Below are positions 1-64,000 of a DNA stretch of 64,000 nucleotides, one piece after another. Source of the stretch: Candidatus Gastranaerophilales bacterium (GTDB taxonomy: Bacteria; Cyanobacteriota; Vampirovibrionia; Gastranaerophilales; Gastranaerophilaceae); assembly GCA_947624325.1 (NCBI GenBank), contig CANQJT010000005.1, forward strand, positions 62,001 to 126,000. Reading direction: 5' to 3'. A program made the translations under genes and the position numbers. The stretch's first letter is position 1. Each line of letters opens with the position of its first letter. Below the pieces are notes generated by a model. That model was not told the DNA's origin and did no database searches. It was given only the letters and a program-made list of their open reading frames with translations.

Positions 1-223
1 TATCCGCTACAAAAGTTTTATAAGAATACGGAAAAACATAAAATAACAAAAAAAAGAAAATTGCTAAAAGTGTAATTCTTTTTATTAAATTAGCTTTATT
101 TTTCTTTTTCTTTATAACTTTTTCTATCGGTTTAACTTTTCTGTAAGGAGAATTTTTAAAATAGTACTGCTCATATGCGGCAGTATACATATCAATATTT
201 TCCCTGTACTTTGGTTCCGGCAA
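1..223 (-). CDS. partial membrane protein, N-terminal part only
   Basis: An open frame on the minus strand runs off the left edge. The best start is TTG at 223, because a strong ribosome binding site (AGGAGGGG, 227-234) sits just upstream; an ATG at 190 is the alternative. The visible 74 residues are a charged N-terminus (KYRENIDMYTAAYEQYY), a run of lysines around residues 35-45, then one strongly hydrophobic segment (about residues 51-65), so a bitopic inner-membrane protein is likely. It is transcribed away from the GGDEF gene. The rest lies outside the window and no family can be named. Confidence 0.6.
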   Translation of the reverse strand, partial: MPEPKYRENIDMYTAAYEQYYFKNSPYRKVKPIEKVIKKKKNKANLIKRITLLAIFFFLLFYVFPYSYKTFVAD

Positions 224-312
224 TTTCCCCTCCTGAAAATATTATATTATATATTTTATTTACTAAGCAATTTTGTTAACTTATGCAACAAATACATTAC
301 TAATTTAATACT

Positions 313-340
313 TTGAATTTTTAAATAAATTTGCTAAAAT
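313..340 (+). promoter_or_regulatory. sigma70-type promoter of the GGDEF gene
   Basis: TTGAAT (313-318) and TAAAAT (335-340) are 16 bp apart, followed by a GGAAAGGG ribosome binding site (351-358) and the ATG at 366. The match is good but unsurprising in such AT-rich DNA. Confidence 0.4.
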
Positions 341-365
341 AATAACAAACGGAAAGGGTTAATTA

Positions 366-1244
366 ATGAGCAACATAATTATTTATTCAGAAGGAAACAG
401 TCCGGCAATAGAAAAAATCTGCAGAGATTATACTGATTTTGATGTAAGAACAATGAATATCGACGATGTAAAAGATGCCGAAAAATACAATCCGGCTATT
501 ATGGTATTAGATATTCCGATGAATAAATTAAAAGAAATATCAATGGTAACAAAATTTCCCGTCCCCGTTCTTGCGGTTACGGATGAAATTCCGGAAACTA
601 TTACCGTAAGAGGCGAAGCTTTTGACTATATAATTAATCCTATTAATGAATATGAATTTAAAGTAAAAATCAAAAATCTGATAAAAATAAAAGAATTAAA
701 TGATAAGATAAATAACATTTCAACTACCGATGATTTAACAGGGCTGCATAACCGTAAGTTTCTGCTTGAGCGATTGGAATCAGAAATGTCGAGAGCAAAA
801 AGATATAATTCTCAATTATCCTGTATTTTGTTTGATTTAGACTTTTTCAAAGTAGTAAACGATATGTACGGGTATGAATGGGGTGATGTATTATTAAAAA
901 AAATAGCGGAAATGTTATTAAATCTTGCAAGAAAAGAAGATGTTGTTACTCGCTACGGTGATGAAGAGTTTATGGTTGTACTGCCTGATACAAGTGAAGA
1001 AAATGCATTTATATTTGCTGAAAGATTTAGAAGAGATGTGGAAAAAATGACATTTATTCCGGCAGGTGAAGATGAAAAACACCCTGTAAGAGTATCAGGC
1101 GGAATTGCATCATATCCTCACCTTGAAGAAGTTGACGAGAATGCCAATTCATTAATCAGATATGCGGAACACGCACTGTATAATGCTAAAAAAAGAGGTA
1201 AAAATCGTATAGTATTATTCTCTCAGGTAAATCTGGATTATTAA
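366..1244 (+). CDS. receiver-like/GGDEF protein, probably degenerate diguanylate cyclase
   Basis: 292 residues. The first ~112 resemble a response-regulator receiver fold (VLD at about 47-49), but the usual acidic pocket and phosphorylation context are poorly conserved, so it may not be phosphorylated. Residues ~120-290 are a GGDEF domain: DDLTGLHNR near the start, then FDLDFFK, and the signature region at 198-202. The signature reads G-D-E-E-F instead of G-G-D-E-F: the second glycine, which contacts GTP, is replaced. The usual His in the YGH..GD element is Tyr. In canonical cyclases these positions support making cyclic-di-GMP from two GTP. Here activity is doubtful and a binding or scaffold role is possible. 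It is followed without a gap by two radical SAM genes, probably in one transcript. Confidence 0.85.
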   Translation: MSNIIIYSEGNSPAIEKICRDYTDFDVRTMNIDDVKDAEKYNPAIMVLDIPMNKLKEISMVTKFPVPVLAVTDEIPETITVRGEAFDYIINPINEYEFKVKIKNLIKIKELNDKINNISTTDDLTGLHNRKFLLERLESEMSRAKRYNSQLSCILFDLDFFKVVNDMYGYEWGDVLLKKIAEMLLNLARKEDVVTRYGDEEFMVVLPDTSEENAFIFAERFRRDVEKMTFIPAGEDEKHPVRVSGGIASYPHLEEVDENANSLIRYAEHALYNAKKRGKNRIVLFSQVNLDY

Positions 1245-1245
1245 A

Positions 1246-2244
1246 ATGCTGTTAGACCCCGAAAAAAAACCTGTTTCTTTTGCATTTAATAATACCGACA
1301 GGTGCCAATCAAGATGCATAACCTGCAACAGTTGGAAAACACCTGCTTGTGTTATGGAAAAAGAACTGACTACAGAAGAATGGAAAAGGATTTTAACTAA
1401 TATCCATAATTGGATGGGAAATTATCAATTTATATTATCCGGCGGCGAACCATTTATTCGTGAAGATATATTTGAACTTGCCAAATTCGCATCAGATATG
1501 GGAGATACTGTAAATGTTGTTACAAATGCACTATCACTGGGTGATAAACTGGATAAATTAATAAACTCGGCATTTAATAATATTACATTTTCGCTGAATT
1601 CTGTTAAAGACCCTAAAATCCATAATACATCAAGAGGCCGTGATGATGCTTTTCAAAGAACAATGTATGCATTACAGAACTTAAACTATTTAAACAAGCA
1701 CCATAGGGGTCACAGATGGAAAAATATTTTTTTATCGACTGTTATTATGCCCACAAATTTAAGTGAAATGAAACCTATAGTTGAATTTTGTAAAACTGAA
1801 GGGATAAATGCAACATTCCAATTAATGGATAACGGAGAAGCATTTACAAGCAATATAAGTAAAGATAATCAAATATATCAGCAAGCGACAAAACAGGATG
1901 CAATAAATGCAATACAAGAATTAATAGAACTAAAGAAGGCAGGATATCCTATAAGCAACGGTTTTGAGCAAATGGAAAAGTTCAAATTGTTAATAAATAC
2001 CCCCAAAAATATAGAAAAATTGGAATGCACAATAGGTGAAAATAATTTTTCAATAGATCCGTACGGAAACTTTAGGATATGTTTTTCAAAAGACCCTATA
2101 GGCAATTTAAAAGACAGTCTGCCCCAAGATTTATGGTATAGTGAAAAAGCAGATGAAGTTCGTGCAGAGATATTAAAATGCAAAATGAAGTGCAAACTGC
2201 TAAACTGCAATGTTATAGTTGAGGATAAAGAACATGCATACTAA
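1246..2244 (+). CDS. radical SAM protein with SPASM-like C-terminus
   Basis: 332 residues. C20-x3-C24-x2-C27 is the radical SAM 4Fe-4S motif that binds S-adenosylmethionine, and ILSGGEPF is the glycine-rich SAM-contacting strand. Five further cysteines (261, 279, 312, 316, 321), with a DPYGNFRIC stretch between, look like a SPASM/twitch auxiliary cluster as in peptide-modifying enzymes. The ATG follows the previous stop by one base (TAAAATG), and its own 3' end overlaps the next radical SAM gene by 11 bases, so the two are translationally coupled. The substrate is unknown. No small precursor-peptide gene is visible nearby, so a RiPP role cannot be claimed; carbohydrate or cofactor modification is equally open. 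Confidence 0.8.
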   Translation: MLLDPEKKPVSFAFNNTDRCQSRCITCNSWKTPACVMEKELTTEEWKRILTNIHNWMGNYQFILSGGEPFIREDIFELAKFASDMGDTVNVVTNALSLGDKLDKLINSAFNNITFSLNSVKDPKIHNTSRGRDDAFQRTMYALQNLNYLNKHHRGHRWKNIFLSTVIMPTNLSEMKPIVEFCKTEGINATFQLMDNGEAFTSNISKDNQIYQQATKQDAINAIQELIELKKAGYPISNGFEQMEKFKLLINTPKNIEKLECTIGENNFSIDPYGNFRICFSKDPIGNLKDSLPQDLWYSEKADEVRAEILKCKMKCKLLNCNVIVEDKEHAY

Positions 2245-3250
2245 AAGATATACCAGTTGTACGTGGATAGAATCGGGTGTTTGTTTTGATACGGGATATT
2301 ATGGTTCAAACATCAAATTATGTTGTTACCTAAGTGCGCCGGGCGGAGGTAATTCTATGATAATAAAAGATTACCATGGTGAAAAAATTGATTGGGATAA
2401 ATTTTTCGAAATAAAACAAAAATACAGAGAAATCCAGCAGAACGGAGGGACAATCGAAGGCTGTAAAGGCTGTGTATTCTTAAAAGAAAGTGATTGGCCC
2501 CAAGAAAATTACATAGACAGCATTATATTTGACCATTTTACAAAATGCAACTGCCGATGCACATACTGTTACACAGAAACAGATAAAAAGAAATATCAAA
2601 CACTTAAAACTTATAATATATATCCGATTATAAAAGATATGTTTGACAAAAAAATCCTGAGAGAAGGCGGTCATGTGGGATTTGGAGGAGGAGAACCCAC
2701 ACTTCTTCCTGAACTGGATAAATTAATCGGATTATTTTTAAAAAACGGATTTTCAAACATTAGAATTCCTTCTTCCGGTATTAAATATTCAAAAATGATT
2801 GCGAAGGGCATTTCCACGGGGCAAATAGCCGTTGTTATTTCAGTTGACAGTTCATCAAGAGAAACTTATAAAAAAATCAAACAAATTGATATGTATGATA
2901 CCGTTTGTAAAAATTTTAAAAAGTATGCAAAAGCTCAAAAGAAGCCTCCTTTAACTGCAACATATGAAGAATTAGACCGATACTACGGTGTTATGAGCAA
3001 GTATATAATCATTCCCGGAGTAAATGACAATAAAGAAGAAATTGATAACTGGTTAAAATTTAACAAAGAAAACAATATTGAAAAAATAATATTGGAAATT
3101 GAAAACAGCTGGCTTGAAAGGTACAGAGTTGAAAAACCAGATCCAAAGGTAATCGATTTGATGAAATACGTTGTTCAAAAGTCAAAAGAAATGAATTTTT
3201 ACAGACTGGAATTTTATGACAGAGCCAGATATTTAATGGAAAATAATTAA
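2234..3250 (+). CDS. second radical SAM protein, extra N-terminal cysteine region
   Basis: 338 residues from the ATG at 2234, preceded by GAGG (2221-2224); an upstream TTG at 2219 has no binding site. The radical SAM motif is C105-x3-C109-x2-C112, followed by GFGGGEPTLLPEL. Ahead of it is an unusual cysteine-rich N-terminus (C9, C17, C30, C31, C77, C80) that could hold an auxiliary iron-sulfur cluster placed before, not after, the barrel. It overlaps the preceding radical SAM gene and ends two bases from a convergent GNAT-like gene. It probably works on the same or a linked substrate as its partner; the substrate is unknown. Confidence 0.8.
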   Translation: MHTKRYTSCTWIESGVCFDTGYYGSNIKLCCYLSAPGGGNSMIIKDYHGEKIDWDKFFEIKQKYREIQQNGGTIEGCKGCVFLKESDWPQENYIDSIIFDHFTKCNCRCTYCYTETDKKKYQTLKTYNIYPIIKDMFDKKILREGGHVGFGGGEPTLLPELDKLIGLFLKNGFSNIRIPSSGIKYSKMIAKGISTGQIAVVISVDSSSRETYKKIKQIDMYDTVCKNFKKYAKAQKKPPLTATYEELDRYYGVMSKYIIIPGVNDNKEEIDNWLKFNKENNIEKIILEIENSWLERYRVEKPDPKVIDLMKYVVQKSKEMNFYRLEFYDRARYLMENN

Positions 3251-3251
3251 C

Positions 3252-4247
3252 TTAAACTTCAAATCCGCTGAATACAATTGCACTGTTCATTAAAGACGAT
3301 TCTTGTTTAATATTTTTAAAGAAATCTCTAACTAAGATTGCATTATTTTGCAAAAGTTCAAATCTGTTATTTTTAAAGAAATCATCCAACTGTTCGCCTG
3401 CTTGAAGGTATTTTCTGTTTTTAATATAAAGCTTAAAGTTTTTATTTCTTTTTGTTATTTTTTTAACGGCAAATGATAAAATCATCGGGAACATATCGAC
3501 ATAACCTTGAGAAATAACATAATCAAAAATATAATTCTTATTATCAAAAGTTAAGATTTTTATAACAGCTTTAATATTTTTAGAATCATTATCTTCTACA
3601 ATATATTTAAAACTTGTATCTGAATGAAGTCCTTGTGCAAATTTATCGTATAGTTCTTCTTTCTCTCTTGAAAGCGAATATTTATAGAGGGAATTTATAT
3701 TTTCATTGTAAAAATCAATACATCTTTGGGCATCAGAGTTTTTAAAATGTTTAAATTGAGTTTCATCAATATTTTCAGTAAGAAAATTTATATTAGAAAC
3801 AGACCAAAAAGATTCAGTAGAACAAAATCTAAAACCGCATCCTTTAATAAATAAATCAATCATTTCATTTTGATTATCATTAACCGATACACTAAAAGTA
3901 TCTACACCTCTTGCTCCGAACTTTGCAATTATATATTCAATCAGCTGTTTACCTTCTTCATGAGAATTTTTATCAAGGAAAAGTCTTTTAATCTGCCATT
4001 TATAAGGATTTCCCCAAATAGCTTTAACCGTTACCAGCCCTTTTAAATTGTTACTATTATCTGAAACAACATACGTTTCGGGAAATTTTCTAAAGTGAAC
4101 ACTGTAAAATAAATTCTGCAAATAAGTTATAGGAACAGAACCTAAAAACAACCGTCTATAGTTTAAAATATTATCGGAACAAACTACTGACATTAATTTT
4201 TTAATATTAATCAAATCACCAAAACCGATTTTTTTAATCTTTGCCAT
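3252..4247 (-). CDS. GNAT-like acetyltransferase, two-domain
   Basis: 331 residues. The N-terminal half has the spacing of a GNAT fold: a substrate strand with LKGLVTVKAIW, then a segment IKRLFLDKNSHEEGKQLIEYII in the place of the acetyl-CoA loop, then VSVNDNQNEMIDLFIKGCGF, typical of the final helix-strand. The Q/RxxGxG/A loop is not well kept. Residues ~160-331 look like a second, diverged GNAT-like domain. It converges on the radical SAM pair with one base between stop codons. GNAT enzymes transfer acetyl from acetyl-CoA to amines; the acceptor is unknown. Confidence 0.55.
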   Translation of the reverse strand: MAKIKKIGFGDLINIKKLMSVVCSDNILNYRRLFLGSVPITYLQNLFYSVHFRKFPETYVVSDNSNNLKGLVTVKAIWGNPYKWQIKRLFLDKNSHEEGKQLIEYIIAKFGARGVDTFSVSVNDNQNEMIDLFIKGCGFRFCSTESFWSVSNINFLTENIDETQFKHFKNSDAQRCIDFYNENINSLYKYSLSREKEELYDKFAQGLHSDTSFKYIVEDNDSKNIKAVIKILTFDNKNYIFDYVISQGYVDMFPMILSFAVKKITKRNKNFKLYIKNRKYLQAGEQLDDFFKNNRFELLQNNAILVRDFFKNIKQESSLMNSAIVFSGFEV

Positions 4248-4386
4248 ATATAAACTCCATTATAATGATATCTTTTTTTTAAATTATGTTCAAGAAGCGA
4301 GGCTTAAAAATTAAAAAAAAATTAATATCTATTGAGAATACAAATTGATAATTTATAATATTAAAAGGAAAAGAGTCAGAGGAAAT

Positions 4387-5034
4387 ATGAAAAAATTTTT
4401 TGAAAATAAATTAAATAAAAATAACCCTTTTATCAATAGTGATGGAGAAAATAAAGAAACTATGGCTGATGAAAATAAAGAACAAGAAAATATTGAAGAA
4501 ATAAAAGAAGAAACTGAAATAAAAGAAAACGAACAAGAAAAAACAGAAGAAAAAGTTTCCGAAGAAGCAAGTTCCGAAGAAGATATTACAAATAAATTAA
4601 AAACAGATTTTGAAAATTTAAATAATCAATATATAAGACTTGCGGCAGATTTTGATAATTACAGAAAAAGACAGGTACAAGAAAGAGAAGCATTATTAAA
4701 ATACGGAGCTCAGGAATGCATGAAAAAAGTTATTGAAGTAGTAGATAACTTTGACAGAGCATTAACATCAGTCGAAAAAATAGACAATATTGATAAAATG
4801 AAAGAAACTTTTTACATCTTGAATAAGCAATTAACAGATTCTCTTGAAAAACTGGGCTTAGAACAAATAAAAAGCAAGGGTGAGAAATTCGATCCCAACT
4901 TACATGAAGCCGTAATGCAGACACCAACGGATGAATATGAAGAAGAAACAATTATAAATGAGCTTCAAAAAGGATATAAACTCGGAGATAAAGTACTTCG
5001 TCCGGCAATGGTAAATGTAGCGGTAAAACAATAA
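4387..5034 (+). CDS. grpE: GrpE, nucleotide exchange factor of DnaK
   Basis: GrpE releases ADP from the chaperone DnaK. I start it at ATG 4387 behind AGAGGA, giving 215 residues; an in-frame ATG at 4345 has no binding site and adds basic residues not expected in the family. Residues ~10-75 are a very acidic, lysine-rich disordered lead. A long coiled-coil helix (LKTDFENLNNQYIRLAADFDNYRKR) follows, then the beta-wing domain with FDPNLHEAVMQ and VLRPAMVNVA. dnaJ follows after 30 bases; dnaK and hrcA are not in the window. Confidence 0.95.
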   Translation: MKKFFENKLNKNNPFINSDGENKETMADENKEQENIEEIKEETEIKENEQEKTEEKVSEEASSEEDITNKLKTDFENLNNQYIRLAADFDNYRKRQVQEREALLKYGAQECMKKVIEVVDNFDRALTSVEKIDNIDKMKETFYILNKQLTDSLEKLGLEQIKSKGEKFDPNLHEAVMQTPTDEYEEETIINELQKGYKLGDKVLRPAMVNVAVKQ

Positions 5035-5064
5035 ATAATACATTAGTTGAAAGATTAGAAGAAA

Positions 5065-6195
5065 ATGAGTGATTTTTACGAGATATTAGGGATAGATAAA
5101 AACGCAACAAAAGAAGAAATAAAATCAGCATTCAGGAAAAAAGCCCGGCAGTATCATCCTGATGTAAACAAAGCCCCTGATGCGGAAGAAAAATTTAAAG
5201 AACTGGGCCGTGCATATGAAACATTAATGGATGATAATAAAAGAGCGACATATGACCGCTACGGCGAGGACGGATTAAAAAATGCAGGATTTAATACTTC
5301 AGGGCCTTTTGATGCCGGATTTGGCGATTTAAACGAAATTTTTGAAAGTTTTTTCGGCGGATTTGGCGGATTCGGATTTTCGCAAAGGAATGCAAATCCT
5401 AATGCACCGCAAGACGGAGCTGATTTAAGATTAAATTTGGAAATCAGTTTTGAAGAAGCGGTGTTCGGAGTAAAAAAAGAAGTTAAAATTACACACCTTG
5501 AAACCTGTGATGAATGCGGAGGAACAGGTGCTCAAAAAGGAAGTAAACCCGAAACATGCCCGACCTGCGGTGGTACAGGTCAAGTTCAACAGGTAGCACA
5601 GACACCTTTAGGAAGTTTCAGACAAATAACAACCTGTCCGACATGCAACGGCAAAGGGCAGATAAATAAAAATCCTTGTCCTAAATGTAAAGGCGACGGA
5701 AGAATTGAAACAGAAAGAACATTAAATATTAATATACCGGCAGGTGTTGATAACGGTTCAAGAATAGGACTTTCAAATGAAGGCAACTGCGGTAAAAACG
5801 GAGGAAAACCGGGTGATCTTATTGTTGTTCTTTATGTAAAAGAGCATAAAGAATTTAAGCGAGACGGAGTTGATATATATTCGGCTGTTGAAGTTACATT
5901 CCCTCAAGCTGCTTTAGGTGCTGTTGTTGAAGTAAATACTCTTGACGGGAAAAAAGAATTAACAATTCCTTCTGGAGTTGAGCAGGATAAAATACTCCAA
6001 TTAAAAGGGGCAGGAGTCCCATACTTAGGCAACAATCAAAGAAGAGGAAATCATAATTTTGTTGTTAAAATTAAAACTCCTCAAAATCTTTCTGCGGAAG
6101 AAAAACAATTATATTCTAAACTTAATGAAATTAATTGTAACAAAAAGCCTTCTTCTAAATTCATTGATAAAATGAAAAATGTACTCCATAATTAA
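5065..6195 (+). CDS. dnaJ: DnaJ (Hsp40) co-chaperone
   Basis: 376 residues, full family length. The J domain carries the HPD motif at 31-33, which stimulates DnaK ATPase. A Gly/Phe-rich linker spans ~75-105. The zinc-binding region at about 145-215 has four CxxCxGxG repeats (CDECGGTG, CPTCGGTG, CPTCNGKG, CPKCKGDG). The C-terminal substrate-binding barrels follow. It sits directly after grpE and leads the plus-strand run that ends with the DNA methyltransferase. Confidence 0.97.
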   Translation: MSDFYEILGIDKNATKEEIKSAFRKKARQYHPDVNKAPDAEEKFKELGRAYETLMDDNKRATYDRYGEDGLKNAGFNTSGPFDAGFGDLNEIFESFFGGFGGFGFSQRNANPNAPQDGADLRLNLEISFEEAVFGVKKEVKITHLETCDECGGTGAQKGSKPETCPTCGGTGQVQQVAQTPLGSFRQITTCPTCNGKGQINKNPCPKCKGDGRIETERTLNINIPAGVDNGSRIGLSNEGNCGKNGGKPGDLIVVLYVKEHKEFKRDGVDIYSAVEVTFPQAALGAVVEVNTLDGKKELTIPSGVEQDKILQLKGAGVPYLGNNQRRGNHNFVVKIKTPQNLSAEEKQLYSKLNEINCNKKPSSKFIDKMKNVLHN

Positions 6196-6206
6196 ATAGG
6201 ATAAGT

Positions 6207-7817
6207 ATGAAACTAAAAGCATTAATAATAAGTTTAATATTAATTTTCGTGATTTCTTTAAATGCCAATGCAAGCCAGCTTCCAAAAGAAGTCAGGGATT
6301 ATTTAACAACTCAAAAAAACATACCTTCAATAAGATATGACGGTGTTATTAAATATAATAACGATATTATGTATCTTCCGATTTTTCCGGCTAATCCGAT
6401 AAAAGTTGATAAATTACAGGTTGTTAAAACATATCCCGAAAATCAAAATATAAACAATTTCCCCGATATGTTACTTTTTAACAATAATTTCGGACTTCTT
6501 AAAATAATAAAAACAGATAAAGACATATTAACAATAAGGAATATTCCTGATATGCCTGCCGAAATCAAAACAGGATTACTGCCTCAAGATATAATGGTTC
6601 CCCATGGTCTTGTTCTTCCTGAAACTTTAGCAGGGATTTTAGGGGATGTTCAAGTTCCGTTGATAGGAAGTGCAAAAACCAGTACATTTGTTACGGGAAG
6701 AAAATCAGCACCTTTGCCTAACGGTAAAAAAACACCTGCTTCAAGGAAATATAATATTCCTGCAGAATTAAAAAATAAATTATTTTTTGTTAATAATTTT
6801 CAGACTGAATATCTGGAAGTTTTTTCATCTGCAGTATCAGAACCCTTATATTCATTAAAAACATCAGGAGTTATGAAAGATGTTAAACCTGTTTTAAACG
6901 GTAAATACCTGCTTGTAGCAACTAACAACAAAAAAAATATTGACGTTGTTGATGTAAAAGATGAATATATAGTAAAACATATAGATTTAACCGCACTGCC
7001 ATCAGAAATAGCAGTGGATGAAATTAATAAAAAAGCATACGTTGCAAGCATTGAAGATGAATCTTTATCTGTAATAGATTTAGAAACTTTAAAATTGACG
7101 GAAAAAATTCAGCTTGTAGGTTCTCCTCACAGACTTTCGTTGTCGCCGGACTGTACAGAAATGGCATATACGGATATTAAAACTTCTAACATATATATTT
7201 TAGATTTAATACATGAATATGAAAATAAACTAATTACTAATTATCCAAACATTACTAAATTAATTTTAAAGAATAATGTAATTTACCTAATAGCAAGAAC
7301 AAAACCACAATTAAGAGTTGTATATTTTGATTTGCTGCAGGATACAAAGATTTCAAAAAGTAAAAAAGATAAACAAAAAGATGCTTTCCAAAGACAAGAA
7401 GAAAAATCTAATGTTTCGGATATGACAGAAGATTTAATGAATGTTTATGACTCTGAAAAAGAAGACGAACTTGAAAATATGAAAATGTATGCAACCAGCA
7501 TAAAAGATTTTCCCATAGGTCCAAAACCTGTTGATATGATAAATAAAGGTGAAAGAATATTAGTTCTTTGTGCCGGTAACAACTCAATATATTCATATAA
7601 TACGTCTGATGACAGTGTGATAAGCGAAAAATTACCGATGGACGGATTTTCAAAAGCCTTAACACCTGTTCCGAATTCTAATCTTGCAATAGTAACAAAT
7701 ATGTCTGATTATAAATATGCAGTATATGACACGGTAAAAAACAAGACTCTTGATGTTTTTCCCGTAAGCGACTACATAAATATGATAACAATTTTAGAAA
7801 GACCAAATGGAAACTAA
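6207..7817 (+). CDS. secreted YncE-like beta-propeller protein
   Basis: 536 residues with an N-terminal signal peptide (KLKALIISLILIFVISLNANA, cleavage after ANA). The middle has beta-propeller blade repeats: VDVVDVKDEYIVKHIDL, KAYVASIEDESLSVIDLETL, MAYTDIKTSNIYILDL. These resemble YVTN/YncE blades, which usually form protein- or DNA-binding surfaces in the periplasm. A charged, low-complexity insert (about 390-430, rich in K, D, E, Q) interrupts the propeller before the last blades. It overlaps the next gene by 11 bases, so translation is coupled. Exact function unknown. Confidence 0.7.
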   Translation: MKLKALIISLILIFVISLNANASQLPKEVRDYLTTQKNIPSIRYDGVIKYNNDIMYLPIFPANPIKVDKLQVVKTYPENQNINNFPDMLLFNNNFGLLKIIKTDKDILTIRNIPDMPAEIKTGLLPQDIMVPHGLVLPETLAGILGDVQVPLIGSAKTSTFVTGRKSAPLPNGKKTPASRKYNIPAELKNKLFFVNNFQTEYLEVFSSAVSEPLYSLKTSGVMKDVKPVLNGKYLLVATNNKKNIDVVDVKDEYIVKHIDLTALPSEIAVDEINKKAYVASIEDESLSVIDLETLKLTEKIQLVGSPHRLSLSPDCTEMAYTDIKTSNIYILDLIHEYENKLITNYPNITKLILKNNVIYLIARTKPQLRVVYFDLLQDTKISKSKKDKQKDAFQRQEEKSNVSDMTEDLMNVYDSEKEDELENMKMYATSIKDFPIGPKPVDMINKGERILVLCAGNNSIYSYNTSDDSVISEKLPMDGFSKALTPVPNSNLAIVTNMSDYKYAVYDTVKNKTLDVFPVSDYINMITILERPNGN

Positions 7818-8376
7818 AACATCGGAAATACTTGAAAAATTGGAAAAAACATCTGATGAGTTTTGGAATGTGTCTCATCAAACAGGTAATTTTATTAATA
7901 TGCTGATAAAAATAAAGAATGCTCAAAATGTACTTGAACTTGGTACATCAAACGGGTATTCAGGGCTATGGATAGCCGATGCGCTTAAAACAACGGGCGG
8001 ACACCTTACAACAATAGAATTTTGGGAAAAAAGACAGAGTCTCGCCGTAGAATATTTTAAAGAATGCGGATTTTCAGAACTGGCAACATTTAAAATCGGT
8101 CAGGCTTATGATGTTATAAAAGATGAAATAAAAGAAGAATTTGATTTTGTTTTTATTGATGCAAACAAACAGGAATACTTAAGATTTTTTGAAGTTATAG
8201 ACCCGATTTTAAAGCCGGGCGGAATTATACTTGCAGATAACATAACATCGCATGCACAAAAAGTTAAACCTTTTGTAGATGCTATTTCATCAAATAAAAA
8301 TTATCAGGTTCAAATACTTAACTTACCGGATGGTCTTTTAACTGCATACAAAAAACAGGAGAATAAAAATGGTTAA
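7807..8376 (+). CDS. class I O-methyltransferase (SAM-dependent)
   Basis: 189 residues. The pattern is that of the caffeoyl-CoA/catechol O-methyltransferase-like family: VLELGTSNGYSGLWIA as the SAM-binding loop, TTIEFWEKR at the ribose-binding acid, FDFVFIDANKQEYL with the metal-binding Asp, and GGIILADNITS. Such enzymes methylate hydroxyl groups using a divalent metal; the substrate cannot be read from sequence. It overlaps the propeller gene at its start and nadK by 8 bases at its end. Confidence 0.85.
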   Translation: METKTSEILEKLEKTSDEFWNVSHQTGNFINMLIKIKNAQNVLELGTSNGYSGLWIADALKTTGGHLTTIEFWEKRQSLAVEYFKECGFSELATFKIGQAYDVIKDEIKEEFDFVFIDANKQEYLRFFEVIDPILKPGGIILADNITSHAQKVKPFVDAISSNKNYQVQILNLPDGLLTAYKKQENKNG

Positions 8377-9211
8377 ATCTGTATACGGCGACACTATAGA
8401 TTTATCAAATGTAGGTATATTTTTTAATAAAGATAACCAGAAAGCCGAATATACCGCTCAAAATCTAAAAAAAATCCTTTCCGATAAAGATATTGAATCA
8501 CAAATGCTAACAACAAATAATTTCAATAAAGACATAACATTTGCATTTGTTTTAGGCGGTGACGGAACTATATTGAAAACCGCAAGATATTATTCAAAAT
8601 TTGATGTTCCTATACTCGGAATAAATCTGGGCAGGTTAGGATTTCTGTCTCAGGCAAAATCAACCCAAATTGAAGAAGCCGTTGATTTTCTGGTAAAAGG
8701 ATGTTTTAAAGTAGAAGACAGAATGATGCTGACTTCTCTTAACGGTAAAATGAACGCATTAAATGACATAGTAATAAAAGGCGACGGATTTTCAAGGACT
8801 TCAAGACTATATGTTCATATAAATGATAACATAGTGTGCGATTACTTGGCAGACGGAATAATAATCTCAACACCGACAGGTTCAACAGCATACACACTGT
8901 CAGCCGGCGGACCTATTTTATCACCTATCCTTGATGCAATCGTAGTAGTCCCAATCTGCCCTCATACAATGAGCGCAAGACCTATTGTTATACCGTCCGA
9001 TGAAGTTATAAAAGTAACTTCAAGCCAAAATAAACCGCTTTTAAAAATATCCGCAGACGGGCAGGAAACTTATGACCTCGGAATAAATGACGATATCGAA
9101 ATCAAAAAAAGCGAATATAAAGCTAAACTTATCTTATTAAATCTTGAAAAAAATTCATTCTACTCGGTATTAAAAGAAAAACTGCACTGGGGACTTTCTT
9201 GGAAAGGATAA
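8369..9211 (+). CDS. nadK: NAD kinase
   Basis: Phosphorylates NAD to NADP with ATP or polyphosphate. 280 residues with the family hallmarks: GGDGT at 63-67, NLGRLGFL soon after, a PTGSTAY motif around 171-177, and ARPIVIP near the C-terminal part. It overlaps the methyltransferase start-to-stop and is one base ahead of recN. The nadK-recN neighbourhood is common in bacteria. Confidence 0.95.
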   Translation: MVKSVYGDTIDLSNVGIFFNKDNQKAEYTAQNLKKILSDKDIESQMLTTNNFNKDITFAFVLGGDGTILKTARYYSKFDVPILGINLGRLGFLSQAKSTQIEEAVDFLVKGCFKVEDRMMLTSLNGKMNALNDIVIKGDGFSRTSRLYVHINDNIVCDYLADGIIISTPTGSTAYTLSAGGPILSPILDAIVVVPICPHTMSARPIVIPSDEVIKVTSSQNKPLLKISADGQETYDLGINDDIEIKKSEYKAKLILLNLEKNSFYSVLKEKLHWGLSWKG

Positions 9212-9212
9212 A

Positions 9213-10865
9213 ATGATTAAATCCGTTTCGGTTAAAAATTTTATACTCATTGACGAAATTACCCTTGAATTTGATAAAGGGTTTAATGTTTTTACTGGTG
9301 AAACGGGAGCAGGTAAAAGTATTATAATAGGTGCTATTGATACCGCACTGGGGGCTAAGGCGGCAAAAGAAGTCATTAAATCAGGTTCGGATAAAGCTGT
9401 AATTGAACTCAATATTAAATTAAATGATGATTTTGATAAAACAATTTTAATAAATAACGGTATTGATATTAATGACGGAGAACTTTTTATATCACGAGAA
9501 ATAACTTCCTTACAATCCCGTTCAAGGATTAACGGAGTTATGGTAACATTGGATTTTATTAAAGAGATTAGAGAAAATCTGCTTGATATCCATACCCAGC
9601 ACCAAAATTATAACTATCTTCAGCCAAAAAATCATATAATTCTTTTGGATAATTTTGCACTAAAACCTCACAGAGATAATGTTGAACTTTATAAAACAAA
9701 ATATCAAAAATATATAGAGTTATCCAAAAAACTTGAAAATATGACAAAAGAAATAGAGGGAATAAAGCAAAAAGAGGATTTCCTTAAATTTCAAATTAAA
9801 GAAATAGAAGACAGCCATATAGAAGATGTAAACGAATGCGAAACTCTTGAAAAAGAACTTGATATTTTATCAAACATTGAAAAATTAAAAGAGCTTTCAT
9901 ATTCTGCATATCAGGCATTAAACGGTGATAACGGAAGTATAATAGATGCATTAGGCAGTGTAAAAGCAAATATTTCAAAACTTTCTTCAATGGATGAGAG
10001 TATTAATCCTCTGGAAGAAGATTTTATCAGTTCATATGAAACATTAAAAGAAATATCCTCGGAACTTCGTAATTACTCGGAATCAAAAGAAAACGATAAT
10101 GAAAGAATGGACTATATCGGCGAAAGGCTCAGCCACCTAGATAAAATTAAAAGAAAGTACGGAAATACTTTAGAGGATGTTTTAACTACATACGATAAAC
10201 TTTCAAATGAACTTAATTCAATAGAAATATCTCAAGATGAAATAATTAATACCGAGCGAGAATTAAAAGAATTAAAAACAGATTTGGAAAAATTATCAAA
10301 TACAATAAGCAGCGCAAGAAAAGAGCTTGCAAAAGTACTATCGGAAGCGGTAACAAAGAAGCTGGAAAATTTAGAGCTCCCTAAATCAAGATTTGAAATA
10401 TCAATTGAACCCTCTATAATGAACGAAAACGGTATTGATAAAGTTGAATTTTTAATATCAACCAATGTTTCGGAAGATTTAAAGCCATTGGCAAAAACAG
10501 CCTCGGGCGGTGAAATATCAAGAGTAATGCTGGCAATAAAATCAATTTTTGCGCAAGCGGATAAAACAAATACTGTTATATTTGATGAAATAGATACTGG
10601 GATTTCAGGTAAAGCATCGCAAGCGGTAGCTGATGAGATTTCTCAGCTTGCGAAATCTCATCAAATAATACTTATAACTCATCAACCCATAATAGCGGCT
10701 AAAGCTTCGACTCATTTTTATGTAAAAAAAGAACAAACAGACACTACAAAAGTAACGGTTTATAATTTAAAAGATGAAAACAGAATAAAAGCAATAGCTT
10801 TGCTTGCGGCAGGCGAAATCAATGAAGATTCAACAGCATTTGCTAAAAACTTGCTGGGAGTTTAA
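9213..10865 (+). CDS. recN: RecN, SMC-like DNA repair ATPase
   Basis: 550 residues. Walker A GETGAGKS at 29-36; a long coiled coil (about 150-390) with a hinge; then the signature ASGGEISR (~426) and Walker B TVIFDEIDTGISG (~450). RecN is recruited to double-strand breaks and bridges DNA ends for RecA repair. It ends the nadK-recN pair and is followed after 47 bases by a DNA methyltransferase. Confidence 0.95.
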   Translation: MIKSVSVKNFILIDEITLEFDKGFNVFTGETGAGKSIIIGAIDTALGAKAAKEVIKSGSDKAVIELNIKLNDDFDKTILINNGIDINDGELFISREITSLQSRSRINGVMVTLDFIKEIRENLLDIHTQHQNYNYLQPKNHIILLDNFALKPHRDNVELYKTKYQKYIELSKKLENMTKEIEGIKQKEDFLKFQIKEIEDSHIEDVNECETLEKELDILSNIEKLKELSYSAYQALNGDNGSIIDALGSVKANISKLSSMDESINPLEEDFISSYETLKEISSELRNYSESKENDNERMDYIGERLSHLDKIKRKYGNTLEDVLTTYDKLSNELNSIEISQDEIINTERELKELKTDLEKLSNTISSARKELAKVLSEAVTKKLENLELPKSRFEISIEPSIMNENGIDKVEFLISTNVSEDLKPLAKTASGGEISRVMLAIKSIFAQADKTNTVIFDEIDTGISGKASQAVADEISQLAKSHQIILITHQPIIAAKASTHFYVKKEQTDTTKVTVYNLKDENRIKAIALLAAGEINEDSTAFAKNLLGV

Positions 10866-10912
10866 AATATAAGTAACAGCATGCACAGTTTAATACCCAT
10901 AGGACTAAAATT

Positions 10913-11791
10913 TTGGCTAATTATAAATTATATAACGGAAATTGTTTGGATATTATAAAAGAAATTCCCGATAATTCAATAGATTTAATTGTTACAGACC
11001 CTCCGTATTTTATAGACGGAATGGGTGATGACTGGAACGATAATACATTAAACAAAAAATCAAAAAAAGCAGGAGTTATAGGCGGTCTGCCTGTTGGCAT
11101 GAAATTTGACCCTCTGCAGGGCAGAAAACTTTATAATTTTATGCTCCCTATAGTAAGAGAATATTATAGAATATTAAAACCCGGAGCATTTTGTATAGTT
11201 TTTTCACAAGCCCGTTTATATCACAGGTTAGCCTCCGCACTCGATGACTGCGGATTTGAATTAAGAGATATGCTTTGCTGGAAATATGAAGGTCAGGCTA
11301 AAGCTTTTTCCCAAGATCATTTTATTAAAAAAAGAAAAGATTTAACCGAAAAAGAAAAAGAAGATATTATTAAAAGTATGGAAGGCAGAAAAACTCCCCA
11401 GTTAAAACCGCAAATTGAGCCAATGGCACTGGCTCAAAAGCCGAAAGAAGGCACTTTCGTTGATAATTGGATTAAATATAAAACGGGGCTTATGAATGCT
11501 AATGAAACTTTAGATGGGATGTTCCCCGGTAATGTAATAGAAATATCCAAACGGGAAAGACTTCAGGAAGAAGATTTTAAAATTGAACATTTAACAGTAA
11601 AGCCCGTTAAACTTATTGAACATTTAATTAAACTGTATACTATTGAAGGTCAGACAGTATTAGACAGCTTTTGCGGAAGCGGTTCTCATGGAGTCGCCGC
11701 ATTAAAATGCAACAGGAATTTTATCGGTATAGAAATCGAAAAAAAATATTATGATATCGCTTTAAAAAGACTTAAAAAAACACAACCTTAA
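10913..11791 (+). CDS. orphan beta-class DNA methyltransferase
   Basis: 292 residues. The catalytic motif DPPYF (D29-Y32) precedes the SAM-binding motif FCGSG (~253-257); this order defines the beta class, shared by CcrM-like adenine and some N4-cytosine enzymes. A TTG start at 10913 behind AGGA (10904-10907) fits; no ATG in frame gives a complete N-terminus. No restriction endonuclease is adjacent and the gene sits among housekeeping genes, so a regulatory or repair-related orphan role is more likely than restriction-modification. The region between motifs (~60-190) would hold the target recognition part. Target sequence unknown. Confidence 0.85.
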   Translation: MANYKLYNGNCLDIIKEIPDNSIDLIVTDPPYFIDGMGDDWNDNTLNKKSKKAGVIGGLPVGMKFDPLQGRKLYNFMLPIVREYYRILKPGAFCIVFSQARLYHRLASALDDCGFELRDMLCWKYEGQAKAFSQDHFIKKRKDLTEKEKEDIIKSMEGRKTPQLKPQIEPMALAQKPKEGTFVDNWIKYKTGLMNANETLDGMFPGNVIEISKRERLQEEDFKIEHLTVKPVKLIEHLIKLYTIEGQTVLDSFCGSGSHGVAALKCNRNFIGIEIEKKYYDIALKRLKKTQP

Positions 11792-12030
11792 GCCATATAG
11801 TTAATTTTACCGTCATTTAAAAGATTTTGAGGACTTCTTATTGTTTTAGTCACTTCATCAATTGAGCCTTTTATATTCAAGTAAGATCCGTCAGTAAAAT
11901 GAACTGAAGAATTTTCCTGTCCCTGCTCTATATATGTCACATTATTTGGGTTAATATATGCAGGATTTAATGAATAAGGCGATTTCACAATAACTTTTCC
12001 GCTTGATTGATTAGCCGTAAAATTAATCAT
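11788..12030 (-). CDS. small conserved-looking protein, FlbD-like pattern
   Basis: 80 residues from ATG 12030, which has GAGGAG eight bases upstream; GTG at 12039 is too close to that site. The core reads SLNPAYINPNNVTYIEQ..., then VHFTDGSYLNIKGSIDEVTKTI. That is the strand pattern of the small flagellar FlbD family (LNP, I, V..IE, ..DG, V..S.DEV...I), but similarity by eye over 45 residues is weak evidence. It overlaps the methyltransferase's 3' end by four bases in convergent orientation. Confidence 0.5.
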   Translation of the reverse strand: MINFTANQSSGKVIVKSPYSLNPAYINPNNVTYIEQGQENSSVHFTDGSYLNIKGSIDEVTKTIRSPQNLLNDGKINYMA

Positions 12031-12159
12031 AACACACACTCCTCATCTTATCTTTTATTTTATTTTAATATAAAGTCGGCAAATTTCCAATCGATTTTAT
12101 CCGGCAGGCTAATTCAAATTTTGTTCTTGTTTGATAAATTATTTTAAACGGAGCACACT

Positions 12160-13161
12160 ATGAATAACTTTATTTTTTACGAAATAAAAGAATATGAAAA
12201 AACATTTTTTGAACAGGAACTTTATGATAAATTCAATTTGGAATTTAAAGAAGATGAACTATCGCCTGAAAGTGAATTGAATTTCAGAGAAGAAAACGCA
12301 GAAATTATTTCGGTATTTACGGGTTCAAGACTTACAAAAGAGACTCTTTTAAAATTTCAGAATCTAAAATTAATACTTACACGTTCTGTAGGTTACAGTC
12401 ATATTGATACAGAATACTGTAATGAAAATAATATAATAGTTGCTAATACTCCTCATTACGGCGATTACACCGTAGCAGAATACACCTTCGGGTTATTATT
12501 AAACCTTGTAAGAAGAATTTGCTACGGGGAAAGTGAGCTTAAAATGGGCGACATGTACCCCGAAACTTTTGGCATGGAGCTTTATGATAAAACAATAGGA
12601 ATTATCGGAACAGGCTCTATCGGTTCAAAATCGGTAAAAATAGCAAAGGGATTTTCCATGAACATTATCTGTTTTGATGTTTATCATAACAGTGAATTAG
12701 AAAAAGAGTTTAATATTAAATATGTTGATTTAGATACATTATGCAAATTGTCAGACATTATACTGCTCCATGCTCCTTTAACGACCTCCTCGTATCATTT
12801 AATAGATAAAAATAAAATTGCTCTTATGAAAGATAATGCCGTAATAATAAATACGGCGAGAGGTGAACTTATTGATACGGAAGCATTATATGATGCTCTT
12901 TTAGACGGCAAATTAAGGGGCGCAGGGCTTGATGTACTTGAATTTGAAGAAACAATTTCAAATAAGCGCCCCGGAGAAAACATAAATTTAAAAAATTTAA
13001 GAACTTCGTTAATAAATAATAAACTTTTAAATTTACCTAATGTAATTGCAACTCCGCATATAGCCTACGATACAAAAGAAGCGGTGCAAAGAATTTTAAA
13101 TATGACAATGGATAACTTAAATCAATATTTAAAAGGCGAAATAATAACCAATAAAATTTGA
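12160..13161 (+). CDS. D-2-hydroxyacid dehydrogenase (D-lactate dehydrogenase-like)
   Basis: 333 residues. The NAD-binding fold has GTGSIGSK and the acid DVYH; the catalytic set appears as Arg in NTARGELIDT, Glu in DVLEFEET and His in TPHIAYDTKEA. The family reduces 2-keto acids to D-2-hydroxyacids, D-lactate from pyruvate being the commonest. The length and the N-terminal part fit the D-LDH branch better than the phosphoglycerate dehydrogenases. It stands alone between the small minus-strand gene and a hairpin. Confidence 0.85.
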   Translation: MNNFIFYEIKEYEKTFFEQELYDKFNLEFKEDELSPESELNFREENAEIISVFTGSRLTKETLLKFQNLKLILTRSVGYSHIDTEYCNENNIIVANTPHYGDYTVAEYTFGLLLNLVRRICYGESELKMGDMYPETFGMELYDKTIGIIGTGSIGSKSVKIAKGFSMNIICFDVYHNSELEKEFNIKYVDLDTLCKLSDIILLHAPLTTSSYHLIDKNKIALMKDNAVIINTARGELIDTEALYDALLDGKLRGAGLDVLEFEETISNKRPGENINLKNLRTSLINNKLLNLPNVIATPHIAYDTKEAVQRILNMTMDNLNQYLKGEIITNKI

Positions 13162-13162
13162 C

Positions 13163-13203
13163 AAAAAAAAATGCAAGTTTAAATGTAAGATTTAAGAACT
13201 TGC
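13163..13203 (-). terminator. intrinsic terminator, better on the minus strand
   Basis: GCAAGTT (13173-13179) pairs with AACTTGC (13197-13203), with an inner TAAAT/ATTTA extension. The run of nine A on the plus strand at 13163-13171 is a U tract on the minus strand. On the plus strand no T tract follows, so as a terminator of the dehydrogenase gene it would be weak. Confidence 0.55.
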
Positions 13204-13233
13204 AATATTTACACTAGCCGAAACATTAATAAC
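13163..13233 (-). ncRNA. candidate small RNA, about 70 nt, minus strand
   Basis: On the minus strand a perfect TATAAT (13240-13245) has a TTTACT-like -35 17 bases further upstream. Starting about seven bases on, a transcript would run to a hairpin (7-bp stem, 13173-13179 with 13197-13203) followed by nine U (13163-13171). Promoter, short body and intrinsic terminator make a complete small-RNA gene on paper, with no open frame inside. TATAAT is frequent in AT-rich DNA, so this is only a candidate; the hairpin may simply serve the dehydrogenase gene. Confidence 0.3.
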
Positions 13234-13403
13234 AAGATTATTATACAACAATTTTTCATGTCAGTAAAGCGATTGAAAGATTTTTTTTCAATTTTTATTA
13301 AAAAAGTTAATATATTTTTACATGATAAAATAATACGGTTAAAAACCTTGTTTTATTGTTTGATTTATCAGATAATTTCAATATAAATAGAGAGGTAGAG
13401 AAT

Positions 13404-14420
13404 ATGAGAAAGCCTGTAATAGGGGTGCTTGGAGCAACCGGAGTCGTCGGAAGACATATTTTAGAAATACTTGAAGAAAATAATGTTGTATATGAGGATA
13501 TAAAATTTTTAGCCAGCAAAAAAAGTGCAGGAAAAACAATACAATTTAAAGGTAAAGATTATACGGTTATAGAAGCAACCCCCGATGCTTTTGAAGGGAT
13601 AAATATAGTATTAGCATCCGCAGGGGGTTCAACAAGTTTAGCATTGGCAAAAGAAGCAGTTAAACGAGGTGCCGTATACATTGATAACTCAAGTGCTTTC
13701 AGAATGGAAAAAGATGTTCCGCTTGTTATAGCAGGTGTAAATGATGAAGATATCAGAACTCATAAAGGTATAATTGCAAATCCGAATTGTTCTACTTCTC
13801 AATTAATGCTTGTATTAAAACCTTTACATGATTATGCAGGCATAAAAAGAATGATAGTAAGCACATATCAATCGGTATCGGGTGCAGGACTGGCTGCAAT
13901 TAACGAGCTTAAAGAAAATACAATCGCCGTAAACAATAAACAGCCATTTGAAAATAAGGTATTCAAAAAGCCCATAGCATATAACTGCATTCCGCAAATA
14001 GATGTATTCTGCGAAAACGGTTACACAAAAGAAGAAATGAAAGTTACAAATGAGACAAGAAAAATTCTTCATTTAAACCCCAATACTCCGATTTCTTGTA
14101 CGGCAGTAAGAGTCCCCGTATTTATAGGACATTCTGAAGCGGTAACAGTGGAATTCGAAAAAGAATTATCACCGGATAAAGCAAGAGAAATACTTGAACA
14201 TGCCTGGGGTGTTAAAGTTATTGACGACCCTGAAAATTACGAATTTCCTACAGCAATAATGGCGGCAGGAACAAATCCGGTATATGTAGGCAGAATAAGA
14301 AAAGATATAGCTTTTGAAAATGCAATTACATTTTGGTGCGTAGCGGATAACTTAAGAATAGGTGCAGCTCTTAATACAGTAAGAATTGCAGAAAAAGTTA
14401 TTGAAATGCAGGTATTTTAG
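13404..14420 (+). CDS. asd: aspartate-semialdehyde dehydrogenase
   Basis: Reduces aspartyl phosphate to aspartate semialdehyde with NADPH, on the path to lysine, threonine, methionine and diaminopimelate. Start at ATG 13404 after GAGAGGTAGAG, giving 338 residues; the longer frame upstream has no binding site. GVLGATGVVGRHIL is the NADP fold; the catalytic Cys lies in ANPNCSTSQ (~128); and VPVFIGHSEAVTVEF carries the His region. dapA, the next enzyme of the lysine branch, follows 12 bases on. Confidence 0.96.
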   Translation: MRKPVIGVLGATGVVGRHILEILEENNVVYEDIKFLASKKSAGKTIQFKGKDYTVIEATPDAFEGINIVLASAGGSTSLALAKEAVKRGAVYIDNSSAFRMEKDVPLVIAGVNDEDIRTHKGIIANPNCSTSQLMLVLKPLHDYAGIKRMIVSTYQSVSGAGLAAINELKENTIAVNNKQPFENKVFKKPIAYNCIPQIDVFCENGYTKEEMKVTNETRKILHLNPNTPISCTAVRVPVFIGHSEAVTVEFEKELSPDKAREILEHAWGVKVIDDPENYEFPTAIMAAGTNPVYVGRIRKDIAFENAITFWCVADNLRIGAALNTVRIAEKVIEMQVF

Positions 14421-14432
14421 GGGAGAAATATT

Positions 14433-15317
14433 ATGAGATATAATGCAGGCGAAATTATAACAGCAATGATTACTCCTTTTAAAGAGGATTTATCCGTTGA
14501 TTATCATGCACTTGATAAATTAGTAAATCATCTTATAAATACAGGTTCTGATGCTATTTTAGTGGCAGGCACGACAGGTGAAACTCCTACTTTAACGCAC
14601 GAGGAAGAAACTGAAATTTTTAAATTCGTAAAGAAAACAGTAAACGGAAGAGTAAAATTAATAATGGGAGCAGGTTCAAATTCAACAAAAACAGCTGTTG
14701 AATCTTCTCAAAAAGCTAAACAACTGGGGGCGGATGCTGTATTATCGGTTGTTCCTTATTATAATAAACCTTCTCAAAAAGGCATGTATGAACACTTTTC
14801 AACAATCGCAAAATCAGTTGATTTACCTATAATTCTATATAATATTCCGGGCAGGACAGGGGTTAACATGCAGCCTGCAACTATTGCTAAGCTGGCAAAA
14901 GATTATAAAAACATAGTCGCTGTAAAACAAAGTAATTCGGATTTAGACTTAATCAGCGACATTAAATCACTTTGTCCTGATGATTTTACGATATACTCAG
15001 GTGATGACAGTTTAACACTTCCTATGATGTCATTAGGTGCATATGGAGTTATAAGCGTTGCTTCGCACATAGCAGGAAAAAGACTTAAAGAAATGATTTC
15101 TTTATTTAAAGCAGGTAAAAATACCGAAGCGCTTAAACTTCATATTGAACTGTATCCGCTTTTCAGAAAGCTGTTTATGGCGCCTAATCCCGTTCCTGTT
15201 AAAGCAGCCTTAAATCACTTAGGGCTTATTAATGATTTTGTAAGAAGTCCTTTGGTAACTTTAGACAACGAAGAGAAAAAAGAATTATTTGCATTAATTG
15301 ATAAATATTCGCTATAA
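14433..15317 (+). CDS. dapA: 4-hydroxy-tetrahydrodipicolinate synthase
   Basis: Condenses pyruvate with aspartate semialdehyde, first committed step to diaminopimelate and lysine. 294 residues with GTTGETPTL (pyruvate-binding loop), YYNKPSQKGMYEHF (catalytic Tyr), the Schiff-base Lys in AVKQSNSDLD (~165), and YSGDD. A good ribosome binding site (GGGGAGAAA) precedes the ATG. It forms an asd-dapA pair. Confidence 0.97.
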   Translation: MRYNAGEIITAMITPFKEDLSVDYHALDKLVNHLINTGSDAILVAGTTGETPTLTHEEETEIFKFVKKTVNGRVKLIMGAGSNSTKTAVESSQKAKQLGADAVLSVVPYYNKPSQKGMYEHFSTIAKSVDLPIILYNIPGRTGVNMQPATIAKLAKDYKNIVAVKQSNSDLDLISDIKSLCPDDFTIYSGDDSLTLPMMSLGAYGVISVASHIAGKRLKEMISLFKAGKNTEALKLHIELYPLFRKLFMAPNPVPVKAALNHLGLINDFVRSPLVTLDNEEKKELFALIDKYSL

Positions 15318-15337
15318 TTAATTTAAGAGGTCAGTAG

Positions 15338-16084
15338 TTGTTTAAATTTTTTAATCATAAAATTAAACCGCATAAACTTGGGAATACTTTGTCAGAAACC
15401 TTAATTGCATTGACAATAGTTGGTGTCGTATTCACAATTGCAATGGGAACAATAGTTGCAGATATAAACAGAAATCAGACGGTGGAAAGATTGAAAAAAG
15501 TATATGCTTCACTTGCAGATACTTTCAATAAATCGTCAACTTTAAACGGGAGTCCTAAATATTGGTATATATCAGACGGTTTAAACAGTGAAAATTCTTA
15601 TGAATTTTTTAATTCCTATTTAAAAAACTTTTTAGTTCTTTTAAGAGATTGCAAAACATCTACTCAAGATGATTGTAATTATGTATTTAAAGAACTGGAC
15701 GGGACTGAAAAATCTTTAAATAATTCTTGGGTAAGATTTTATCTTAATGACGGAACCTTTATGGCATTACAAACAAACGGCAACGATAAATATAAAGTAA
15801 TTTATTTTTATGCGGATATTAACGGTAAGAAAAGGTTAAACGTTGTAGCAAGAGATATATTTATTTTTGAATATTGGATAGAAAATTCCGAACACCCTGA
15901 GTATGAAGGAAGGTTATTGCCTTTTGGACATGAATATTCAAGAGATCAATTAATCTCTGCAAGCAATAAAAATAACTGCAATGTTAAAACAAACGGAAAT
16001 TACTGTGCCGCATTAATAATGAATGATAACTGGCAGATAATTAATGATTATCCTTGGGCTCATGCAAGATATGTAGTTAAATAA
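15338..16084 (+). CDS. type IV pilin-like / pseudopilin protein
   Basis: 248 residues from a TTG at 15338 behind AGAGG. The N-terminus has a short basic leader ending KLG, then NTLSETLIALTIVGVVFTIAMG: a prepilin peptidase site (G before N, Glu at +5) and a 20-residue hydrophobic helix. The globular rest has paired cysteines (CKTSTQDDC, NCNVKTNGNYC) and may form disulfides. Such proteins assemble into type IV or type II secretion pseudopili on the cell surface. No pilus assembly genes are adjacent, so it is probably a minor pilin made apart from the machinery. Confidence 0.8.
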   Translation: MFKFFNHKIKPHKLGNTLSETLIALTIVGVVFTIAMGTIVADINRNQTVERLKKVYASLADTFNKSSTLNGSPKYWYISDGLNSENSYEFFNSYLKNFLVLLRDCKTSTQDDCNYVFKELDGTEKSLNNSWVRFYLNDGTFMALQTNGNDKYKVIYFYADINGKKRLNVVARDIFIFEYWIENSEHPEYEGRLLPFGHEYSRDQLISASNKNNCNVKTNGNYCAALIMNDNWQIINDYPWAHARYVVK

Positions 16085-16085
16085 A

Positions 16086-16904
16086 TTACTCTTTCACCAG
16101 ATGAAAAATTTTATTACATATAGAAAATATTTCTTCCGCCTGATTAAAGTTTATCATATTTGCCCCGTCGCATAAGGCAGAATCAGGGTTCGGATGAACT
16201 TCAAAAAATAAACCGTCAGCCCCTGCAGCAACTGCTGATTTGGCTAAAACCGGTACAAATTTTCTTTCACCTGAAGAACTATCACCACAACCACCGGGAA
16301 GCTGTACACTATGTGTTGCATCAAAAATAACAGGATATCCCATTTCCCGTATTATCGGAATTGCACGCATATCAGAAACCAAATTATTATAACCGAAAGT
16401 TACTCCTCGCTCAGTTATCGTTATTTTATTATTACCTGATTCTACTACTTTTTTTGCAATAGATTTCATTTGATAAGGTGCTAAAAACTGACCTTTTTTA
16501 ATATTAATTATTTTGCCTGTTTTAGCTGCAGCTACCAATAAATCAGTTTGTCTGCATAAAAAAGCCGGAATTTGAATAATATCAGCTACTTCTGCCGCCA
16601 GAGGAGCTTCTATGGGATTATGAATATCTGTTACTATAGGAACATCAAACTCTTTTTTTACTTCCTTTAATAATTCAAGCCCTTTTTCTATTCCAAGACC
16701 TCTGTATGAATTAAGTGAACTCCTGTTTGCTTTATCATAAGAAGCTTTAAATACATAATTAATATCTAATTGTTGAGTTAGTTTTTTTAAATATTCAGCT
16801 GTTTTAAAAAGAATATCTTTTGATTCAATTGCACAAGGCCCTGCAAGTATTGTTAACTTATCAGTACCAATTTCAAAATCTTTTAATTTTATTGTGTTAA
16901 TCAT
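16086..16904 (-). CDS. kdsA: 3-deoxy-8-phosphooctulonate synthase (Kdo-8-P synthase)
   Basis: Condenses arabinose-5-phosphate and phosphoenolpyruvate to Kdo-8-phosphate for lipopolysaccharide inner core, hence evidence for an outer membrane. I start it at ATG 16904 (GGAG seven bases upstream), 273 residues. ILAGPCAIES, VFKASYDKANRSS, GLEIL-like helix, DIHNP and FDATHSVQLPGG are all family signatures. It is divergent from the membrane-protein gene at 17027. Confidence 0.96.
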   Translation of the reverse strand: MINTIKLKDFEIGTDKLTILAGPCAIESKDILFKTAEYLKKLTQQLDINYVFKASYDKANRSSLNSYRGLGIEKGLELLKEVKKEFDVPIVTDIHNPIEAPLAAEVADIIQIPAFLCRQTDLLVAAAKTGKIINIKKGQFLAPYQMKSIAKKVVESGNNKITITERGVTFGYNNLVSDMRAIPIIREMGYPVIFDATHSVQLPGGCGDSSSGERKFVPVLAKSAVAAGADGLFFEVHPNPDSALCDGANMINFNQAEEIFSICNKIFHLVKE

Positions 16905-17026
16905 ATTAATTCTCCGCAAATAGGACATCATAATTTTACACAAAAAAATTACTATTGGCAAAATTCTTGCCAATACAAGTTTAATTTTATATAATTATTT
17001 CAGTTTCGGAATTAGGAGTTATTTAT

Positions 17027-17479
17027 ATGTCAAATGAAATGCCAATTAAAAACGATGTTCGACCTGTCAAACAAAAACCTAAATTTATTAATAATTCGGG
17101 TGGTGGGAAAGATATAAAAGTACCAAAAGAAATTTCCGGCAAATTTAATTGGGGTGCCTTTACTTTAACCTGGATTTGGGGCATCGGAAATAAATCTTAT
17201 ATTACATTTACAATTTTTGCTTCTGCTCTTTTAGCTATAATTCCTATCATAGGGATGTTAGGTCCTTTAGGCTTTTCAATTTGGTTCGGAATAAAGGGTA
17301 ATACTTGGGCTTGGCAAAATAAACGTTTCCCAAATATAAAAAGTTTTCACGAAAATCAAAAAAAATGGGCAATTATAGGTATTTCAATATATATAATATC
17401 TTCAATATTATCATTTATAATATTTTCTCAGTTCATGAACATAATTAATAATCAGTCACTAAATAGACTCCCTATGTAA
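17027..17479 (+). CDS. small membrane protein with W-G-A-F module
   Basis: 150 residues. A polar, lysine-rich first 40 residues are followed by FNWGAFTLTWIWGIGNKSYIT, two or three membrane segments and the conserved tail GIKGNTWAWQNKRF, then a final hydrophobic helix. The same module (NWGAF..GWIWG..NK, GLKGNEWAFNNKKW) occurs inside the next gene, showing common ancestry. Its role is unknown. The pair appears to be one operon, 16 bases apart. Confidence 0.7.
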   Translation: MSNEMPIKNDVRPVKQKPKFINNSGGGKDIKVPKEISGKFNWGAFTLTWIWGIGNKSYITFTIFASALLAIIPIIGMLGPLGFSIWFGIKGNTWAWQNKRFPNIKSFHENQKKWAIIGISIYIISSILSFIIFSQFMNIINNQSLNRLPM

Positions 17480-17495
17480 GAACAAGGAAACAAGA

Positions 17496-18668
17496 ATGTC
17501 AGAAAATTATTTAAATATAAATTCTAAATTTTATGGTTATGATGGCATTATAGGAAGAAGAGATTTTTTCCTTAATATCGTTCTTATACAAATAATCGGA
17601 CAGTTTATTTATATACCTTTTACAATCTGGCTGCAAAGGGTAATTACTTCTTTAACGGACATAAATAATATCAGCAGTTATTTCTATTCCGCAAATATAT
17701 TCTTCAAATTATATATTGTTGCAGGAATGTTTTTAACACTTGCTTTATTTTTATCCAATTTAATAAGAAGGCTTAATGATATAACAGGTAAAAATATCCC
17801 TGTTTTAAATTATGCTGTATGCATTATGTATGTTATTTTAACATGTTCGTTTTTAATTCCGCAAAATATAATAAAAATACCTGTTTTAACATCAATTTTA
17901 ATTACAATGATTATAAATTTAATTTTAATATTCACCCCAGGGAAAATAACATCATCTCTACCGTATGATTATACAAAAGAATTCAACTGGGGTGCATTTT
18001 TTGGCGGCTGGATATGGGGCTTATTTAATAAGACTTTTGTTACTTTGTGGGATTTATTATTGTTCTTTACTCCGTTTGGATTTCTTTTCCGTTTAATCTG
18101 CGGGCTAAAAGGTAATGAATGGGCTTTTAATAACAAAAAATGGGATGATGTTGAAAAATTTAATAAATCTCAAGAGAACCAAACTATATTCTGGTGCATT
18201 TTTTCACTGGTTCTTATTCCTATAATTTATACAATTATCTTATTTTCAGTTTCATTTGCCATAGTAAAAAATATATCTTCTAATCAAGATAATATTATTA
18301 AATTAGAAAAAAGGTTAATTAATATATCAACAAGATATTTTGTAAATTATAGTATTTCCGCAACCGAAAATAAATTCTATGTATACAATAAAGATTGGAA
18401 AAAATATAACTTAAATCAAAAGCAAAACATTCTTGATATGGCAGCTTCAATTGCCGTTTATGAAAAAGAAAAACAAAATAAATCTAAAGATATTACACAA
18501 AGAACTTTCTACAATAAAAGTGATGAACTTAAAATAACAAAAATTTATAGTGCAAATAATTTAAAATTACTTGCTGAATATATAGAACCAAAGAAAAGAG
18601 AAAATCCTACATTTAAAGACCTCTTAAAGGATGCTTTAAATTCATATAAATTCTATAATGCTGATTAA
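17496..18668 (+). CDS. DUF805-like membrane protein fused to the W-G-A-F module
   Basis: 390 residues. Residues 1-~150 match the DUF805 pattern: YGYDGIIGRRDFFLN, several membrane spans, and the LIRRLNDITGKN motif before a later span. Residues ~165-240 carry the same FNWGAF...GNEWAFNNKKW module as the gene upstream. A last membrane span and a ~120-residue soluble tail (rich in K, N, Y) follow. Function unknown; a two-module protein beside a single-module paralog suggests partial gene duplication. Confidence 0.7.
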   Translation: MSENYLNINSKFYGYDGIIGRRDFFLNIVLIQIIGQFIYIPFTIWLQRVITSLTDINNISSYFYSANIFFKLYIVAGMFLTLALFLSNLIRRLNDITGKNIPVLNYAVCIMYVILTCSFLIPQNIIKIPVLTSILITMIINLILIFTPGKITSSLPYDYTKEFNWGAFFGGWIWGLFNKTFVTLWDLLLFFTPFGFLFRLICGLKGNEWAFNNKKWDDVEKFNKSQENQTIFWCIFSLVLIPIIYTIILFSVSFAIVKNISSNQDNIIKLEKRLINISTRYFVNYSISATENKFYVYNKDWKKYNLNQKQNILDMAASIAVYEKEKQNKSKDITQRTFYNKSDELKITKIYSANNLKLLAEYIEPKKRENPTFKDLLKDALNSYKFYNAD

Positions 18669-18706
18669 AAATTTACGGACAAATTATAAAAAAGGAAGGA
18701 CAATTT

Positions 18707-19159
18707 ATGAACAAAGATGATTTTAATACAGAAAATCTTGATGAATTAAAAGGAATAGTATTTGATGAAAATGATGACGGATGTTTAGATGATATTGTTG
18801 AATTTAAAAAAAATTCAGATGGAAGAATAGAAGAAGTTTCTCTTGACTTCAACAGCGACGGAATAGCTGATGCTAAACTTTATTTTGAATATGATAACCT
18901 TGGAAGACTTATAAAAAAAAGTAAAGATAAAAATTTAAGCGGAAAAATAAATTCAGTTACCACATACAAATATGATGAAAACGGGAAAGTTTCTGTTTAT
19001 TATGACAATAATGCTGACGGCGAAACTGATTTTATAGAAACTTTTGATAAAAATGGGAATTCTTCCATTGAAGATGTTAGAAATACTTCTAAAAAAATAA
19101 TGGAAACTGCTAAAGATATTATTATTCCAGACAAATTTAAAAAATTCTTGGACAAATAA
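18707..19159 (+). CDS. acidic Asp-rich protein, EF-hand-like calcium loops
   Basis: 150 residues, no signal peptide. It holds several loops of the D-x-[DN]-x-DG type: DENDDGCLDD, DFNSDGIADA, DNNADGETDF, DKNGNSSIED, each with acidic spacing like dockerin or EF-hand calcium sites, interleaved with YEYDNLGRLIKK-like segments that resemble YD/RHS repeats. Calcium binding is inferred from the pattern only. A good AAGGAAGG site precedes the ATG. The structured non-coding region begins right at its stop codon. Confidence 0.65.
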   Translation: MNKDDFNTENLDELKGIVFDENDDGCLDDIVEFKKNSDGRIEEVSLDFNSDGIADAKLYFEYDNLGRLIKKSKDKNLSGKINSVTTYKYDENGKVSVYYDNNADGETDFIETFDKNGNSSIEDVRNTSKKIMETAKDIIIPDKFKKFLDK

Positions 19160-19420
19160 AAATTCTATAATTTGTCCGAGAAAATTTCGCAATAAGGAAC
19201 GTGAGCGAAATTTTTGAGTGGCAACTTTAAAAGGTGAGCACTTGTACTACGACGATGAGCGGAATTTCGGACGGGCGCAAGTCCGGTAAGTGAGGGTGAA
19301 GCGAGTGCAAGACGAAGTCGAGCGAGCGACTATCCCGAACGAAAAGAAATTTCAAGATAGTCGGCGGTAAAGTGCGACACTAGATTAGATAAAAGCCTTC
19401 CTGCCGGAAGGTTTTTTTAT
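19150..19420 (+). ncRNA. candidate structured RNA / 3'-untranslated region with terminator
   Basis: No gene fits here, but the stretch is full of exact stems: 19150-19157 with 19170-19177 (GGACAAAT/ATTTGTCC, over the stop codon); 19181-19190 with 19205-19214 (10 bp, AAAATTTCGC/GCGAAATTTT); GGAC/GTCC around 19268-19286; and CGACTATC near 19327 with GATAGTCG near 19356. It closes with a strong terminator at 19396-19418. It is more GC-rich than its neighbours. Part of it (about 19232-19310) resembles 46583-46660 on the minus strand. It could be a stand-alone RNA, a long 3'-untranslated region or a repeat; it matches no RNA I recognise (not tmRNA, RNase P, SRP or 6S). Confidence 0.4.
19396..19418 (+). 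terminator. strong intrinsic terminator
   Basis: CCTTCC (19396-19401), loop TGCC, GGAAGG (19406-19411), then seven T (19412-19418). It ends plus-strand transcription from the acidic protein and/or the structured RNA before the convergent HNH gene. Confidence 0.9.
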
Positions 19421-19543
19421 ATCAACTTAAAAAATTCTTATTTCCCCCATTGTATATCTGTTTTTAAGATTTTAACAGGCACCCGGGCTTTAAATTTTTA
19501 CCAATAAATTATCTGCAGTTATTGTTAACAATTTTACTATTTA
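19419..19543. other. gap between terminator and HNH gene
   Basis: About 125 AT-rich bases with nothing I can assign. Marks the left edge of the accessory region. Confidence 0.5.
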
Positions 19544-20251
19544 TTAATTTATACCTAAGTATTTTTTTGCTAAATCGTTTTTTAGCTTTCCGTATCTTTT
19601 TTTATTTATGTTTTTATATGGCACTTCAAAAAGATTACAAATCAAATTTTTATCATACCCTGAAAGCTTTGTATAGTCATTAAATTTGAAAGTTGTTGTA
19701 TTAACTAATGTATTTATGAATGGGCGCATATCACTTTTTGTATCTTCACTGTTATATCTGTTTTTAAGATTAAATATTTGAATTGTTTTTTGCGTCTTTT
19801 TTTGTAAATTTTTATTATTTGTTGTTACTTTAATACAAAAGTCATATTTGCTAAATTTACCAATTTCTTCAGGTTCTACCGATAAATAAAATTCTGCCAA
19901 TTCATTAAAGCTTTCTTTAAAAGGATTTAATATTTCACCATCAATATCCAGAGCTCCTTTGTAATCACTATTACATTTATGACAACAAGGAATTAAGTTA
20001 TAAGGATCAAGTTCATTTGTTGCATTTTTTCTTACAAAGTGATCAAACCTTAAACGGTCTCCTTTTTTACCTCTTTCTTTTCTGTGAGTAATGATGGATT
20101 CAATATTGCAATATAAACAGAAATTTGCATATTCATTAATTATTTCAGCATATTTATATGAATCTTCGCATTTTGAAAAAGCATCATAGCTTTTATGATT
20201 CAATAAGGGTTTTAATCTTTCTTCAATATTAGCAATATCCAGTTTTTCCAT
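19544..20251 (-). CDS. ptuB-like: HNH endonuclease, PtuB-like (Septu-type defense)
   Basis: 235 residues. An HNH fold with zinc ligands: C45-x2-C48, then RFDHFVRK (D70, H71), N85 in DPYNLIPCC, and C90-x2-C93 with N94. HNH nucleases cut DNA or RNA with a metal ion. Its start overlaps the ATPase gene's end by 23 bases, so the two are translated together. In Septu systems an ATPase (PtuA) and an HNH nuclease (PtuB) form one complex that acts against phage. Context and motifs fit; no search was run. Confidence 0.75.
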   Translation of the reverse strand: MEKLDIANIEERLKPLLNHKSYDAFSKCEDSYKYAEIINEYANFCLYCNIESIITHRKERGKKGDRLRFDHFVRKNATNELDPYNLIPCCHKCNSDYKGALDIDGEILNPFKESFNELAEFYLSVEPEEIGKFSKYDFCIKVTTNNKNLQKKTQKTIQIFNLKNRYNSEDTKSDMRPFINTLVNTTTFKFNDYTKLSGYDKNLICNLFEVPYKNINKKRYGKLKNDLAKKYLGIN

Positions 20252-22028
20252 TATTACCCTTTTTATACTTATTATTTAAAATCATTTTTAACACTTCATC
20301 ACCAATTGAATTTATAATTTGGGAACTAATTTTATCTTTTTCTTCTTTTGATAAATTCTTACTCAATAGAATAGGATGTGTTATCTTGTTTCCATTTTTA
20401 TAATTAAGAACTTCTTTTAAAATATTTTTACTATATTCTCCTATAGAAGCTTGCATAAACATATTATCTTCAAACATTTGCATAATATTACCGGCAAAAG
20501 TCTTTTTTATTTTCTTTTTATTTCTAAGTTTGGTATAACTATACATTTTACTATTCTTTTGTATGTCCTTCACATAAAGATATTCTATATAGTCATTTGT
20601 CGTATCTGATAATATAAAAGGTGAATGTGTTGTAAGGATAATATTTCGTGTTTTATTTTTGTTTTTTGAAAAACTTTTTAATGCTTTTATATATGTATAT
20701 ATAAACATACGACACCATTCCGGGTGCAGATTTGCATCTATATCGTCTTCAAAAATTAATGTTTGCGCCAAAGAATTTGCTCGAACTGATTTATAATATA
20801 AATTAAGAATCGTAATATACTGTTGTTGTTCACCTTTACTAAGTTTATAAAAATATATGTTTCCGCTTTTCGTCTTTTTAAACAGGTTAAAATAAAAATA
20901 TTCCCATAGATTTATATTTACATTTTTATTTAGCGGAGTGTGATAAATTTTATTTAGTCGCTCCTCAAAATCCTTTATTTTTTCTAAATATTTTTTATAA
21001 TTACAACTGGGATATTCTTTTAGTTTTTGATATTTCAAATTTTCACATTTAAAGGAAAAAAGCACATTTTTTATTTTATTTTCTATTTTACATTTTTCAC
21101 TATTTAATAAAGAAGTATATTCGGATGTGTCATAAATTAAGTTGATAAATTCTTCATTTATTTTAGAAATCGCATTAAACCCCTTAATGCCATAGATTTC
21201 TTTAAGAAGCTTATCAAATAAATTATTTATATTTTTATTGTCACCCGGAAATATTTTTGTTTTTATTTTTTCATGCAAACTATCAAATGAAGAATCGAAA
21301 GCTTCATTTAACATTATAAATTTTATCGGATTATGTGTAAAATAAACACTCAGTCCTTCTATTTCATTTATGGGAATATTATATCTTATTTCTATTGTAG
21401 ATTCTAAATTATCGGCATTTCTTTCAATATCATCAAAGCCAATACTAAAATAATCAAAATAATTTTTATATTTTTCATTTAAAACCTTATTAATAGTTGT
21501 ATAATTAAACAAATACCCTTGACAAAATTTTGCCTGATAATTTACGTCCAAAATATTAACAAGTTCGTAATCATCTTCTAAGTGAAAAAATTTACCGGCT
21601 CTTGAACTAGATTTTTCATCATCAAAAGAATAGGATTTATTTTTATACAAAATTGTAAGCTTACTATTGTTTGTTACAAAATGACCTTTTTCTGTTTTAT
21701 ATACAATAAAACAATTTTTACAATCTTCTATACTTTTTAAGATTTGGATTATAGTTGATTTACCCGAACCGTTTTCACCGCATAAAATTTTTAAGTTTAC
21801 GTTATCTGGATATATATTCAGATATGATTTATTATCTTGTATAACTAATTTATTATTAGAATATTTAAATGTGTATTTTGCATTTAAATTTAATTTAAAA
21901 TTTTTAAATTGTTTATAGTTCTCAATGTATAAAAACATTAACTCCAGATTGTTAAAATCAATATAAGTATTTTTATTTGAACAATAATATTCCTTACCAT
22001 ATAACTTATTTTCAATGTTCTTTATCAT
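20229..22028 (-). CDS. ptuA-like: AAA/ABC-type ATPase, PtuA-like (Septu-type defense)
   Basis: 599 residues. Walker A is CGENGSGKST (83-92), the ABC signature LSKGEQQQ is near 393, Walker B LIFEDDIDANLHPE near 422 and the H-loop LTTHSPF near 463. The middle (about 150-370) is a long, charged, partly coiled-coil insertion, as in SMC/OLD-like ATPases. There is no TOPRIM domain, which argues against OLD or Gabija nucleases. It is upstream of the HNH gene in one transcript and probably senses or binds the invader while PtuB cuts. Longer than the PtuA proteins I know of, so a Septu-like variant is possible. Confidence 0.75.
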   Translation of the reverse strand: MIKNIENKLYGKEYYCSNKNTYIDFNNLELMFLYIENYKQFKNFKLNLNAKYTFKYSNNKLVIQDNKSYLNIYPDNVNLKILCGENGSGKSTIIQILKSIEDCKNCFIVYKTEKGHFVTNNSKLTILYKNKSYSFDDEKSSSRAGKFFHLEDDYELVNILDVNYQAKFCQGYLFNYTTINKVLNEKYKNYFDYFSIGFDDIERNADNLESTIEIRYNIPINEIEGLSVYFTHNPIKFIMLNEAFDSSFDSLHEKIKTKIFPGDNKNINNLFDKLLKEIYGIKGFNAISKINEEFINLIYDTSEYTSLLNSEKCKIENKIKNVLFSFKCENLKYQKLKEYPSCNYKKYLEKIKDFEERLNKIYHTPLNKNVNINLWEYFYFNLFKKTKSGNIYFYKLSKGEQQQYITILNLYYKSVRANSLAQTLIFEDDIDANLHPEWCRMFIYTYIKALKSFSKNKNKTRNIILTTHSPFILSDTTNDYIEYLYVKDIQKNSKMYSYTKLRNKKKIKKTFAGNIMQMFEDNMFMQASIGEYSKNILKEVLNYKNGNKITHPILLSKNLSKEEKDKISSQIINSIGDEVLKMILNNKYKKGNNGKTGYC

Positions 22029-22096
22029 AAAACCCTTTATATTAACTTTATCAATTTGTTTTTAAAACTTCCTTTTAACAAATCAATATTAACATA

Positions 22097-22116
22097 AAAA
22101 CTTATCAGTAAGTTTT
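22097..22116 (-). terminator. hairpin between glycosyltransferase and Septu-like genes
   Basis: AAAACTTA (22097-22104) pairs with TAAGTTTT (22109-22116) across a four-base loop. On the minus strand it is followed by a short T-rich stretch. It lies between the glycosyltransferase stop (22200) and the ATPase start (22028), so it may end the first transcript; it could also be an operator for the ATPase gene. Confidence 0.4.
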
Positions 22117-22159
22117 AGAATTTGTATCAGTTAGATTTTACAACCTTATTGTATTAAAA

Positions 22160-22252
22160 TAATTTTAATTATATATATTTAAGAGAAATAGTCCATATTT
22201 TACCTATCCACTTTAAAGGTATAAATTACTCCATCATCGGTTTTGGTATATT
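22160..22252. repeat. direct repeat, copy 1: end of the GT39 gene plus flank
   Basis: About 90 bases nearly identical to 23723-23810. They cover the 37-base spacer after the glycosyltransferase stop and its last codons. Confidence 0.85.
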
Positions 22253-23723
22253 TAAGGTTATGTTTTTTAAGTTCATCTTCAACAATATTAATATTATCGG
22301 AAGAAATATCCCAACAATCTCTATATTTACCAGATATCCAAATATTAATTGAATGGTCGTAGTTATCCAAAATTTTTTTTAATAATTGTCTTTCAGTCAC
22401 TTCTTTATTATCTTCGGGACAGTCATACATAATTATGTTTAATTTTTTATTTTCACTTAAGTAATTATTGTAAAATCTTAACAACACTTCTATAGAGTGA
22501 GGAACAATAATAATATCCTCATTATTAGCTTTACTCATAATATTTTTAGAATAGTAATAAAAATCCTCTCTTTGGTTTTCAGGTTTAATTAAATTACTGA
22601 ATTTTTCAATTGAAAATGAAAATTTATTGTAATGGGGGACAAGAAAAAGGATTAACCCTGCAATAAGAACAGATTTAAAAATAAGAATTTTTTCTTTGGT
22701 AAGTGAATATGAAAAATCAATAAGTTTTGCAATTAAAATCAAAATAATCGGAATGAGATATAAGCTTACTCTCTGACTAAATGGATAAACTTTTAAAAAT
22801 GAAGCCAATAAAGTGAATAAAATGATAAACAAAAATATAAAAGCTTCTTTTTGTTTATGAATAAAGAAGAATATTAAGCTTACAAGTACAAAATATTTAA
22901 TATTGAAATAATCTGAATTTGTAACTCCGCTGAATATATAATTGAAAAAATTGTTAATTAATAAATTAAAAGAACCAAAAGAAGGTTCTAAAAAACCTGA
23001 TAAATAAATATCACTGCCCCAATATTGAACCATAAATTTGTAGCATTCACGGTCTATGAAATATAAGTATAAGCAAGCAGAGCAAACACCCATAAAGATA
23101 AGTAAAATTTTGGGATTGAAATGTTTTTCTTCAATACATTTAGCTAAAATTATTGCAGGGATAATAAACATAGCAGGGAATGAAAATAATATAATTGCCA
23201 TAGAAATTAAAGTGTATAAAATTATTTTTCGAAATGAAATATTTTTAAGACTTATAAATTTAAAAGATAATAATAAAAGAATACAAACCAAAACATCAGA
23301 GGAGTATGGTTTAAATTCATTTGAGTAATAAATGATACAAGGGTTAAGAGAAAATAATAAAAGCCCTATTAAGATAGCTATTTTATCTTTAAAAAGATTT
23401 TTTAATAAGAAGAAAAATGCAATAAGTGCGGAAATTCCTGAGACAAAAGGAATAAAACGAAAAGCAAGAAAGGAAGGTCCAAAGATATTAATAAAAATTT
23501 GATTTATAATGCCCCATAACGGAGGGATTTTTAAAATATTTGATAAGCTGAAAAAAAATTTAGATAAATTATTATCAAAAAAATTTAAACCTAATAATAG
23601 TTCATCGTGCCAAAAAGGTATTTGCTTAAAATATAAGGATGCTCGTAAAAAAATACCAAAACCGATAATAATAAATACCAAAATATTAAAACAAAGATTT
23701 TTATAACTTTTAATATTAAACAT
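22200..23723 (-). CDS. GT39-like membrane glycosyltransferase (ArnT/PMT family)
   Basis: 507 residues with about ten hydrophobic spans. The N-terminal loop has WHDELLLGLNFF, the acidic DE motif of lipid-linked sugar transferases of the ArnT/PMT fold. The long soluble C-terminus (~375-507) lies outside the membrane. It would move a sugar from a polyprenyl carrier to lipid A, protein or glycan; the acceptor is unknown. A paralog of the same length lies at 59836-61362. The start codon is embedded in a repeat of the gene's own 3' end. Confidence 0.8.
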   Translation of the reverse strand: MFNIKSYKNLCFNILVFIIIGFGIFLRASLYFKQIPFWHDELLLGLNFFDNNLSKFFFSLSNILKIPPLWGIINQIFINIFGPSFLAFRFIPFVSGISALIAFFFLLKNLFKDKIAILIGLLLFSLNPCIIYYSNEFKPYSSDVLVCILLLLSFKFISLKNISFRKIILYTLISMAIILFSFPAMFIIPAIILAKCIEEKHFNPKILLIFMGVCSACLYLYFIDRECYKFMVQYWGSDIYLSGFLEPSFGSFNLLINNFFNYIFSGVTNSDYFNIKYFVLVSLIFFFIHKQKEAFIFLFIILFTLLASFLKVYPFSQRVSLYLIPIILILIAKLIDFSYSLTKEKILIFKSVLIAGLILFLVPHYNKFSFSIEKFSNLIKPENQREDFYYYSKNIMSKANNEDIIIVPHSIEVLLRFYNNYLSENKKLNIIMYDCPEDNKEVTERQLLKKILDNYDHSINIWISGKYRDCWDISSDNINIVEDELKKHNLKYTKTDDGVIYTFKVDR

Positions 23724-23810
23724 AATTTTAATTATATATATTTAAGAGAAATAGTCCATATTTTACCTATCCACTTTGAAGGTATAAATACACCATCATC
23801 GGTTTGGTAT
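23723..23810. repeat. direct repeat, copy 2: scar of a lost tandem GT39 copy
   Basis: Nearly identical to 22160-22252: the spacer and the last 40-odd bases of a GT39 coding end, immediately upstream of the intact gene's ATG. Small indels break its reading frame. The simplest reading is a former tandem pair whose upstream copy was deleted except for its 3' tip. Confidence 0.8.
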
Positions 23811-23996
23811 TTTACTAATAATGCTTATGAATATTACTTAAAAGAAAATACTGCGCAAAAAGACCCTGAATATAATAAAAACTCCTCTCAATGTACCACA
23901 TTAGAACTATTTACGCAAAAGTTATATGAGAAAATTACAGATATAAACAGCCTCTCAATATTCTCACTTATTGAAAATTATAAAAATATAGCATAA
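23811..23996 (+). pseudogene. 3' fragment of an unknown gene
   Basis: A plus-strand frame without a start, ending TAA at 23994-23996. It reads FTNNAYEYYLKENTAQKDPEY then NKNSSQCTTLELFTQKLYEK and onwards, like a protein C-terminus cut off on its left by the GT39 scar. The core QKDPEYNKNSS is almost repeated at 26965-26996 (KKDPEYSKNSS), in a second fragment that is itself broken at the tRNA-like repeat. No family recognised. Confidence 0.55.
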
Positions 23997-24064
23997 AAAT
24001 AACTGTTATATTTTATTCTTATTCAACTCGATATCGTTATAAATTGCAATGCAGGAAATAATAA

Positions 24065-24112
24065 GAGCCAGGCTTAAGCAGTTATACCCACCCTCACAGG
24101 TATAGTGAATGA
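24065..24112. repeat. imperfect direct repeat, copy 1
   Basis: 48 bases (GAGC.AGGCTT...GTTATA..CCCTCAC...TAGTGAATGA) matching 24973-25019 with several substitutions. The two copies bracket the unknown gene at 24289-24891. Confidence 0.6.
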
Positions 24113-24262
24113 CGAGAAACTTTTTGTAGCCAATAAACCGCTAAAACCAAAACAAAAAATGTTGCCGCATACAAAATAAGAAAGTTCATGGAAGAAAGTT
24201 CTTTACTCACACGTAGCCATTCAATAAACCATACCCAAATGAAATAAAAGGCTTGTGCAGAG
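24099..24262 (+). pseudogene. decayed copy of the Mu-like transposon third gene
   Basis: The stretch from about 24099 aligns in order with 44095-44250, the 3' part of the third gene of the Mu-like module: CTTTTTGT.GCC.ATAAACC, CTTTACTC, then TCAATAAACCA..CCCAAATGAAA are shared. Indels destroy the frame. It shows that a related transposon once sat here. 23997-24098 between fragments holds only one copy of the short repeat. Confidence 0.7.
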
Positions 24263-24288
24263 TATATTTGGAAGTATAAAAGTAAATA

Positions 24289-24891
24289 TTATACACTTTT
24301 AAAATCATTAGTTGAATAGTTGTTTACAATAATCCGATCACTTTTTTTATCATATGTAATGGAAGACTCAACAACATTATCTTCTATTATGCAATTTATT
24401 AATTCAAATAATTTTTCTATCTTTATAAGATAACAGTACTTATTTTTTGTATTTAAAGAGTTTATAAAAATATAATTAAAAGAATTATTTTCTACACGAG
24501 GAGAAAAAATATAACTATGTACAAAAAAATTGCATAAATCGTTTAATGTTAATGTCACATTTAAATGCCTATTTAAATTATAATTTTTATTTATATCACA
24601 TGCATGGCCATAATAATCTAAAAGTCTTGTTGGTCTTTGAATTTTAGGATATGCAAAACAATTAATGGTATACTTACAAACAGAATTACTAAGCTTTTTT
24701 GACTCTAATAATTTTCTTATTATGAAAAAACTTGTAAAAAAGAATTTTTCAACATTTAGATTGAATAAATCGTATTCTTCATCATCATAATCATTTTTCA
24801 AATATACATTTTTATCCGATTTAATAAGTTTTATAAACTTATTAAGATCTTTTTTTAGTTCTTTTTTCCATACCCAAGATTCTAAAATCAT
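24289..24891 (-). CDS. unknown protein, no family recognised
   Basis: 200 residues, lysine-, asparagine- and aromatic-rich, mostly helical by eye, no signal peptide or membrane span. A conserved-looking segment LNDLCNFFVHSYIFSP (117-131) is followed by a beta-rich end. TATAAT lies six bases upstream of the ATG with no ribosome binding site, so the mRNA may start at the start codon. The gene is isolated among gene fragments and flanked by short direct repeats, which suggests recent insertion as cargo. A defense role is possible only by context. Confidence 0.6.
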   Translation of the reverse strand: MILESWVWKKELKKDLNKFIKLIKSDKNVYLKNDYDDEEYDLFNLNVEKFFFTSFFIIRKLLESKKLSNSVCKYTINCFAYPKIQRPTRLLDYYGHACDINKNYNLNRHLNVTLTLNDLCNFFVHSYIFSPRVENNSFNYIFINSLNTKNKYCYLIKIEKLFELINCIIEDNVVESSITYDKKSDRIIVNNYSTNDFKSV

Positions 24892-24972
24892 AGTATTATT
24901 ATACTATAAGAATTGATTGTATATATGAAATTTTACCATTTTTGTGTTGAAAATAAATTGTAGAAATTTTAG

Positions 24973-25019
24973 GAGCAGGGCTTGATCTGTTATAAATCCC
25001 TCACTTGCGTAGTGAATGA
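24973..25019. repeat. imperfect direct repeat, copy 2
   Basis: Partner of 24065-24112 on the other side of the unknown gene. Confidence 0.6.
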
Positions 25020-25150
25020 AGTAATAATCCTTATCATTCAAAAAATCTTCCAGCGTATTATCTATATTCTAATTATACAACACATTTATGTCAAAAACGG
25101 TCATATTGATAAAAAATTCCAAACATTATCATTTATGCTAAAATGAAATC

Positions 25151-26491
25151 ATGGTAAATTCTACTGAAACAAACACTATTGAATACAAAAGGGAATATTC
25201 TGATAGCATTTTGAAAGATGTTATAGGATTTCTTAATTCGTCATTAGGCGGACATCTTTATGTCGGAATAGAAAATGATGGAACTGTTTACGGTGTTAAT
25301 GATATAGACGAAGTGCAATTAAAAATTATAAACACTTTACGTGATAGCATAAAGCCTTATTCATTGGGACTCTTTGATGTTTTTACCGAAGCAAAAGAAG
25401 GTAAAAATATCATTCACATTATTGTTTCCAGTGGTAATGAAAAACCATATTACATTTCATCTAAGGGTATGACTCCTAACGGTTGTTTTTTAAGAGTCGG
25501 TTCATCTTCACAACAAATGACCGAGAATCAAATTGCCGAGTATTATGCAAAAAGAACAAGAAATACTCTGAAAAATATTGTTTCATATCATCAAGACCTG
25601 ACTTTTGAACAGCTAAAAATATACTATCAAGAACGAGACTTAACTCTAAATGATAATTTTGCAAGGAATTTGGAATTATTAACGGATGATGGCAAATATA
25701 ACTATATTGCATACCTTTTAGCCGATAAAAACGGTACATCAATTAAAGTAGCAAAATATTGGGGTAAAGACAAACTAAAGTTAAGAGAACTTAAAGAATA
25801 CGGATATTGTTCGCTAATAAAAGCTACAAAATCCGTGCTTGATAGGTTAGATGTTGAAAATACCGTTAGTACAAAAGTTACATACACGGAAAGAAAAGAA
25901 AGAACTCTCTGGAATGCCGATGCCGTAAAAGAAGCTGTTATTAATTTTATTGTACATAATGATTATACAAGAGAAGTACCGCCATTATTTGAAATATATT
26001 CAGATAGGTTGGAAATTACATCTTATGGCGGTTTGGTTGAAGGATTAAGCAGAGAAGAATTTTTTAGCGGTGTATCAATGCCCAGAAACCGAGAATTAAT
26101 GCGTATATTTAAGGATTTGGATTTGGTTGAACATATAGGTTCCGGAATGGGTAAAATAATGACCGTCTATAACAAAGATAACTTTGAATTTATGGAACAT
26201 TTCCTTAGAATCAGAATACCTTTTGAAAAAGGATATGAAAATGATTATACCGAACTAAATGAAAAAGGTTCGGAGAAAAGTTCGGAGAAAAGTTCGGAGA
26301 AAAATGAAAAAAGCAGAGAGAAAATATTAGAGATAATTTCTAAAAATCCTACAATATCTGCTAATGATATAGCAAAAGAAATTGGTATAACTTCAAGGGC
26401 TGTTGAAAAACATATTAAGAATTTAAAAGAGAACAATAAAATCAAACGTGTTGGTGCTGATAAAGGCGGTTATTGGGAAATCATTAAATAA
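25151..26491 (+). CDS. AlbA_2/RecG-like ATP-binding regulator with winged helix
   Basis: 446 residues. The N-terminal ~120 match the AlbA_2 (Schlafen-like, divergent AAA) domain: ETNTIEYKREYS, GFLNSSLGGHLYVGIENDG. Residues ~250-360 have the RecG-like C-terminal/HATPase pattern: AVKEAVINFIVHNDY, FEIYSDRLEITSYGG, HIGSGMGKI. A Ser-Glu-Lys repeat linker leads to a winged helix (~390-446, NDIAKEIGITSRAVEKHIKNL). These proteins are usually transcription regulators; some act in phage defense. TAAAAT is six bases before the ATG with no binding site, so it may be leaderless. Confidence 0.8.
   Translation: MVNSTETNTIEYKREYSDSILKDVIGFLNSSLGGHLYVGIENDGTVYGVNDIDEVQLKIINTLRDSIKPYSLGLFDVFTEAKEGKNIIHIIVSSGNEKPYYISSKGMTPNGCFLRVGSSSQQMTENQIAEYYAKRTRNTLKNIVSYHQDLTFEQLKIYYQERDLTLNDNFARNLELLTDDGKYNYIAYLLADKNGTSIKVAKYWGKDKLKLRELKEYGYCSLIKATKSVLDRLDVENTVSTKVTYTERKERTLWNADAVKEAVINFIVHNDYTREVPPLFEIYSDRLEITSYGGLVEGLSREEFFSGVSMPRNRELMRIFKDLDLVEHIGSGMGKIMTVYNKDNFEFMEHFLRIRIPFEKGYENDYTELNEKGSEKSSEKSSEKNEKSREKILEIISKNPTISANDIAKEIGITSRAVEKHIKNLKENNKIKRVGADKGGYWEIIK
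26268..26303 (+). repeat. three 12-bp tandem repeats inside the AlbA_2 gene
   Basis: GTTCGGAGAAAA three times in a row, coding for repeated Ser-Glu-Lys-Ser in the linker before the winged helix. The unit is a multiple of three, so changes in copy number would alter linker length without breaking the frame. Confidence 0.9.
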
Positions 26492-26580
26492 TACCTATAA
26501 ATAGCTGCGGCTTATGGAAAAAATATGAAAGAAATTGAAATTTTAAAAGAGATATTACAATTAAATAAAAGAGTAAAATT

Positions 26581-26864
26581 ATGACTAATAAAAAATATAT
26601 AGTTCTAATTTTGATGAATTTCTAAAAGAAGAAAATTTGCTTCAAAAAGCGGATACCATTGCAATAAAAAGAGTTATTGCTTATGCTCTTGAACAAAAAA
26701 TAAAAGAAGATAATATTTCAATCAACAGATTGGCAAAAGAATTAGAAACATCAAGAACTGCAATATCTCGTATTCTTGCCCCTGAAAATACTTCTATTAC
26801 ATTAAATACAATAGAAAAAGTTGCAAAATACGTAGGTAAAAGAATTGTTTTATATTTTAAGTGA
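26581..26864 (+). pseudogene. XRE-family antitoxin-like gene with an apparent frameshift
   Basis: ATG at 26581 gives MTNKKY, after which the frame closes within nine codons. In another frame, SSNFDEFLKEENLLQKADTI runs straight into a 75-residue helix-turn-helix protein (INRLAKELETSRTAISRIL) ending at 26864. Removing two bases from the TATATA run near 26597-26602 would join the two. The gene may be broken, or may start at TTG 26637. A 19-codon frame (26525-26584) overlapping its ATG may be a remnant of a partner. HTH proteins of this type are often antitoxins (HigA-like). Confidence 0.6.
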
Positions 26865-26987
26865 TATTATCTTTTTAATTGAAATATTATAATCTTTTTG
26901 AGACGTTGTTTAAAATTTTAACAATCGAACTTTAGAAAATGTTAATATAACTGAGTTAGAAGCCAAAAAAGACCCTGAATATAGCAA
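26865..26987 (+). pseudogene. gene fragment at the left edge of the putative element
   Basis: The end of this stretch reads ELEAKKDPEYSKNSS in one frame, matching QKDPEYNKNSS in the fragment at 23811-23996. The homology stops exactly inside the tRNA-like repeat, where the sequence switches to tRNA-Asn sequence. It marks an old crossover in a gene sequence at this point. Confidence 0.5.
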
Positions 26988-27005
26988 AAACTCCTCAGGT
27001 GGGAC
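26988..27005. repeat. putative attachment site (left), copy of tRNA-Asn 3' end
   Basis: AAACTCCTCAGGTGGGAC, identical over 18 bp to 46696-46713, where it is the 3' end of the intact tRNA-Asn gene plus four flanking bases. It lies 19.7 kb away in the same orientation. Confidence 0.65.
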
Positions 27006-27226
27006 AGCTACGGCACTGCCTTCGCATACAGGCTCAGTCACACTCCGCTTCGCTTCGGATACAGGCTCACAATCTTCGCATTGCTTAGATGTTCGCTTTG
27101 TAATCCTCACTTCGTTGCGGTGCTTCGCTGTCTTGAAATTGCTTTTCGCTCCGGTTTGGTGTTCGCTCGGGTGTTGCTTGATACAAAATTTTAATGTGAT
27201 GTATTTTTATCAACTTCTGACAAAAT
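27006..27226. other. GC-rich non-coding stretch next to the left repeat
   Basis: About 175 bases much richer in GC than the surroundings, with many TTCGCT/TTCGCA words and an internal imperfect repeat (27020-27036 and 27053-27069, CTTCG.ATACAGGCTCA). It keeps a frame open in continuity with the fragment to its left, but the composition does not look coding. It may be the former DNA downstream of a tRNA gene or the end of a mobile element. Nothing else is visible up to the IrrE gene. Confidence 0.45.
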
Positions 27227-28372
27227 TTAAACCTTAAGTTTAGGTTTAATATTAGAAATTGTTGTATCCGGAATTGCAAGTTTACCCTTTTCTAAGCCTA
27301 ATAAAAACTCTATTTCATCAGAATTTAAAGCCAAATCAACACTTATATCTTCTAATAATGATTGAACTGTATGAATATTGTTATCTAAAAGCAAATCAAT
27401 TGCATATTTCAACATTGTAGGCTCTGGAATTATAATTGAATCATCATATGGTTCATGCGTCTTCCAACCCTTTTGTGACATTTTTTTCATTAAGTACTGG
27501 TATTGATTGTATGTCATTAAATTCAAATTATATGCACGAATAATCATCGCTGATATTGAAACATTCCACTTTTTCTTTAATCTGACATAATAATCTAAAC
27601 TGTACCTATATCTTTCAGGAAGGTCTTTTATAAATGCTTCCTTTGGCAATAAAAATGAAGCGGCAAATTCATTGGCTTGCTTTTCTAAAAATTTAAATTC
27701 TTCTCTTGAAATAGCTTCTATATCTTCACTTTTTGGATGTAGCAGTATATGTCCTAATTCATGAGCCGCATCAAATTGTATCCTTGAGAAAGAAGGTTTA
27801 TTTTTAGACAAAGTAACTATATATCTTTCCTCGTTGTTTATTTGTATTGATTGATTAAAGGCATCAATATCATCAGTATCTGTTTTTGTAAGTAAAACAA
27901 TTAGTCCTTGCTTTTCTAGCAAATGAATCATATTTGTAATTGGTTCAAAACCTAGCCCCCAAAACTCTCTTATTTTTGATGAAAAAGCCTCAATATCCCC
28001 ATCAAAGTCAATATTGTTAGGAATATTTAAGACTGGAAAATCCATATATTTTAATAGATACTCGCATAATTGAGCTCTAAACTGATTCTGTAATTTTTGT
28101 TGTTCCCGGTATTTTTTATTAGTTGTTAATAAAGCTCTGAAATACGGAGTTCCTGCTGGTATAGTTTTTTTATTTTGAAAGAAAAATTGTCTTGGAAAGT
28201 TTAATTCTTTAATTATTTTAAATAAATTTTCTACCTCAGGAATAATTTTATCTGTTTCATACAAAGATATTGTTTGTTTTTTTACTCCGATTTTTTGAGC
28301 AAGCTCTTCAGTCGTTAATCCTCTATAGGTTCGAGCAATTTTTAACTGTTCACCGCTAAATTTATTTTTCAT
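27227..28372 (-). CDS. XRE regulator fused to ImmA/IrrE metallopeptidase
   Basis: 381 residues. A helix-turn-helix of the XRE type spans 7-60 (LKIARTYRGLTTEELAQKIG). The zinc peptidase domain has H204-E205-x2-H208 with E235 as likely third ligand (RIQFDAAHELGHILLHP...ANEFAASFLLP). Proteins of this design cleave phage-type repressors or regulate stress and mobile elements. The stop of the upstream DUF5986-like gene lies six bases before its ATG, so they form one operon. On an integrated element it is the natural candidate for the switch between quiet and active states. Confidence 0.85.
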   Translation of the reverse strand: MKNKFSGEQLKIARTYRGLTTEELAQKIGVKKQTISLYETDKIIPEVENLFKIIKELNFPRQFFFQNKKTIPAGTPYFRALLTTNKKYREQQKLQNQFRAQLCEYLLKYMDFPVLNIPNNIDFDGDIEAFSSKIREFWGLGFEPITNMIHLLEKQGLIVLLTKTDTDDIDAFNQSIQINNEERYIVTLSKNKPSFSRIQFDAAHELGHILLHPKSEDIEAISREEFKFLEKQANEFAASFLLPKEAFIKDLPERYRYSLDYYVRLKKKWNVSISAMIIRAYNLNLMTYNQYQYLMKKMSQKGWKTHEPYDDSIIIPEPTMLKYAIDLLLDNNIHTVQSLLEDISVDLALNSDEIEFLLGLEKGKLAIPDTTISNIKPKLKV

Positions 28373-28378
28373 TATACT

Positions 28379-29125
28379 TTATTCTTCCTCATTAACATCT
28401 TTTTCGTCGTTTTTATCATTTTTAATTTCCGGCATTGTATCTTTATCCTGTACTAAGAAATCTTTCTTTAATGTCGGTTTTATTATATCCACCTCGTTGG
28501 ATTTATTTACATCATCAAGGAATGTATAGCTTGGTCTCAAGTATTGACTCCAATTCTCTTCTTCAACTAATTCTAACGCAGAATTAAAAATGTATGCTTT
28601 TAATTCCTCTATATTATAACCGCTTTTTTTAATTGTAATTATGCAATGTCTGAATTCTTTATCTGTTTGCATTTCAAGATTAGAGCACAATTCTTTCAAT
28701 TGTCGCTCAAGTTCATCCTCAGGAAATAACTCTGTCTCAATTCCCGGAATAGTTATTTGGTGGGTTTTACCTTCCAACCCTTTATTTTTAAGGGACAAAA
28801 TGTCTATATAATGTGGTACTTCACGTTTTTTGTCTTTTAAAATTTTGTTAAGAGCATCTTCACTCATGCAGGTAAAAAGAAGATTTGAATTTAAATCAAG
28901 CAATAACAATAATTCATAAAAGCCACGTCTTACAATATCGTATCTTAAATTATCATCGCAAAAAGAAATAAGAATGCCATTTGTTAAATCACGCGGTAGC
29001 ATATTTTTGTAATTACTGGTAGGGGTATTTATTTGTTTAACCCAATATTCTAATTCTTCCCCAAAGCCTTCGATATGGCTATTTGCTATTCTTTGTTTTA
29101 ATTCTTCACTAATTTTTTCGAGCAT
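28379..29125 (-). CDS. DUF5986-like protein, operon partner of the IrrE regulator
   Basis: 248 residues. The middle, RRGFYELLLLLDLNSNLLF followed by MSEDALNKILKDKKREVPHY and IDILSL, follows the pattern I associate with DUF5986, seen in phages and mobile elements. The C-terminus (~225-248) is a strongly acidic tail (KNDKNDEKDVNEEE). An excellent AAGGAGG site precedes the ATG. Its molecular role is unknown. Pairing with a repressor-peptidase suggests it is an effector or a regulated component. Confidence 0.65.
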   Translation of the reverse strand: MLEKISEELKQRIANSHIEGFGEELEYWVKQINTPTSNYKNMLPRDLTNGILISFCDDNLRYDIVRRGFYELLLLLDLNSNLLFTCMSEDALNKILKDKKREVPHYIDILSLKNKGLEGKTHQITIPGIETELFPEDELERQLKELCSNLEMQTDKEFRHCIITIKKSGYNIEELKAYIFNSALELVEEENWSQYLRPSYTFLDDVNKSNEVDIIKPTLKKDFLVQDKDTMPEIKNDKNDEKDVNEEE

Positions 29126-29305
29126 GTAAGCCTCCTTTACATGCTATTATTTCTAAAAACTTAAAATTTGTCAAGTATATTTATAATATTTGTTAAGATA
29201 CCGTATGTATTTTACAAAAAGTTGTTTTTTGTCTTAAACTTAAAGATTCTTGAATGTTCCGTTCTATAGTTATTATAGCATAGATATACGTGATAAAATA
29301 TAATT

Positions 29306-29662
29306 ATGGAAATTTTAGAAAGATTAGCAAAATCAAAATTTAGGAGCAGATTTAAGCTACGCTCAAAGGAGCTTGAATACATCAAGGATAAGGGACTTGA
29401 TACCATTTATTCTCATGCCTGCGATTTTATTCGTGATCGAGTTGCACCGGCAGAACCTGCGAACGACGGCAAACAAACTCCAATGCGAGGACATCCTGTT
29501 TTTATCGCTCAACACGCAACGGCTACCTGCTGTCGTGGGTGTATTGAAAAATGGCACAAATTTCCCAAACACAGAGAACTAACTGCAACCGAACAAGAAT
29601 ACCTTGTTTCTGTAATTATGGAATGGATAAACCACCAAATTAATTCAACTCCTGTTTTATAA
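29306..29662 (+). CDS. DUF4186 family protein
   Basis: 118 residues, full length. Contains RSRFKLRSKELEYIKDKG, PMRGHPVFIAQHATATCCRGC and IEKWHKFPKHRELTATEQEY, the conserved core of DUF4186; the C-C-x2-C cluster with histidines suggests a metal site. Found often near defense and mobile genes; function unknown. TAAAAT/TATAAT lies just before the ATG and there is no ribosome binding site, so it may be leaderless. Confidence 0.8.
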   Translation: MEILERLAKSKFRSRFKLRSKELEYIKDKGLDTIYSHACDFIRDRVAPAEPANDGKQTPMRGHPVFIAQHATATCCRGCIEKWHKFPKHRELTATEQEYLVSVIMEWINHQINSTPVL

Positions 29663-29721
29663 CCGTTCAAAATATGTTCAAATCCATGTTTGTGATACCC
29701 TAAAGAAAAAAGGAATGGTCT

Positions 29722-32214
29722 ATGGGAAATATGAATACAGATGAACAAAAACGTTTATTCAAGGATTGGTTACAGAATAGTCGAAAGATTAGTCAATCAA
29801 CGCTAATTGCTTATACTGAAGATATTTTGTTTAAATTAAAAGAGATTATAACTCTTTCCAACAATGAAAAAATTAAGTCTTTAAATCCAAATATGTACGC
29901 TTATCAAACAAAAACAGAGTTTGATTATTTTGTAAACATAATAAAAAGTGATCCGAATTTCGATATTATAAATAAAACAGGTCAAGCTCAAAGTGGTTGG
30001 GTATCAACCCCATTGAATCATTATGGCAAATTCTTAGTTCAAAATGGTAATGATACTGTTAATTTTACCTGGATTCCTTTTTATAAAGAATTCGCTAATA
30101 AGTTGCTTGAATATCAGAACAATCGTCCTGAATTAATAAATAAAATAAAAGATATCTTTTTAAGAATGAGTAATTTAACACTTCCAACATTAGAAAGAGA
30201 TAATAACATTATTGATATCGATCCGTTTACTGTTTTTGGTTTGTTTAATAAAGGAATTACTAATAATAACAGATTAGAATTAATATCATTGATAAAAGAA
30301 TCTTTTAATATAAATGCAGATATCCCAAAAGATTTTAACGGAATTCCAGTATTAAATAATCAAAAATCTACTTTTTATTATTTTATAGGCGACAGATCTG
30401 ATAATGATATAAATAATTTATGGGATTTGTATAAAGTAGCTCTTGATTATGAAAAAAATAGTCTGCCGATTTTAGAAGCAAATTTTGATAACATTTTCAA
30501 TACTGTAAAAGGGCAGCAGGGTGTTAAGTGGAATATAACAATGGGGCTATTCTGGATATCTCCATATATGTTTATTAACCTTGATTCAAAAAATAGGACA
30601 GTCCTGCAAAAAGAATCTCTTATTTCAGGTGTGATAAAACAAAAATTAAAAGTTTTTGGTAATAACCTACCAACAGGTAAGGATTATTTAGATTTTTGCA
30701 AACAATTGCGTTCGGAACTTGCAAATAACAAAAACGGGATTAACGATTTCCCTGCATTTTCTTTTTATGCAGATAGAACAATAAATTATACAATCAATGA
30801 TGATGATTTTAACGATAAGGAGATTGATAAAATGAATATTCCTTTAAATCAAATTTTATATGGCCCTCCGGGAACTGGTAAAACATATAACACTGTTTTA
30901 AAAGCAATGAGTATTATTGATAATACGGAATATAAAGATGTTTCAGATGAACAATACTCTGCTCTAAAAGCTAGATTTGACGAGTTAAAACAAGCAGGGC
31001 AAATTGAATTTGTAACATTCCATCAATCATATTCTTATGAAGAATTTGTTGAAGGAATAAAACCATATATTCCTGAATGGGGTACAACAGATAATACTGA
31101 AGTTAGATATATTGGTGAAAACGGAATATTTAAAAGAATATGTAAAAAAGCGGAAAGTCCAATAATTAAAAGTAATGATAACAATCTTGAATTAAACGAT
31201 AATCCAAAAATATGGAAGGTTTCATTGATGAAAACCGGTGAAAATGATATAAGAAAAGATTGTATGGAAAATAACAGAATAAGGATTGGATTTGATAAAT
31301 ATGGTGAAACAATTAATGATGAAACCATATTCGATGATGGCGGAAGTAGGGTATTATCAGCCTTTATAGATAAAATGGAAATTGGTGATATTGTTTTATC
31401 CTGTTATTCAGAGAAGACAATTGATGCAATTGGTGTTGTGACAAGTGAATATAAATGGAATAATGATTTCCCACAATATAAAAGATATAGAGAAGTAAAA
31501 TGGCTAGCAAAAGGCTTAAATCATAATATTTTGGAAATAAATAATGGTACAAAATTTACACTTGGAACAGTTTATCAATTAAACAATATGTCACTAAAAG
31601 ATGTATTAGATATTGTGGACGAACAAGAACAAGTTACCAGTTACAAAGACAATGATAAACCATATATTCTAATTATTGATGAAATCAACCGTGGCGATGT
31701 TTCAAAAATATTTGGCGAATTGATTACTTTAATTGAGGAAGATAAACGTATTGGTAATAAGCATCAGATGAAGATTACATTACCTTATTCAAAAGAATCT
31801 TTCGGCGTACCTAATAACTTATACATTATCGGAACAATGAATACGGCAGACCGTTCAATTGCGCTTCTTGATACAGCATTAAGACGTCGTTTTGATTTCG
31901 AAGAAATTATGCCAAGACCTGAATTGCTTGGTGGCAAAGTTGTTGAAGGTATTAATTTGCAAACTTTATTAACAAGAGTAAATGAACGCATTACAAACAA
32001 ATATGATAGAGATCATCAAATCGGTCATTCATATTTAATGGGTGTAAATACCAAAGAACAACTTGAAAGAGCCTACAAAAATCGAATATTGCCGTTGCTC
32101 AATGAATATTTCTACAACGAATCAAAAACCGTTGCCGAGATTTTAAATTGCAGCGAAGATGAACTTAAAACAATTGATTTTATTTCTATTTTAGGTAAAG
32201 CTCAAGGTGCATAA
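29722..32214 (+). CDS. mcrB: McrB-like AAA+ GTPase with internal EVE-like domain
   Basis: 830 residues. N-terminal ~370 is a recognition region, unrelated to E. coli McrB's DNA-binding domain by eye. The AAA+ motor has Walker A LYGPPGTGKTYN (~378-389), Walker B ILIIDEINRGDVSKIFGEL (~650), and GTMNTADRSIALLDTALRRRF (~703) with sensor and arginine finger. Between Walker A and B, about residues 495-625, sits an insertion of the EVE/YTH type (KIWKVSLMKTGEND, then IGDIVLSCYSEKTIDAIGVV and VKWLAKGL), a fold that reads modified bases. McrB moves along DNA with GTP and directs McrC to cut modified DNA. McrC follows after two bases. Confidence 0.85.
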   Translation: MGNMNTDEQKRLFKDWLQNSRKISQSTLIAYTEDILFKLKEIITLSNNEKIKSLNPNMYAYQTKTEFDYFVNIIKSDPNFDIINKTGQAQSGWVSTPLNHYGKFLVQNGNDTVNFTWIPFYKEFANKLLEYQNNRPELINKIKDIFLRMSNLTLPTLERDNNIIDIDPFTVFGLFNKGITNNNRLELISLIKESFNINADIPKDFNGIPVLNNQKSTFYYFIGDRSDNDINNLWDLYKVALDYEKNSLPILEANFDNIFNTVKGQQGVKWNITMGLFWISPYMFINLDSKNRTVLQKESLISGVIKQKLKVFGNNLPTGKDYLDFCKQLRSELANNKNGINDFPAFSFYADRTINYTINDDDFNDKEIDKMNIPLNQILYGPPGTGKTYNTVLKAMSIIDNTEYKDVSDEQYSALKARFDELKQAGQIEFVTFHQSYSYEEFVEGIKPYIPEWGTTDNTEVRYIGENGIFKRICKKAESPIIKSNDNNLELNDNPKIWKVSLMKTGENDIRKDCMENNRIRIGFDKYGETINDETIFDDGGSRVLSAFIDKMEIGDIVLSCYSEKTIDAIGVVTSEYKWNNDFPQYKRYREVKWLAKGLNHNILEINNGTKFTLGTVYQLNNMSLKDVLDIVDEQEQVTSYKDNDKPYILIIDEINRGDVSKIFGELITLIEEDKRIGNKHQMKITLPYSKESFGVPNNLYIIGTMNTADRSIALLDTALRRRFDFEEIMPRPELLGGKVVEGINLQTLLTRVNERITNKYDRDHQIGHSYLMGVNTKEQLERAYKNRILPLLNEYFYNESKTVAEILNCSEDELKTIDFISILGKAQGA

Positions 32215-32216
32215 TT

Positions 32217-33524
32217 ATGGCAGCAACTAAGAATTTAATAGTTGCATACGAACACGACAGGCTTCTAAAATGTGATGAAGCCTGCAATAATTGTGTGTCT
32301 GAATATATTGATGGTTCGTGTTGTATAAATTACTGTAAGCCTACACATTTTAAAGAGCTCTATGATTATTGCGTTAATAAAAACATTGACTGCGGATTTG
32401 ATTACATTCCAAAAGAAAAATGTATAAAGTTTGATAAATACACAGGCGTTATACAACTTAAGGATGGCACATATCTTGAAATACTACCTAAAATAGATAA
32501 AAATACAAATTTGGAAGATAGTCGTAAAGTATTTGAGAACCTAATATTTGCATCACACAATTTAACTCAAGAATATAAACACAATAAAATTAGCGATAGT
32601 GATACAAGAAAAGATAATCATATAATTGAAATTTTTATATCTGTTTTTTGTAAGGATATTCTTGAATTATTAAAAAGAGGGATTAAAAAATCTTATATTA
32701 GAAAATCAGAAAATCTCAATAATTACAAAGGCAAGTTAAATTTTTCAGAACATATTAAACACAATATCACTTCAAAAAACAATTTTTTTGTCGAATATAG
32801 CGAATTTAGTTTAGATATTCCGGAAAACAGAATTTTGAAATCCGCCTGTTTATACTTGATAAAACAAACAGAAATCGAAGAAAATAAAAAAGTTCTAAGA
32901 CGATTTTTAATTGAGCTTGATGACGTTTCTCCGTGTACGAATCTTGATAAAGATTTACAGGAAAAACAAATAAATAGACTTCACGAATACTATTCCAGAC
33001 CATTACAATATGCGGAGTTCTTTTTAAGGCACGACAATTTTATGCCGCGCAGAGGAAGAACGGCTCTTCCTGCATTGTTATTCCCGTTAAATAAAATGTT
33101 TGAAGATTATATTGAAAACTTGTTTAAACAAAGTAATGTTGATTATCGAGTGCAATATAGTCGTTATAATCTTATCTTTACAGGCGAGAAAGAATTATTT
33201 AATACACAAATGGATTTTATTATTACATCAAAAGATAAAAACCGAAAACTTATTTTAGATGCCAAGTGGAAAGAGTTGGATATAAATGATGAAAAATTAG
33301 GAGTAAGCCAAACAGATTTATACCAATTACACAATTACGCTTCAATTATACGTTCAAAAGAATCAGAAAATGTTTTTATTGCACTATTGTATCCGCAAAC
33401 ATCTAAATTTAACGAGGTCAAAGAATGGACATATTTTGATGAAACTAAGATTTATATTATACCTGTAAATGTCTTAAAAACAGAAGATAATGCTCAATTA
33501 TTGAATATCGCTCAGAATTTTTAA
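32217..33524 (+). CDS. mcrC: McrC-like nuclease subunit
   Basis: 435 residues. The N-terminal half carries cysteine pairs (CDEACNNCVSEY, CCINYC) that could bind zinc, and a strand-rich region (GVIQLKDGTYLEILPKID). The C-terminal PD-(D/E)xK nuclease shows TQMDFIITSKDKNRKLILDAKWKEL: D for metal, then D-A-K. McrC gives McrB its cutting activity in the Type IV modification-dependent restriction system. It lies two bases after mcrB and overlaps the convergent small gene by four bases. Confidence 0.85.
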   Translation: MAATKNLIVAYEHDRLLKCDEACNNCVSEYIDGSCCINYCKPTHFKELYDYCVNKNIDCGFDYIPKEKCIKFDKYTGVIQLKDGTYLEILPKIDKNTNLEDSRKVFENLIFASHNLTQEYKHNKISDSDTRKDNHIIEIFISVFCKDILELLKRGIKKSYIRKSENLNNYKGKLNFSEHIKHNITSKNNFFVEYSEFSLDIPENRILKSACLYLIKQTEIEENKKVLRRFLIELDDVSPCTNLDKDLQEKQINRLHEYYSRPLQYAEFFLRHDNFMPRRGRTALPALLFPLNKMFEDYIENLFKQSNVDYRVQYSRYNLIFTGEKELFNTQMDFIITSKDKNRKLILDAKWKELDINDEKLGVSQTDLYQLHNYASIIRSKESENVFIALLYPQTSKFNEVKEWTYFDETKIYIIPVNVLKTEDNAQLLNIAQNF

Positions 33525-33754
33525 AGTCGTTCTATATACCAGTTGCTATTACCAAAATGGTTAAAGTTCCAATGAAGTTCAAAATAAAAATTAAACTCCA
33601 AAGAGTTGTCATCTTTGAAGTTCCAAGAATATTTATTTAATTGTGTTTTGCGATAACTTTCAAAGGCCTCCTGAATTTCTTTTGCAAACTTTTTCCTAAA
33701 TTCAGAATACGGAATATCCAACGTTTCTTTGGTTAATTTATTTTTCAAAATCAT
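33521..33754 (-). CDS. small protein of unknown function
   Basis: 77 residues from ATG 33754, which overlaps the end of the upstream small gene by 17 bases, so translational coupling decides the start; a longer frame to 33823 has no such support. Reads MILKNKLTKETLDIPYSEFR, then KKFAKEIQEAFESYRKTQLN, then an aromatic end (FNFYFELHWNFNHFG). No family recognised; the aromatic, beta-like C-terminus is unusual. Confidence 0.55.
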   Translation of the reverse strand: MILKNKLTKETLDIPYSEFRKKFAKEIQEAFESYRKTQLNKYSWNFKDDNSLEFNFYFELHWNFNHFGNSNWYIERL

Positions 33755-33938
33755 CTTCAAACCCTCTGATATTATCAAGTTCAATGTTGTAGCGTTTGCC
33801 GGTTTTATCAACGCAAGTTGCAAAATCGACTGTTTTATCGGTATATTTGTTTTCCCATAAACAAATTAACAGTCCGATTTCTTGTGTTCTAAGATTCAAA
33901 ATCTTTGTCCCATATAGCTTGTAATCTTTTTCAACCAT
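33738..33938 (-). CDS. small protein of unknown function
   Basis: 66 residues, strong AAAGGAAC site before the ATG. MVEKDYKLYGTKILNLRTQE, IGLLICLWENKYTDKTVDF, then GKRYNIELDNIRGFEDDFEK: alternating strands typical of a small beta-barrel such as an SH3-like fold. It is the first gene of a two-gene unit with the 77-residue protein. Confidence 0.55.
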   Translation of the reverse strand: MVEKDYKLYGTKILNLRTQEIGLLICLWENKYTDKTVDFATCVDKTGKRYNIELDNIRGFEDDFEK

Positions 33939-33973
33939 AATTTGTTCCTTTCAAGCTACACCATTCATTGCTC

Positions 33974-33994
33974 TTTCCGCGGGAAACATCAAGT
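33974..33994. promoter_or_regulatory. operator-like palindrome shared with the Mu-like module
   Basis: TTTCCGCGGGAAACATCAAGT: a CCGCGG-centred palindrome followed by GAAACATCAAGT, which is repeated exactly at 40942-40953 beside TTTCCG in the control region of the Mu-like repressor. It lies upstream of the two small minus-strand genes. Between it and 34067 are two TTTAAACGG direct repeats (about 34038-34066). Confidence 0.45.
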
Positions 33995-34067
33995 ATATGC
34001 GTCAAAAATCGTATCATTTGGACATAATAATTTTTTGAACATGATTTAAACGGCTTTTAAACACCTT

Positions 34068-34301
34068 TTAAACGGTATTTAAATCTTCAACTTCTTTTTC
34101 GTGGTCTATAAAGAATGCATTTAAAACATCAGCATCATTGCGCAGGTGTTTAACAACTGGCGCGAGATTATAGCATTCTTCGATTTCCGGCTGATTTGCT
34201 ACAAAATAATCTATAACGACGGCAGTGTTATAAATATTATCCGACCACTTACTTAATTGCTTAAACTCCTTTGGCGTAATATTCATTCCGACTTTTTCCA
34301 T
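34068..34301 (-). CDS. small protein of unknown function
   Basis: 77 residues with a very good AAAGGAGG site. MEKVGMNITPKEFKQLSKWS, DNIYNTAVVIDYFVANQPEI, EECYNLAPVVKHLRNDADVL: predominantly helical, acidic. Position between McrBC and the restriction-modification pair suggests mobile-element cargo or control; no family recognised. Confidence 0.55.
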   Translation of the reverse strand: MEKVGMNITPKEFKQLSKWSDNIYNTAVVIDYFVANQPEIEECYNLAPVVKHLRNDADVLNAFFIDHEKEVEDLNTV

Positions 34302-34417
34302 ACGACCTCCTTTAACGTGTCGTATTCATCACTCATAATTGAAATATATTCAAGTTTTAGGTTAACATTTTTACAATAAGATAATAACTCATATTCATGA
34401 TACTATAACAGTAAGCT

Positions 34418-37400
34418 ATGGATAAAAATATTACAAAAGAAAAATTAAAAGTTTTAGTCTGTGAGTATGAAGAATTTATCAATACTTCTAGATTAGAAGA
34501 AATCAGCGAAGAAACCATTAGGGTATGGTTAAATAAATTTTTGGGTATTTTTGGATGGGATGTAAGGCAAACCAATGAAATTTTGCAAGAGAAAAAATTA
34601 GTAGGAGAATGGGCACAACGATTAGAAAAGATTGAATCAGAGCATAACAAACCAGATTATACTTTCGTAAATGGGAAACAGATAAAAACGTTTCTTGATG
34701 CAAAATCATTAAAAGTTGATATATTTAATGATCGAGATGTAGCATTTCAAATAAGATCATATGGATGGTCTGCAATGGTACCTTGTGCTTTCGTATCGAA
34801 TTTTTCTCAATTGGTTATTTACGACTGTACATTTACTCCGGATATCAAACAAGATGCTTCATTGGGCACTCGGAAATTTACTTATAAAGAATATTTGGAT
34901 AATTTTGACATTATATACGCTCACTTCAGTAAAGAAAATGTATACAAAAATTATCTTGAAATTGAATATACACCTGAAAAAGCGGAAGGGGTACAAAGCC
35001 TAGATAGCAATTTTACCGAATTCTTGTCAAAATTTAGATTTCTTTTAGCGGAACAATTAGTAAAAAGTAATGCCATTTTTACTGAGAATAAGAACTTTTT
35101 AAATTATATTATTCAAATAATTATTGATAGAATAATTTTTATCCGAGTTTGTGAATCTCGTGGATTAGAACAGATCTTTATTTTGAAAAACTATCTCTCA
35201 GATAAATCTGGTTTTTGGGAAAAATTTAAACATAGTTGCTATTTTGATTTTTATGAACACTATGATGGTGCAATGTTTTCATTAGATCACTTATTAGATG
35301 ATATTGTACTAGAAAATAGTATATTCGAAGAATTTATAAATAAATTATATTATCCTAGTCCGTATAGATTCGACGTAATACATCCAGATATTATAGCTAA
35401 AATATATGAAGGCTTTTTGTCAAAAGAATTAGGCTTCACTGAGGGAAAAATTCAAGAAAATTTAAAACCAGATTATGTAAAAACAAATGGAGTTATCCCA
35501 ACTCCAAGTTTTTTAGTACAACCTCTTTGCAGAGAGACAATTAATTTAGATCATATTAAAACAATCGATGAATTATTAAATATAAAAATATTAGACCCAT
35601 GCTGTGGTTCAGGCATATTTTTAATTAATTGCTTTGATATTTTGTCAAAAAAAATGGTAGAAATTATCCATAACGATTCAAGTATCGTAAATAAAGAATT
35701 ATATATAAAAATCGATAATTCATATCATTTGACAATAAAAGCTAAACAAATGCTTTTTATACGATGCATTCACGGTGTTGACTATGATGCCATGGCTGTA
35801 GAAGTAACAAAAATGTCATTAGCATTAAAATTAATCGATATTGACAATACTAACTCATTAACTGAAGTAGGTGCATTTGGAAAACAAATATTAAAAGATA
35901 TCCACAAAAACATATTGTTAGGAAATACTCTTGTTGATATAGATATTGAACTTCCAGTTGAAGTAATTGATGAAATTCGTCCATTTGACATAAAACACGG
36001 ATTTAAAGAAGTTTTTGAACATAACAATGGTTTTACATACATTATAGGTAATCCTCCGTATGTTGAGACGAAGCACTATAAAAATAATTACTCGGATATG
36101 CACAAATATATAAAAGATCATTATAATAGTTATTCTGGCAAAGCAGATTTGGCAGTCATATTTATTGAAAGATGTAAATCTTTACTTTCAGAGAGTGGGT
36201 GTCTTAGTTTTATTGTTCAAAAACGTTGGTTTAAAACAGATTATGGAACAAATATTCGTAATGAAATTTACGATAAGGTTACTAAAATTATAGATTTTGA
36301 AGCCACCGATTTATTTGAAAATCGCATAACATATGTTGCAATTATTGTACTTGGATCAAATGTATCAAATAAATTAAACTATAATTTAATCAAAGGTGAT
36401 AAAAATCAAGCCAAATCCTATTTAGAAAATTATTACAATAAAAATATGCAATATGATTCAATCAATAATTCTGAATTTAAGGATAAAACTTGGTCGTTTG
36501 CTAAAAAGGAATTAATAGAAATTTTAAATAATGCAAGAGTCAGATGTGGTACCATAGAAACCGCAAAAGGTATAAATATATCGGTAGGAATACAGCTTTT
36601 ATGGAAAAAATTATACCAATTTCAAAATTGTAAGGTTAATGCAAATACAATAACAGGCATTAATGGACTGGGAGAAACTGTTACATTAGAAAAAGATATC
36701 GTTAAACCTTTAATAAAAAATGATAAATTATACTGTTTTAAAGAAATAAACACAACAACATATTGTTTATTCCCATATAAAAATGGAGTTGATAGAATAC
36801 CCTTTGATGAAATGCCAAAGTTGGCAAAGAATTATTTAAATAAATGTGAGACTTTAATAAAAGAAAAAGTAGAACATAGAGAGGGAATTTATTGGCATAC
36901 ATTTACAAGAGAAAATAACCAAGATTCATATTCAAAAAATAAAATAATTGTTCCAATGACCCACTTGGATACAATTGCTACTTTTGTAAATGCAAATTCT
37001 GGGTATATGGACAATTCTAATGTAAATTTTATTACATTAGATAATCCAAATATAGAAGTAGCAAAATCTATCACTGCAATATTAAATTCTACCGTTTTTT
37101 CTGTTTTTGCAAAATTGGAAGCAAATCCACAGTCTGGAGGTTATTATAAATTTAATAAACAATTTTTAAATCCAGTACCATTGCCAATTACAGTTTTAGA
37201 ACAATCTCCCGAATTAATTAATGTGCTATCTAATATTGTGGATGAAATTACAGATTTACAAATGGCATATCTAAAAAGTATCAGTGCTAAGAAAAATATA
37301 TACAGACAAATACTAAATAAAAAATGGCAAATTTTAGATAATCTATGCTATAAATTATATGGATTATCTGACAAAGAAATAGAATTAATCGTAAATGAAG

Positions 37401-37450
37401 GACGAACAATTGATCGTGTAGATCTACTGGATATACAGGAGGGTGCATGA
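34418..37450 (+). CDS. Eco57I-type (Type IIG) restriction-modification enzyme
   Basis: 1010 residues, one chain combining cutting, methylation and recognition. Near the N-terminus, HNKPDYTFVNGKQIKTFLDAKS (~76-97) is a PD-(D/E)xK nuclease core. Motif I LDPCCGSGIFLINC (~391) binds SAM and NPPY (~543, IIGNPPYVETKH) is the adenine-methylation catalytic motif. The last ~350 residues form the TaqI-like target recognition part (e.g. NPQSGGYYKFNKQFLNPVPLP). Its stop overlaps the next methyltransferase's start (ATGA). The recognition sequence cannot be predicted here. Confidence 0.85.
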   Translation: MDKNITKEKLKVLVCEYEEFINTSRLEEISEETIRVWLNKFLGIFGWDVRQTNEILQEKKLVGEWAQRLEKIESEHNKPDYTFVNGKQIKTFLDAKSLKVDIFNDRDVAFQIRSYGWSAMVPCAFVSNFSQLVIYDCTFTPDIKQDASLGTRKFTYKEYLDNFDIIYAHFSKENVYKNYLEIEYTPEKAEGVQSLDSNFTEFLSKFRFLLAEQLVKSNAIFTENKNFLNYIIQIIIDRIIFIRVCESRGLEQIFILKNYLSDKSGFWEKFKHSCYFDFYEHYDGAMFSLDHLLDDIVLENSIFEEFINKLYYPSPYRFDVIHPDIIAKIYEGFLSKELGFTEGKIQENLKPDYVKTNGVIPTPSFLVQPLCRETINLDHIKTIDELLNIKILDPCCGSGIFLINCFDILSKKMVEIIHNDSSIVNKELYIKIDNSYHLTIKAKQMLFIRCIHGVDYDAMAVEVTKMSLALKLIDIDNTNSLTEVGAFGKQILKDIHKNILLGNTLVDIDIELPVEVIDEIRPFDIKHGFKEVFEHNNGFTYIIGNPPYVETKHYKNNYSDMHKYIKDHYNSYSGKADLAVIFIERCKSLLSESGCLSFIVQKRWFKTDYGTNIRNEIYDKVTKIIDFEATDLFENRITYVAIIVLGSNVSNKLNYNLIKGDKNQAKSYLENYYNKNMQYDSINNSEFKDKTWSFAKKELIEILNNARVRCGTIETAKGINISVGIQLLWKKLYQFQNCKVNANTITGINGLGETVTLEKDIVKPLIKNDKLYCFKEINTTTYCLFPYKNGVDRIPFDEMPKLAKNYLNKCETLIKEKVEHREGIYWHTFTRENNQDSYSKNKIIVPMTHLDTIATFVNANSGYMDNSNVNFITLDNPNIEVAKSITAILNSTVFSVFAKLEANPQSGGYYKFNKQFLNPVPLPITVLEQSPELINVLSNIVDEITDLQMAYLKSISAKKNIYRQILNKKWQILDNLCYKLYGLSDKEIELIVNEGRTIDRVDLLDIQEGA

Positions 37451-39258
37451 AGCAATTCATTAATAAAATTAAAAAAATAGTAAGTGATGTAGATATATGC
37501 GAACAATGCATTATCAAGTTATTTTTAGATGTAAATAATATAAATTATAATAATTCCAGATTTTTTGTTTCATATTTTTTAAATATTGATAATGCTAAAT
37601 ATGATAAGATAAAATCAGTTTTTGAATCTATGAAAATTAAGCCTTCAATATCAAATTTAATAGAGATATTTGAACTACTAATTCCTGATGATGATAAAAA
37701 AATTAACGGGATTGTTTATACCCCAGATAGTATAAAACAATGTATTATTCATTATGTTTTAGGCAGCAATCCTATTGGTAAAATTTGCGATCCTTCTTGT
37801 GGTTGTGGTTCGTTTTTAATATCTTGCGCAATATATTTAAATAAAACTTTTAAACTTTCATACACAGAAATTTTTGAGAATTATATATACGGTATGGATA
37901 TTTCAGAAAAAAGCATAATAAAAGCGCAAATTTTATATAGATTTATTATGCTACTTAATCATGAGAATGATAACCAGCTTAAATGCAATTTAAAAGTCTG
38001 CGATTCTTTAGATAAAAATAATAAATTTTTGAAAAATATAAAATTTGATTACATTGTAGGAAACCCACCATATGTACGTTCAAAAAATATTGATGAATAT
38101 ATGAAAAATAATTTAAAAAATTGGAAATCATCTAGTTCCGGAAATGTAGATCTTTATATTCCATTTTTTGAACTTGGTTTAAATTTATTAAAAGATAATG
38201 GGATTTTAGGTTATATTACACCGAATACATATCTACAAAGCATAAATGGTCGTTCCTTACGAAATTACCTGCTTACTTCAAATTATCATATAAAAGTTCT
38301 TGACTATAAAGATAATAAAATATTTAAAAAAGCAACTAACTATACTGCGGTAACTATAATAAGTAAAAAGTCGTCTCAATTTGAAATATCCTATTTGTCT
38401 ATAAATGATATTGAAAAAATAGATGATTCAGCAAGTGTAATATATAACAATAATAATTTTAAGTTTAATCAACCATGGAAAATGTGTAACAATGATTATC
38501 TTTCAATGATAAAAATAATCAATAAAATGGAAAATAAATTGGGTAATTATAAAATTAAAAATGGTTTGGCAACCTTAAAAAATGACATTTATTTTTTTAC
38601 TCCGTGTTCTGAAGACAAAAAATATTATTACAGAATATACAATAATAAACATTATAAAATAGAAAAAGAACTCTGTATTAATGTTGCAAAGCCAAACATA
38701 ATAAAAAATGAAATTGATTTAGAACAAAAAATCGAAAAAGCAATTTTTCCATATTTTTATAAGAATCATCAATATCATATTATAGATGAAAAAGTTATTC
38801 AAAATAATTACCCCGAAGCATATAAATTTCTAGTTGCTGTAAAAAACATATTACTCCGCAGAGATAAAGGAAAATGTAATTATGCTGCGTGGTATGCATA
38901 TGGAAGAACACAAGGCTTGAATAATCAAGGGAAGAAAATATTACTACCATATATCGCAGATAAACCAACTGCTATTCTATCAAAAGATGAAAACATGTTA
39001 TTTTACTGTGGTTATGCAGTTTTTGCCAATACCGATAAAGAACTATTAATACTAAAAAAAATATTAACATCTGATGTATTTTGGAATTATATACAAAATA
39101 CAAGCAAATCATATTCTAAAGGATATAAGGCTTTGGCAAAGAATTATATAAAAGATTTTGGGATTCCAGAATTTAATGAAGCAGATGAAAAATTTTTATT
39201 AACTACTAGTAATAAAAATAAGATAAATGAATTTTTATACTCTAAATATTCTGCATAA
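37447..39258 (+). CDS. companion adenine DNA methyltransferase
   Basis: 603 residues with motif I ICDPSCGCGSFLISC (~112-126) and IVGNPPYVRSKN (~205), gamma-class N6-adenine methyltransferase. TPDSIKQCIIHYVL precedes motif I, typical of Type I/IIG modification subunits, and the C-terminal half is TaqI-like. It lacks an obvious nuclease core, so it should only protect. In the Eco57I system a single-chain enzyme is paired with a separate methyltransferase that modifies both strands; the gene order and overlap here fit that. Confidence 0.85.
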   Translation: MKQFINKIKKIVSDVDICEQCIIKLFLDVNNINYNNSRFFVSYFLNIDNAKYDKIKSVFESMKIKPSISNLIEIFELLIPDDDKKINGIVYTPDSIKQCIIHYVLGSNPIGKICDPSCGCGSFLISCAIYLNKTFKLSYTEIFENYIYGMDISEKSIIKAQILYRFIMLLNHENDNQLKCNLKVCDSLDKNNKFLKNIKFDYIVGNPPYVRSKNIDEYMKNNLKNWKSSSSGNVDLYIPFFELGLNLLKDNGILGYITPNTYLQSINGRSLRNYLLTSNYHIKVLDYKDNKIFKKATNYTAVTIISKKSSQFEISYLSINDIEKIDDSASVIYNNNNFKFNQPWKMCNNDYLSMIKIINKMENKLGNYKIKNGLATLKNDIYFFTPCSEDKKYYYRIYNNKHYKIEKELCINVAKPNIIKNEIDLEQKIEKAIFPYFYKNHQYHIIDEKVIQNNYPEAYKFLVAVKNILLRRDKGKCNYAAWYAYGRTQGLNNQGKKILLPYIADKPTAILSKDENMLFYCGYAVFANTDKELLILKKILTSDVFWNYIQNTSKSYSKGYKALAKNYIKDFGIPEFNEADEKFLLTTSNKNKINEFLYSKYSA

Positions 39259-39317
39259 ATAAATCTAAAAATATACCTTAAACTTATAATTTATCGAACT
39301 AATACTTTTACAAATTA

Positions 39318-39977
39318 TTACATTTGATCTAGCAGTTTGTAATAAATATTCGGAATGGCCATATTTATTTTAGTAGCTAATTCAATTGTTTCTTTAAAAT
39401 CTTTTTTATGATATTGAGTTAGTTCTGCATAAATATTCATATAAAAAGGCTCTAACATTTTAAAATATGTTTCAAATAAAGGTTTCAAAATAATAAAATC
39501 ACCTTGCTCTTTTATAAAATCTTTAGATAATTTTGTCCATCTGTCATATTGTTTAAATTCATGTGTTTCAAAACACACTTGTTTATCAGGTGTAACATAA
39601 GGGAAAGTTGTTTTATAATGCATTTGATAATTTCTTAAATCTTTTATAAAAACGGCGATCTTATTATTTGCGAATTGTTCCTTGACTTTTTGTTTATAGT
39701 TCTCATATATCACAGTATTTTTGTAGAAATCCATTACGCTTCTACAAGAATCAATGAGCGCTGAAGTGGATGCCAAAAGATTAAAGATATACCTATTTAA
39801 ATGCTCATTATTAAACAACAATAGAAAAGGGTCTTGGGCTTGTTGAATTCGTACAATTTCGTTCATTAATTCTCTATAATTCAATATTAATGTATGGTAA
39901 TTTTCATTGATAATTCCCATTCTGTTAATAGCTTGCCAGCCATTTGATTTAAATACTATTTCTTCTTCTGTTTTCAT
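39318..39977 (-). CDS. helical protein with HEPN-type RNxxxH motif
   Basis: 219 residues, nearly all helix by eye. R115-N-Y-Q-M-H120 is the R-x4-6-H motif of HEPN ribonucleases, in the form R-N-x3-H common in defense toxins, near the start of a helix (FIKDLRNYQMHY). No second domain is evident and no antitoxin-like partner is adjacent. It converges on the restriction-modification operon. HEPN RNases often arrest growth when phage overcomes other defenses. Assigning HEPN to a single short motif is tentative. Confidence 0.5.
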   Translation of the reverse strand: MKTEEEIVFKSNGWQAINRMGIINENYHTLILNYRELMNEIVRIQQAQDPFLLLFNNEHLNRYIFNLLASTSALIDSCRSVMDFYKNTVIYENYKQKVKEQFANNKIAVFIKDLRNYQMHYKTTFPYVTPDKQVCFETHEFKQYDRWTKLSKDFIKEQGDFIILKPLFETYFKMLEPFYMNIYAELTQYHKKDFKETIELATKINMAIPNIYYKLLDQM

Positions 39978-40002
39978 ATCTATATTTTATTACAAGCATA
40001 TT

Positions 40003-40542
40003 TTACAAATAAAAATTCATATAACTTTCATCAATAATATCTTGTTCTATTCCGATATAGCGGAGGGTGATGGCGGAATATGAATGGTTAAAAATCTTCT
40101 GCAGAAGTTCGATATTATCAAACTGTTTATAGTGGTGGTAGCCAAATGTTTTGCGCAGCGAATGTGTTCCAATTTTGTCCTGAAGATTCAATGTCTTTGC
40201 AGCCTTATTCAAAATCCTGTATGCCTGGTTTCGGTCAAGCCTGTTCCCTTGTTGTGTTATAAATAACGGTTCATCTTCCGGGCGGTTTTTTATAAAATCT
40301 TCAAGCACAACCTTTAACTCCGGATTTAGCGGAAAACGTTTATTTTTCTTCGTCTTTTTCTCTTTAATTTCAACAAAATCCCTGCCTTTAACATCTCCGA
40401 CATTAAGTTTCAAAATATCCGAAATCCTGAGTCCGCAATTTATCCCGAAAATAAAAAGCACAAGGTCGCGCTTTTTACGTTTCAAAACCGCCTTCATTTT
40501 TTCAATATCCTCTCTATTCCTTATTGGTTGGACAATATTCAT
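40003..40542 (-). CDS. small tyrosine recombinase, catalytic domain only
   Basis: 179 residues. R39 (GLRISDIL), H127 and R130 (THSLRKTF), H153 (FNHSYSAIT) and Y162 (LRYIG) form the active-site set of tyrosine recombinases. The usual N-terminal core-binding and arm domains are missing, so it resembles the short FimB-like recombinases. It follows a HTH gene on the minus strand, next to the Mu-like transposase. It may drive integration of the island at tRNA-Asn or invert a local segment; neither is shown. Confidence 0.8.
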   Translation of the reverse strand: MNIVQPIRNREDIEKMKAVLKRKKRDLVLFIFGINCGLRISDILKLNVGDVKGRDFVEIKEKKTKKNKRFPLNPELKVVLEDFIKNRPEDEPLFITQQGNRLDRNQAYRILNKAAKTLNLQDKIGTHSLRKTFGYHHYKQFDNIELLQKIFNHSYSAITLRYIGIEQDIIDESYMNFYL

Positions 40543-40550
40543 GCTTCCTC

Positions 40551-40817
40551 CTATATCCCAAAATAGTCTACCCCTAAGTTGTACCTCACGAAAAACTCAA
40601 AACCCTTGCTATATCTTTCTCCTGTAATGAGTTTTGAAACGTAGCTTTCTGTCACTTTGAGCCGTTTTGCAAGCTTCTTTTGCGTAAATTCTTTTTGCCG
40701 CAAAGCCAACCTAATCGCAAGTTCACGCCTGTATAAAAACACGCTTTTTGTTTTTGCCAAATTTTCATCGGCACGTTCTTTAATATAATCAATGCTTTGT
40801 AGCTCTTTTTTCTTCAT
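40551..40817 (-). CDS. HTH repressor, divergent from the Mu-like transposase
   Basis: 88 residues from ATG 40817 (GGAGG just upstream); a frame reaching 40898 lacks a binding site. Reads IDYIKERADENLAKTKSVFL, then ELAIRLALRQKEFTQKKLAK and VTESYVSKLITGER: a Cro/CI-type helix-turn-helix. It is divergent from the transposase with inverted repeats in between, which is the arrangement of a lysogeny-type repressor controlling transposition. The recombinase follows eight bases on in the same direction. Confidence 0.75.
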   Translation of the reverse strand: MKKKELQSIDYIKERADENLAKTKSVFLYRRELAIRLALRQKEFTQKKLAKRLKVTESYVSKLITGERYSKGFEFFVRYNLGVDYFGI

Positions 40818-40931
40818 AAAAACCTCCGAAATACTCTGGGGAAACACATCTAAGCCTGCCGCAGGCTTTTGTTCGGCGCCGTAAGTGAGTAAAAACAAGT
40901 TTTCCTCGTTTACGGCTTTCTCACAATAACT
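40818..40931. other. control region of the Mu-like module, left part
   Basis: Contains a GC-rich hairpin (GCCTG-CCG-CAGGC with TTTT after it, near 40856-40873) and other GC-rich sequence. No gene from the correct repressor start onward. Confidence 0.4.
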
Positions 40932-40998
40932 CTGTTTCCGAGAAACATCAAGTCCTTAAATTTTTGTGTCTGAATGATACAAAGTTACTCGGAAACAG
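40932..40998. promoter_or_regulatory. inverted-repeat operators between repressor and transposase
   Basis: CTGTTTCCGAG (40932-40942) and its exact reverse complement CTCGGAAACAG (40988-40998) lie 45 bases apart between the divergent repressor and transposase starts. The left arm continues as GTTTCCGAGAAAC, itself a palindrome. A dimeric repressor binding both arms would be a simple switch. The GAAACATCAAGT next to the left arm also occurs at 33983-33994. Confidence 0.6.
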
Positions 40999-41019
40999 TT
41001 CCAATTTAAGGTCGGAAGA

Positions 41020-43005
41020 GTGATAGATGTGAGTATGATGAATAAAGACAAATACATTACAATTCAAGAATTAGCAGACCTTAAAGGCGTGAGCGCTCGA
41101 GCGATTCGGATGTCGCGTGATAAATATGTCACCCGCGAGATAATTGTCAGAGGCGGAAAAAGTTTTGAAATTCTATTATCAAGTATTGAGTTGGATTTAC
41201 AGGACAAATATTTTGAGCAAAAGACACAAATAACGTCGGAATCGACGGCGTTAATTCCGATTTTGCCGGTCAAAAATCTTCCGACTAAGGTTAATGAAAT
41301 TGCGCTTGCGCGTTTGGATTTACTTCGCGAATGGCAAAAGTACAGAAAGCATCACCCTGAGGGTAAAACCCGTGCCGGAGTTGAGTTTATTGAAAGTTAC
41401 AATACCGGCATGTTGTACCCGCATATTTTTAAGGTGCTTGGCAAAACTTCAATCGGCTCTGTTGAGCGGTGGAAACGCAAACTCGGAAACACAACTGATT
41501 ATCATTTGTTGCTGCCAAAATATGAGTATGCGACAGAGTTCCGCACGTCTTTGACCGATTACGAAAAACAGGTGTTTTTGAAAATTCTGCTACACCCGAA
41601 CAAGTTTTGTGTCGGAAAAGCAATTTCAATAACCAAGCATATTTTGTCAAAAGATGGGCCGATAAATGTTCAGGATGTGACATTTCGCCGTTATGCTAAT
41701 TGGTTTCGTGATAACCATTATGACATTTGGACGTTGGCTCGGGATGGTGAAAAAGCCTTAAAGGACAACGTTGAACCTTACATTTTGCGTGATATTTCAA
41801 AACTTGAAGTAGGGGATGTGCTTGTGGCAGACGGGCATAAATTAGCATTTTGGGTGCAAAATCCGTTTACCGGCAAACCAACAAGAGCAACTTTAATCGG
41901 GTTTTTGGATTGGAAATCGACTGCACTTGTCGGGTACGAAATTATGCTTGAAGAAAATGCCCAAAGCATCGCATCCGCCCTGCGTAATGCCATAATCAAC
42001 TTACAAAATATCCCCAAAATCATATATCAGGATAACGGCAGGGCGTTTAAGGCGAAGTATTTTATAAATACAAATTTTAAGAAAACAGGATTTGAAGGGA
42101 TTTATGCACGGCTTGGGATAAAGACGGTTTTTGCTCGGCCGTATAATGCAAAAGCCAAAGTAATTGAGCGGTTTTTCAAAGAGTTTCAGGAGAGTTTTGA
42201 AAAGCTTTTGCCGACTTATTCAGGTTCAAACATTGAAAATAAACCCGCGCATTTTAAGCGCAATGAGAAGTTTCATAAGCAGTATTTTAAGCCGAATTAT
42301 TACCCGACGATTGATGAAGTTAAAATGCTTGTGGATAAATGGCTTAAATTTAAGAACGCTCAACCTTGCCCGAACGATATAAACCATACGATAACGCAAG
42401 TGTTTGAAAACAGGACGAAAATCAAAATTGACACCGCTCGGCTTGACGATTTAATGATGACGGCTGACATCAAAACAATTTATCAAAACGGGATTCGGTT
42501 TCTTGGGACGTTTTATTATTCAGATAAACTATATGGGCTTAAAACTCAGGTGATGATTCGATATTCACTCTTTGATTTATCCGAGATTAAAGTTTATACA
42601 GTCAAAAATCAGTTTTTATGTGTCGCAAAACGCGTAACCAAAGCTCATCCGATGGCTTATCATCTCGGTGATATCAAAGATGTTGAGGATTTGAAACAAA
42701 AAATTCAAAAACAAAAACGGCTTAAAAATAAGACGATTAAAGAATTACAGAAGTTCTTGCCGAATGTGGATTTGAAATTTATTGAACAGGATATTGAAGA
42801 AGATGTTCAAGAGGTGATTGAGGTTAAACCGGTAAAAACTAAAAAGCCAACACCGAGAGAAGTGCAGATGAACGCGCCTGTGTTTTTGAATAAGTATGAA
42901 AAGTTTGAATGGCTTATGAAAAACGGTTGTACGAATGCTGACGATCGAGCATGGCTTGCGGAATACAAGCAAAGTGAGGAATATCGAGGTCTTTATGAAA
43001 CGTAA
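41020..43005 (+). CDS. Mu-like DDE transposase
   Basis: 661 residues if GTG 41020 starts it; ATG at 41035 or 41038 is also possible and starts the conserved ITIQELADLKGVSARAIRM winged/HTH part. The integrase core shows the acidic triad: D in VADGHKLAFWV (~268), D in YQDNGRAFKAKYF (~336) and E in KVIERFFKEFQESF (~382), with a Mu-type C-terminal beta-barrel and a tail that would contact the ATPase. Its GC content is clearly higher than neighbouring genes. It inserts the element by replicative or cut-and-paste transfer. The partner ATPase overlaps it by 11 bases. Confidence 0.9.
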   Translation: MIDVSMMNKDKYITIQELADLKGVSARAIRMSRDKYVTREIIVRGGKSFEILLSSIELDLQDKYFEQKTQITSESTALIPILPVKNLPTKVNEIALARLDLLREWQKYRKHHPEGKTRAGVEFIESYNTGMLYPHIFKVLGKTSIGSVERWKRKLGNTTDYHLLLPKYEYATEFRTSLTDYEKQVFLKILLHPNKFCVGKAISITKHILSKDGPINVQDVTFRRYANWFRDNHYDIWTLARDGEKALKDNVEPYILRDISKLEVGDVLVADGHKLAFWVQNPFTGKPTRATLIGFLDWKSTALVGYEIMLEENAQSIASALRNAIINLQNIPKIIYQDNGRAFKAKYFINTNFKKTGFEGIYARLGIKTVFARPYNAKAKVIERFFKEFQESFEKLLPTYSGSNIENKPAHFKRNEKFHKQYFKPNYYPTIDEVKMLVDKWLKFKNAQPCPNDINHTITQVFENRTKIKIDTARLDDLMMTADIKTIYQNGIRFLGTFYYSDKLYGLKTQVMIRYSLFDLSEIKVYTVKNQFLCVAKRVTKAHPMAYHLGDIKDVEDLKQKIQKQKRLKNKTIKELQKFLPNVDLKFIEQDIEEDVQEVIEVKPVKTKKPTPREVQMNAPVFLNKYEKFEWLMKNGCTNADDRAWLAEYKQSEEYRGLYET

Positions 43006-43684
43006 ATTCGTGATAACGCAGAATGTAAAACGATTTGTGGATTTGATGGATACGCTTAAAAACGCACCGGCGAATCTGCCCAAGATGGCGCTTGTATATG
43101 GCGATTTTGGGCTCGGGAAGTCGCAAACGATTATGTGGTGGGTTACGAATAACGATGCGATTTATGTACGGTGTAACCACAAAATGTCTGCGCGTTGGCT
43201 TTTGACCGAGATTGTCGAGGAGCTTGATGATGTGCCGACATACCTGACGTCGCTTTTATTCAAGCAGATTGAGGATAAACTGCGCGAGCGGCCAAAGGTT
43301 TTGGTGGTGGATGAGGTGGATTTTCTTTTGAATAACTCGTCTGCGATTGAGATTGTGCGGGATTTGCACGACAAAATCGGGATCCCCGTTGTGCTTGTCG
43401 GGATGAGCCTTGCGGAAGCAAAGCTCAAACGTCATAAACATATTTATGACAGGCTTTTGGGTGTTTTAAAGTTTGAAACTTTTAATAAAGAAGATGTGGC
43501 AAAAATTGTGACAGAGATTTCTGAAGTCGAGTTTGAGCCTGATGCACTGGAGCTTGTTAGTGCGAAATTTAATCAGTTCAGGCAGATTGTGAAATTTTTA
43601 AATAAAGTCGAAAACATTGCTGAGATGAATAATTTGAAAACGATTACTCTGACGGTTATGGAGGGGATTTTGAATGAAAAATAA
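42995..43684 (+). CDS. MuB/TniB-like AAA+ ATPase of the transposition module
   Basis: 229 residues from ATG 42995 (GAGG nine bases before). Walker A GDFGLGKSQT (36-45), Walker B PKVLVVDEVDFLL (~101-113), then LVGMSLAEAKLK as sensor region, as in MuB-type target-selection ATPases that bind DNA and deliver targets to the transposase. Overlaps both neighbours, so three genes are coupled. GC-rich like the transposase. Confidence 0.85.
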   Translation: MKRKFVITQNVKRFVDLMDTLKNAPANLPKMALVYGDFGLGKSQTIMWWVTNNDAIYVRCNHKMSARWLLTEIVEELDDVPTYLTSLLFKQIEDKLRERPKVLVVDEVDFLLNNSSAIEIVRDLHDKIGIPVVLVGMSLAEAKLKRHKHIYDRLLGVLKFETFNKEDVAKIVTEISEVEFEPDALELVSAKFNQFRQIVKFLNKVENIAEMNNLKTITLTVMEGILNEK

Positions 43685-44306
43685 AATTTTGAAACTCGCG
43701 AAAAGGCTCGAAACATTTAGGCTTGAAGATATTGAATCTATTATGGGTGAAGGGCTAGAAGATATTTTACAGGAATTAGTTGCGGACGGACATTTGAATT
43801 TGGTTGGCGAAATATATTCATATAAAGCCGAGCGAAATTTACCCCTGCCCTTTTGTTTCAAATTCCATCAGCAGGAAAAAATTGAGATGATAACGAAATG
43901 CTTTTGTGCCGGGGTGAAGTCAAAACAGGCGAGTTTTCTTTTGGATATCGGGGATGCGACGATACAGAATTTTTATAAACATTTTAGGCAGATGATTTAT
44001 GAACGGCAATTGAACGCCCTTAAAACGCACTTTGAACAAAAGCCGAAAATTGCAAAGATGCGGAGGTTTTACGACATACCGGTTTATTTTTATCTGTATG
44101 ATGACGAGCTTTTTGTCGCCGATAAACCATTAAAAACAAAACGAAAGAAACTTCCGCATATAAAAGAAGAATCTTTGCGGATAAAAGTCCTTTACTCCCG
44201 CCTCCGCCGCTCAATAAACCACTCCCAAATGAAACAAAACCTCGCACAGCATGTAGCGGAGCATATGTTCAAATATGATAAATCTTATAATGACATTTGT
44301 TTATAA
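43674..44306 (+). CDS. third gene of the Mu-like module, unknown role
   Basis: 210 residues, basic, helical. Segments KILKLAKRLETFRLEDIESI and VKSKQASFLLDIGDATIQNF could each be a helix-turn-helix; there is no zinc motif or TniQ signature. The gene overlaps the ATPase gene by 11 bases. A decayed copy of its last ~150 bases at 24099-24262 shows the module has been elsewhere nearby. A target-choice or regulatory factor is possible but unproven. Confidence 0.7.
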   Translation: MKNKILKLAKRLETFRLEDIESIMGEGLEDILQELVADGHLNLVGEIYSYKAERNLPLPFCFKFHQQEKIEMITKCFCAGVKSKQASFLLDIGDATIQNFYKHFRQMIYERQLNALKTHFEQKPKIAKMRRFYDIPVYFYLYDDELFVADKPLKTKRKKLPHIKEESLRIKVLYSRLRRSINHSQMKQNLAQHVAEHMFKYDKSYNDICL

Positions 44307-44344
44307 CTAATATCTAGTATGAATTTAGAGATGTAAGACTGATT

Positions 44345-44414
44345 TTATTTAACAAGTCGTATAAAATACAACTTATATATAAAATATTATTTAACAAGTC
44401 GCATAAATTGTAAC
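44345..44414. repeat. pair of 28-bp direct repeats after the Mu-like module
   Basis: TTATTTAACAAGTCG followed by ATAAA and AAC is found at 44345-44372 and again at 44387-44414, matching at 24 of 28 positions with a 42-base period. Such repeats at a transposon end are usually transposase-binding sites, so this may be the right end of the Mu-like element. A weak inverted match (AATTTATCGAACT, about 39288-39300) is the only left-end candidate I could see. Confidence 0.5.
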
Positions 44415-44440
44415 ATTATATTAAAAAATATTCTAAAGAA

Positions 44441-44469
44441 TTGAAAAATTTTTCACATAGTGTTATAAC
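44441..44469 (+). promoter_or_regulatory. promoter of the T4-beta-like gene
   Basis: TTGAAA (44441-44446), a 17-base spacer, TATAAC (44464-44469): close to consensus. The -10 box lies inside the palindrome at 44458-44487. Confidence 0.65.
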
Positions 44470-44487
44470 ATGCATATTATAACACTA
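44458..44487. promoter_or_regulatory. 30-bp near-perfect palindrome (operator) over the -10 box
   Basis: TAGTGTTATAA (44458-44468) and its exact reverse complement TTATAACACTA (44477-44487) flank an 8-base centre, CATGCATA, whose inner six bases are also palindromic. Only one pair of the 30 bases mismatches. It covers the -10 box and start of transcription of the beta-like gene, the classical place for a dimeric repressor. The ribosome binding site AAAGGA follows at 44491. Confidence 0.75.
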
Positions 44488-44503
44488 CAGAAAGGATGAA
44501 AAT

Positions 44504-45580
44504 ATGATTAATCATAGCACATATATTCCAATCCTTAAATGGAAACAAGGAGAATACCAAGCATTATCTGAGTTAACACCTGAAATTAAAAAGAATATCG
44601 TACCTCTTTTTGAAATCCCACCAATAGGATTTGATTTTGAAAATCGTAAACAGTCAAAAACCATAGACGAGCACATTCAACATTTAGGAAGCAGACTTAA
44701 GAAAAAATGGGGAAGCGCACAGTGTCTGATTGATGTTACACCTCTTATTCTTCAAGATTCAGAACACATTGCATATATACCAAAAATATTTGAATTATAC
44801 CGGTCGGAAAGTTGTGAAGTTACACCTGTCATAACGCTTGATGCAAAAGAAGAGACAATTGAAGCTATCAAACAAATAGCTCATTTAGATAAAAGGGGGA
44901 TTTGCTTGCGTCTAAAATCTTCTTTCATAGCAGACGGAATTAACGAGAATATAGCATCATTTCTTTCAAAAATTGAGTTACATAAATCCAATGTTGATCT
45001 TCTTGTAGATTTTGAAGATTTGCCCTTTAGTGGTCAATTTGAACAATTTTTTGATTTTCTCATTTCGAATTTAAAAACTTTAAAAGAAATCAATCTATGG
45101 CGTTCCTTTGCTATTTGTGGAGGTTCATTCCCAAAAAATGCAGATCAAAATAATGCAAAGCGCTTAGAGTGGCTACTGTATAAAAAATGTTATAATTCTT
45201 TCGTTGACAGCTATAGGTTACCAGCATTCGGTGATTACAATATAAATTCAAAAGAGTTCGTTGAATTAGACATGCGTTTGGTAAAACCTTATGCCAAATT
45301 AAGATATACTTTAAATGAAAATTGGTATATTGACAGAGGAACAGCCGTAAGAGGTCGAGATTCAAGGGGGTTTGGTCAATTTAGAGGTATGTGTCAAAAA
45401 TTAATTGAAACTCCATATTACAGAGGCAAAGAATTTTCAAATGGTGACAAATATATATACGATTGCGCAAACGGTACTGAAAATACAGGAAATTTATCAA
45501 CGTGGGTAAAAGTTTCTGTTAATCAACATTTAACAAAAGTGGTTCATGATCTCGCCAATTTGTACGGGTTTTCAATTTAA
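44504..45580 (+). CDS. T4 beta-protein-like family protein (Beta_protein)
   Basis: 358 residues. The opening YIPILKWKQGEYQALSEL and VPLFEIPPIG, a central barrel-like part (VDLLVDFEDLPF), and the end YYRGKEFSNGDKYIYDCANG then GNLSTWVKVSVNQHLTKVV match the Beta_protein family (PF14350 pattern as I recall it), first seen in phage T4 and now in many bacterial genomes. Function is not established. It has its own palindrome-controlled promoter and overlaps the sce7726 gene tail-to-tail by 62 bases. In other genomes the two families are often neighbours, which suggests a joint function. Confidence 0.75.
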   Translation: MINHSTYIPILKWKQGEYQALSELTPEIKKNIVPLFEIPPIGFDFENRKQSKTIDEHIQHLGSRLKKKWGSAQCLIDVTPLILQDSEHIAYIPKIFELYRSESCEVTPVITLDAKEETIEAIKQIAHLDKRGICLRLKSSFIADGINENIASFLSKIELHKSNVDLLVDFEDLPFSGQFEQFFDFLISNLKTLKEINLWRSFAICGGSFPKNADQNNAKRLEWLLYKKCYNSFVDSYRLPAFGDYNINSKEFVELDMRLVKPYAKLRYTLNENWYIDRGTAVRGRDSRGFGQFRGMCQKLIETPYYRGKEFSNGDKYIYDCANGTENTGNLSTWVKVSVNQHLTKVVHDLANLYGFSI

Positions 45581-46124
45581 GACGCACGTTATCTTTTAAA
45601 TCCTTTAATGAGTACTCATTTACGCATAATTCATACAAAAATGACTTATTCTTGTGAATTATGTTATTTGGAAGTCCTTTTTCAATTAATAAGTCTGAAA
45701 CTTCATTTTTCCACAGAAGTTTAATCAGAGCCGCAGGATCAACATTTTTATTTTTATGTTCAGTTCTGTAAGTATATAGTTTAATATTGTTTTGTTTAGT
45801 TCTTTTTGCAACTTTTATACCCCACCAATCAGGAATTATTTTTATCGCATCATCAAAATGAGATTCTGAACAGACCAAAGTAAGTTTATCCATAACTTTG
45901 CTATAATACTCTGCTTGTAGAGGTAATCGTTCCAAAGTATCAGCTTCGCTTTTAATTTCATAGCCATGGATAATACCATTAATAACTGCCACATCAACTC
46001 TGCATAGACCTTGCAATAAGCCTAGCTCGTTTATAATAATTGTATCAGCATCTCTGTATTTTTTTTCTAATTTTTGATTCAAGACACTTCTTATATCTTG
46101 ATCTTTAAGCAAAACTCTTTTCAT
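45519..46124 (-). CDS. sce7726 family protein, possible PD-(D/E)xK nuclease
   Basis: 201 residues from ATG 46124; a longer frame to 46136 is possible. RVDVAVINGIIHGYEIKSEADTLERL has the D...(E)xK layout of a PD-(D/E)xK nuclease core (D in RVDVAV, E-I-K). The later part is helical (PAALIKLLWKNEVSDLLIEKG). It faces the beta-like gene and the two coding ends overlap by 62 bases, so one transcript could interfere with the other. Nuclease activity is inferred from motif alone. Confidence 0.7.
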   Translation of the reverse strand: MKRVLLKDQDIRSVLNQKLEKKYRDADTIIINELGLLQGLCRVDVAVINGIIHGYEIKSEADTLERLPLQAEYYSKVMDKLTLVCSESHFDDAIKIIPDWWGIKVAKRTKQNNIKLYTYRTEHKNKNVDPAALIKLLWKNEVSDLLIEKGLPNNIIHKNKSFLYELCVNEYSLKDLKDNVRLKLKTRTNWRDHEPLLLNVD

Positions 46125-46187
46125 GATTCCACACATACAATAATATTAAATATCAAGTAAAAATGCAAAGCATATTACACCTGATAA

Positions 46188-46200
46188 TGTATATTATACA
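46188..46200 (-). promoter_or_regulatory. palindromic -10 region of the sce7726 gene
   Basis: TGTATATTATACA is a 13-bp palindrome; on the minus strand it contains TATAAT (46194-46199). Transcription would start near 46187, leaving a 60-base leader before the ATG at 46124. Confidence 0.4.
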
Positions 46201-46332
46201 CAAAATTCAGCTTTTTGTACGAACATATTTGCATCAAGACTTGACTGTATACTATTGCTTTTATAACTTCTTTCAACAAAAATATATAAAATAATTTTTA
46301 TCAAAAAGCTCAAATGTAAACATACTTTAAAC

Positions 46333-46519
46333 TTCCGACTAGCTTCCGAGTTTGGAGGTGAGGAAATTCAAAACGGACTTTTTGTCCGGAAAGTGTCAAC
46401 GGGGAACATGGCTATATATTTAGGTTTTAGCGACTTTGCCGGATATATAGTGGAAAGTTGCCGCCAAATTGTGGACAATAAAGTGACTTTATGAGTAGTT
46501 TCAGTCAACCACTCGGAAG
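46333..46519. ncRNA. candidate structured RNA, about 190 nt
   Basis: CTTCCGAGT (46333-46341) pairs with ACTCGGAAG (46511-46519), closing a region with two inner stems: CGGAC/GTCCG (46374-46378 with 46384-46388) and CTATATAT/ATATATAG (46412-46419 with 46443-46450). A further hairpin, GCCGA/TCGGC (46541-46553), then a T run, follows and may terminate it. GC-richer than its surroundings; no gene covers 46125-46699. It matches no RNA family I know. The strand is not certain; stems read equally on both. Confidence 0.35.
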
Positions 46520-46582
46520 GGGGTGTAATTCAAACATAAAGCCGAATTTCGGCAGAAAAATATTTTTTCAAATGTCCCATTA

Positions 46583-46660
46583 AAACCCAGTTGCCCTGTC
46601 GCTCACATTGCCCTCGCTTACCAGACTTCGTCCGTCCGCAATTTCGCTTTGTATCTCACC
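46583..46660 (-). repeat. dispersed repeat related to the RNA-like region at 19.2 kb
   Basis: Read on the minus strand, GCGAAATTGCGGACGG, GAAGTCTGGTAAGCGAGGG lines up with GCGGAATTTCGGACGG and CAAGTCCGGTAAGTGAGGG at about 19258-19297, in the same order and spacing. It ends beside the tRNA-Asn gene. Confidence 0.55.
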
Positions 46661-46695
46661 TACGGTTCTCGTCCCACTTATAAAAATAAAAAGAT

Positions 46696-46770
<75 letters not shown>

Positions 46771-46880
46771 ATATCTGTTTTTATAATACTTGAAAATCAT
46801 TTAATTGTAAAGTATTTAATTCTAAATTAAAAATGGATACATTGTGGGACATAGAAGATTAGTGAAGTTGGTAGAGATAA

Positions 46881-46952
<72 letters not shown>

Positions 46953-46988
46953 ATATAAAATTATTATAAACTAAAAAAAATTTTCTTT

Positions 46989-49751
46989 TCAATGCTTTTG
47001 ATAATATTCTAAATAATTTATTGAAGCTTTATTATTTGAGCTTGTTACTGCCGATTTCTGATTATTATATACAACCTTAGCTTTATCTTTCGGCAGTCTG
47101 TCTTTTAACGGTTTTTTACCCGTTAACAATCTCATAAATTTAAAATATTTACCGGCTAATCCTTTTCTGTTTTCATTCTTCTCGTCAAGTTCCTGCAGTT
47201 GTTCATAAGTTTTTCTTCTTACAGGCATACCTATTGACTTTCTTGTAACAATTTCAGTCGTTAGTGTATTTGGTGCTACAACTAATGCCATACCAAGTAA
47301 TGAACTGTTATATAACGATTTAAATGTAGAATTGAACAGATTAATAAACATTGCTTGATAGAATAATGCACTTAATCTTTGTATTATTCTTTCATTAGCT
47401 TTTTCTTTGGCTTGTTCTTTGTTTTCCCCGTTAGATTTTATCATTACCATATTATAATTATCCGCAACTAAGAAGGCAGAAGTTACAAGTGATGATGCAA
47501 CTTTTGACAACATTGCCAAATCCGTGTTTTTATTACTTGATTGAGATACCTCATCAAAAGATTTTTCTACTGCATCTGTTATATATCTTTTTAATCTTAA
47601 ACTTTCTTTTTTTATTTTTTCCGTTTCATGCGGTTCTGTTTTAATTAGACACCGTAAATCCGATGTCTCTCGCTTAAATATATCCATTGCATTAACAAAT
47701 ACATTTTGATTTATTTTATTTGATGACTTAGCCTGTCTTTCACCTAAAACTTCTTTGACTGTCTTTTTTAGTGCTTTTTCAAATGCATTCGGCTTATTAT
47801 GTTTTTTCATTCCGTTTTCTATAATTTTATCCGATGAAAACATAATAACTGATTTAATAATATTAAATGGTTTTTTTAGAATTCCTAATACAAATTTAAA
47901 CGGTTCAATTACAAAATCAACCAACGGTTTTATTTTTCTTTCTACTTGAACAGGAATTTCTTGCGAATTACTTTCAACTGTTTTTGATATAGTATCTGAT
48001 AATTTTTTTATTTTATCATCAGAAAGTTCTAATTTATTAGTCTTTAATTTTTCTATTATATTTTTTATTAATTTAGAATAATCTTTTTCTTCAATTGCAC
48101 TTGCATTTTTACGGAATGCAGTTTTTATCGTTTCACCTACTATTTTAGAATCAGCATCATTCAGTTTTATACCCAAGGCATTAATCTCTGAAGATATCGA
48201 TTCTACTACATCATCTAACTTTGATTCCGGAATGGTATATTTAAATATTTGTATAATTCCATCCTGTGTTTTCTTTGCATATTTATTTTTAACTAATTCA
48301 TGCCCCTCTGCAATTTCAGTGCATCCGACATCCTTTATAGTTTTAATAATTTCTTCATATTCTTTTTCGGGCATTTCAAAATTCTTATATGCCAGTTTAT
48401 CATATATTTTTTCTTTAATTAATTTACCTATTTCATTTATTTTTTGTACAAATTTACTGTTTTTAGTTAAAGAACTGTTTTTTATAAAACTTATTATAAA
48501 ACCGCCACCAATAAGTATACATATAGCCGTTTTCAAAGTTTTCATATTTATTAATGCTTTTCTGGGTTCTTCTTTCTTCTCTGATTTGTTCTCGGATGTA
48601 TTTGATGACGAAATATTATCAGTAAATGAAATTAACTCACTAAATACGGATTTATTTTTAATTCCCTCTGATTTAGATTCATTTACGATTTTGGCAGGTT
48701 CTTGATTTGCAAGCTGATTATTATTGTGTTTTTTATTGTAATTTTTTGCCTTTTCTTTAGATAAAAACCAGATTGGCTTTTTTAAACTCAATCTTGATAT
48801 TATTTCAGAAACTAATACAATTAATGCACCTGCAACGGGAACAAAAATCGGACTTGTATTTACTTTTTTTGTAAAAGCACCAAACATTATTAATTGTGCA
48901 TAGGCGGTAATTAAAACTCTTGCTATTTCTTGTTTTTGTCTTTGTTTAGCTTCTTTTTTTGAATCTTCCTTTGAATCTCCGCACAAAACAGCCAGATTAT
49001 ACGCATCATTAGCTAAAAATATTACGGGAATAAGTCCTGAAACTATTCTGTTTAAGGGTCTTTCATATGCAGTATTAAAATTCCCCGTATTTTTGTCAAA
49101 AAACTTATTACTTATTTTATATAAATTAGATTTTATATAATTGAGACCTTCTTTTGCTATTGCAGCAGATTCGGGATATTTTTTAGGATCGCTTAAAATC
49201 TTTAATAATTTATCATAATCTATATTTTTTTCTTTCGCAAAATTTTTAACAGCAAGCTCTGTCTTATCATACATACCTTTAATAATACTTGTTTTTTGAC
49301 CGAGCTCATTTATTTTTCTGGGAGTTCTTAACAGCGGTTTACGGTATATTTTATCAGCTGTCTTTTTAAATACAGGAGTTCTTTTTAATACCCAGCTAAT
49401 CATATCCAGAGGGAGTGTAATAAAAGGGAATATTATATTTTCTACAAAAGATAAAAACTTACTTTTAGGATTTATTGATGTTATACCTTGTTCCAAATTC
49501 AATTTTGCGGCGGATTTTATAATTTTTTCATTGCTCAGCTTCGCTATTTTTTTACCCATTCTGGATGGGATATCCTTGCCGTATATCTGAGAAAATATAT
49601 TCATTATACTTTCATCGGCTTTTGAAATTATTGTATCAGGAACTCCTTTAAAAGTTGGATTTGAGTGAAGTTTAGTGTTTACAGAATTTTTTAATTCCTG
49701 TTTTTTATCTTTCGCAGATATATTAACCAGCCTATGGGCTGCTATTTTCAT
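46989..49751 (-). CDS. giant helical membrane-associated protein, internally duplicated
   Basis: 920 residues from ATG 49751; GGGATT is a modest binding site, and the longer frame adds residues that look non-coding. FKG at 34-36 is a motif I associate with this lineage. Two halves share the motif around LANDAYNLAVLCGDSKEDSK and ADNYNMVMIKSNGENKEQAK, each followed by a helix of the KEA..R..ARVL type and then a hydrophobic segment, so the protein arose by internal duplication. Several other hydrophobic stretches suggest membrane contact. Long charged linkers are coiled-coil-like. No enzymatic motif. Function unknown. Confidence 0.75.
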   Translation of the reverse strand: MKIAAHRLVNISAKDKKQELKNSVNTKLHSNPTFKGVPDTIISKADESIMNIFSQIYGKDIPSRMGKKIAKLSNEKIIKSAAKLNLEQGITSINPKSKFLSFVENIIFPFITLPLDMISWVLKRTPVFKKTADKIYRKPLLRTPRKINELGQKTSIIKGMYDKTELAVKNFAKEKNIDYDKLLKILSDPKKYPESAAIAKEGLNYIKSNLYKISNKFFDKNTGNFNTAYERPLNRIVSGLIPVIFLANDAYNLAVLCGDSKEDSKKEAKQRQKQEIARVLITAYAQLIMFGAFTKKVNTSPIFVPVAGALIVLVSEIISRLSLKKPIWFLSKEKAKNYNKKHNNNQLANQEPAKIVNESKSEGIKNKSVFSELISFTDNISSSNTSENKSEKKEEPRKALINMKTLKTAICILIGGGFIISFIKNSSLTKNSKFVQKINEIGKLIKEKIYDKLAYKNFEMPEKEYEEIIKTIKDVGCTEIAEGHELVKNKYAKKTQDGIIQIFKYTIPESKLDDVVESISSEINALGIKLNDADSKIVGETIKTAFRKNASAIEEKDYSKLIKNIIEKLKTNKLELSDDKIKKLSDTISKTVESNSQEIPVQVERKIKPLVDFVIEPFKFVLGILKKPFNIIKSVIMFSSDKIIENGMKKHNKPNAFEKALKKTVKEVLGERQAKSSNKINQNVFVNAMDIFKRETSDLRCLIKTEPHETEKIKKESLRLKRYITDAVEKSFDEVSQSSNKNTDLAMLSKVASSLVTSAFLVADNYNMVMIKSNGENKEQAKEKANERIIQRLSALFYQAMFINLFNSTFKSLYNSSLLGMALVVAPNTLTTEIVTRKSIGMPVRRKTYEQLQELDEKNENRKGLAGKYFKFMRLLTGKKPLKDRLPKDKAKVVYNNQKSAVTSSNNKASINYLEYYQKH

Positions 49752-49842
49752 CTTAATCCCTTTATTATTATTCACTAAATCCAATCATAATAAAAATCTT
49801 AAAAGATTTTTTTGCCATGTTCGTATTAAAAATTAACAATAA

Positions 49843-50595
49843 TTATTCCGGATATCTTGATGTGGCATGCAAAAGCATTTTAGCCAGCTTATCCGCCCCT
49901 TCAAATCCTCTTTTTTTGATTTTTTCAGAAGCAATTTCAACATTATATTTAACAAATTTATGTTTTACCGTAAATGACGAATTTTCCTCATTAATATCCA
50001 TTATTACATAACACGAATCAGGACTTTCACTGAACGGACGACCTATACTTCCCACATTTACAACAGTTTGTTCCGTATTTGTCTGATAACCGCAAGGCAT
50101 ATGTGTATGTCCGCAGAATATTATATTTGCATCAGTATCTTTTATTATTTCTTCCACTACATTTATCGGCATATCAGGATATATATTTTCATCATTTTTT
50201 CTGGGTGAACCATGAACTAACAATATCTTTATACCGAATAAATTTATTTCTTCCTTTTCTTTTAAATTTTTAAGGAATTCTTTATCACTATCATTTAATA
50301 TTTTACTGTCTGCAAGATATGCACTGCCCATAATTGCATTTGTGTTTATAATTTTATTATATGTATCAAACGAAAACTCCGAAAGCATTTTATCGGTATT
50401 ACCCTGAATTATTTTAAAATTATCAGATTTAACAAGTTCTTTTATTTTCTCTAAAGTTTTAACAGGCTCAGGGCCTGCTAAAACAATATCACCGAGACAA
50501 AATATTTTAGAACAGTTTTCAGATTTAATATCCTTCAAAACACTGTTTAAAGCATCCAAATTCCCATGTATATCTGAAATTATTGCAATTTTCAT
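49843..50595 (-). CDS. metallophosphoesterase (YfcE/MJ0936-like)
   Basis: 250 residues with the full set of metal-binding motifs: DIHGN (D8, H10), GDIV (~36), GNTD (~66), VHGS and GHTHMP. It hydrolyses phosphodiesters or phosphomonoesters with two metal ions; the substrate cannot be read off. Divergent from ispG. Confidence 0.85.
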   Translation of the reverse strand: MKIAIISDIHGNLDALNSVLKDIKSENCSKIFCLGDIVLAGPEPVKTLEKIKELVKSDNFKIIQGNTDKMLSEFSFDTYNKIINTNAIMGSAYLADSKILNDSDKEFLKNLKEKEEINLFGIKILLVHGSPRKNDENIYPDMPINVVEEIIKDTDANIIFCGHTHMPCGYQTNTEQTVVNVGSIGRPFSESPDSCYVIMDINEENSSFTVKHKFVKYNVEIASEKIKKRGFEGADKLAKMLLHATSRYPE

Positions 50596-50646
50596 TTCTA
50601 ATCCCCATCTTATTATGCTAATATAATTTTAGCAGGAATAAAAAGC

Positions 50647-51702
50647 ATGATTAAAAGAAGAAAATCAAAACAAATTCAAATAGGTAATGTTAAAATCGGC
50701 GGTGATGCCCCAATTAGTGTCCAATCAATGACAAATACCGATACAAGAGATGTAAAATCAACATTAAGACAAATTAATGAATTAAAAGACCAAGGATGTG
50801 AATTGGTAAGACTTGCCATATTAAATCCTGATGCAGCAGATGCAATAAAAGAAATTAAAAAAGCTTCTCCTATCCCTCTAATTGCTGACATTCATTTTGA
50901 TTACAGACTTGCTATAAAATGCATTGAAAACGGGATTGATGCTTTGAGAATAAACCCAGGTAACATTGGAAAAGAAGAACATACAAAAAAAGTGGTAAAT
51001 CTTGCTAAAATTAATAATATTCCTATCAGAATAGGAATTAACGGGGGTTCGCTTGAAAAAGAATTTGCCTCGCTTGATATTCCTCTATCTGAAAAAATGG
51101 TAGAAAGCGCTTTAAGACATATTAGGATTTTAGAAGATAATAATTTTGATAAAATTAAAATTTCTTTAAAATCTAGTGATGTTATGACAACAATTGAAGC
51201 ATACAGGTTAATGGCTGAAAAAGTTGATTATCCGCTTCATTTAGGTGTTACCGAAGCAGGAACATATTTTGGAGGTATTGTTAAATCTGCAGTTGGGCTA
51301 GGCACTCTTTTAGCCGAAGGAATTGGTGATACTATAAGGGTTTCATTAACTGATTCACCTTTGGAAGAAGTTAAAGCAGGTTATATGATACTTAAATCTT
51401 TGGGATTAAGGCAAAAAGGAATAAATTTTATATCTTGCCCGACCTGCGGAAGAACTCAAATTGATTTGATAAAACTTGCAAAAGAAGTTGAAAAAAGGCT
51501 TGAGAATTTTAATAAACCGTTAACAATAGCAGTAATGGGCTGTGCCGTTAACGGACCGGGGGAAGCAAAACATGCTGATTACGGAATTGCCGGCGGAATT
51601 AATGAAGGATATATTTTTAAAAAAGGTGAAATTATTAAAAGACTTCCCGAAAATAAACTTTTAGATGAATTTATAAATCTCATCCAAACAGAGAATATTT
51701 AA
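50647..51702 (+). CDS. ispG: 4-hydroxy-3-methylbut-2-enyl diphosphate synthase (flavodoxin)
   Basis: Penultimate enzyme of the MEP isoprenoid route, a 4Fe-4S reductive dehydroxylase. 351 residues, bacterial single-domain form. Opens VKIGGDAPISVQSMTNTDT; cluster ligands C264 and C267 in SCPTCGRT and C299 in MGCAVNGPGEAKHADYGIAGG. MEP use, not mevalonate, fits a cyanobacteria-related or Gram-negative host. Confidence 0.97.
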   Translation: MIKRRKSKQIQIGNVKIGGDAPISVQSMTNTDTRDVKSTLRQINELKDQGCELVRLAILNPDAADAIKEIKKASPIPLIADIHFDYRLAIKCIENGIDALRINPGNIGKEEHTKKVVNLAKINNIPIRIGINGGSLEKEFASLDIPLSEKMVESALRHIRILEDNNFDKIKISLKSSDVMTTIEAYRLMAEKVDYPLHLGVTEAGTYFGGIVKSAVGLGTLLAEGIGDTIRVSLTDSPLEEVKAGYMILKSLGLRQKGINFISCPTCGRTQIDLIKLAKEVEKRLENFNKPLTIAVMGCAVNGPGEAKHADYGIAGGINEGYIFKKGEIIKRLPENKLLDEFINLIQTENI

Positions 51703-51758
51703 ATATTGCAATATACAAAAAAATAATATATCATGTTATTAAAAAGGGGATTTATTCT

Positions 51759-52052
51759 ATGAAAAAGATAGCAGTAATATTTTCTATAATTTTAATCGCA
51801 CAATCAGCAAATGCTTTTGTTGATTCCCAATATATGAAAACAGAACAATTTTTAACAAATATCGGATATTCTGCAGAAAATGCAAGAATTGTTGAAATGA
51901 ACTCTGATAACCCGTATAGAGAACCTAATATTAATAATGATAAAAATATAGCCAGAAGGTTATATCATTATCTTGTTCCCGGTCAAAACGGAGATCTGGA
52001 TTTTTATAATCACAGCGGCAGTTATAACGGATGGAGCTGGAAAGATTACTAA
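51759..52052 (+). CDS. small secreted protein of unknown function
   Basis: 97 residues. Signal peptide (KKIAVIFSIILIAQSANA, cleavage after ANA) leaves a 78-residue polar protein with conserved-looking YLVPGQNGDLDFYNHSGSYN near the end. AAAAGGGG precedes the ATG, and a strong terminator closes the gene. Confidence 0.7.
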   Translation: MKKIAVIFSIILIAQSANAFVDSQYMKTEQFLTNIGYSAENARIVEMNSDNPYREPNINNDKNIARRLYHYLVPGQNGDLDFYNHSGSYNGWSWKDY

Positions 52053-52071
52053 AAAGAACTCTATTTTATCT

Positions 52072-52102
52072 AAAAAGAAGATACTCATAGTATCTTCTTT
52101 TT
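52072..52102 (+). terminator. intrinsic terminator of the small secreted protein gene
   Basis: AAAAAGAAGATACT (52072-52085) pairs exactly with AGTATCTTCTTTTT (52089-52102) across a CAT loop; 14 bp with the T-rich right arm acting as the U tract. It probably works in both directions. Confidence 0.9.
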
Positions 52103-52132
52103 GTTTATAAGTAAATATGATATTATTATTTT

Positions 52133-52810
52133 ATGAATAAATTTTATTTAAAACTCATTATAATTATTTTAATTACTACTTTTTCCTGCACTCAGGCATA
52201 TGCAAATAATTTATCACAGGCACAAAAACTCTTAAAAAAAGCGAAAATGACCTCGGTTCGGGAAGAAAGTTATGATTACATAAATAAAGCAAGAGTTTTA
52301 TTTGAAGATGAATATGAAAATAACCCCTCTAATGTTGAAGTGCTTATTGGTTTATCTAAAACATTTCAATTAATAGGAGATAGAAAAGAAGCAAAATTAT
52401 ATGTTATAAAAGCCTATAATTTAAGACCTACTGATCCGTTAATTCAAAGAGAAATGGGGGATTTCTACTACAGTTTTCAAGAGTATTCAACGGCGATAGA
52501 ATACTATAAACTTGCTCTGGCATCAGGTTTATTAAGAGATTATGAAACGAACCTGCAAACTGCTAAATGTTATGAAAAATTAGGTGATTTGGATAATGCT
52601 GAACTTTATTATAAAATATGTAATCACGTAAATCCAAAAGGTCGTGAAGCAATGAATAAAGTTAATGAATATGACTCGGCTAAACACCCTGATAATACTG
52701 AAGAACTTGACAATGCAAAATACAAGTATTTATTTAAAAGTAAAAAACCTTCTGTTGAAGAACAAATTCAAACAGAAACCGACGAGATAATTAAACAATT
52801 ATCAAATTAA
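52133..52810 (+). CDS. secreted TPR-repeat protein
   Basis: 225 residues. Signal peptide (LIIIILITTFSCTQAYA); the Cys in it could be a lipobox but the preceding residues do not fit well. TPR motifs run from ~60 to ~190, e.g. EVLIGLSKTFQLIGDRKEAK and AKCYEKLGDLDNAELYYK. TPR proteins scaffold complexes in the periplasm or outer membrane. Its stop overlaps the convergent ychF stop by four bases. Confidence 0.8.
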   Translation: MNKFYLKLIIIILITTFSCTQAYANNLSQAQKLLKKAKMTSVREESYDYINKARVLFEDEYENNPSNVEVLIGLSKTFQLIGDRKEAKLYVIKAYNLRPTDPLIQREMGDFYYSFQEYSTAIEYYKLALASGLLRDYETNLQTAKCYEKLGDLDNAELYYKICNHVNPKGREAMNKVNEYDSAKHPDNTEELDNAKYKYLFKSKKPSVEEQIQTETDEIIKQLSN

Positions 52811-53904
52811 ACATTAAACCTGAAATGAACTAAATCGCCGTCTTGTATAACGTAATCTTTACCTTCAAGTCTTGTAAGTCCTTTATCTCTTGCTGCGGCA
52901 TAAGAACCTGCTTCCACAAAATCTTTATATGAAGTAACTTCGGCTCTTATAAAGCCTTTTTCAAAATCGGTATGAATTACACCTGCTGCTTTTGGAGCTT
53001 TAGAACCTGCTTTTACAGTCCATGCATGTACTTCTTTCTCACCGGCGGTGATAAATGTCGTTAAATCTAATAATTTGTATACGGATTTAATCATTCTTTC
53101 AATACCTGAACTGGTTACTCCCAGGTCAGACAGATATGCCTTCGCTTCATCTTCTGATAAATCAACAAGTTCTGCCTCTATTTTTGCTGAAATTACAACA
53201 ACATCAGCGCCATGGGTTTTTGCATATTCTCTTACTTTATCGACATAAGCATTTCCGTTAGCCAAATCGTTTTCACTAACATTTGCTGCATATATAACGG
53301 GTTTAATACACATCAGTTGAGAATTTCTTGCAAATTCAAGTTCTTCTTCCTGAAAATGTTCTTCTATGTTTATAAATGAAGCATCAGAAAGTAAATCATT
53401 GAGTTTTGATAAAACTTTATATTCAAGATTAGCCTGTTTATCTCCGCTTTTTACTTGTTTTGTAAGTCTTTCAAGCCTTTTTTCAATTGATGCCATATCA
53501 GCTAAGGCAAGTTCCGTATTTATAGTTTCAATATCATCTATAGGGTTAACTTTTCCTGAAACGTGAATAGTATTTTCATCATCAAAGCATCTTACAACTT
53601 GGATTATTGCATCAACCTCTCTTATGTTGTGAAGGAACTGATTTCCAAGACCTTCACCCTTGCTTGCGCCCTTAACAAGTCCTGCTATATCAACAAATTC
53701 AATTGCGGTGGGTATCACAACATTTGTTTTTACCAAGTCTTTTAATATATATAAACGGTCATCAGGCACATTAACTACACCTACATTAGGTTCAATTGTG
53801 CAGAACGGATAATTTTCGCTCTGTGCATTTTTTGATGAAGTTAAAGCATTAAATAAGGTTGATTTACCTACATTCGGAAGCCCTACAATTCCTGCTCTTA
53901 ACAT
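52807..53904 (-). CDS. ychF: YchF/OLA1 family ATPase
   Basis: 365 residues, full length. GLPNVGKSTLFNAL is the P loop, FVDIAGLVKGASKGEGLGN the switch II region, and the C-terminal TGS domain ends with DGDLVHFRFNV. Members bind ATP rather than GTP and act in ribosome-linked stress responses. Confidence 0.96.
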   Translation of the reverse strand: MLRAGIVGLPNVGKSTLFNALTSSKNAQSENYPFCTIEPNVGVVNVPDDRLYILKDLVKTNVVIPTAIEFVDIAGLVKGASKGEGLGNQFLHNIREVDAIIQVVRCFDDENTIHVSGKVNPIDDIETINTELALADMASIEKRLERLTKQVKSGDKQANLEYKVLSKLNDLLSDASFINIEEHFQEEELEFARNSQLMCIKPVIYAANVSENDLANGNAYVDKVREYAKTHGADVVVISAKIEAELVDLSEDEAKAYLSDLGVTSSGIERMIKSVYKLLDLTTFITAGEKEVHAWTVKAGSKAPKAAGVIHTDFEKGFIRAEVTSYKDFVEAGSYAAARDKGLTRLEGKDYVIQDGDLVHFRFNV

Positions 53905-54016
53905 AATATTTCCCTTTCAATCTTATTTAAGGGTAATATAAAAAAAACGGGTTATCAAGAATTTTGATATTTTCTTACAGGTGTTTATAATTTTTGCTCA
54001 AAAAACGGATAAACCG

Positions 54017-55036
54017 TTATTTTACGTCAGCATCCTTCCAATATGCACAGTTGCCGCCTTCTCCATATACAAATTCTCTCAAAGAATCGGCATTCGGTGT
54101 ATCTTCTTTAAGCGGATATATCCATTCCTCATTCATAAAAGCTTCGCCGGTTGGACTATTCCATCTTGCTCCTTTTATGCCAAATAAAAGTTGTGTTGCT
54201 CCGCCGATATGTATTGCCTGTTTCCCAATTTTCTTTACATGATTAGCTAAAAACATACCGTAGGCACCTGCCCCAATCAACGCAATATCAAAATCAATTT
54301 TGTTGATTTTTTCACACATTGTATCAAGTGCTTCAAACCAGTTTTTATACTGTTTTGTTTCACTGTTTCCTCCAAGTCCCTGTACTGCTTTTAAGGTCTT
54401 CAATTCAAACTCGGGTAAAGTAAGAGGATTTTTAAACAATTTTTCCCTTTTTTGGTATTGGTGCAGAATTGTTTTTTCAAAAGGATGAATTACCAGCACT
54501 TTTTTCCCTTTTAAGAGTCTTGTCCAAGGTGTTTCAATTTTCCATATTTCATTTCCTAAGACACCTGCATTAAGAAGCTTGGCATTTGGAGCATACTTTT
54601 CAATAACATTTTTTTCATATTCGTTTCTAGCTCCCATAATACCTATTGCATCAATATTTTTCGCAATTTCCAGTGTTTCACTGCAAAAACGAATAAGATT
54701 ATAATCATCGTTTGAAAAAAAGCCTGATAGGATTTTCATACTCTTTTTATAGCGATTTGGAAATTGTAAATTTACTTTTTGAATATTTTCTAAATAGTAT
54801 CTAAGTGTAGAAAGCTCTGTTAATCCAAATCTTGTAATAAGGCAGGGACAATTCCCCCCCCCCATTTGTAAAAAGGTTTCAATAATTTTATTACTGTCAT
54901 TTTGGTCATATATAACTCTTGTTCCGAAGTGGTTATAGTTATAAAATTTGTACCTGTATTCCCTTCTTGCCTTTTTCCCCCATATCCATAACCAGCAATA
55001 TTTAAGCTTAAATTCCCTGATAAATTGTGTAAACAT
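54017..55036 (-). CDS. GT-D fold glycosyltransferase (DUF1792-like), with a G10 tract
   Basis: 339 residues from ATG 55036 (AAGGAA upstream); TTG at 55075 is an unlikely start. ITRFGLTELSTLRYYLEN, then the family hallmark IALIGAGAYGMFLANHVKK followed by GKQAIHIGGATQLLFGIKG and RWNSP match GT-D/DUF1792 enzymes, which add sugars (glucose in a studied case) to glycoproteins, capsule or lipopolysaccharide. Ten consecutive G in the coding strand give M58-GGG. Adding or losing a G would shift the frame near residue 58 and abolish the enzyme. Confidence 0.8.
   Translation of the reverse strand: MFTQFIREFKLKYCWLWIWGKKARREYRYKFYNYNHFGTRVIYDQNDSNKIIETFLQMGGGNCPCLITRFGLTELSTLRYYLENIQKVNLQFPNRYKKSMKILSGFFSNDDYNLIRFCSETLEIAKNIDAIGIMGARNEYEKNVIEKYAPNAKLLNAGVLGNEIWKIETPWTRLLKGKKVLVIHPFEKTILHQYQKREKLFKNPLTLPEFELKTLKAVQGLGGNSETKQYKNWFEALDTMCEKINKIDFDIALIGAGAYGMFLANHVKKIGKQAIHIGGATQLLFGIKGARWNSPTGEAFMNEEWIYPLKEDTPNADSLREFVYGEGGNCAYWKDADVK
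54854..54863. repeat. homopolymer of ten C (G10 in the gene): phase-variation tract
   Basis: A run of ten C inside the glycosyltransferase gene. In the rest of this AT-rich window I saw no other G/C homopolymer of that length. Confidence 0.85.
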
Positions 55037-55115
55037 AATAATATATTCCTTTTTACTTTCAGATAATATTAGCAAAAATTAAAAAAGGATGTCAAGTTAT
55101 AATAAATTTTGAAAT

Positions 55116-55904
55116 CTAACCTTTTATTTTTGTATCGCTCAAAATTTTAATTTGAAATTTTGTTCCGGCAGGTAATGACAATTTTTCCCCTTTTGTAAAA
55201 ATTGCAATAATGGGGGATGCTGCAAAATTAACCGTATAAACAACAGTTCCTATTGCAAAAGGAACTATTGATAAAATATTTACGACAGGAACAGGCCACA
55301 TTACCATTGCCACATTATGCATAGCTCCAAATACTTTTTTCCCGGGAGTTAATGACTTTGAAACATTATGCCAATATTTTCTTTTTCCTTTTATATTATT
55401 CAAAAAAACTTTTTTACTGTTTGCCATACTAACTTTTGTATCAATTTTAGACATAACACCGTTTAAATGAATTTCATCAACACAAAGCTCTATAAGACCG
55501 CCGTTCCCCGTCAATTGAGGTCTGTGAGAATCGGTTACTCTGCCTTTAAAAATGGTACCTGAAGGTATTGTATATCCTTCTTTTGTTATAACAGGGTTTG
55601 AAGAACTGAAGGAAATATATGTACCTTTCGGACTCCAATCCGATAATTTATTTCTCAAGATTAAATTTACTTTGCTGCCGTTTTTTAAAGTATATGTTTC
55701 CCCTGTTGCTTTTATTACGGCAGGCAAGGAGGGGACTTCTTCTATATCTGCGGTAGGTATAGACTTGGGTAATTCAGGCAAGTCATTTTCTTCAACATTA
55801 TAATTTTTTCTTATGGAAGCATCAATTGAAGAGTCAAATTCAACCCCTAAAACACACGTATTTGTGAATACTAATAATAAAAATAATACAAAAATCTTTT
55901 TCAT
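55116..55904 (-). CDS. secreted protein of unknown function
   Basis: 262 residues; signal peptide (IFVLFLLLVFTNTCVLG). A beta-rich region (~60-145) reads TLKNGSKVNLILRNKLSDWS, then GTIFKGRVTDSHRPQL and GLIELCVDEIHLNG, like a TrbI/VirB10- or LPS-transport-type barrel but too weak to name. A hydrophobic segment around 200-235 and a strand-rich end (LPAGTKFQIKILSDT) follow. Periplasmic or outer-membrane location is likely. Confidence 0.6.
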   Translation of the reverse strand: MKKIFVLFLLLVFTNTCVLGVEFDSSIDASIRKNYNVEENDLPELPKSIPTADIEEVPSLPAVIKATGETYTLKNGSKVNLILRNKLSDWSPKGTYISFSSSNPVITKEGYTIPSGTIFKGRVTDSHRPQLTGNGGLIELCVDEIHLNGVMSKIDTKVSMANSKKVFLNNIKGKRKYWHNVSKSLTPGKKVFGAMHNVAMVMWPVPVVNILSIVPFAIGTVVYTVNFAASPIIAIFTKGEKLSLPAGTKFQIKILSDTKIKG

Positions 55905-55954
55905 ATTTCTATTTTAATATTAAATATTATTTTTTTACTCAATTAAATGAGTGA

Positions 55955-57715
55955 TTATTTTTCGGGTTCTTCAAATTTTTTAATTTGAGTTTCAAGCCCT
56001 GTCCAAATTTTATCATATTCTTCTTTTACAACATTTTGAATTGAACCTGATTGTTTATATTTTTTATAAAGTTTATCGGCAGAATCCCCGATTAAACCTA
56101 AAATTGCACCGGATATTAATGAAAACATTAAGTTTTTAGCACCCGAAAACATTTTTGTTGTACCGTATACAAATGTAGCGAATGTACCGACTAAAGGTAT
56201 ACAAGTTGTTAAAGTTGTAGAAACCCGTTCTTCTTTACTATCTGCTTTTGAAATCGCATATGCACCTGCGCCTATAGGGAATAAAACTGACATTACATCA
56301 GTCGGTGCAGAGCCTACTTTTAACTCGGCCTGCTTTAAAAAATACTGTCCCATTTCAAGGTCTGTTGCTTTTCTTAATCGCTTTGTTATCTTCTTAGACA
56401 TTTTTGAATATTCTTTAAAATTTTTATCAGAAATAATTTTACAATTATTAAGACCTTTTAATACCGTCATTATTTCTTCTAATGCACCTTTGGAATTTTC
56501 ATTTGCATGTAAAACACTATTGGTTATTTCTTTTACGGTATCTGTAATTATTTTCATTTCATCTGATGAATATTCATTTTTTGATACATTAGAAATTAAA
56601 TCTGTTAGAGTTTTATTTATTTCATTAGATATATTTTGTCTTATTTTAGCCTCATTTTTACCTGAACATTTTCTAAAAATTTCCAGTTTTTGTTTTAATA
56701 ATTTTATTTTTTCCATGGACGTTGCATCATCAGGCTTTATAACATCCAAAAGAGCATTAATATCATTTTTTATGCCATCCGAAATTGTATCTATATTATT
56801 TGTCAGACTTTTTCTTGCTGAAATAATTTGTTTGCTTAAAGTATCTTGAGCTTCTTTTGTTAAATCAGCGGTAGCATATTTTTTATAACTTGATTTTTTG
56901 AAAATTCCTTTATTTTTGAAAAATCTTTGTTCAATTTTCGCCGGCAAATCCTTCAAAAGAGATGAGCGGAATTTATCCCTTTTTATCCTTGCACCCAAAC
57001 TAAAACTTTTATCAAATGTAGTTTCAAGATTTTGAGTTTGATTTTCTAATAATGCAATCCATTCATCAAGAGTTTTTGTAACATTTTTTATTTTTATTTT
57101 TCTTGCTCTTGTTTCCGCATCCAGCATTTTTAAATCGTTAATTTTATATTCTTTTAATATTGAAGAAAAATCTTTAAGCATTATTTCAGCTTTATTATAT
57201 TTTTTGCCTAAAGTTTTATCCACTATTTTTTTAAAAAAGGCGGTTGTTTTTTCACAGAATTTTTTTGTAATTTTATTTGTTTTGCATATTTTATCAAAAA
57301 TCCAATCTTTAATCGGAGTAAAATTTGATGCTGATTCTAAAGTATCAACTGCTTTTTTCGCTCCTTTTTTGCAATAAAACTTAGTTTTTTGAGCATAATT
57401 TTTTGAATTCATTGAGTTTGAAGATTTAATATCCCTTGATAATTTTCTTGCCCAATTTGAAAAATTTCCTCCATGCATACCTTTAGCCAAAATCATACCG
57501 ATAATTCCGGCTGTTAATATTGTTGATGCTACAGTTGAGCCAAATAATAATTTTTTCTTTTTGGATTTATTATTTGATTTATCAATATCATTTATATCCT
57601 TATTTTCTTTAGGATAAGTTGACGGCAAATTATTTTTTACATTTGAATCCTGAAAATTATAACTTGGAAATGTACTAAAAATATTATTATTTATTTTTAC
57701 ATAATTATTATTCAT
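55955..57715 (-). CDS. large helical membrane-associated protein, related module
   Basis: 586 residues. Residues ~56-75 are hydrophobic (FGSTVASTILTAGIIGMILA), then long charged helices. The C-terminal part has GAYAISKADSKEERVSTTLT followed by hydrophobic segments, resembling the DSKED...R...L module repeated in the 920-residue protein at 46989-49751. Together they suggest a lineage-specific family. The stop of the small gene upstream (57720) lies four bases away, in one operon. Confidence 0.65.
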   Translation of the reverse strand: MNNNYVKINNNIFSTFPSYNFQDSNVKNNLPSTYPKENKDINDIDKSNNKSKKKKLLFGSTVASTILTAGIIGMILAKGMHGGNFSNWARKLSRDIKSSNSMNSKNYAQKTKFYCKKGAKKAVDTLESASNFTPIKDWIFDKICKTNKITKKFCEKTTAFFKKIVDKTLGKKYNKAEIMLKDFSSILKEYKINDLKMLDAETRARKIKIKNVTKTLDEWIALLENQTQNLETTFDKSFSLGARIKRDKFRSSLLKDLPAKIEQRFFKNKGIFKKSSYKKYATADLTKEAQDTLSKQIISARKSLTNNIDTISDGIKNDINALLDVIKPDDATSMEKIKLLKQKLEIFRKCSGKNEAKIRQNISNEINKTLTDLISNVSKNEYSSDEMKIITDTVKEITNSVLHANENSKGALEEIMTVLKGLNNCKIISDKNFKEYSKMSKKITKRLRKATDLEMGQYFLKQAELKVGSAPTDVMSVLFPIGAGAYAISKADSKEERVSTTLTTCIPLVGTFATFVYGTTKMFSGAKNLMFSLISGAILGLIGDSADKLYKKYKQSGSIQNVVKEEYDKIWTGLETQIKKFEEPEK

Positions 57716-57719
57716 TTTC

Positions 57720-57983
57720 TTATTTCTTTGTTATTAATTTAGCAAAGAAATCCTTACTTGATTTTATTATTTTAGCAATACCTTTCCTGCTTTTAATTGC
57801 AAACAATCCGGCAATAGTGATTCCGGTTGCAGTTAAAATTGTCTTTTTAAAGGAGTCTTTATCAGAATTACCTTTTTGTTTCGCAATCGGACTATTAGGA
57901 TTAGTATAATGTTGAGTTCTGGAACTCAAATAACCGCTTCCGTATGAAGATTTATAATTGTTGTAAAAGACGGAATTCCACAT
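57720..57983 (-). CDS. small membrane protein, operon partner
   Basis: 87 residues. Polar, Tyr/Ser-rich first 45 residues, then a hydrophobic helix (ILTATGITIAGLFAI) and a basic end (KSRKGIAKIIKSSKDFFAKL). Leads the operon with the 586-residue protein. No family recognised. Confidence 0.6.
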   Translation of the reverse strand: MWNSVFYNNYKSSYGSGYLSSRTQHYTNPNSPIAKQKGNSDKDSFKKTILTATGITIAGLFAIKSRKGIAKIIKSSKDFFAKLITKK

Positions 57984-58167
57984 AATTCACTCCTTATATA
58001 TATAAAAAAAACATTACGAAAAAAATTGCCTGTTTCTTTAATTTTATTTAATTATATTTACAATTATTTTTTTTATATAAACTTTACTCCAAATGCTGTA
58101 TTTTTCGCTAAAAACCTTCCTTTTTTCCGAATTTTATCAGATTATATATATAGAGGAATAAGTTTTA

Positions 58168-59808
58168 ATGTATAAAGAAAAAACTGATTTAAACCTGATG
58201 GCTCAAAATTTTATGGAAGAAGCAAGGCTCTGCCATGAAAAATATCTTATTAAAGGGAACCGTAATGATTTAGATAATGCGGTTGATAACTATATTGATG
58301 CCATTAAATATAATCCGAATATTCCTGAAGCCTACTACAGACTTGCTACTTTATTATGGGATAAAGGTGAAATTAATCTATCATGTGCAATTGAGCAATG
58401 TAAATCTGCAATTAATTTATCACCCCACAATCCTAATGCAAGAATTTATACGGCTTATTTCCTTGAACAAGCTAAAAATTACGAAGAGGCAGAAAAAGAA
58501 TTTAAAGAGGCTATTAAATTAAGCCGTCTTAAATCAGCAAGACCAAGGTTATCATTAGCATCTATGTATATTGATAAAATGCATGATACTAATATAAATC
58601 CAAAAGACCTGTCAATGTCTTTATACTATATTTTATCAGGCAGTTTAAGTATAGCATTTGATTTGCCTTCCGTTAAAATGTTATATAAAAATCTTAAAAA
58701 AAGCACCTCACTACTTTTTTATGACGTACTTGGAAATATATTTGAAAAAACCAAGAATTACTCTATGGCGGTAAAAGCTTATGATCACGCAGCAAATTCA
58801 ACAGGAAGAGAAGAACTATATTATACAAAAATCGGTGATATTAATATAAAAAATGAAGAAATTCAAACAGCAAGAAATTCATATATGAAAGCTCTGGAAG
58901 CAAATCCATATAATAAAGACTTGCTTTTAAAACTCGCAACTCTAACACAAATATATTTTGAAGAAGATATTAATACCTCAATTGACTGCTATTCAAAACT
59001 GCTGGAGCAAGGTGAAGACAGACCGGAAATATATTATGAACTGGGGCATCTTTATTTAAAAAAAGAAGATTTTATAAATTCAATAAATGCATTTAAGCTG
59101 GCTATTGAACGGGATTGTGAAAATCCGTTTTATCATAATGCATTGGCATATGCTCTTGTAAGAGCTGAACAATATGATGATGCTTGTGAACATTATAAAT
59201 TTGCAATTGATAAAAATCCCGACCCCGAATGGACTTCAATAGTTTGTCAAGCATTAGCTTCGCTTTATCATAAAGTCTATGATGATATTGATTCCGCACT
59301 TGATATGCTTAAAACTGCAATAATGCTCGATAGAAATAATGATGAAGCTTTTCAGGAATTAGGTGATATTTATATTGAATGTGAAGATATTGACAGTGCC
59401 ATAAAATCATATTGCGAATCAATAAAAATAAATCCGAAAAATGCCTCTGTATATAATAAATGTGCAATGGCATTATGGCAAAAAGATTATTTAGAGGAAG
59501 CAATAATTGCATATCATAAAGCTATAGGAATAAATCCTGATTATTATAATGCCTATAACAACTTAGGAGTTATATACTTAGACGGGATTTGCAACTTAAA
59601 AGAAGCTAAAAAATTATTTGAAACCGCATTATCAATAAAACCTGATTATGTAATGGCTCATTTTAATTTGGGAAGAGCTTACGAAAAATCAGGTAAAAAA
59701 ATTGAAGCGGCAAAATACTATCAAAAAGCTCTTGAATTAAACGATATTGAAGCCGAAATGGATTCCGAAGAAATTCGTAACAAATTATATTCTTTATTTG
59801 AGGTTTAA
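58168..59808 (+). CDS. large TPR-repeat protein
   Basis: 546 residues made almost entirely of tetratricopeptide repeats, e.g. AYYRLATLLWDKGEINLSCA, EIYYELGHLYLKKEDFINSI, NAYNNLGVIYLDGICNLKEA and MAHFNLGRAYEKSGKKIEAA. No signal peptide, so cytoplasmic. TPR arrays bind partner proteins; the partner is unknown. Confidence 0.9.
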   Translation: MYKEKTDLNLMAQNFMEEARLCHEKYLIKGNRNDLDNAVDNYIDAIKYNPNIPEAYYRLATLLWDKGEINLSCAIEQCKSAINLSPHNPNARIYTAYFLEQAKNYEEAEKEFKEAIKLSRLKSARPRLSLASMYIDKMHDTNINPKDLSMSLYYILSGSLSIAFDLPSVKMLYKNLKKSTSLLFYDVLGNIFEKTKNYSMAVKAYDHAANSTGREELYYTKIGDINIKNEEIQTARNSYMKALEANPYNKDLLLKLATLTQIYFEEDINTSIDCYSKLLEQGEDRPEIYYELGHLYLKKEDFINSINAFKLAIERDCENPFYHNALAYALVRAEQYDDACEHYKFAIDKNPDPEWTSIVCQALASLYHKVYDDIDSALDMLKTAIMLDRNNDEAFQELGDIYIECEDIDSAIKSYCESIKINPKNASVYNKCAMALWQKDYLEEAIIAYHKAIGINPDYYNAYNNLGVIYLDGICNLKEAKKLFETALSIKPDYVMAHFNLGRAYEKSGKKIEAAKYYQKALELNDIEAEMDSEEIRNKLYSLFEV

Positions 59809-59835
59809 TTACTTATACTGAGTAAAATAAAAAAT

Positions 59836-61362
59836 TTACATTAATGTTTGAATATAATAAAATATATCATCACTATATTCGTTATATTTAATTTTTCGCT
59901 TTTTTAGTTCCTGTTTCATAAAATCGATATCAGGCGAAATTGAAAACGAATGAAACCTTCCTGTAAAATAAAAATTGGCTTTATCTGTTTCTTTATTAAG
60001 TATGTCTAAGAAAATATTATTTATTTTATCTTGTTGTTCTATATTTAATATTGGTAAAAATTCAAATTGATATTCTTTATTTATATTAAAGTAATGATTA
60101 TAAAACCTTAAAAGAACATAAGTTTCGGATGAAGTTATAACCATTTCTTCTGATTTATAATTTTCTAAAACAGATTTGGCAAATTTCATTGCATTTATTC
60201 TTACATAACTTCCGTAATAACTATATTTATTATTATCAAAATCATAGTTTAGATTGAATATATTATTAAAATTTAAAAGATAAAATATAAAAACAGCTAT
60301 CAATATTGATTTTACGGTTAGTAATAATTTAACAGGAATTTTCTCAATATTTGTAATGTTAACAGGAACTTCAATCAGCTTAGAAACCGCAAGTATAATC
60401 ATCGGGCATAAATATAAACAATGTCTGTCAAACATTGGATAAACTTTTAAACAAGCTGCCGTAAACATAAGTATTATAATACTTATATACAATAAACCAT
60501 ATTTTTGTTTATCAATAAAAAATGAAATTAAACCTGCCAGAAAAACATATTTTATATAGTATTTATCATCATATATATTAAAAATATATCGGAATAACTT
60601 ATTAATCAATTGTGAAATATCTTGGAATGTAAAATTTAATAATCCGACTTCACTAACTGTATAGTAGTTTAACGCATATTTATATAAATCTAAATCTATT
60701 AAATATAAATATAATAAAGTAAGTATTATACCCAAAAATATCCACAAACATTTAAAATTGAATTTCTTTTCTTCAAAGCTTTTCACTAAAATAATTGAGG
60801 GAATTATAAACATCGAAGTAAATGAAAATAAAACAAGAAAAACAGAAATTAATGTATATAAAACAGTCTTTTTTACCGTTAATTCTTTAAATGTAATATA
60901 TTTATAACTTAAAAGAAGTAATACAGATATTAAAACATCCGAAGAGTAAGGTCTAAACTCGGCGCTATAATGTATCAGCCAATAATTTACAGAGAACAAA
61001 AGCAACCCTGTTAAAATGGCAATTTTATTTTTTAAAGTATTTTTTATTAATACGAAAAATGCGAATAAAGACAATATTCCCGAAATTAATGAAACTATTC
61101 TGAAAGTATAAAATGAGAATCCGAAAAGTTTTAAAATTCCCATATGTAATACCATCCATAAAGGAGGAATTTTACAAAAACAATTAACCGCTTTAAATAA
61201 ATCGGAAAAATTCATTTCATAAAATCTCATTCCGGATAAACACTCATCAAATTCAAACGGGATTGCTTGCAAATATAATTTAATTCTTAAAAATATCCCT
61301 ATTCCCAAAATTAAAATAATTAAAAATTTATAAATATAATTATTTAATTTGCTAATAATCAT
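59836..61362 (-). CDS. GT39-like membrane glycosyltransferase, paralog
   Basis: 508 residues, about ten membrane spans and a ~130-residue soluble end. FEFDECLSGMRFYEMNFSDL is the acidic loop motif, and the order of segments matches 22200-23723 (e.g. FRPYSSDVLISVLLLLSYKY against FKPYSSDVLVCILLLLSFKF). Its start overlaps the sigma factor stop by 11 bases, so expression is tied to that gene. Sugar donor and acceptor unknown. Confidence 0.8.
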   Translation of the reverse strand: MIISKLNNYIYKFLIILILGIGIFLRIKLYLQAIPFEFDECLSGMRFYEMNFSDLFKAVNCFCKIPPLWMVLHMGILKLFGFSFYTFRIVSLISGILSLFAFFVLIKNTLKNKIAILTGLLLFSVNYWLIHYSAEFRPYSSDVLISVLLLLSYKYITFKELTVKKTVLYTLISVFLVLFSFTSMFIIPSIILVKSFEEKKFNFKCLWIFLGIILTLLYLYLIDLDLYKYALNYYTVSEVGLLNFTFQDISQLINKLFRYIFNIYDDKYYIKYVFLAGLISFFIDKQKYGLLYISIIILMFTAACLKVYPMFDRHCLYLCPMIILAVSKLIEVPVNITNIEKIPVKLLLTVKSILIAVFIFYLLNFNNIFNLNYDFDNNKYSYYGSYVRINAMKFAKSVLENYKSEEMVITSSETYVLLRFYNHYFNINKEYQFEFLPILNIEQQDKINNIFLDILNKETDKANFYFTGRFHSFSISPDIDFMKQELKKRKIKYNEYSDDIFYYIQTLM

Positions 61363-62014
61363 AATGTTCTTTTTTATTTAAATATTCTCTTATAACATTT
61401 AAAGAAGATTGAATAATTCTGGTAATTCTGGAAGATGAAAGACCTACTTGTTCTGCTATTTCTTTAACTTGCATATTACGGTAGAACCTGTATTCAATAA
61501 TAATCCTTTCTTTTTGAGGGAGTTTAGCAATTGCTTCCCTAATAACTCTTCCCAATTCGGAAATTTCAGCTTTTTCATCGGGAAGTGCAGAAGGATCTTT
61601 AATAAAATCAAACGGAGAATCATTATCTGATGCAGCGGCAGCTAAACTATCTATTGATAAAATGGTTTCGTAGATAGCTTCACGAACTTTACCCGGAGTA
61701 ATTGAATTTTCCTCATCATTTTCTTCTCCTGAGACATCTTCTTCGTCTTTATCAACATTTGCATGTTTTAATGAATACCATTTATATCTGTTTCTTAATT
61801 CATTTCTTATAGCCCATCTGACAGCAGTAGCAATATACGCATTATTATACCTTGCAAGTTGTTCTTCGGTTTTATCCTTTATCATTACCTGTATGGCAAT
61901 AATACCGATACTTACAAGCTCATCATAATCCACCATATGCGATGGAATTCTTTTATGTTCTACCTTTGCTACCTTTTCGATTATTTCAATATAATCTTGA
62001 ATCTTTGCCTGCAT
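61352..62014 (-). CDS. sigma-70 family factor, sigma-28/FliA-like
   Basis: 220 residues. Region 2 spans ~25-85 (DYDELVSIGIIAIQVM, YIATAVRWAIRNELRNRYKW); an acidic linker follows (DKDEEDVSGEENDEEN); region 4 at the end has AIAKLPQKERIIIEYRFYRN and VKEIAEQVGLSSSRITRIIQ, a clear helix-turn-helix. Region 3 is short or absent. Its neighbour flhB suggests flagellar regulation, but the family call between FliA and other small factors is not secure. Confidence 0.75.
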   Translation of the reverse strand: MQAKIQDYIEIIEKVAKVEHKRIPSHMVDYDELVSIGIIAIQVMIKDKTEEQLARYNNAYIATAVRWAIRNELRNRYKWYSLKHANVDKDEEDVSGEENDEENSITPGKVREAIYETILSIDSLAAAASDNDSPFDFIKDPSALPDEKAEISELGRVIREAIAKLPQKERIIIEYRFYRNMQVKEIAEQVGLSSSRITRIIQSSLNVIREYLNKKEHYDY

Positions 62015-62036
62015 ACTTTTTTTCTGTTATCTTTTC

Positions 62037-63110
62037 TTATATATTACTACCTTTTTGAGTATTTCGCAAATTGTATACAAAAATCAAAATCTCCGCAACA
62101 GCTTTATATAATTCGGGAGGAATAGTAGCATTAATCTCGACCATTCTGAATATAGCTCTGGCTACAGGCGGATTTTCAATAACAGGAATTGAATGCTGTC
62201 TTGCTATTTCAATAATTTTTTTTGCAAACAGTTCAGTACCTTTTGCAAGTAATACGGGAGATTCCATTTGCTGTGCATCATACTTTAATGCGCAAGCGAT
62301 ATGTGTGGGATTAGATACAACAAAGTCCGCATCAGGTACAGCATCCATCATTTTTTGCTGAAGCATCTGCTGTCTTCTTTGTCTTAAAGCAGCTTTTACA
62401 TGAGGATCACCTTCAGAGTTTTTATATTCATCTTTTACTTCTTTAAAAGACATTTTTTGATCCTGTAAAAATTTCCATCTGACCATTCCGTAATCGGCAG
62501 CAGCTATTATTAAAAATGCAATACCTGCTTTTATAACGAAATCTATAATTAAAGATCCGAATTCATTTAATATTGCAAAACTGTTTTCTATTGCAACAAG
62601 CCCTATTATTGTTTCAAGATGCGAATTATAAACCATCCAGCCTATAATTCCCAATATAACTACTTTAACAATATTTTTTACAAGCTCAAACAAAGTTTTA
62701 GGAGACATAATATTTTTAAAATATTTTGAAGGGTTTAATTTATCCAGTTTGGGTTCTAATGGTTTTGTTGTTACCAAAGGTCCTACCTGAATAAAATCCC
62801 CTACAATAGCTATAAAAGCAGCTACTATTAATATAGGGCCTATAATTAACATTGTAGGAACAAGAATTGAAACTGCAAGATGAGTGTAACCTATATCTTC
62901 CAAGTGTTTATCAGGTATCTTATCATATAAATATACAAACAATATTGATATTTGATCCCAAATAAAAGGCGACAATTTTAAAATTACAATAAACATAACA
63001 AGAAGCGCTAAAGCGGTGGAAAAATCTTTAGATTTAACAACCTGTCCTTCTTTTCTTGCTCTTTGAAGCTTTTGCTGGCTGGCTTCAAATTGTTTATTCT
63101 CGTCACCCAT
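62037..63110 (-). CDS. flhB: FlhB, flagellar type III export switch protein
   Basis: 357 residues. The opening QFEASQQKLQRARKEGQVVKSKD is the FlhB/YscU signature, four membrane spans follow, and NPTH (~268, VVSNPTHIACALKYD) is the self-cleavage motif by which the protein changes export specificity. Length and spacing fit FlhB; YscU-type injectisome use cannot be excluded. Other flagellar genes are not in the window. Confidence 0.93.
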   Translation of the reverse strand: MGDENKQFEASQQKLQRARKEGQVVKSKDFSTALALLVMFIVILKLSPFIWDQISILFVYLYDKIPDKHLEDIGYTHLAVSILVPTMLIIGPILIVAAFIAIVGDFIQVGPLVTTKPLEPKLDKLNPSKYFKNIMSPKTLFELVKNIVKVVILGIIGWMVYNSHLETIIGLVAIENSFAILNEFGSLIIDFVIKAGIAFLIIAAADYGMVRWKFLQDQKMSFKEVKDEYKNSEGDPHVKAALRQRRQQMLQQKMMDAVPDADFVVSNPTHIACALKYDAQQMESPVLLAKGTELFAKKIIEIARQHSIPVIENPPVARAIFRMVEINATIPPELYKAVAEILIFVYNLRNTQKGSNI

Positions 63111-63125
63111 TTATTTTAACCGATT

Positions 63126-63653
63126 TTAATATTCCACCATTGACACAACTTCAACACCTTCGGGCAATTTTTTTCTTCCCTCAAGTTCCTTCAGCTCAAC
63201 TATAAATGCAGCCGCTTTTACATCGGCACCTGCTTTTTTTAATAATTTACAAGCAGCGGCAACCGTACCGCCCGTTGCCAATAAATCATCAATAACTATT
63301 ACTTTTTTGCCTTGCTCTACGGCATCTTTGTGTATTTCTAATTTATCTGTGCCGTATTCAAGTGCATATTCTTCACTAATTGTCTCTGCAGGAAGTTTTC
63401 CGGGTTTCCTTATCAATATACAACCTGCATTTATGTTGTATGCCAGTGCGCTTCCGAATATAAATCCTCTTGATTCTACGACGGCTACATAATCAATTCC
63501 TTTGTTCCTGAATTTATCGGAAAGAAAATCTATCATTGCTTTTAGGGCTTCTTTATCTTTTACTGCAGTTGTTATATCTCTAAATATTATTCCTTTTACG
63601 GGAAAATCATTTATATTTCTGATTTTTTCTTTTACCATTTCAACCGTATTCAT
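63126..63653 (-). CDS. apt: adenine phosphoribosyltransferase
   Basis: Makes AMP from adenine and PRPP (purine salvage). 175 residues; VVESRGFIFGSALAY near the substrate site and the PRPP-binding VIVIDDLLATGGTVAA (~119-134). Stands between flhB and maf. Confidence 0.96.
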   Translation of the reverse strand: MNTVEMVKEKIRNINDFPVKGIIFRDITTAVKDKEALKAMIDFLSDKFRNKGIDYVAVVESRGFIFGSALAYNINAGCILIRKPGKLPAETISEEYALEYGTDKLEIHKDAVEQGKKVIVIDDLLATGGTVAAACKLLKKAGADVKAAAFIVELKELEGRKKLPEGVEVVSMVEY

Positions 63654-63689
63654 TATTTACTCCTTCTTAACTCCTATTTTTATTTTACA

Positions 63690-64000
63690 CTAAACTCGTT
63701 TTTTTGTAATTTCATCAAGCATTTCCTTTAATAATTTCGTAGGAAGCCCGACTATATTATTATATTCGCCTTTAATTTCTTTAATAAATCCGATAGGCAG
63801 TTCTTGAATACCGTATGAACCTGCCTTATCATATGGCTTTTTTGCTTTTATATAGTTTATTATATCTTCATCAGACAGATTATTAAATGAAACTTCGCTG
63901 GTTTGTGATTTAATAATTTTTTTATTTTTTTCAACATCTATTATGCATACACCTGTTACAACTTTATGCGTTTTACCGCTCAATTTGCTCAGCATTTTAT
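63690..64000 (-). CDS. maf: Maf-like nucleotide pyrophosphatase, C-terminal part
   Basis: The frame runs off the right edge. The visible part has MLSKLSGKTHKVVTGVCII, SQTSEVSFNNLSDEDI and DKAGSYGIQELPIGFIKEI, then VGLPTKLLKEML: characteristic of the Maf family, which hydrolyses dTTP/UTP or modified nucleotides. The first part, with the substrate loop, is outside the window. Confidence 0.9.
   Translation of the reverse strand, partial: KMLSKLSGKTHKVVTGVCIIDVEKNKKIIKSQTSEVSFNNLSDEDIINYIKAKKPYDKAGSYGIQELPIGFIKEIKGEYNNIVGLPTKLLKEMLDEITKKRV

Follow-up and report, generated by a model that had tools for sequence, protein, structure and literature searches.

The locus lies in a stretch of 64 kb of Gastranaerophilales DNA, which was analysed as a whole and is referred to here as the window. 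It contains two intact open reading frames, one of the beta family and one of the sce7726 family, which run towards each other and overlap at their 3′ ends. The genes and features of the locus and of its immediate surroundings are as follows.

41020–44306, + strand: Mu/TnsB-like transposase, MuB/TnsC-like ATPase and a third gene of 210 aa (phrog_310, 2e-90; phrog_296, 6e-42; phrog_9697, 5.8e-8)
44342–44425, + strand: two 42 bp direct repeats with a TTTAACAAGTCGYATAAA core, between the transposition operon and beta, kept in all sister loci
44452–44480, + strand: candidate sigma-70-like promoter for beta, TTCACA-17-TATTAT, the best consensus match, running into the palindrome
44458–44487, no strand: near-perfect 30 bp palindrome TAGTGTTATAACATG/CATATTATAACACTA, 14 of 15 pairs, with two TGTTATAACA dyads 14 bp apart
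44504–45580, + strand: Beta_protein gene (P4 beta / PD-lambda-2 C family), 358 aa, assigned by PF14350 and PADLOC, predicted TIM barrel
45519–45580, both strands: antiparallel coding overlap of the beta and sce7726 tails
45519–46136, − strand: sce7726-family gene (P4 cII family), 205 aa, assigned by NF033832 and PADLOC, predicted PD-(D/E)xK nuclease
46568–46589, − strand: right end of the mobile element, TGGGTTTTAATGGGACATTTGA as read on the − strand, identical in four independent insertions

The overlap comprises exactly 62 nt common to both reading frames, the length that had been given in the first-pass annotation of this DNA. An alternative ATG at 46124 agrees better with the relatives of sce7726 than the start at 46136. 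Three sister loci with 95% DNA identity were found in Candidatus Gastranaerophilales MAGs, and few changes separate the four sister copies in a dN/dS comparison. No intrinsic terminator was found between beta and sce7726 at the window locus, and two tRNAs were the sole matches of an Rfam search near the pair.

Both proteins were assigned to families by profile searches. Beta matches PF14350 (Beta_protein, 1.9e-82) and, in PADLOC, PD-Lambda-2_C (4.6e-53) and the P4 model 'beta' (5.5e-12). The sce7726 protein matches NF033832 (7.8e-51) and the PADLOC model 'cll' (1.6e-30). The latter denotes P4 cII, since the same models match the P4 beta and cII proteins themselves (8.2e-188 and 3.2e-113, respectively); P4 cII is in turn a member of NF033832 (2.5e-44). 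The pair had been described as two families of unknown function that might form an uncharacterized system, and this description has to be withdrawn: both are the families of P4 beta and cII, and the published gop-beta-cII (PMC9122126) and PD-lambda-2 (PMC9519451) systems are both represented in PADLOC. The gop-beta-cII system of P4 is an anti-phage system that protects against lambda and P1, in which beta is antitoxin-like and neutralizes gop rather than cII (Rousset et al., 2022; PMC9122126). Defence by PD-lambda-2 requires component C, a beta protein (Vassallo et al., 2022; PMC9519451). The families and the defence role of their relatives are thus already known.

The near-perfect palindrome was confirmed to lie over the best promoter match of beta. 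It is perfect in the three sister loci, and the site occurs once in the genome. One zero-spacer palindrome of such quality exists in the 64 kb window; none arose in 10 shuffles of the whole window, and one arose in 0.07% of shuffles confined to the intergenic stretch. A comparable palindrome is present for beta only, with none for sce7726. The promoter, which had been called strong, stands as the best match at its position; its strength is less secure, the match being 10/12 to the consensus and of a kind that is not enriched in the region (17 versus 12.5 ± 4). Judged by sequence, the palindrome is a probable operator of the beta promoter. It was rejected as a general feature of beta loci, 4 of 55 of which reached p ≤ 0.05, about the level of chance; as it is not enriched upstream of other beta genes, the control element belongs to the lineage of the window. 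The direct repeats at 44342–44425 may be an array of protein-binding sites or an old end of a transposon.

Homology with the three sister loci ends at the same base, 46589, and this stop is shared by all insertions, which makes the pair right-end cargo of a mobile element; the earlier placement of the pair at the edge of an island is thereby sharpened to a single right end common to four insertions. The island is a defence island on a Mu/Tn7-like element with swappable cargo (16900–46589) and is bracketed by empty-site relatives at about 16.9 kb and 46.68 kb. The left end was not found by terminal inverted repeat, target duplication or sister comparison, and the right end at 46589 has no matching terminal inverted repeat. 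The element also encodes an HTH protein (40551–40898). Defence genes surround the pair, as had been noted, and comprise RmrA/RmrT, an McrBC-like pair, two type II/IIG methyltransferase/restriction–modification genes and a Septu-like pair. Other sce7726–beta pairs likewise have defence neighbours (type I restriction, DISARM, PD-T7-3 and DitA genes) in a scan run without a matched background.

In the window a tRNA-Asn(GTT) gene stands about 109 bp away from the right end (46589–46771), and in an insertion from a different genus (L019, 8903–9079) the distance is about 102 bp, the two ends falling at different bases; this proximity hints at homing near tRNA genes, and a third insertion (G013) has no tRNA beside it. 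In a related Mu-like element (G162; L021, 6429–13152) a tandem array of sce7726, sce7725 and a RES-domain gene lies between the HTH gene and the short integrase of that element, so that this partnership of proteins recurs there in a different orientation.

The mobile context admits another reading, in which the pair is a toxin–antitoxin-like maintenance or element-biology module of a transposon or prophage, one that would stabilize its carrier or take part in the DNA transactions of that carrier and would not have been selected for phage defence. Its position right at the terminus of a Mu-like element, the frequent occurrence of the pair on prophages and plasmids and the presence of sce7726–sce7725–RES at another position of a related Mu-like element all speak for this reading. 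It is nevertheless considered unlikely: the relatives are proven defence components, the surroundings are rich in defence genes and the same pair rides unrelated carriers. The last point means that the pair is not tied to Mu-like transposition, and an integral part in that process is unsupported, given the relatives on prophages and plasmids.

Conservation of the arrangement was surveyed with seeds of sce7726 proteins similar to the window copy. A GTDB set of 80 loci was drawn by a closer sce7726 profile and covered Proteobacteria, Bacillota, Acidobacteria, Nitrospirae, Elusimicrobia, Patescibacteria, Verrucomicrobia and others; an IMG/VR set of 80 contigs was drawn by a profile of beta-associated sce7726. 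Beta was nearby in 77 of the 80 GTDB loci, two of the remaining three lying at contig ends, and all 77 pairs were convergent, 74 of them overlapping. Among the 82 viral contigs examined, which came from this set and one further viral search, beta was nearby in 78; every one of these pairs was convergent and 77 overlapped. The combined sets thus hold 155 sce7726–beta pairs, of which 155 are convergent and 151 overlap. For comparison, 100 kb of E. coli K-12 contained 16 convergent neighbour pairs, one of which overlapped by at least 20 nt. A family-wide search of 191 genomes found beta in five and sce7726 in eight, and all five beta genomes have an adjacent convergent sce7726; the probability of this co-occurrence would be 2.8e-8 under independence, with four of the five genomes carrying near-identical, recently transferred copies. 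The statement in the first-pass annotation that the two families are often neighbours is therefore borne out, and the neighbourhood search also found them together beside defence genes, at the window pair and at other pairs. The association is not absolute: beta occurs without sce7726, including with an Xre-type upstream gene, and distant sce7726 proteins occur without beta in Mx4, in Staphylococcus phages and on Pseudomonas plasmids, others standing in tandem with sce7725. In two actinophage records (L034 and L035) the sce7726 gene is unannotated, probably because a long overlap antisense to beta was avoided in annotation.

Four architectures were distinguished. In the first the two genes stand alone, as in the window. 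In the second an Xre-peptidase gene, which is PD-Lambda-2_B, precedes beta, often with a DUF6932 gene in first place, and the operon faces sce7726; it was found in Rhizobium, Agrobacterium, Sinorhizobium, Sphingomonadales, Patescibacteria and Nitrospirae. The third is gop-beta facing cII in P4. The fourth was found in a member of the family of the window (G155; L020, 9667–12723), in which a P4-like beta faces sce7726 and has a membrane-like protein and one of the ImmA/IrrE type encoded ahead of it; the membrane-like protein could be a gop analogue. A gene of at least 380 aa abuts the start of beta in 17 of 80 clusters. In three rhizobial PD-lambda-2-like operons (L025, L029 and L031) the first gene is a DUF6932 gene and sce7726 is present in convergent orientation, the latter lying outside the published three-gene system.

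The overlap is held in one register. Its phase is 2 modulo 3 in 144 of 155 pairs, matching the window. In 129 of 140 measurable loci exactly 30 nt separate the conserved Trp codon of the sce7726 WR motif from the second His codon in the HH motif of beta; this spacing is also seen in 54 of 61 clusters formed at 70% identity and in the window pair itself. This register is constant across phyla at 20–50% protein identity, whereas the positions of the stop codons vary. Its persistence across many bacterial phyla marks an old unit whose parts are locked together. Even when the tails encoded by the overlap are left out, the beta and sce7726 distances correlate strongly (Mantel r = 0.61; 0 of 2000 permutations), which fits a unit that has been inherited and transferred together.

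Double coding has left a measurable trace. The Arg codon that follows the conserved Trp of sce7726 ends in A in 53 of 54 representatives, the background elsewhere in these genes being 43% (3e-22), and GC-rich genomes use CGA there in 12 of 12 cases, compared with 39 of 270 (14%) elsewhere. The base under constraint is the middle T in a beta codon for a hydrophobic residue, so that beta fixes a silent site in sce7726. The residues encoded on one strand thus constrain a silent site of the other. A beta Ala/Ser codon that always ends in C was excluded as evidence, since this follows from choosing loci with WR.

The conserved overlap may be a functionless frozen accident, in which the genes of two interacting proteins came to overlap once and indels or rearrangements have since harmed both; the odds of this are put at slightly below even, and it is compatible with a defence role. 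The single register across loci indicates a single origin of the overlap; P4 and a few other pairs have a gap between the reading frames; and the HH tail motif is also found in sce7725, whose gene stands in tandem with sce7726, so that the motif is intrinsic to the protein. Against a mere accident, escapes are rare over great divergence (four of 155 convergent pairs without overlap), though point changes to stop codons would shorten the overlap. A functional alternative, in which the overlap is part of the mechanism, the transcripts reading into each other and a change of transcription at infection (for example loss of beta transcription) freeing expression of the nuclease, is regarded as improbable; it would make the module a defence switch formed by convergent overlapping genes and conserved across bacterial phyla.

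The structure of sce7726 was predicted with AlphaFold from 71 sequences (pLDDT 93.7). The model has an alpha-beta-beta-beta-alpha-beta core (H12–26, E33–40, E45–52, E56–62, H71–81 and E84–90), and E37, D48, E60-x-K62, D66, R70 and Q74 are invariant in the 71 homologues. The best match in a fold search was 3dnx (Z = 10.5, r.m.s.d. 3.8, 133 residues), and most of the following matches were PD-(D/E)xK enzymes, namely PaqCI, Can2, XisH, NucS-type, BsmI, Bax1 and BamHI. The protein is thus predicted to have a PD-(D/E)xK nuclease fold with the D and (D/E)xK residues at the sheet; the D...ExK layout noted at first pass has held up, both in the invariant D48, E60 and K62 and in the modelled core. The overlap-encoded C-terminal tail is poorly ordered in the monomer model (pLDDT 68 and lower), and a disordered tail would suit contact with beta. 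The profiles of sce7726 and beta gave no convincing sequence match to any chain of the solved structures. We know of no published test showing cII to be toxic or a nuclease.

Beta was modelled as a TIM barrel (AlphaFold, 64 sequences, pLDDT 94.5). The fold search returned generic TIM barrels with tied Z scores, tRNA-guanine transglycosylase among them, and no catalytic family could be assigned. Residues D77, R136, D169, D244 and Y268 are at least 90% conserved, and as these polar residues lie in predicted barrel strands or at their ends a ligand or catalytic site is plausible in the model. Beta might accordingly be the effector or sensor enzyme, with sce7726 an accessory nuclease; defence would then be mainly that of beta, and its partners (gop, PD-lambda-2 B or sce7726) would be interchangeable. 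The five residues fit this proposal, as do the presence of beta in gop-beta-cII, PD-lambda-2 and the window pair alike and its occurrence with an Xre-type upstream gene and without sce7726. The lack of an assignable catalytic motif among generic, tied fold matches and the antitoxin role of P4 beta towards gop (PMC9122126) weigh against it, and it is judged rather unlikely.

The reading that we prefer, with a probability of about one half, is that the pair represents the P4 beta-cII anti-phage module in a two-gene version, which rides as right-end cargo on a Mu-like defence-island element and consists of a nuclease effector and a controlling beta. Identity, layout and mobile context are observed, the folds are modelled and the mechanism is inferred. 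The pair is probably a module for defence against viruses with a DNA-cutting enzyme at its core. In the proposed mechanism sce7726/cII would be a PD-(D/E)xK DNase effector, and beta would bind it, hold the nuclease inactive or direct it, and sense infection. Infection would release the nuclease, and its cutting of phage or host DNA would protect in a restriction-like or abortive manner. Transcription of beta is probably kept low by a repressor dimer bound to the palindrome. The coding overlap would stop recombination from parting the two genes, and each transcript probably runs antisense into the partner gene, balancing their levels; this read-through is proposed because no intrinsic terminator was found between them. 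Several observations count against this preferred reading: P4 beta neutralizes gop and not cII, each of the two genes is also found without the other, and the enzyme-like barrel of beta, with its conserved polar residues, is more than a plain antitoxin would require. As gop and PD-lambda-2 A and B are absent, the published defence may also not carry over to the two genes alone.

P4 beta-cII, PD-lambda-2 C and the NCBI 'beta family' and 'sce7726 family' become one widespread core pair, and the predicted folds (a nuclease for cII and a TIM barrel for beta) open the mechanism of a published, unexplained defence system to point mutants. The surveyed loci suggest that definitions based on three genes, as published, overlook both the minimal pair and the fourth, convergent gene present at many PD-lambda-2-like loci. 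Double coding that has lasted so long and whose constraint can be measured is rare in nature, and the frozen antiparallel overlap provides an example. As far as the literature was searchable, with subscription papers and preprints outside its scope, no description was found of the two-gene form, of the union of the three nomenclatures or of the phylum-spanning frozen overlap.

Among known systems, the PD-(D/E)xK nucleases (3dnx, PaqCI, XisH, Can2 and NucS) share the core fold and the D...ExK site predicted for sce7726, to which sce7726 adds a C-terminal helical part and the flexible WR tail. The sce7725–sce7726 pairs (NCBIfam NF033831/NF033832) share the sce7726 partner, and sce7725 has the N-terminal and the C-terminal HH motifs of beta (by a weak profile match); the window beta itself is not a sce7725 partner by this measure (NF033831, 11.9 bits, below the cutoff of 60), and in G162 the two genes stand in tandem with the RES-domain gene, whereas those in the window are convergent. 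P4 gop-beta-cII resembles the window pair in its beta and cII/sce7726 homologues, in its tail-to-tail order (gop and beta on the + strand and cII on the − strand of the P4 record, beta and cII hence being convergent) and in being cargo of a mobile element. It differs in having the gop toxin gene in an operon with beta, in the length of cII (264 aa, compared with 205 aa for the window sce7726) and in the spacing of beta and cII, which lie apart with an annotated terminator between them, whereas the window genes overlap by 62 nt; identity to the P4 proteins is 20% for the window beta and 24% for sce7726. No gop homologue was present in any fetched locus except P4, and a hidden gop beside the window pair was rejected, as neither a homologue nor a gop-like reading frame of at least 25 aa was found. 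In PD-lambda-2, component C is the closest family of the window beta (4.6e-53), and components A (HigB-like) and B (Xre-peptidase) are absent beside the window pair. The genes upstream of the window beta are the Mu-like transposition operon, and an Xre-peptidase elsewhere in the island (27227–28372) was rejected as component B since it is RmrA (2.8e-141), accompanied by RmrT. Having neither gop nor PD-lambda-2 A and B, the window locus is a two-gene variant. The PD-lambda-2 relatives of Rhizobium, Sphingomonadales, Patescibacteria and Nitrospirae combine an Xre-peptidase upstream of beta with the same convergent sce7726, a gene that lies outside the published three-gene definition.
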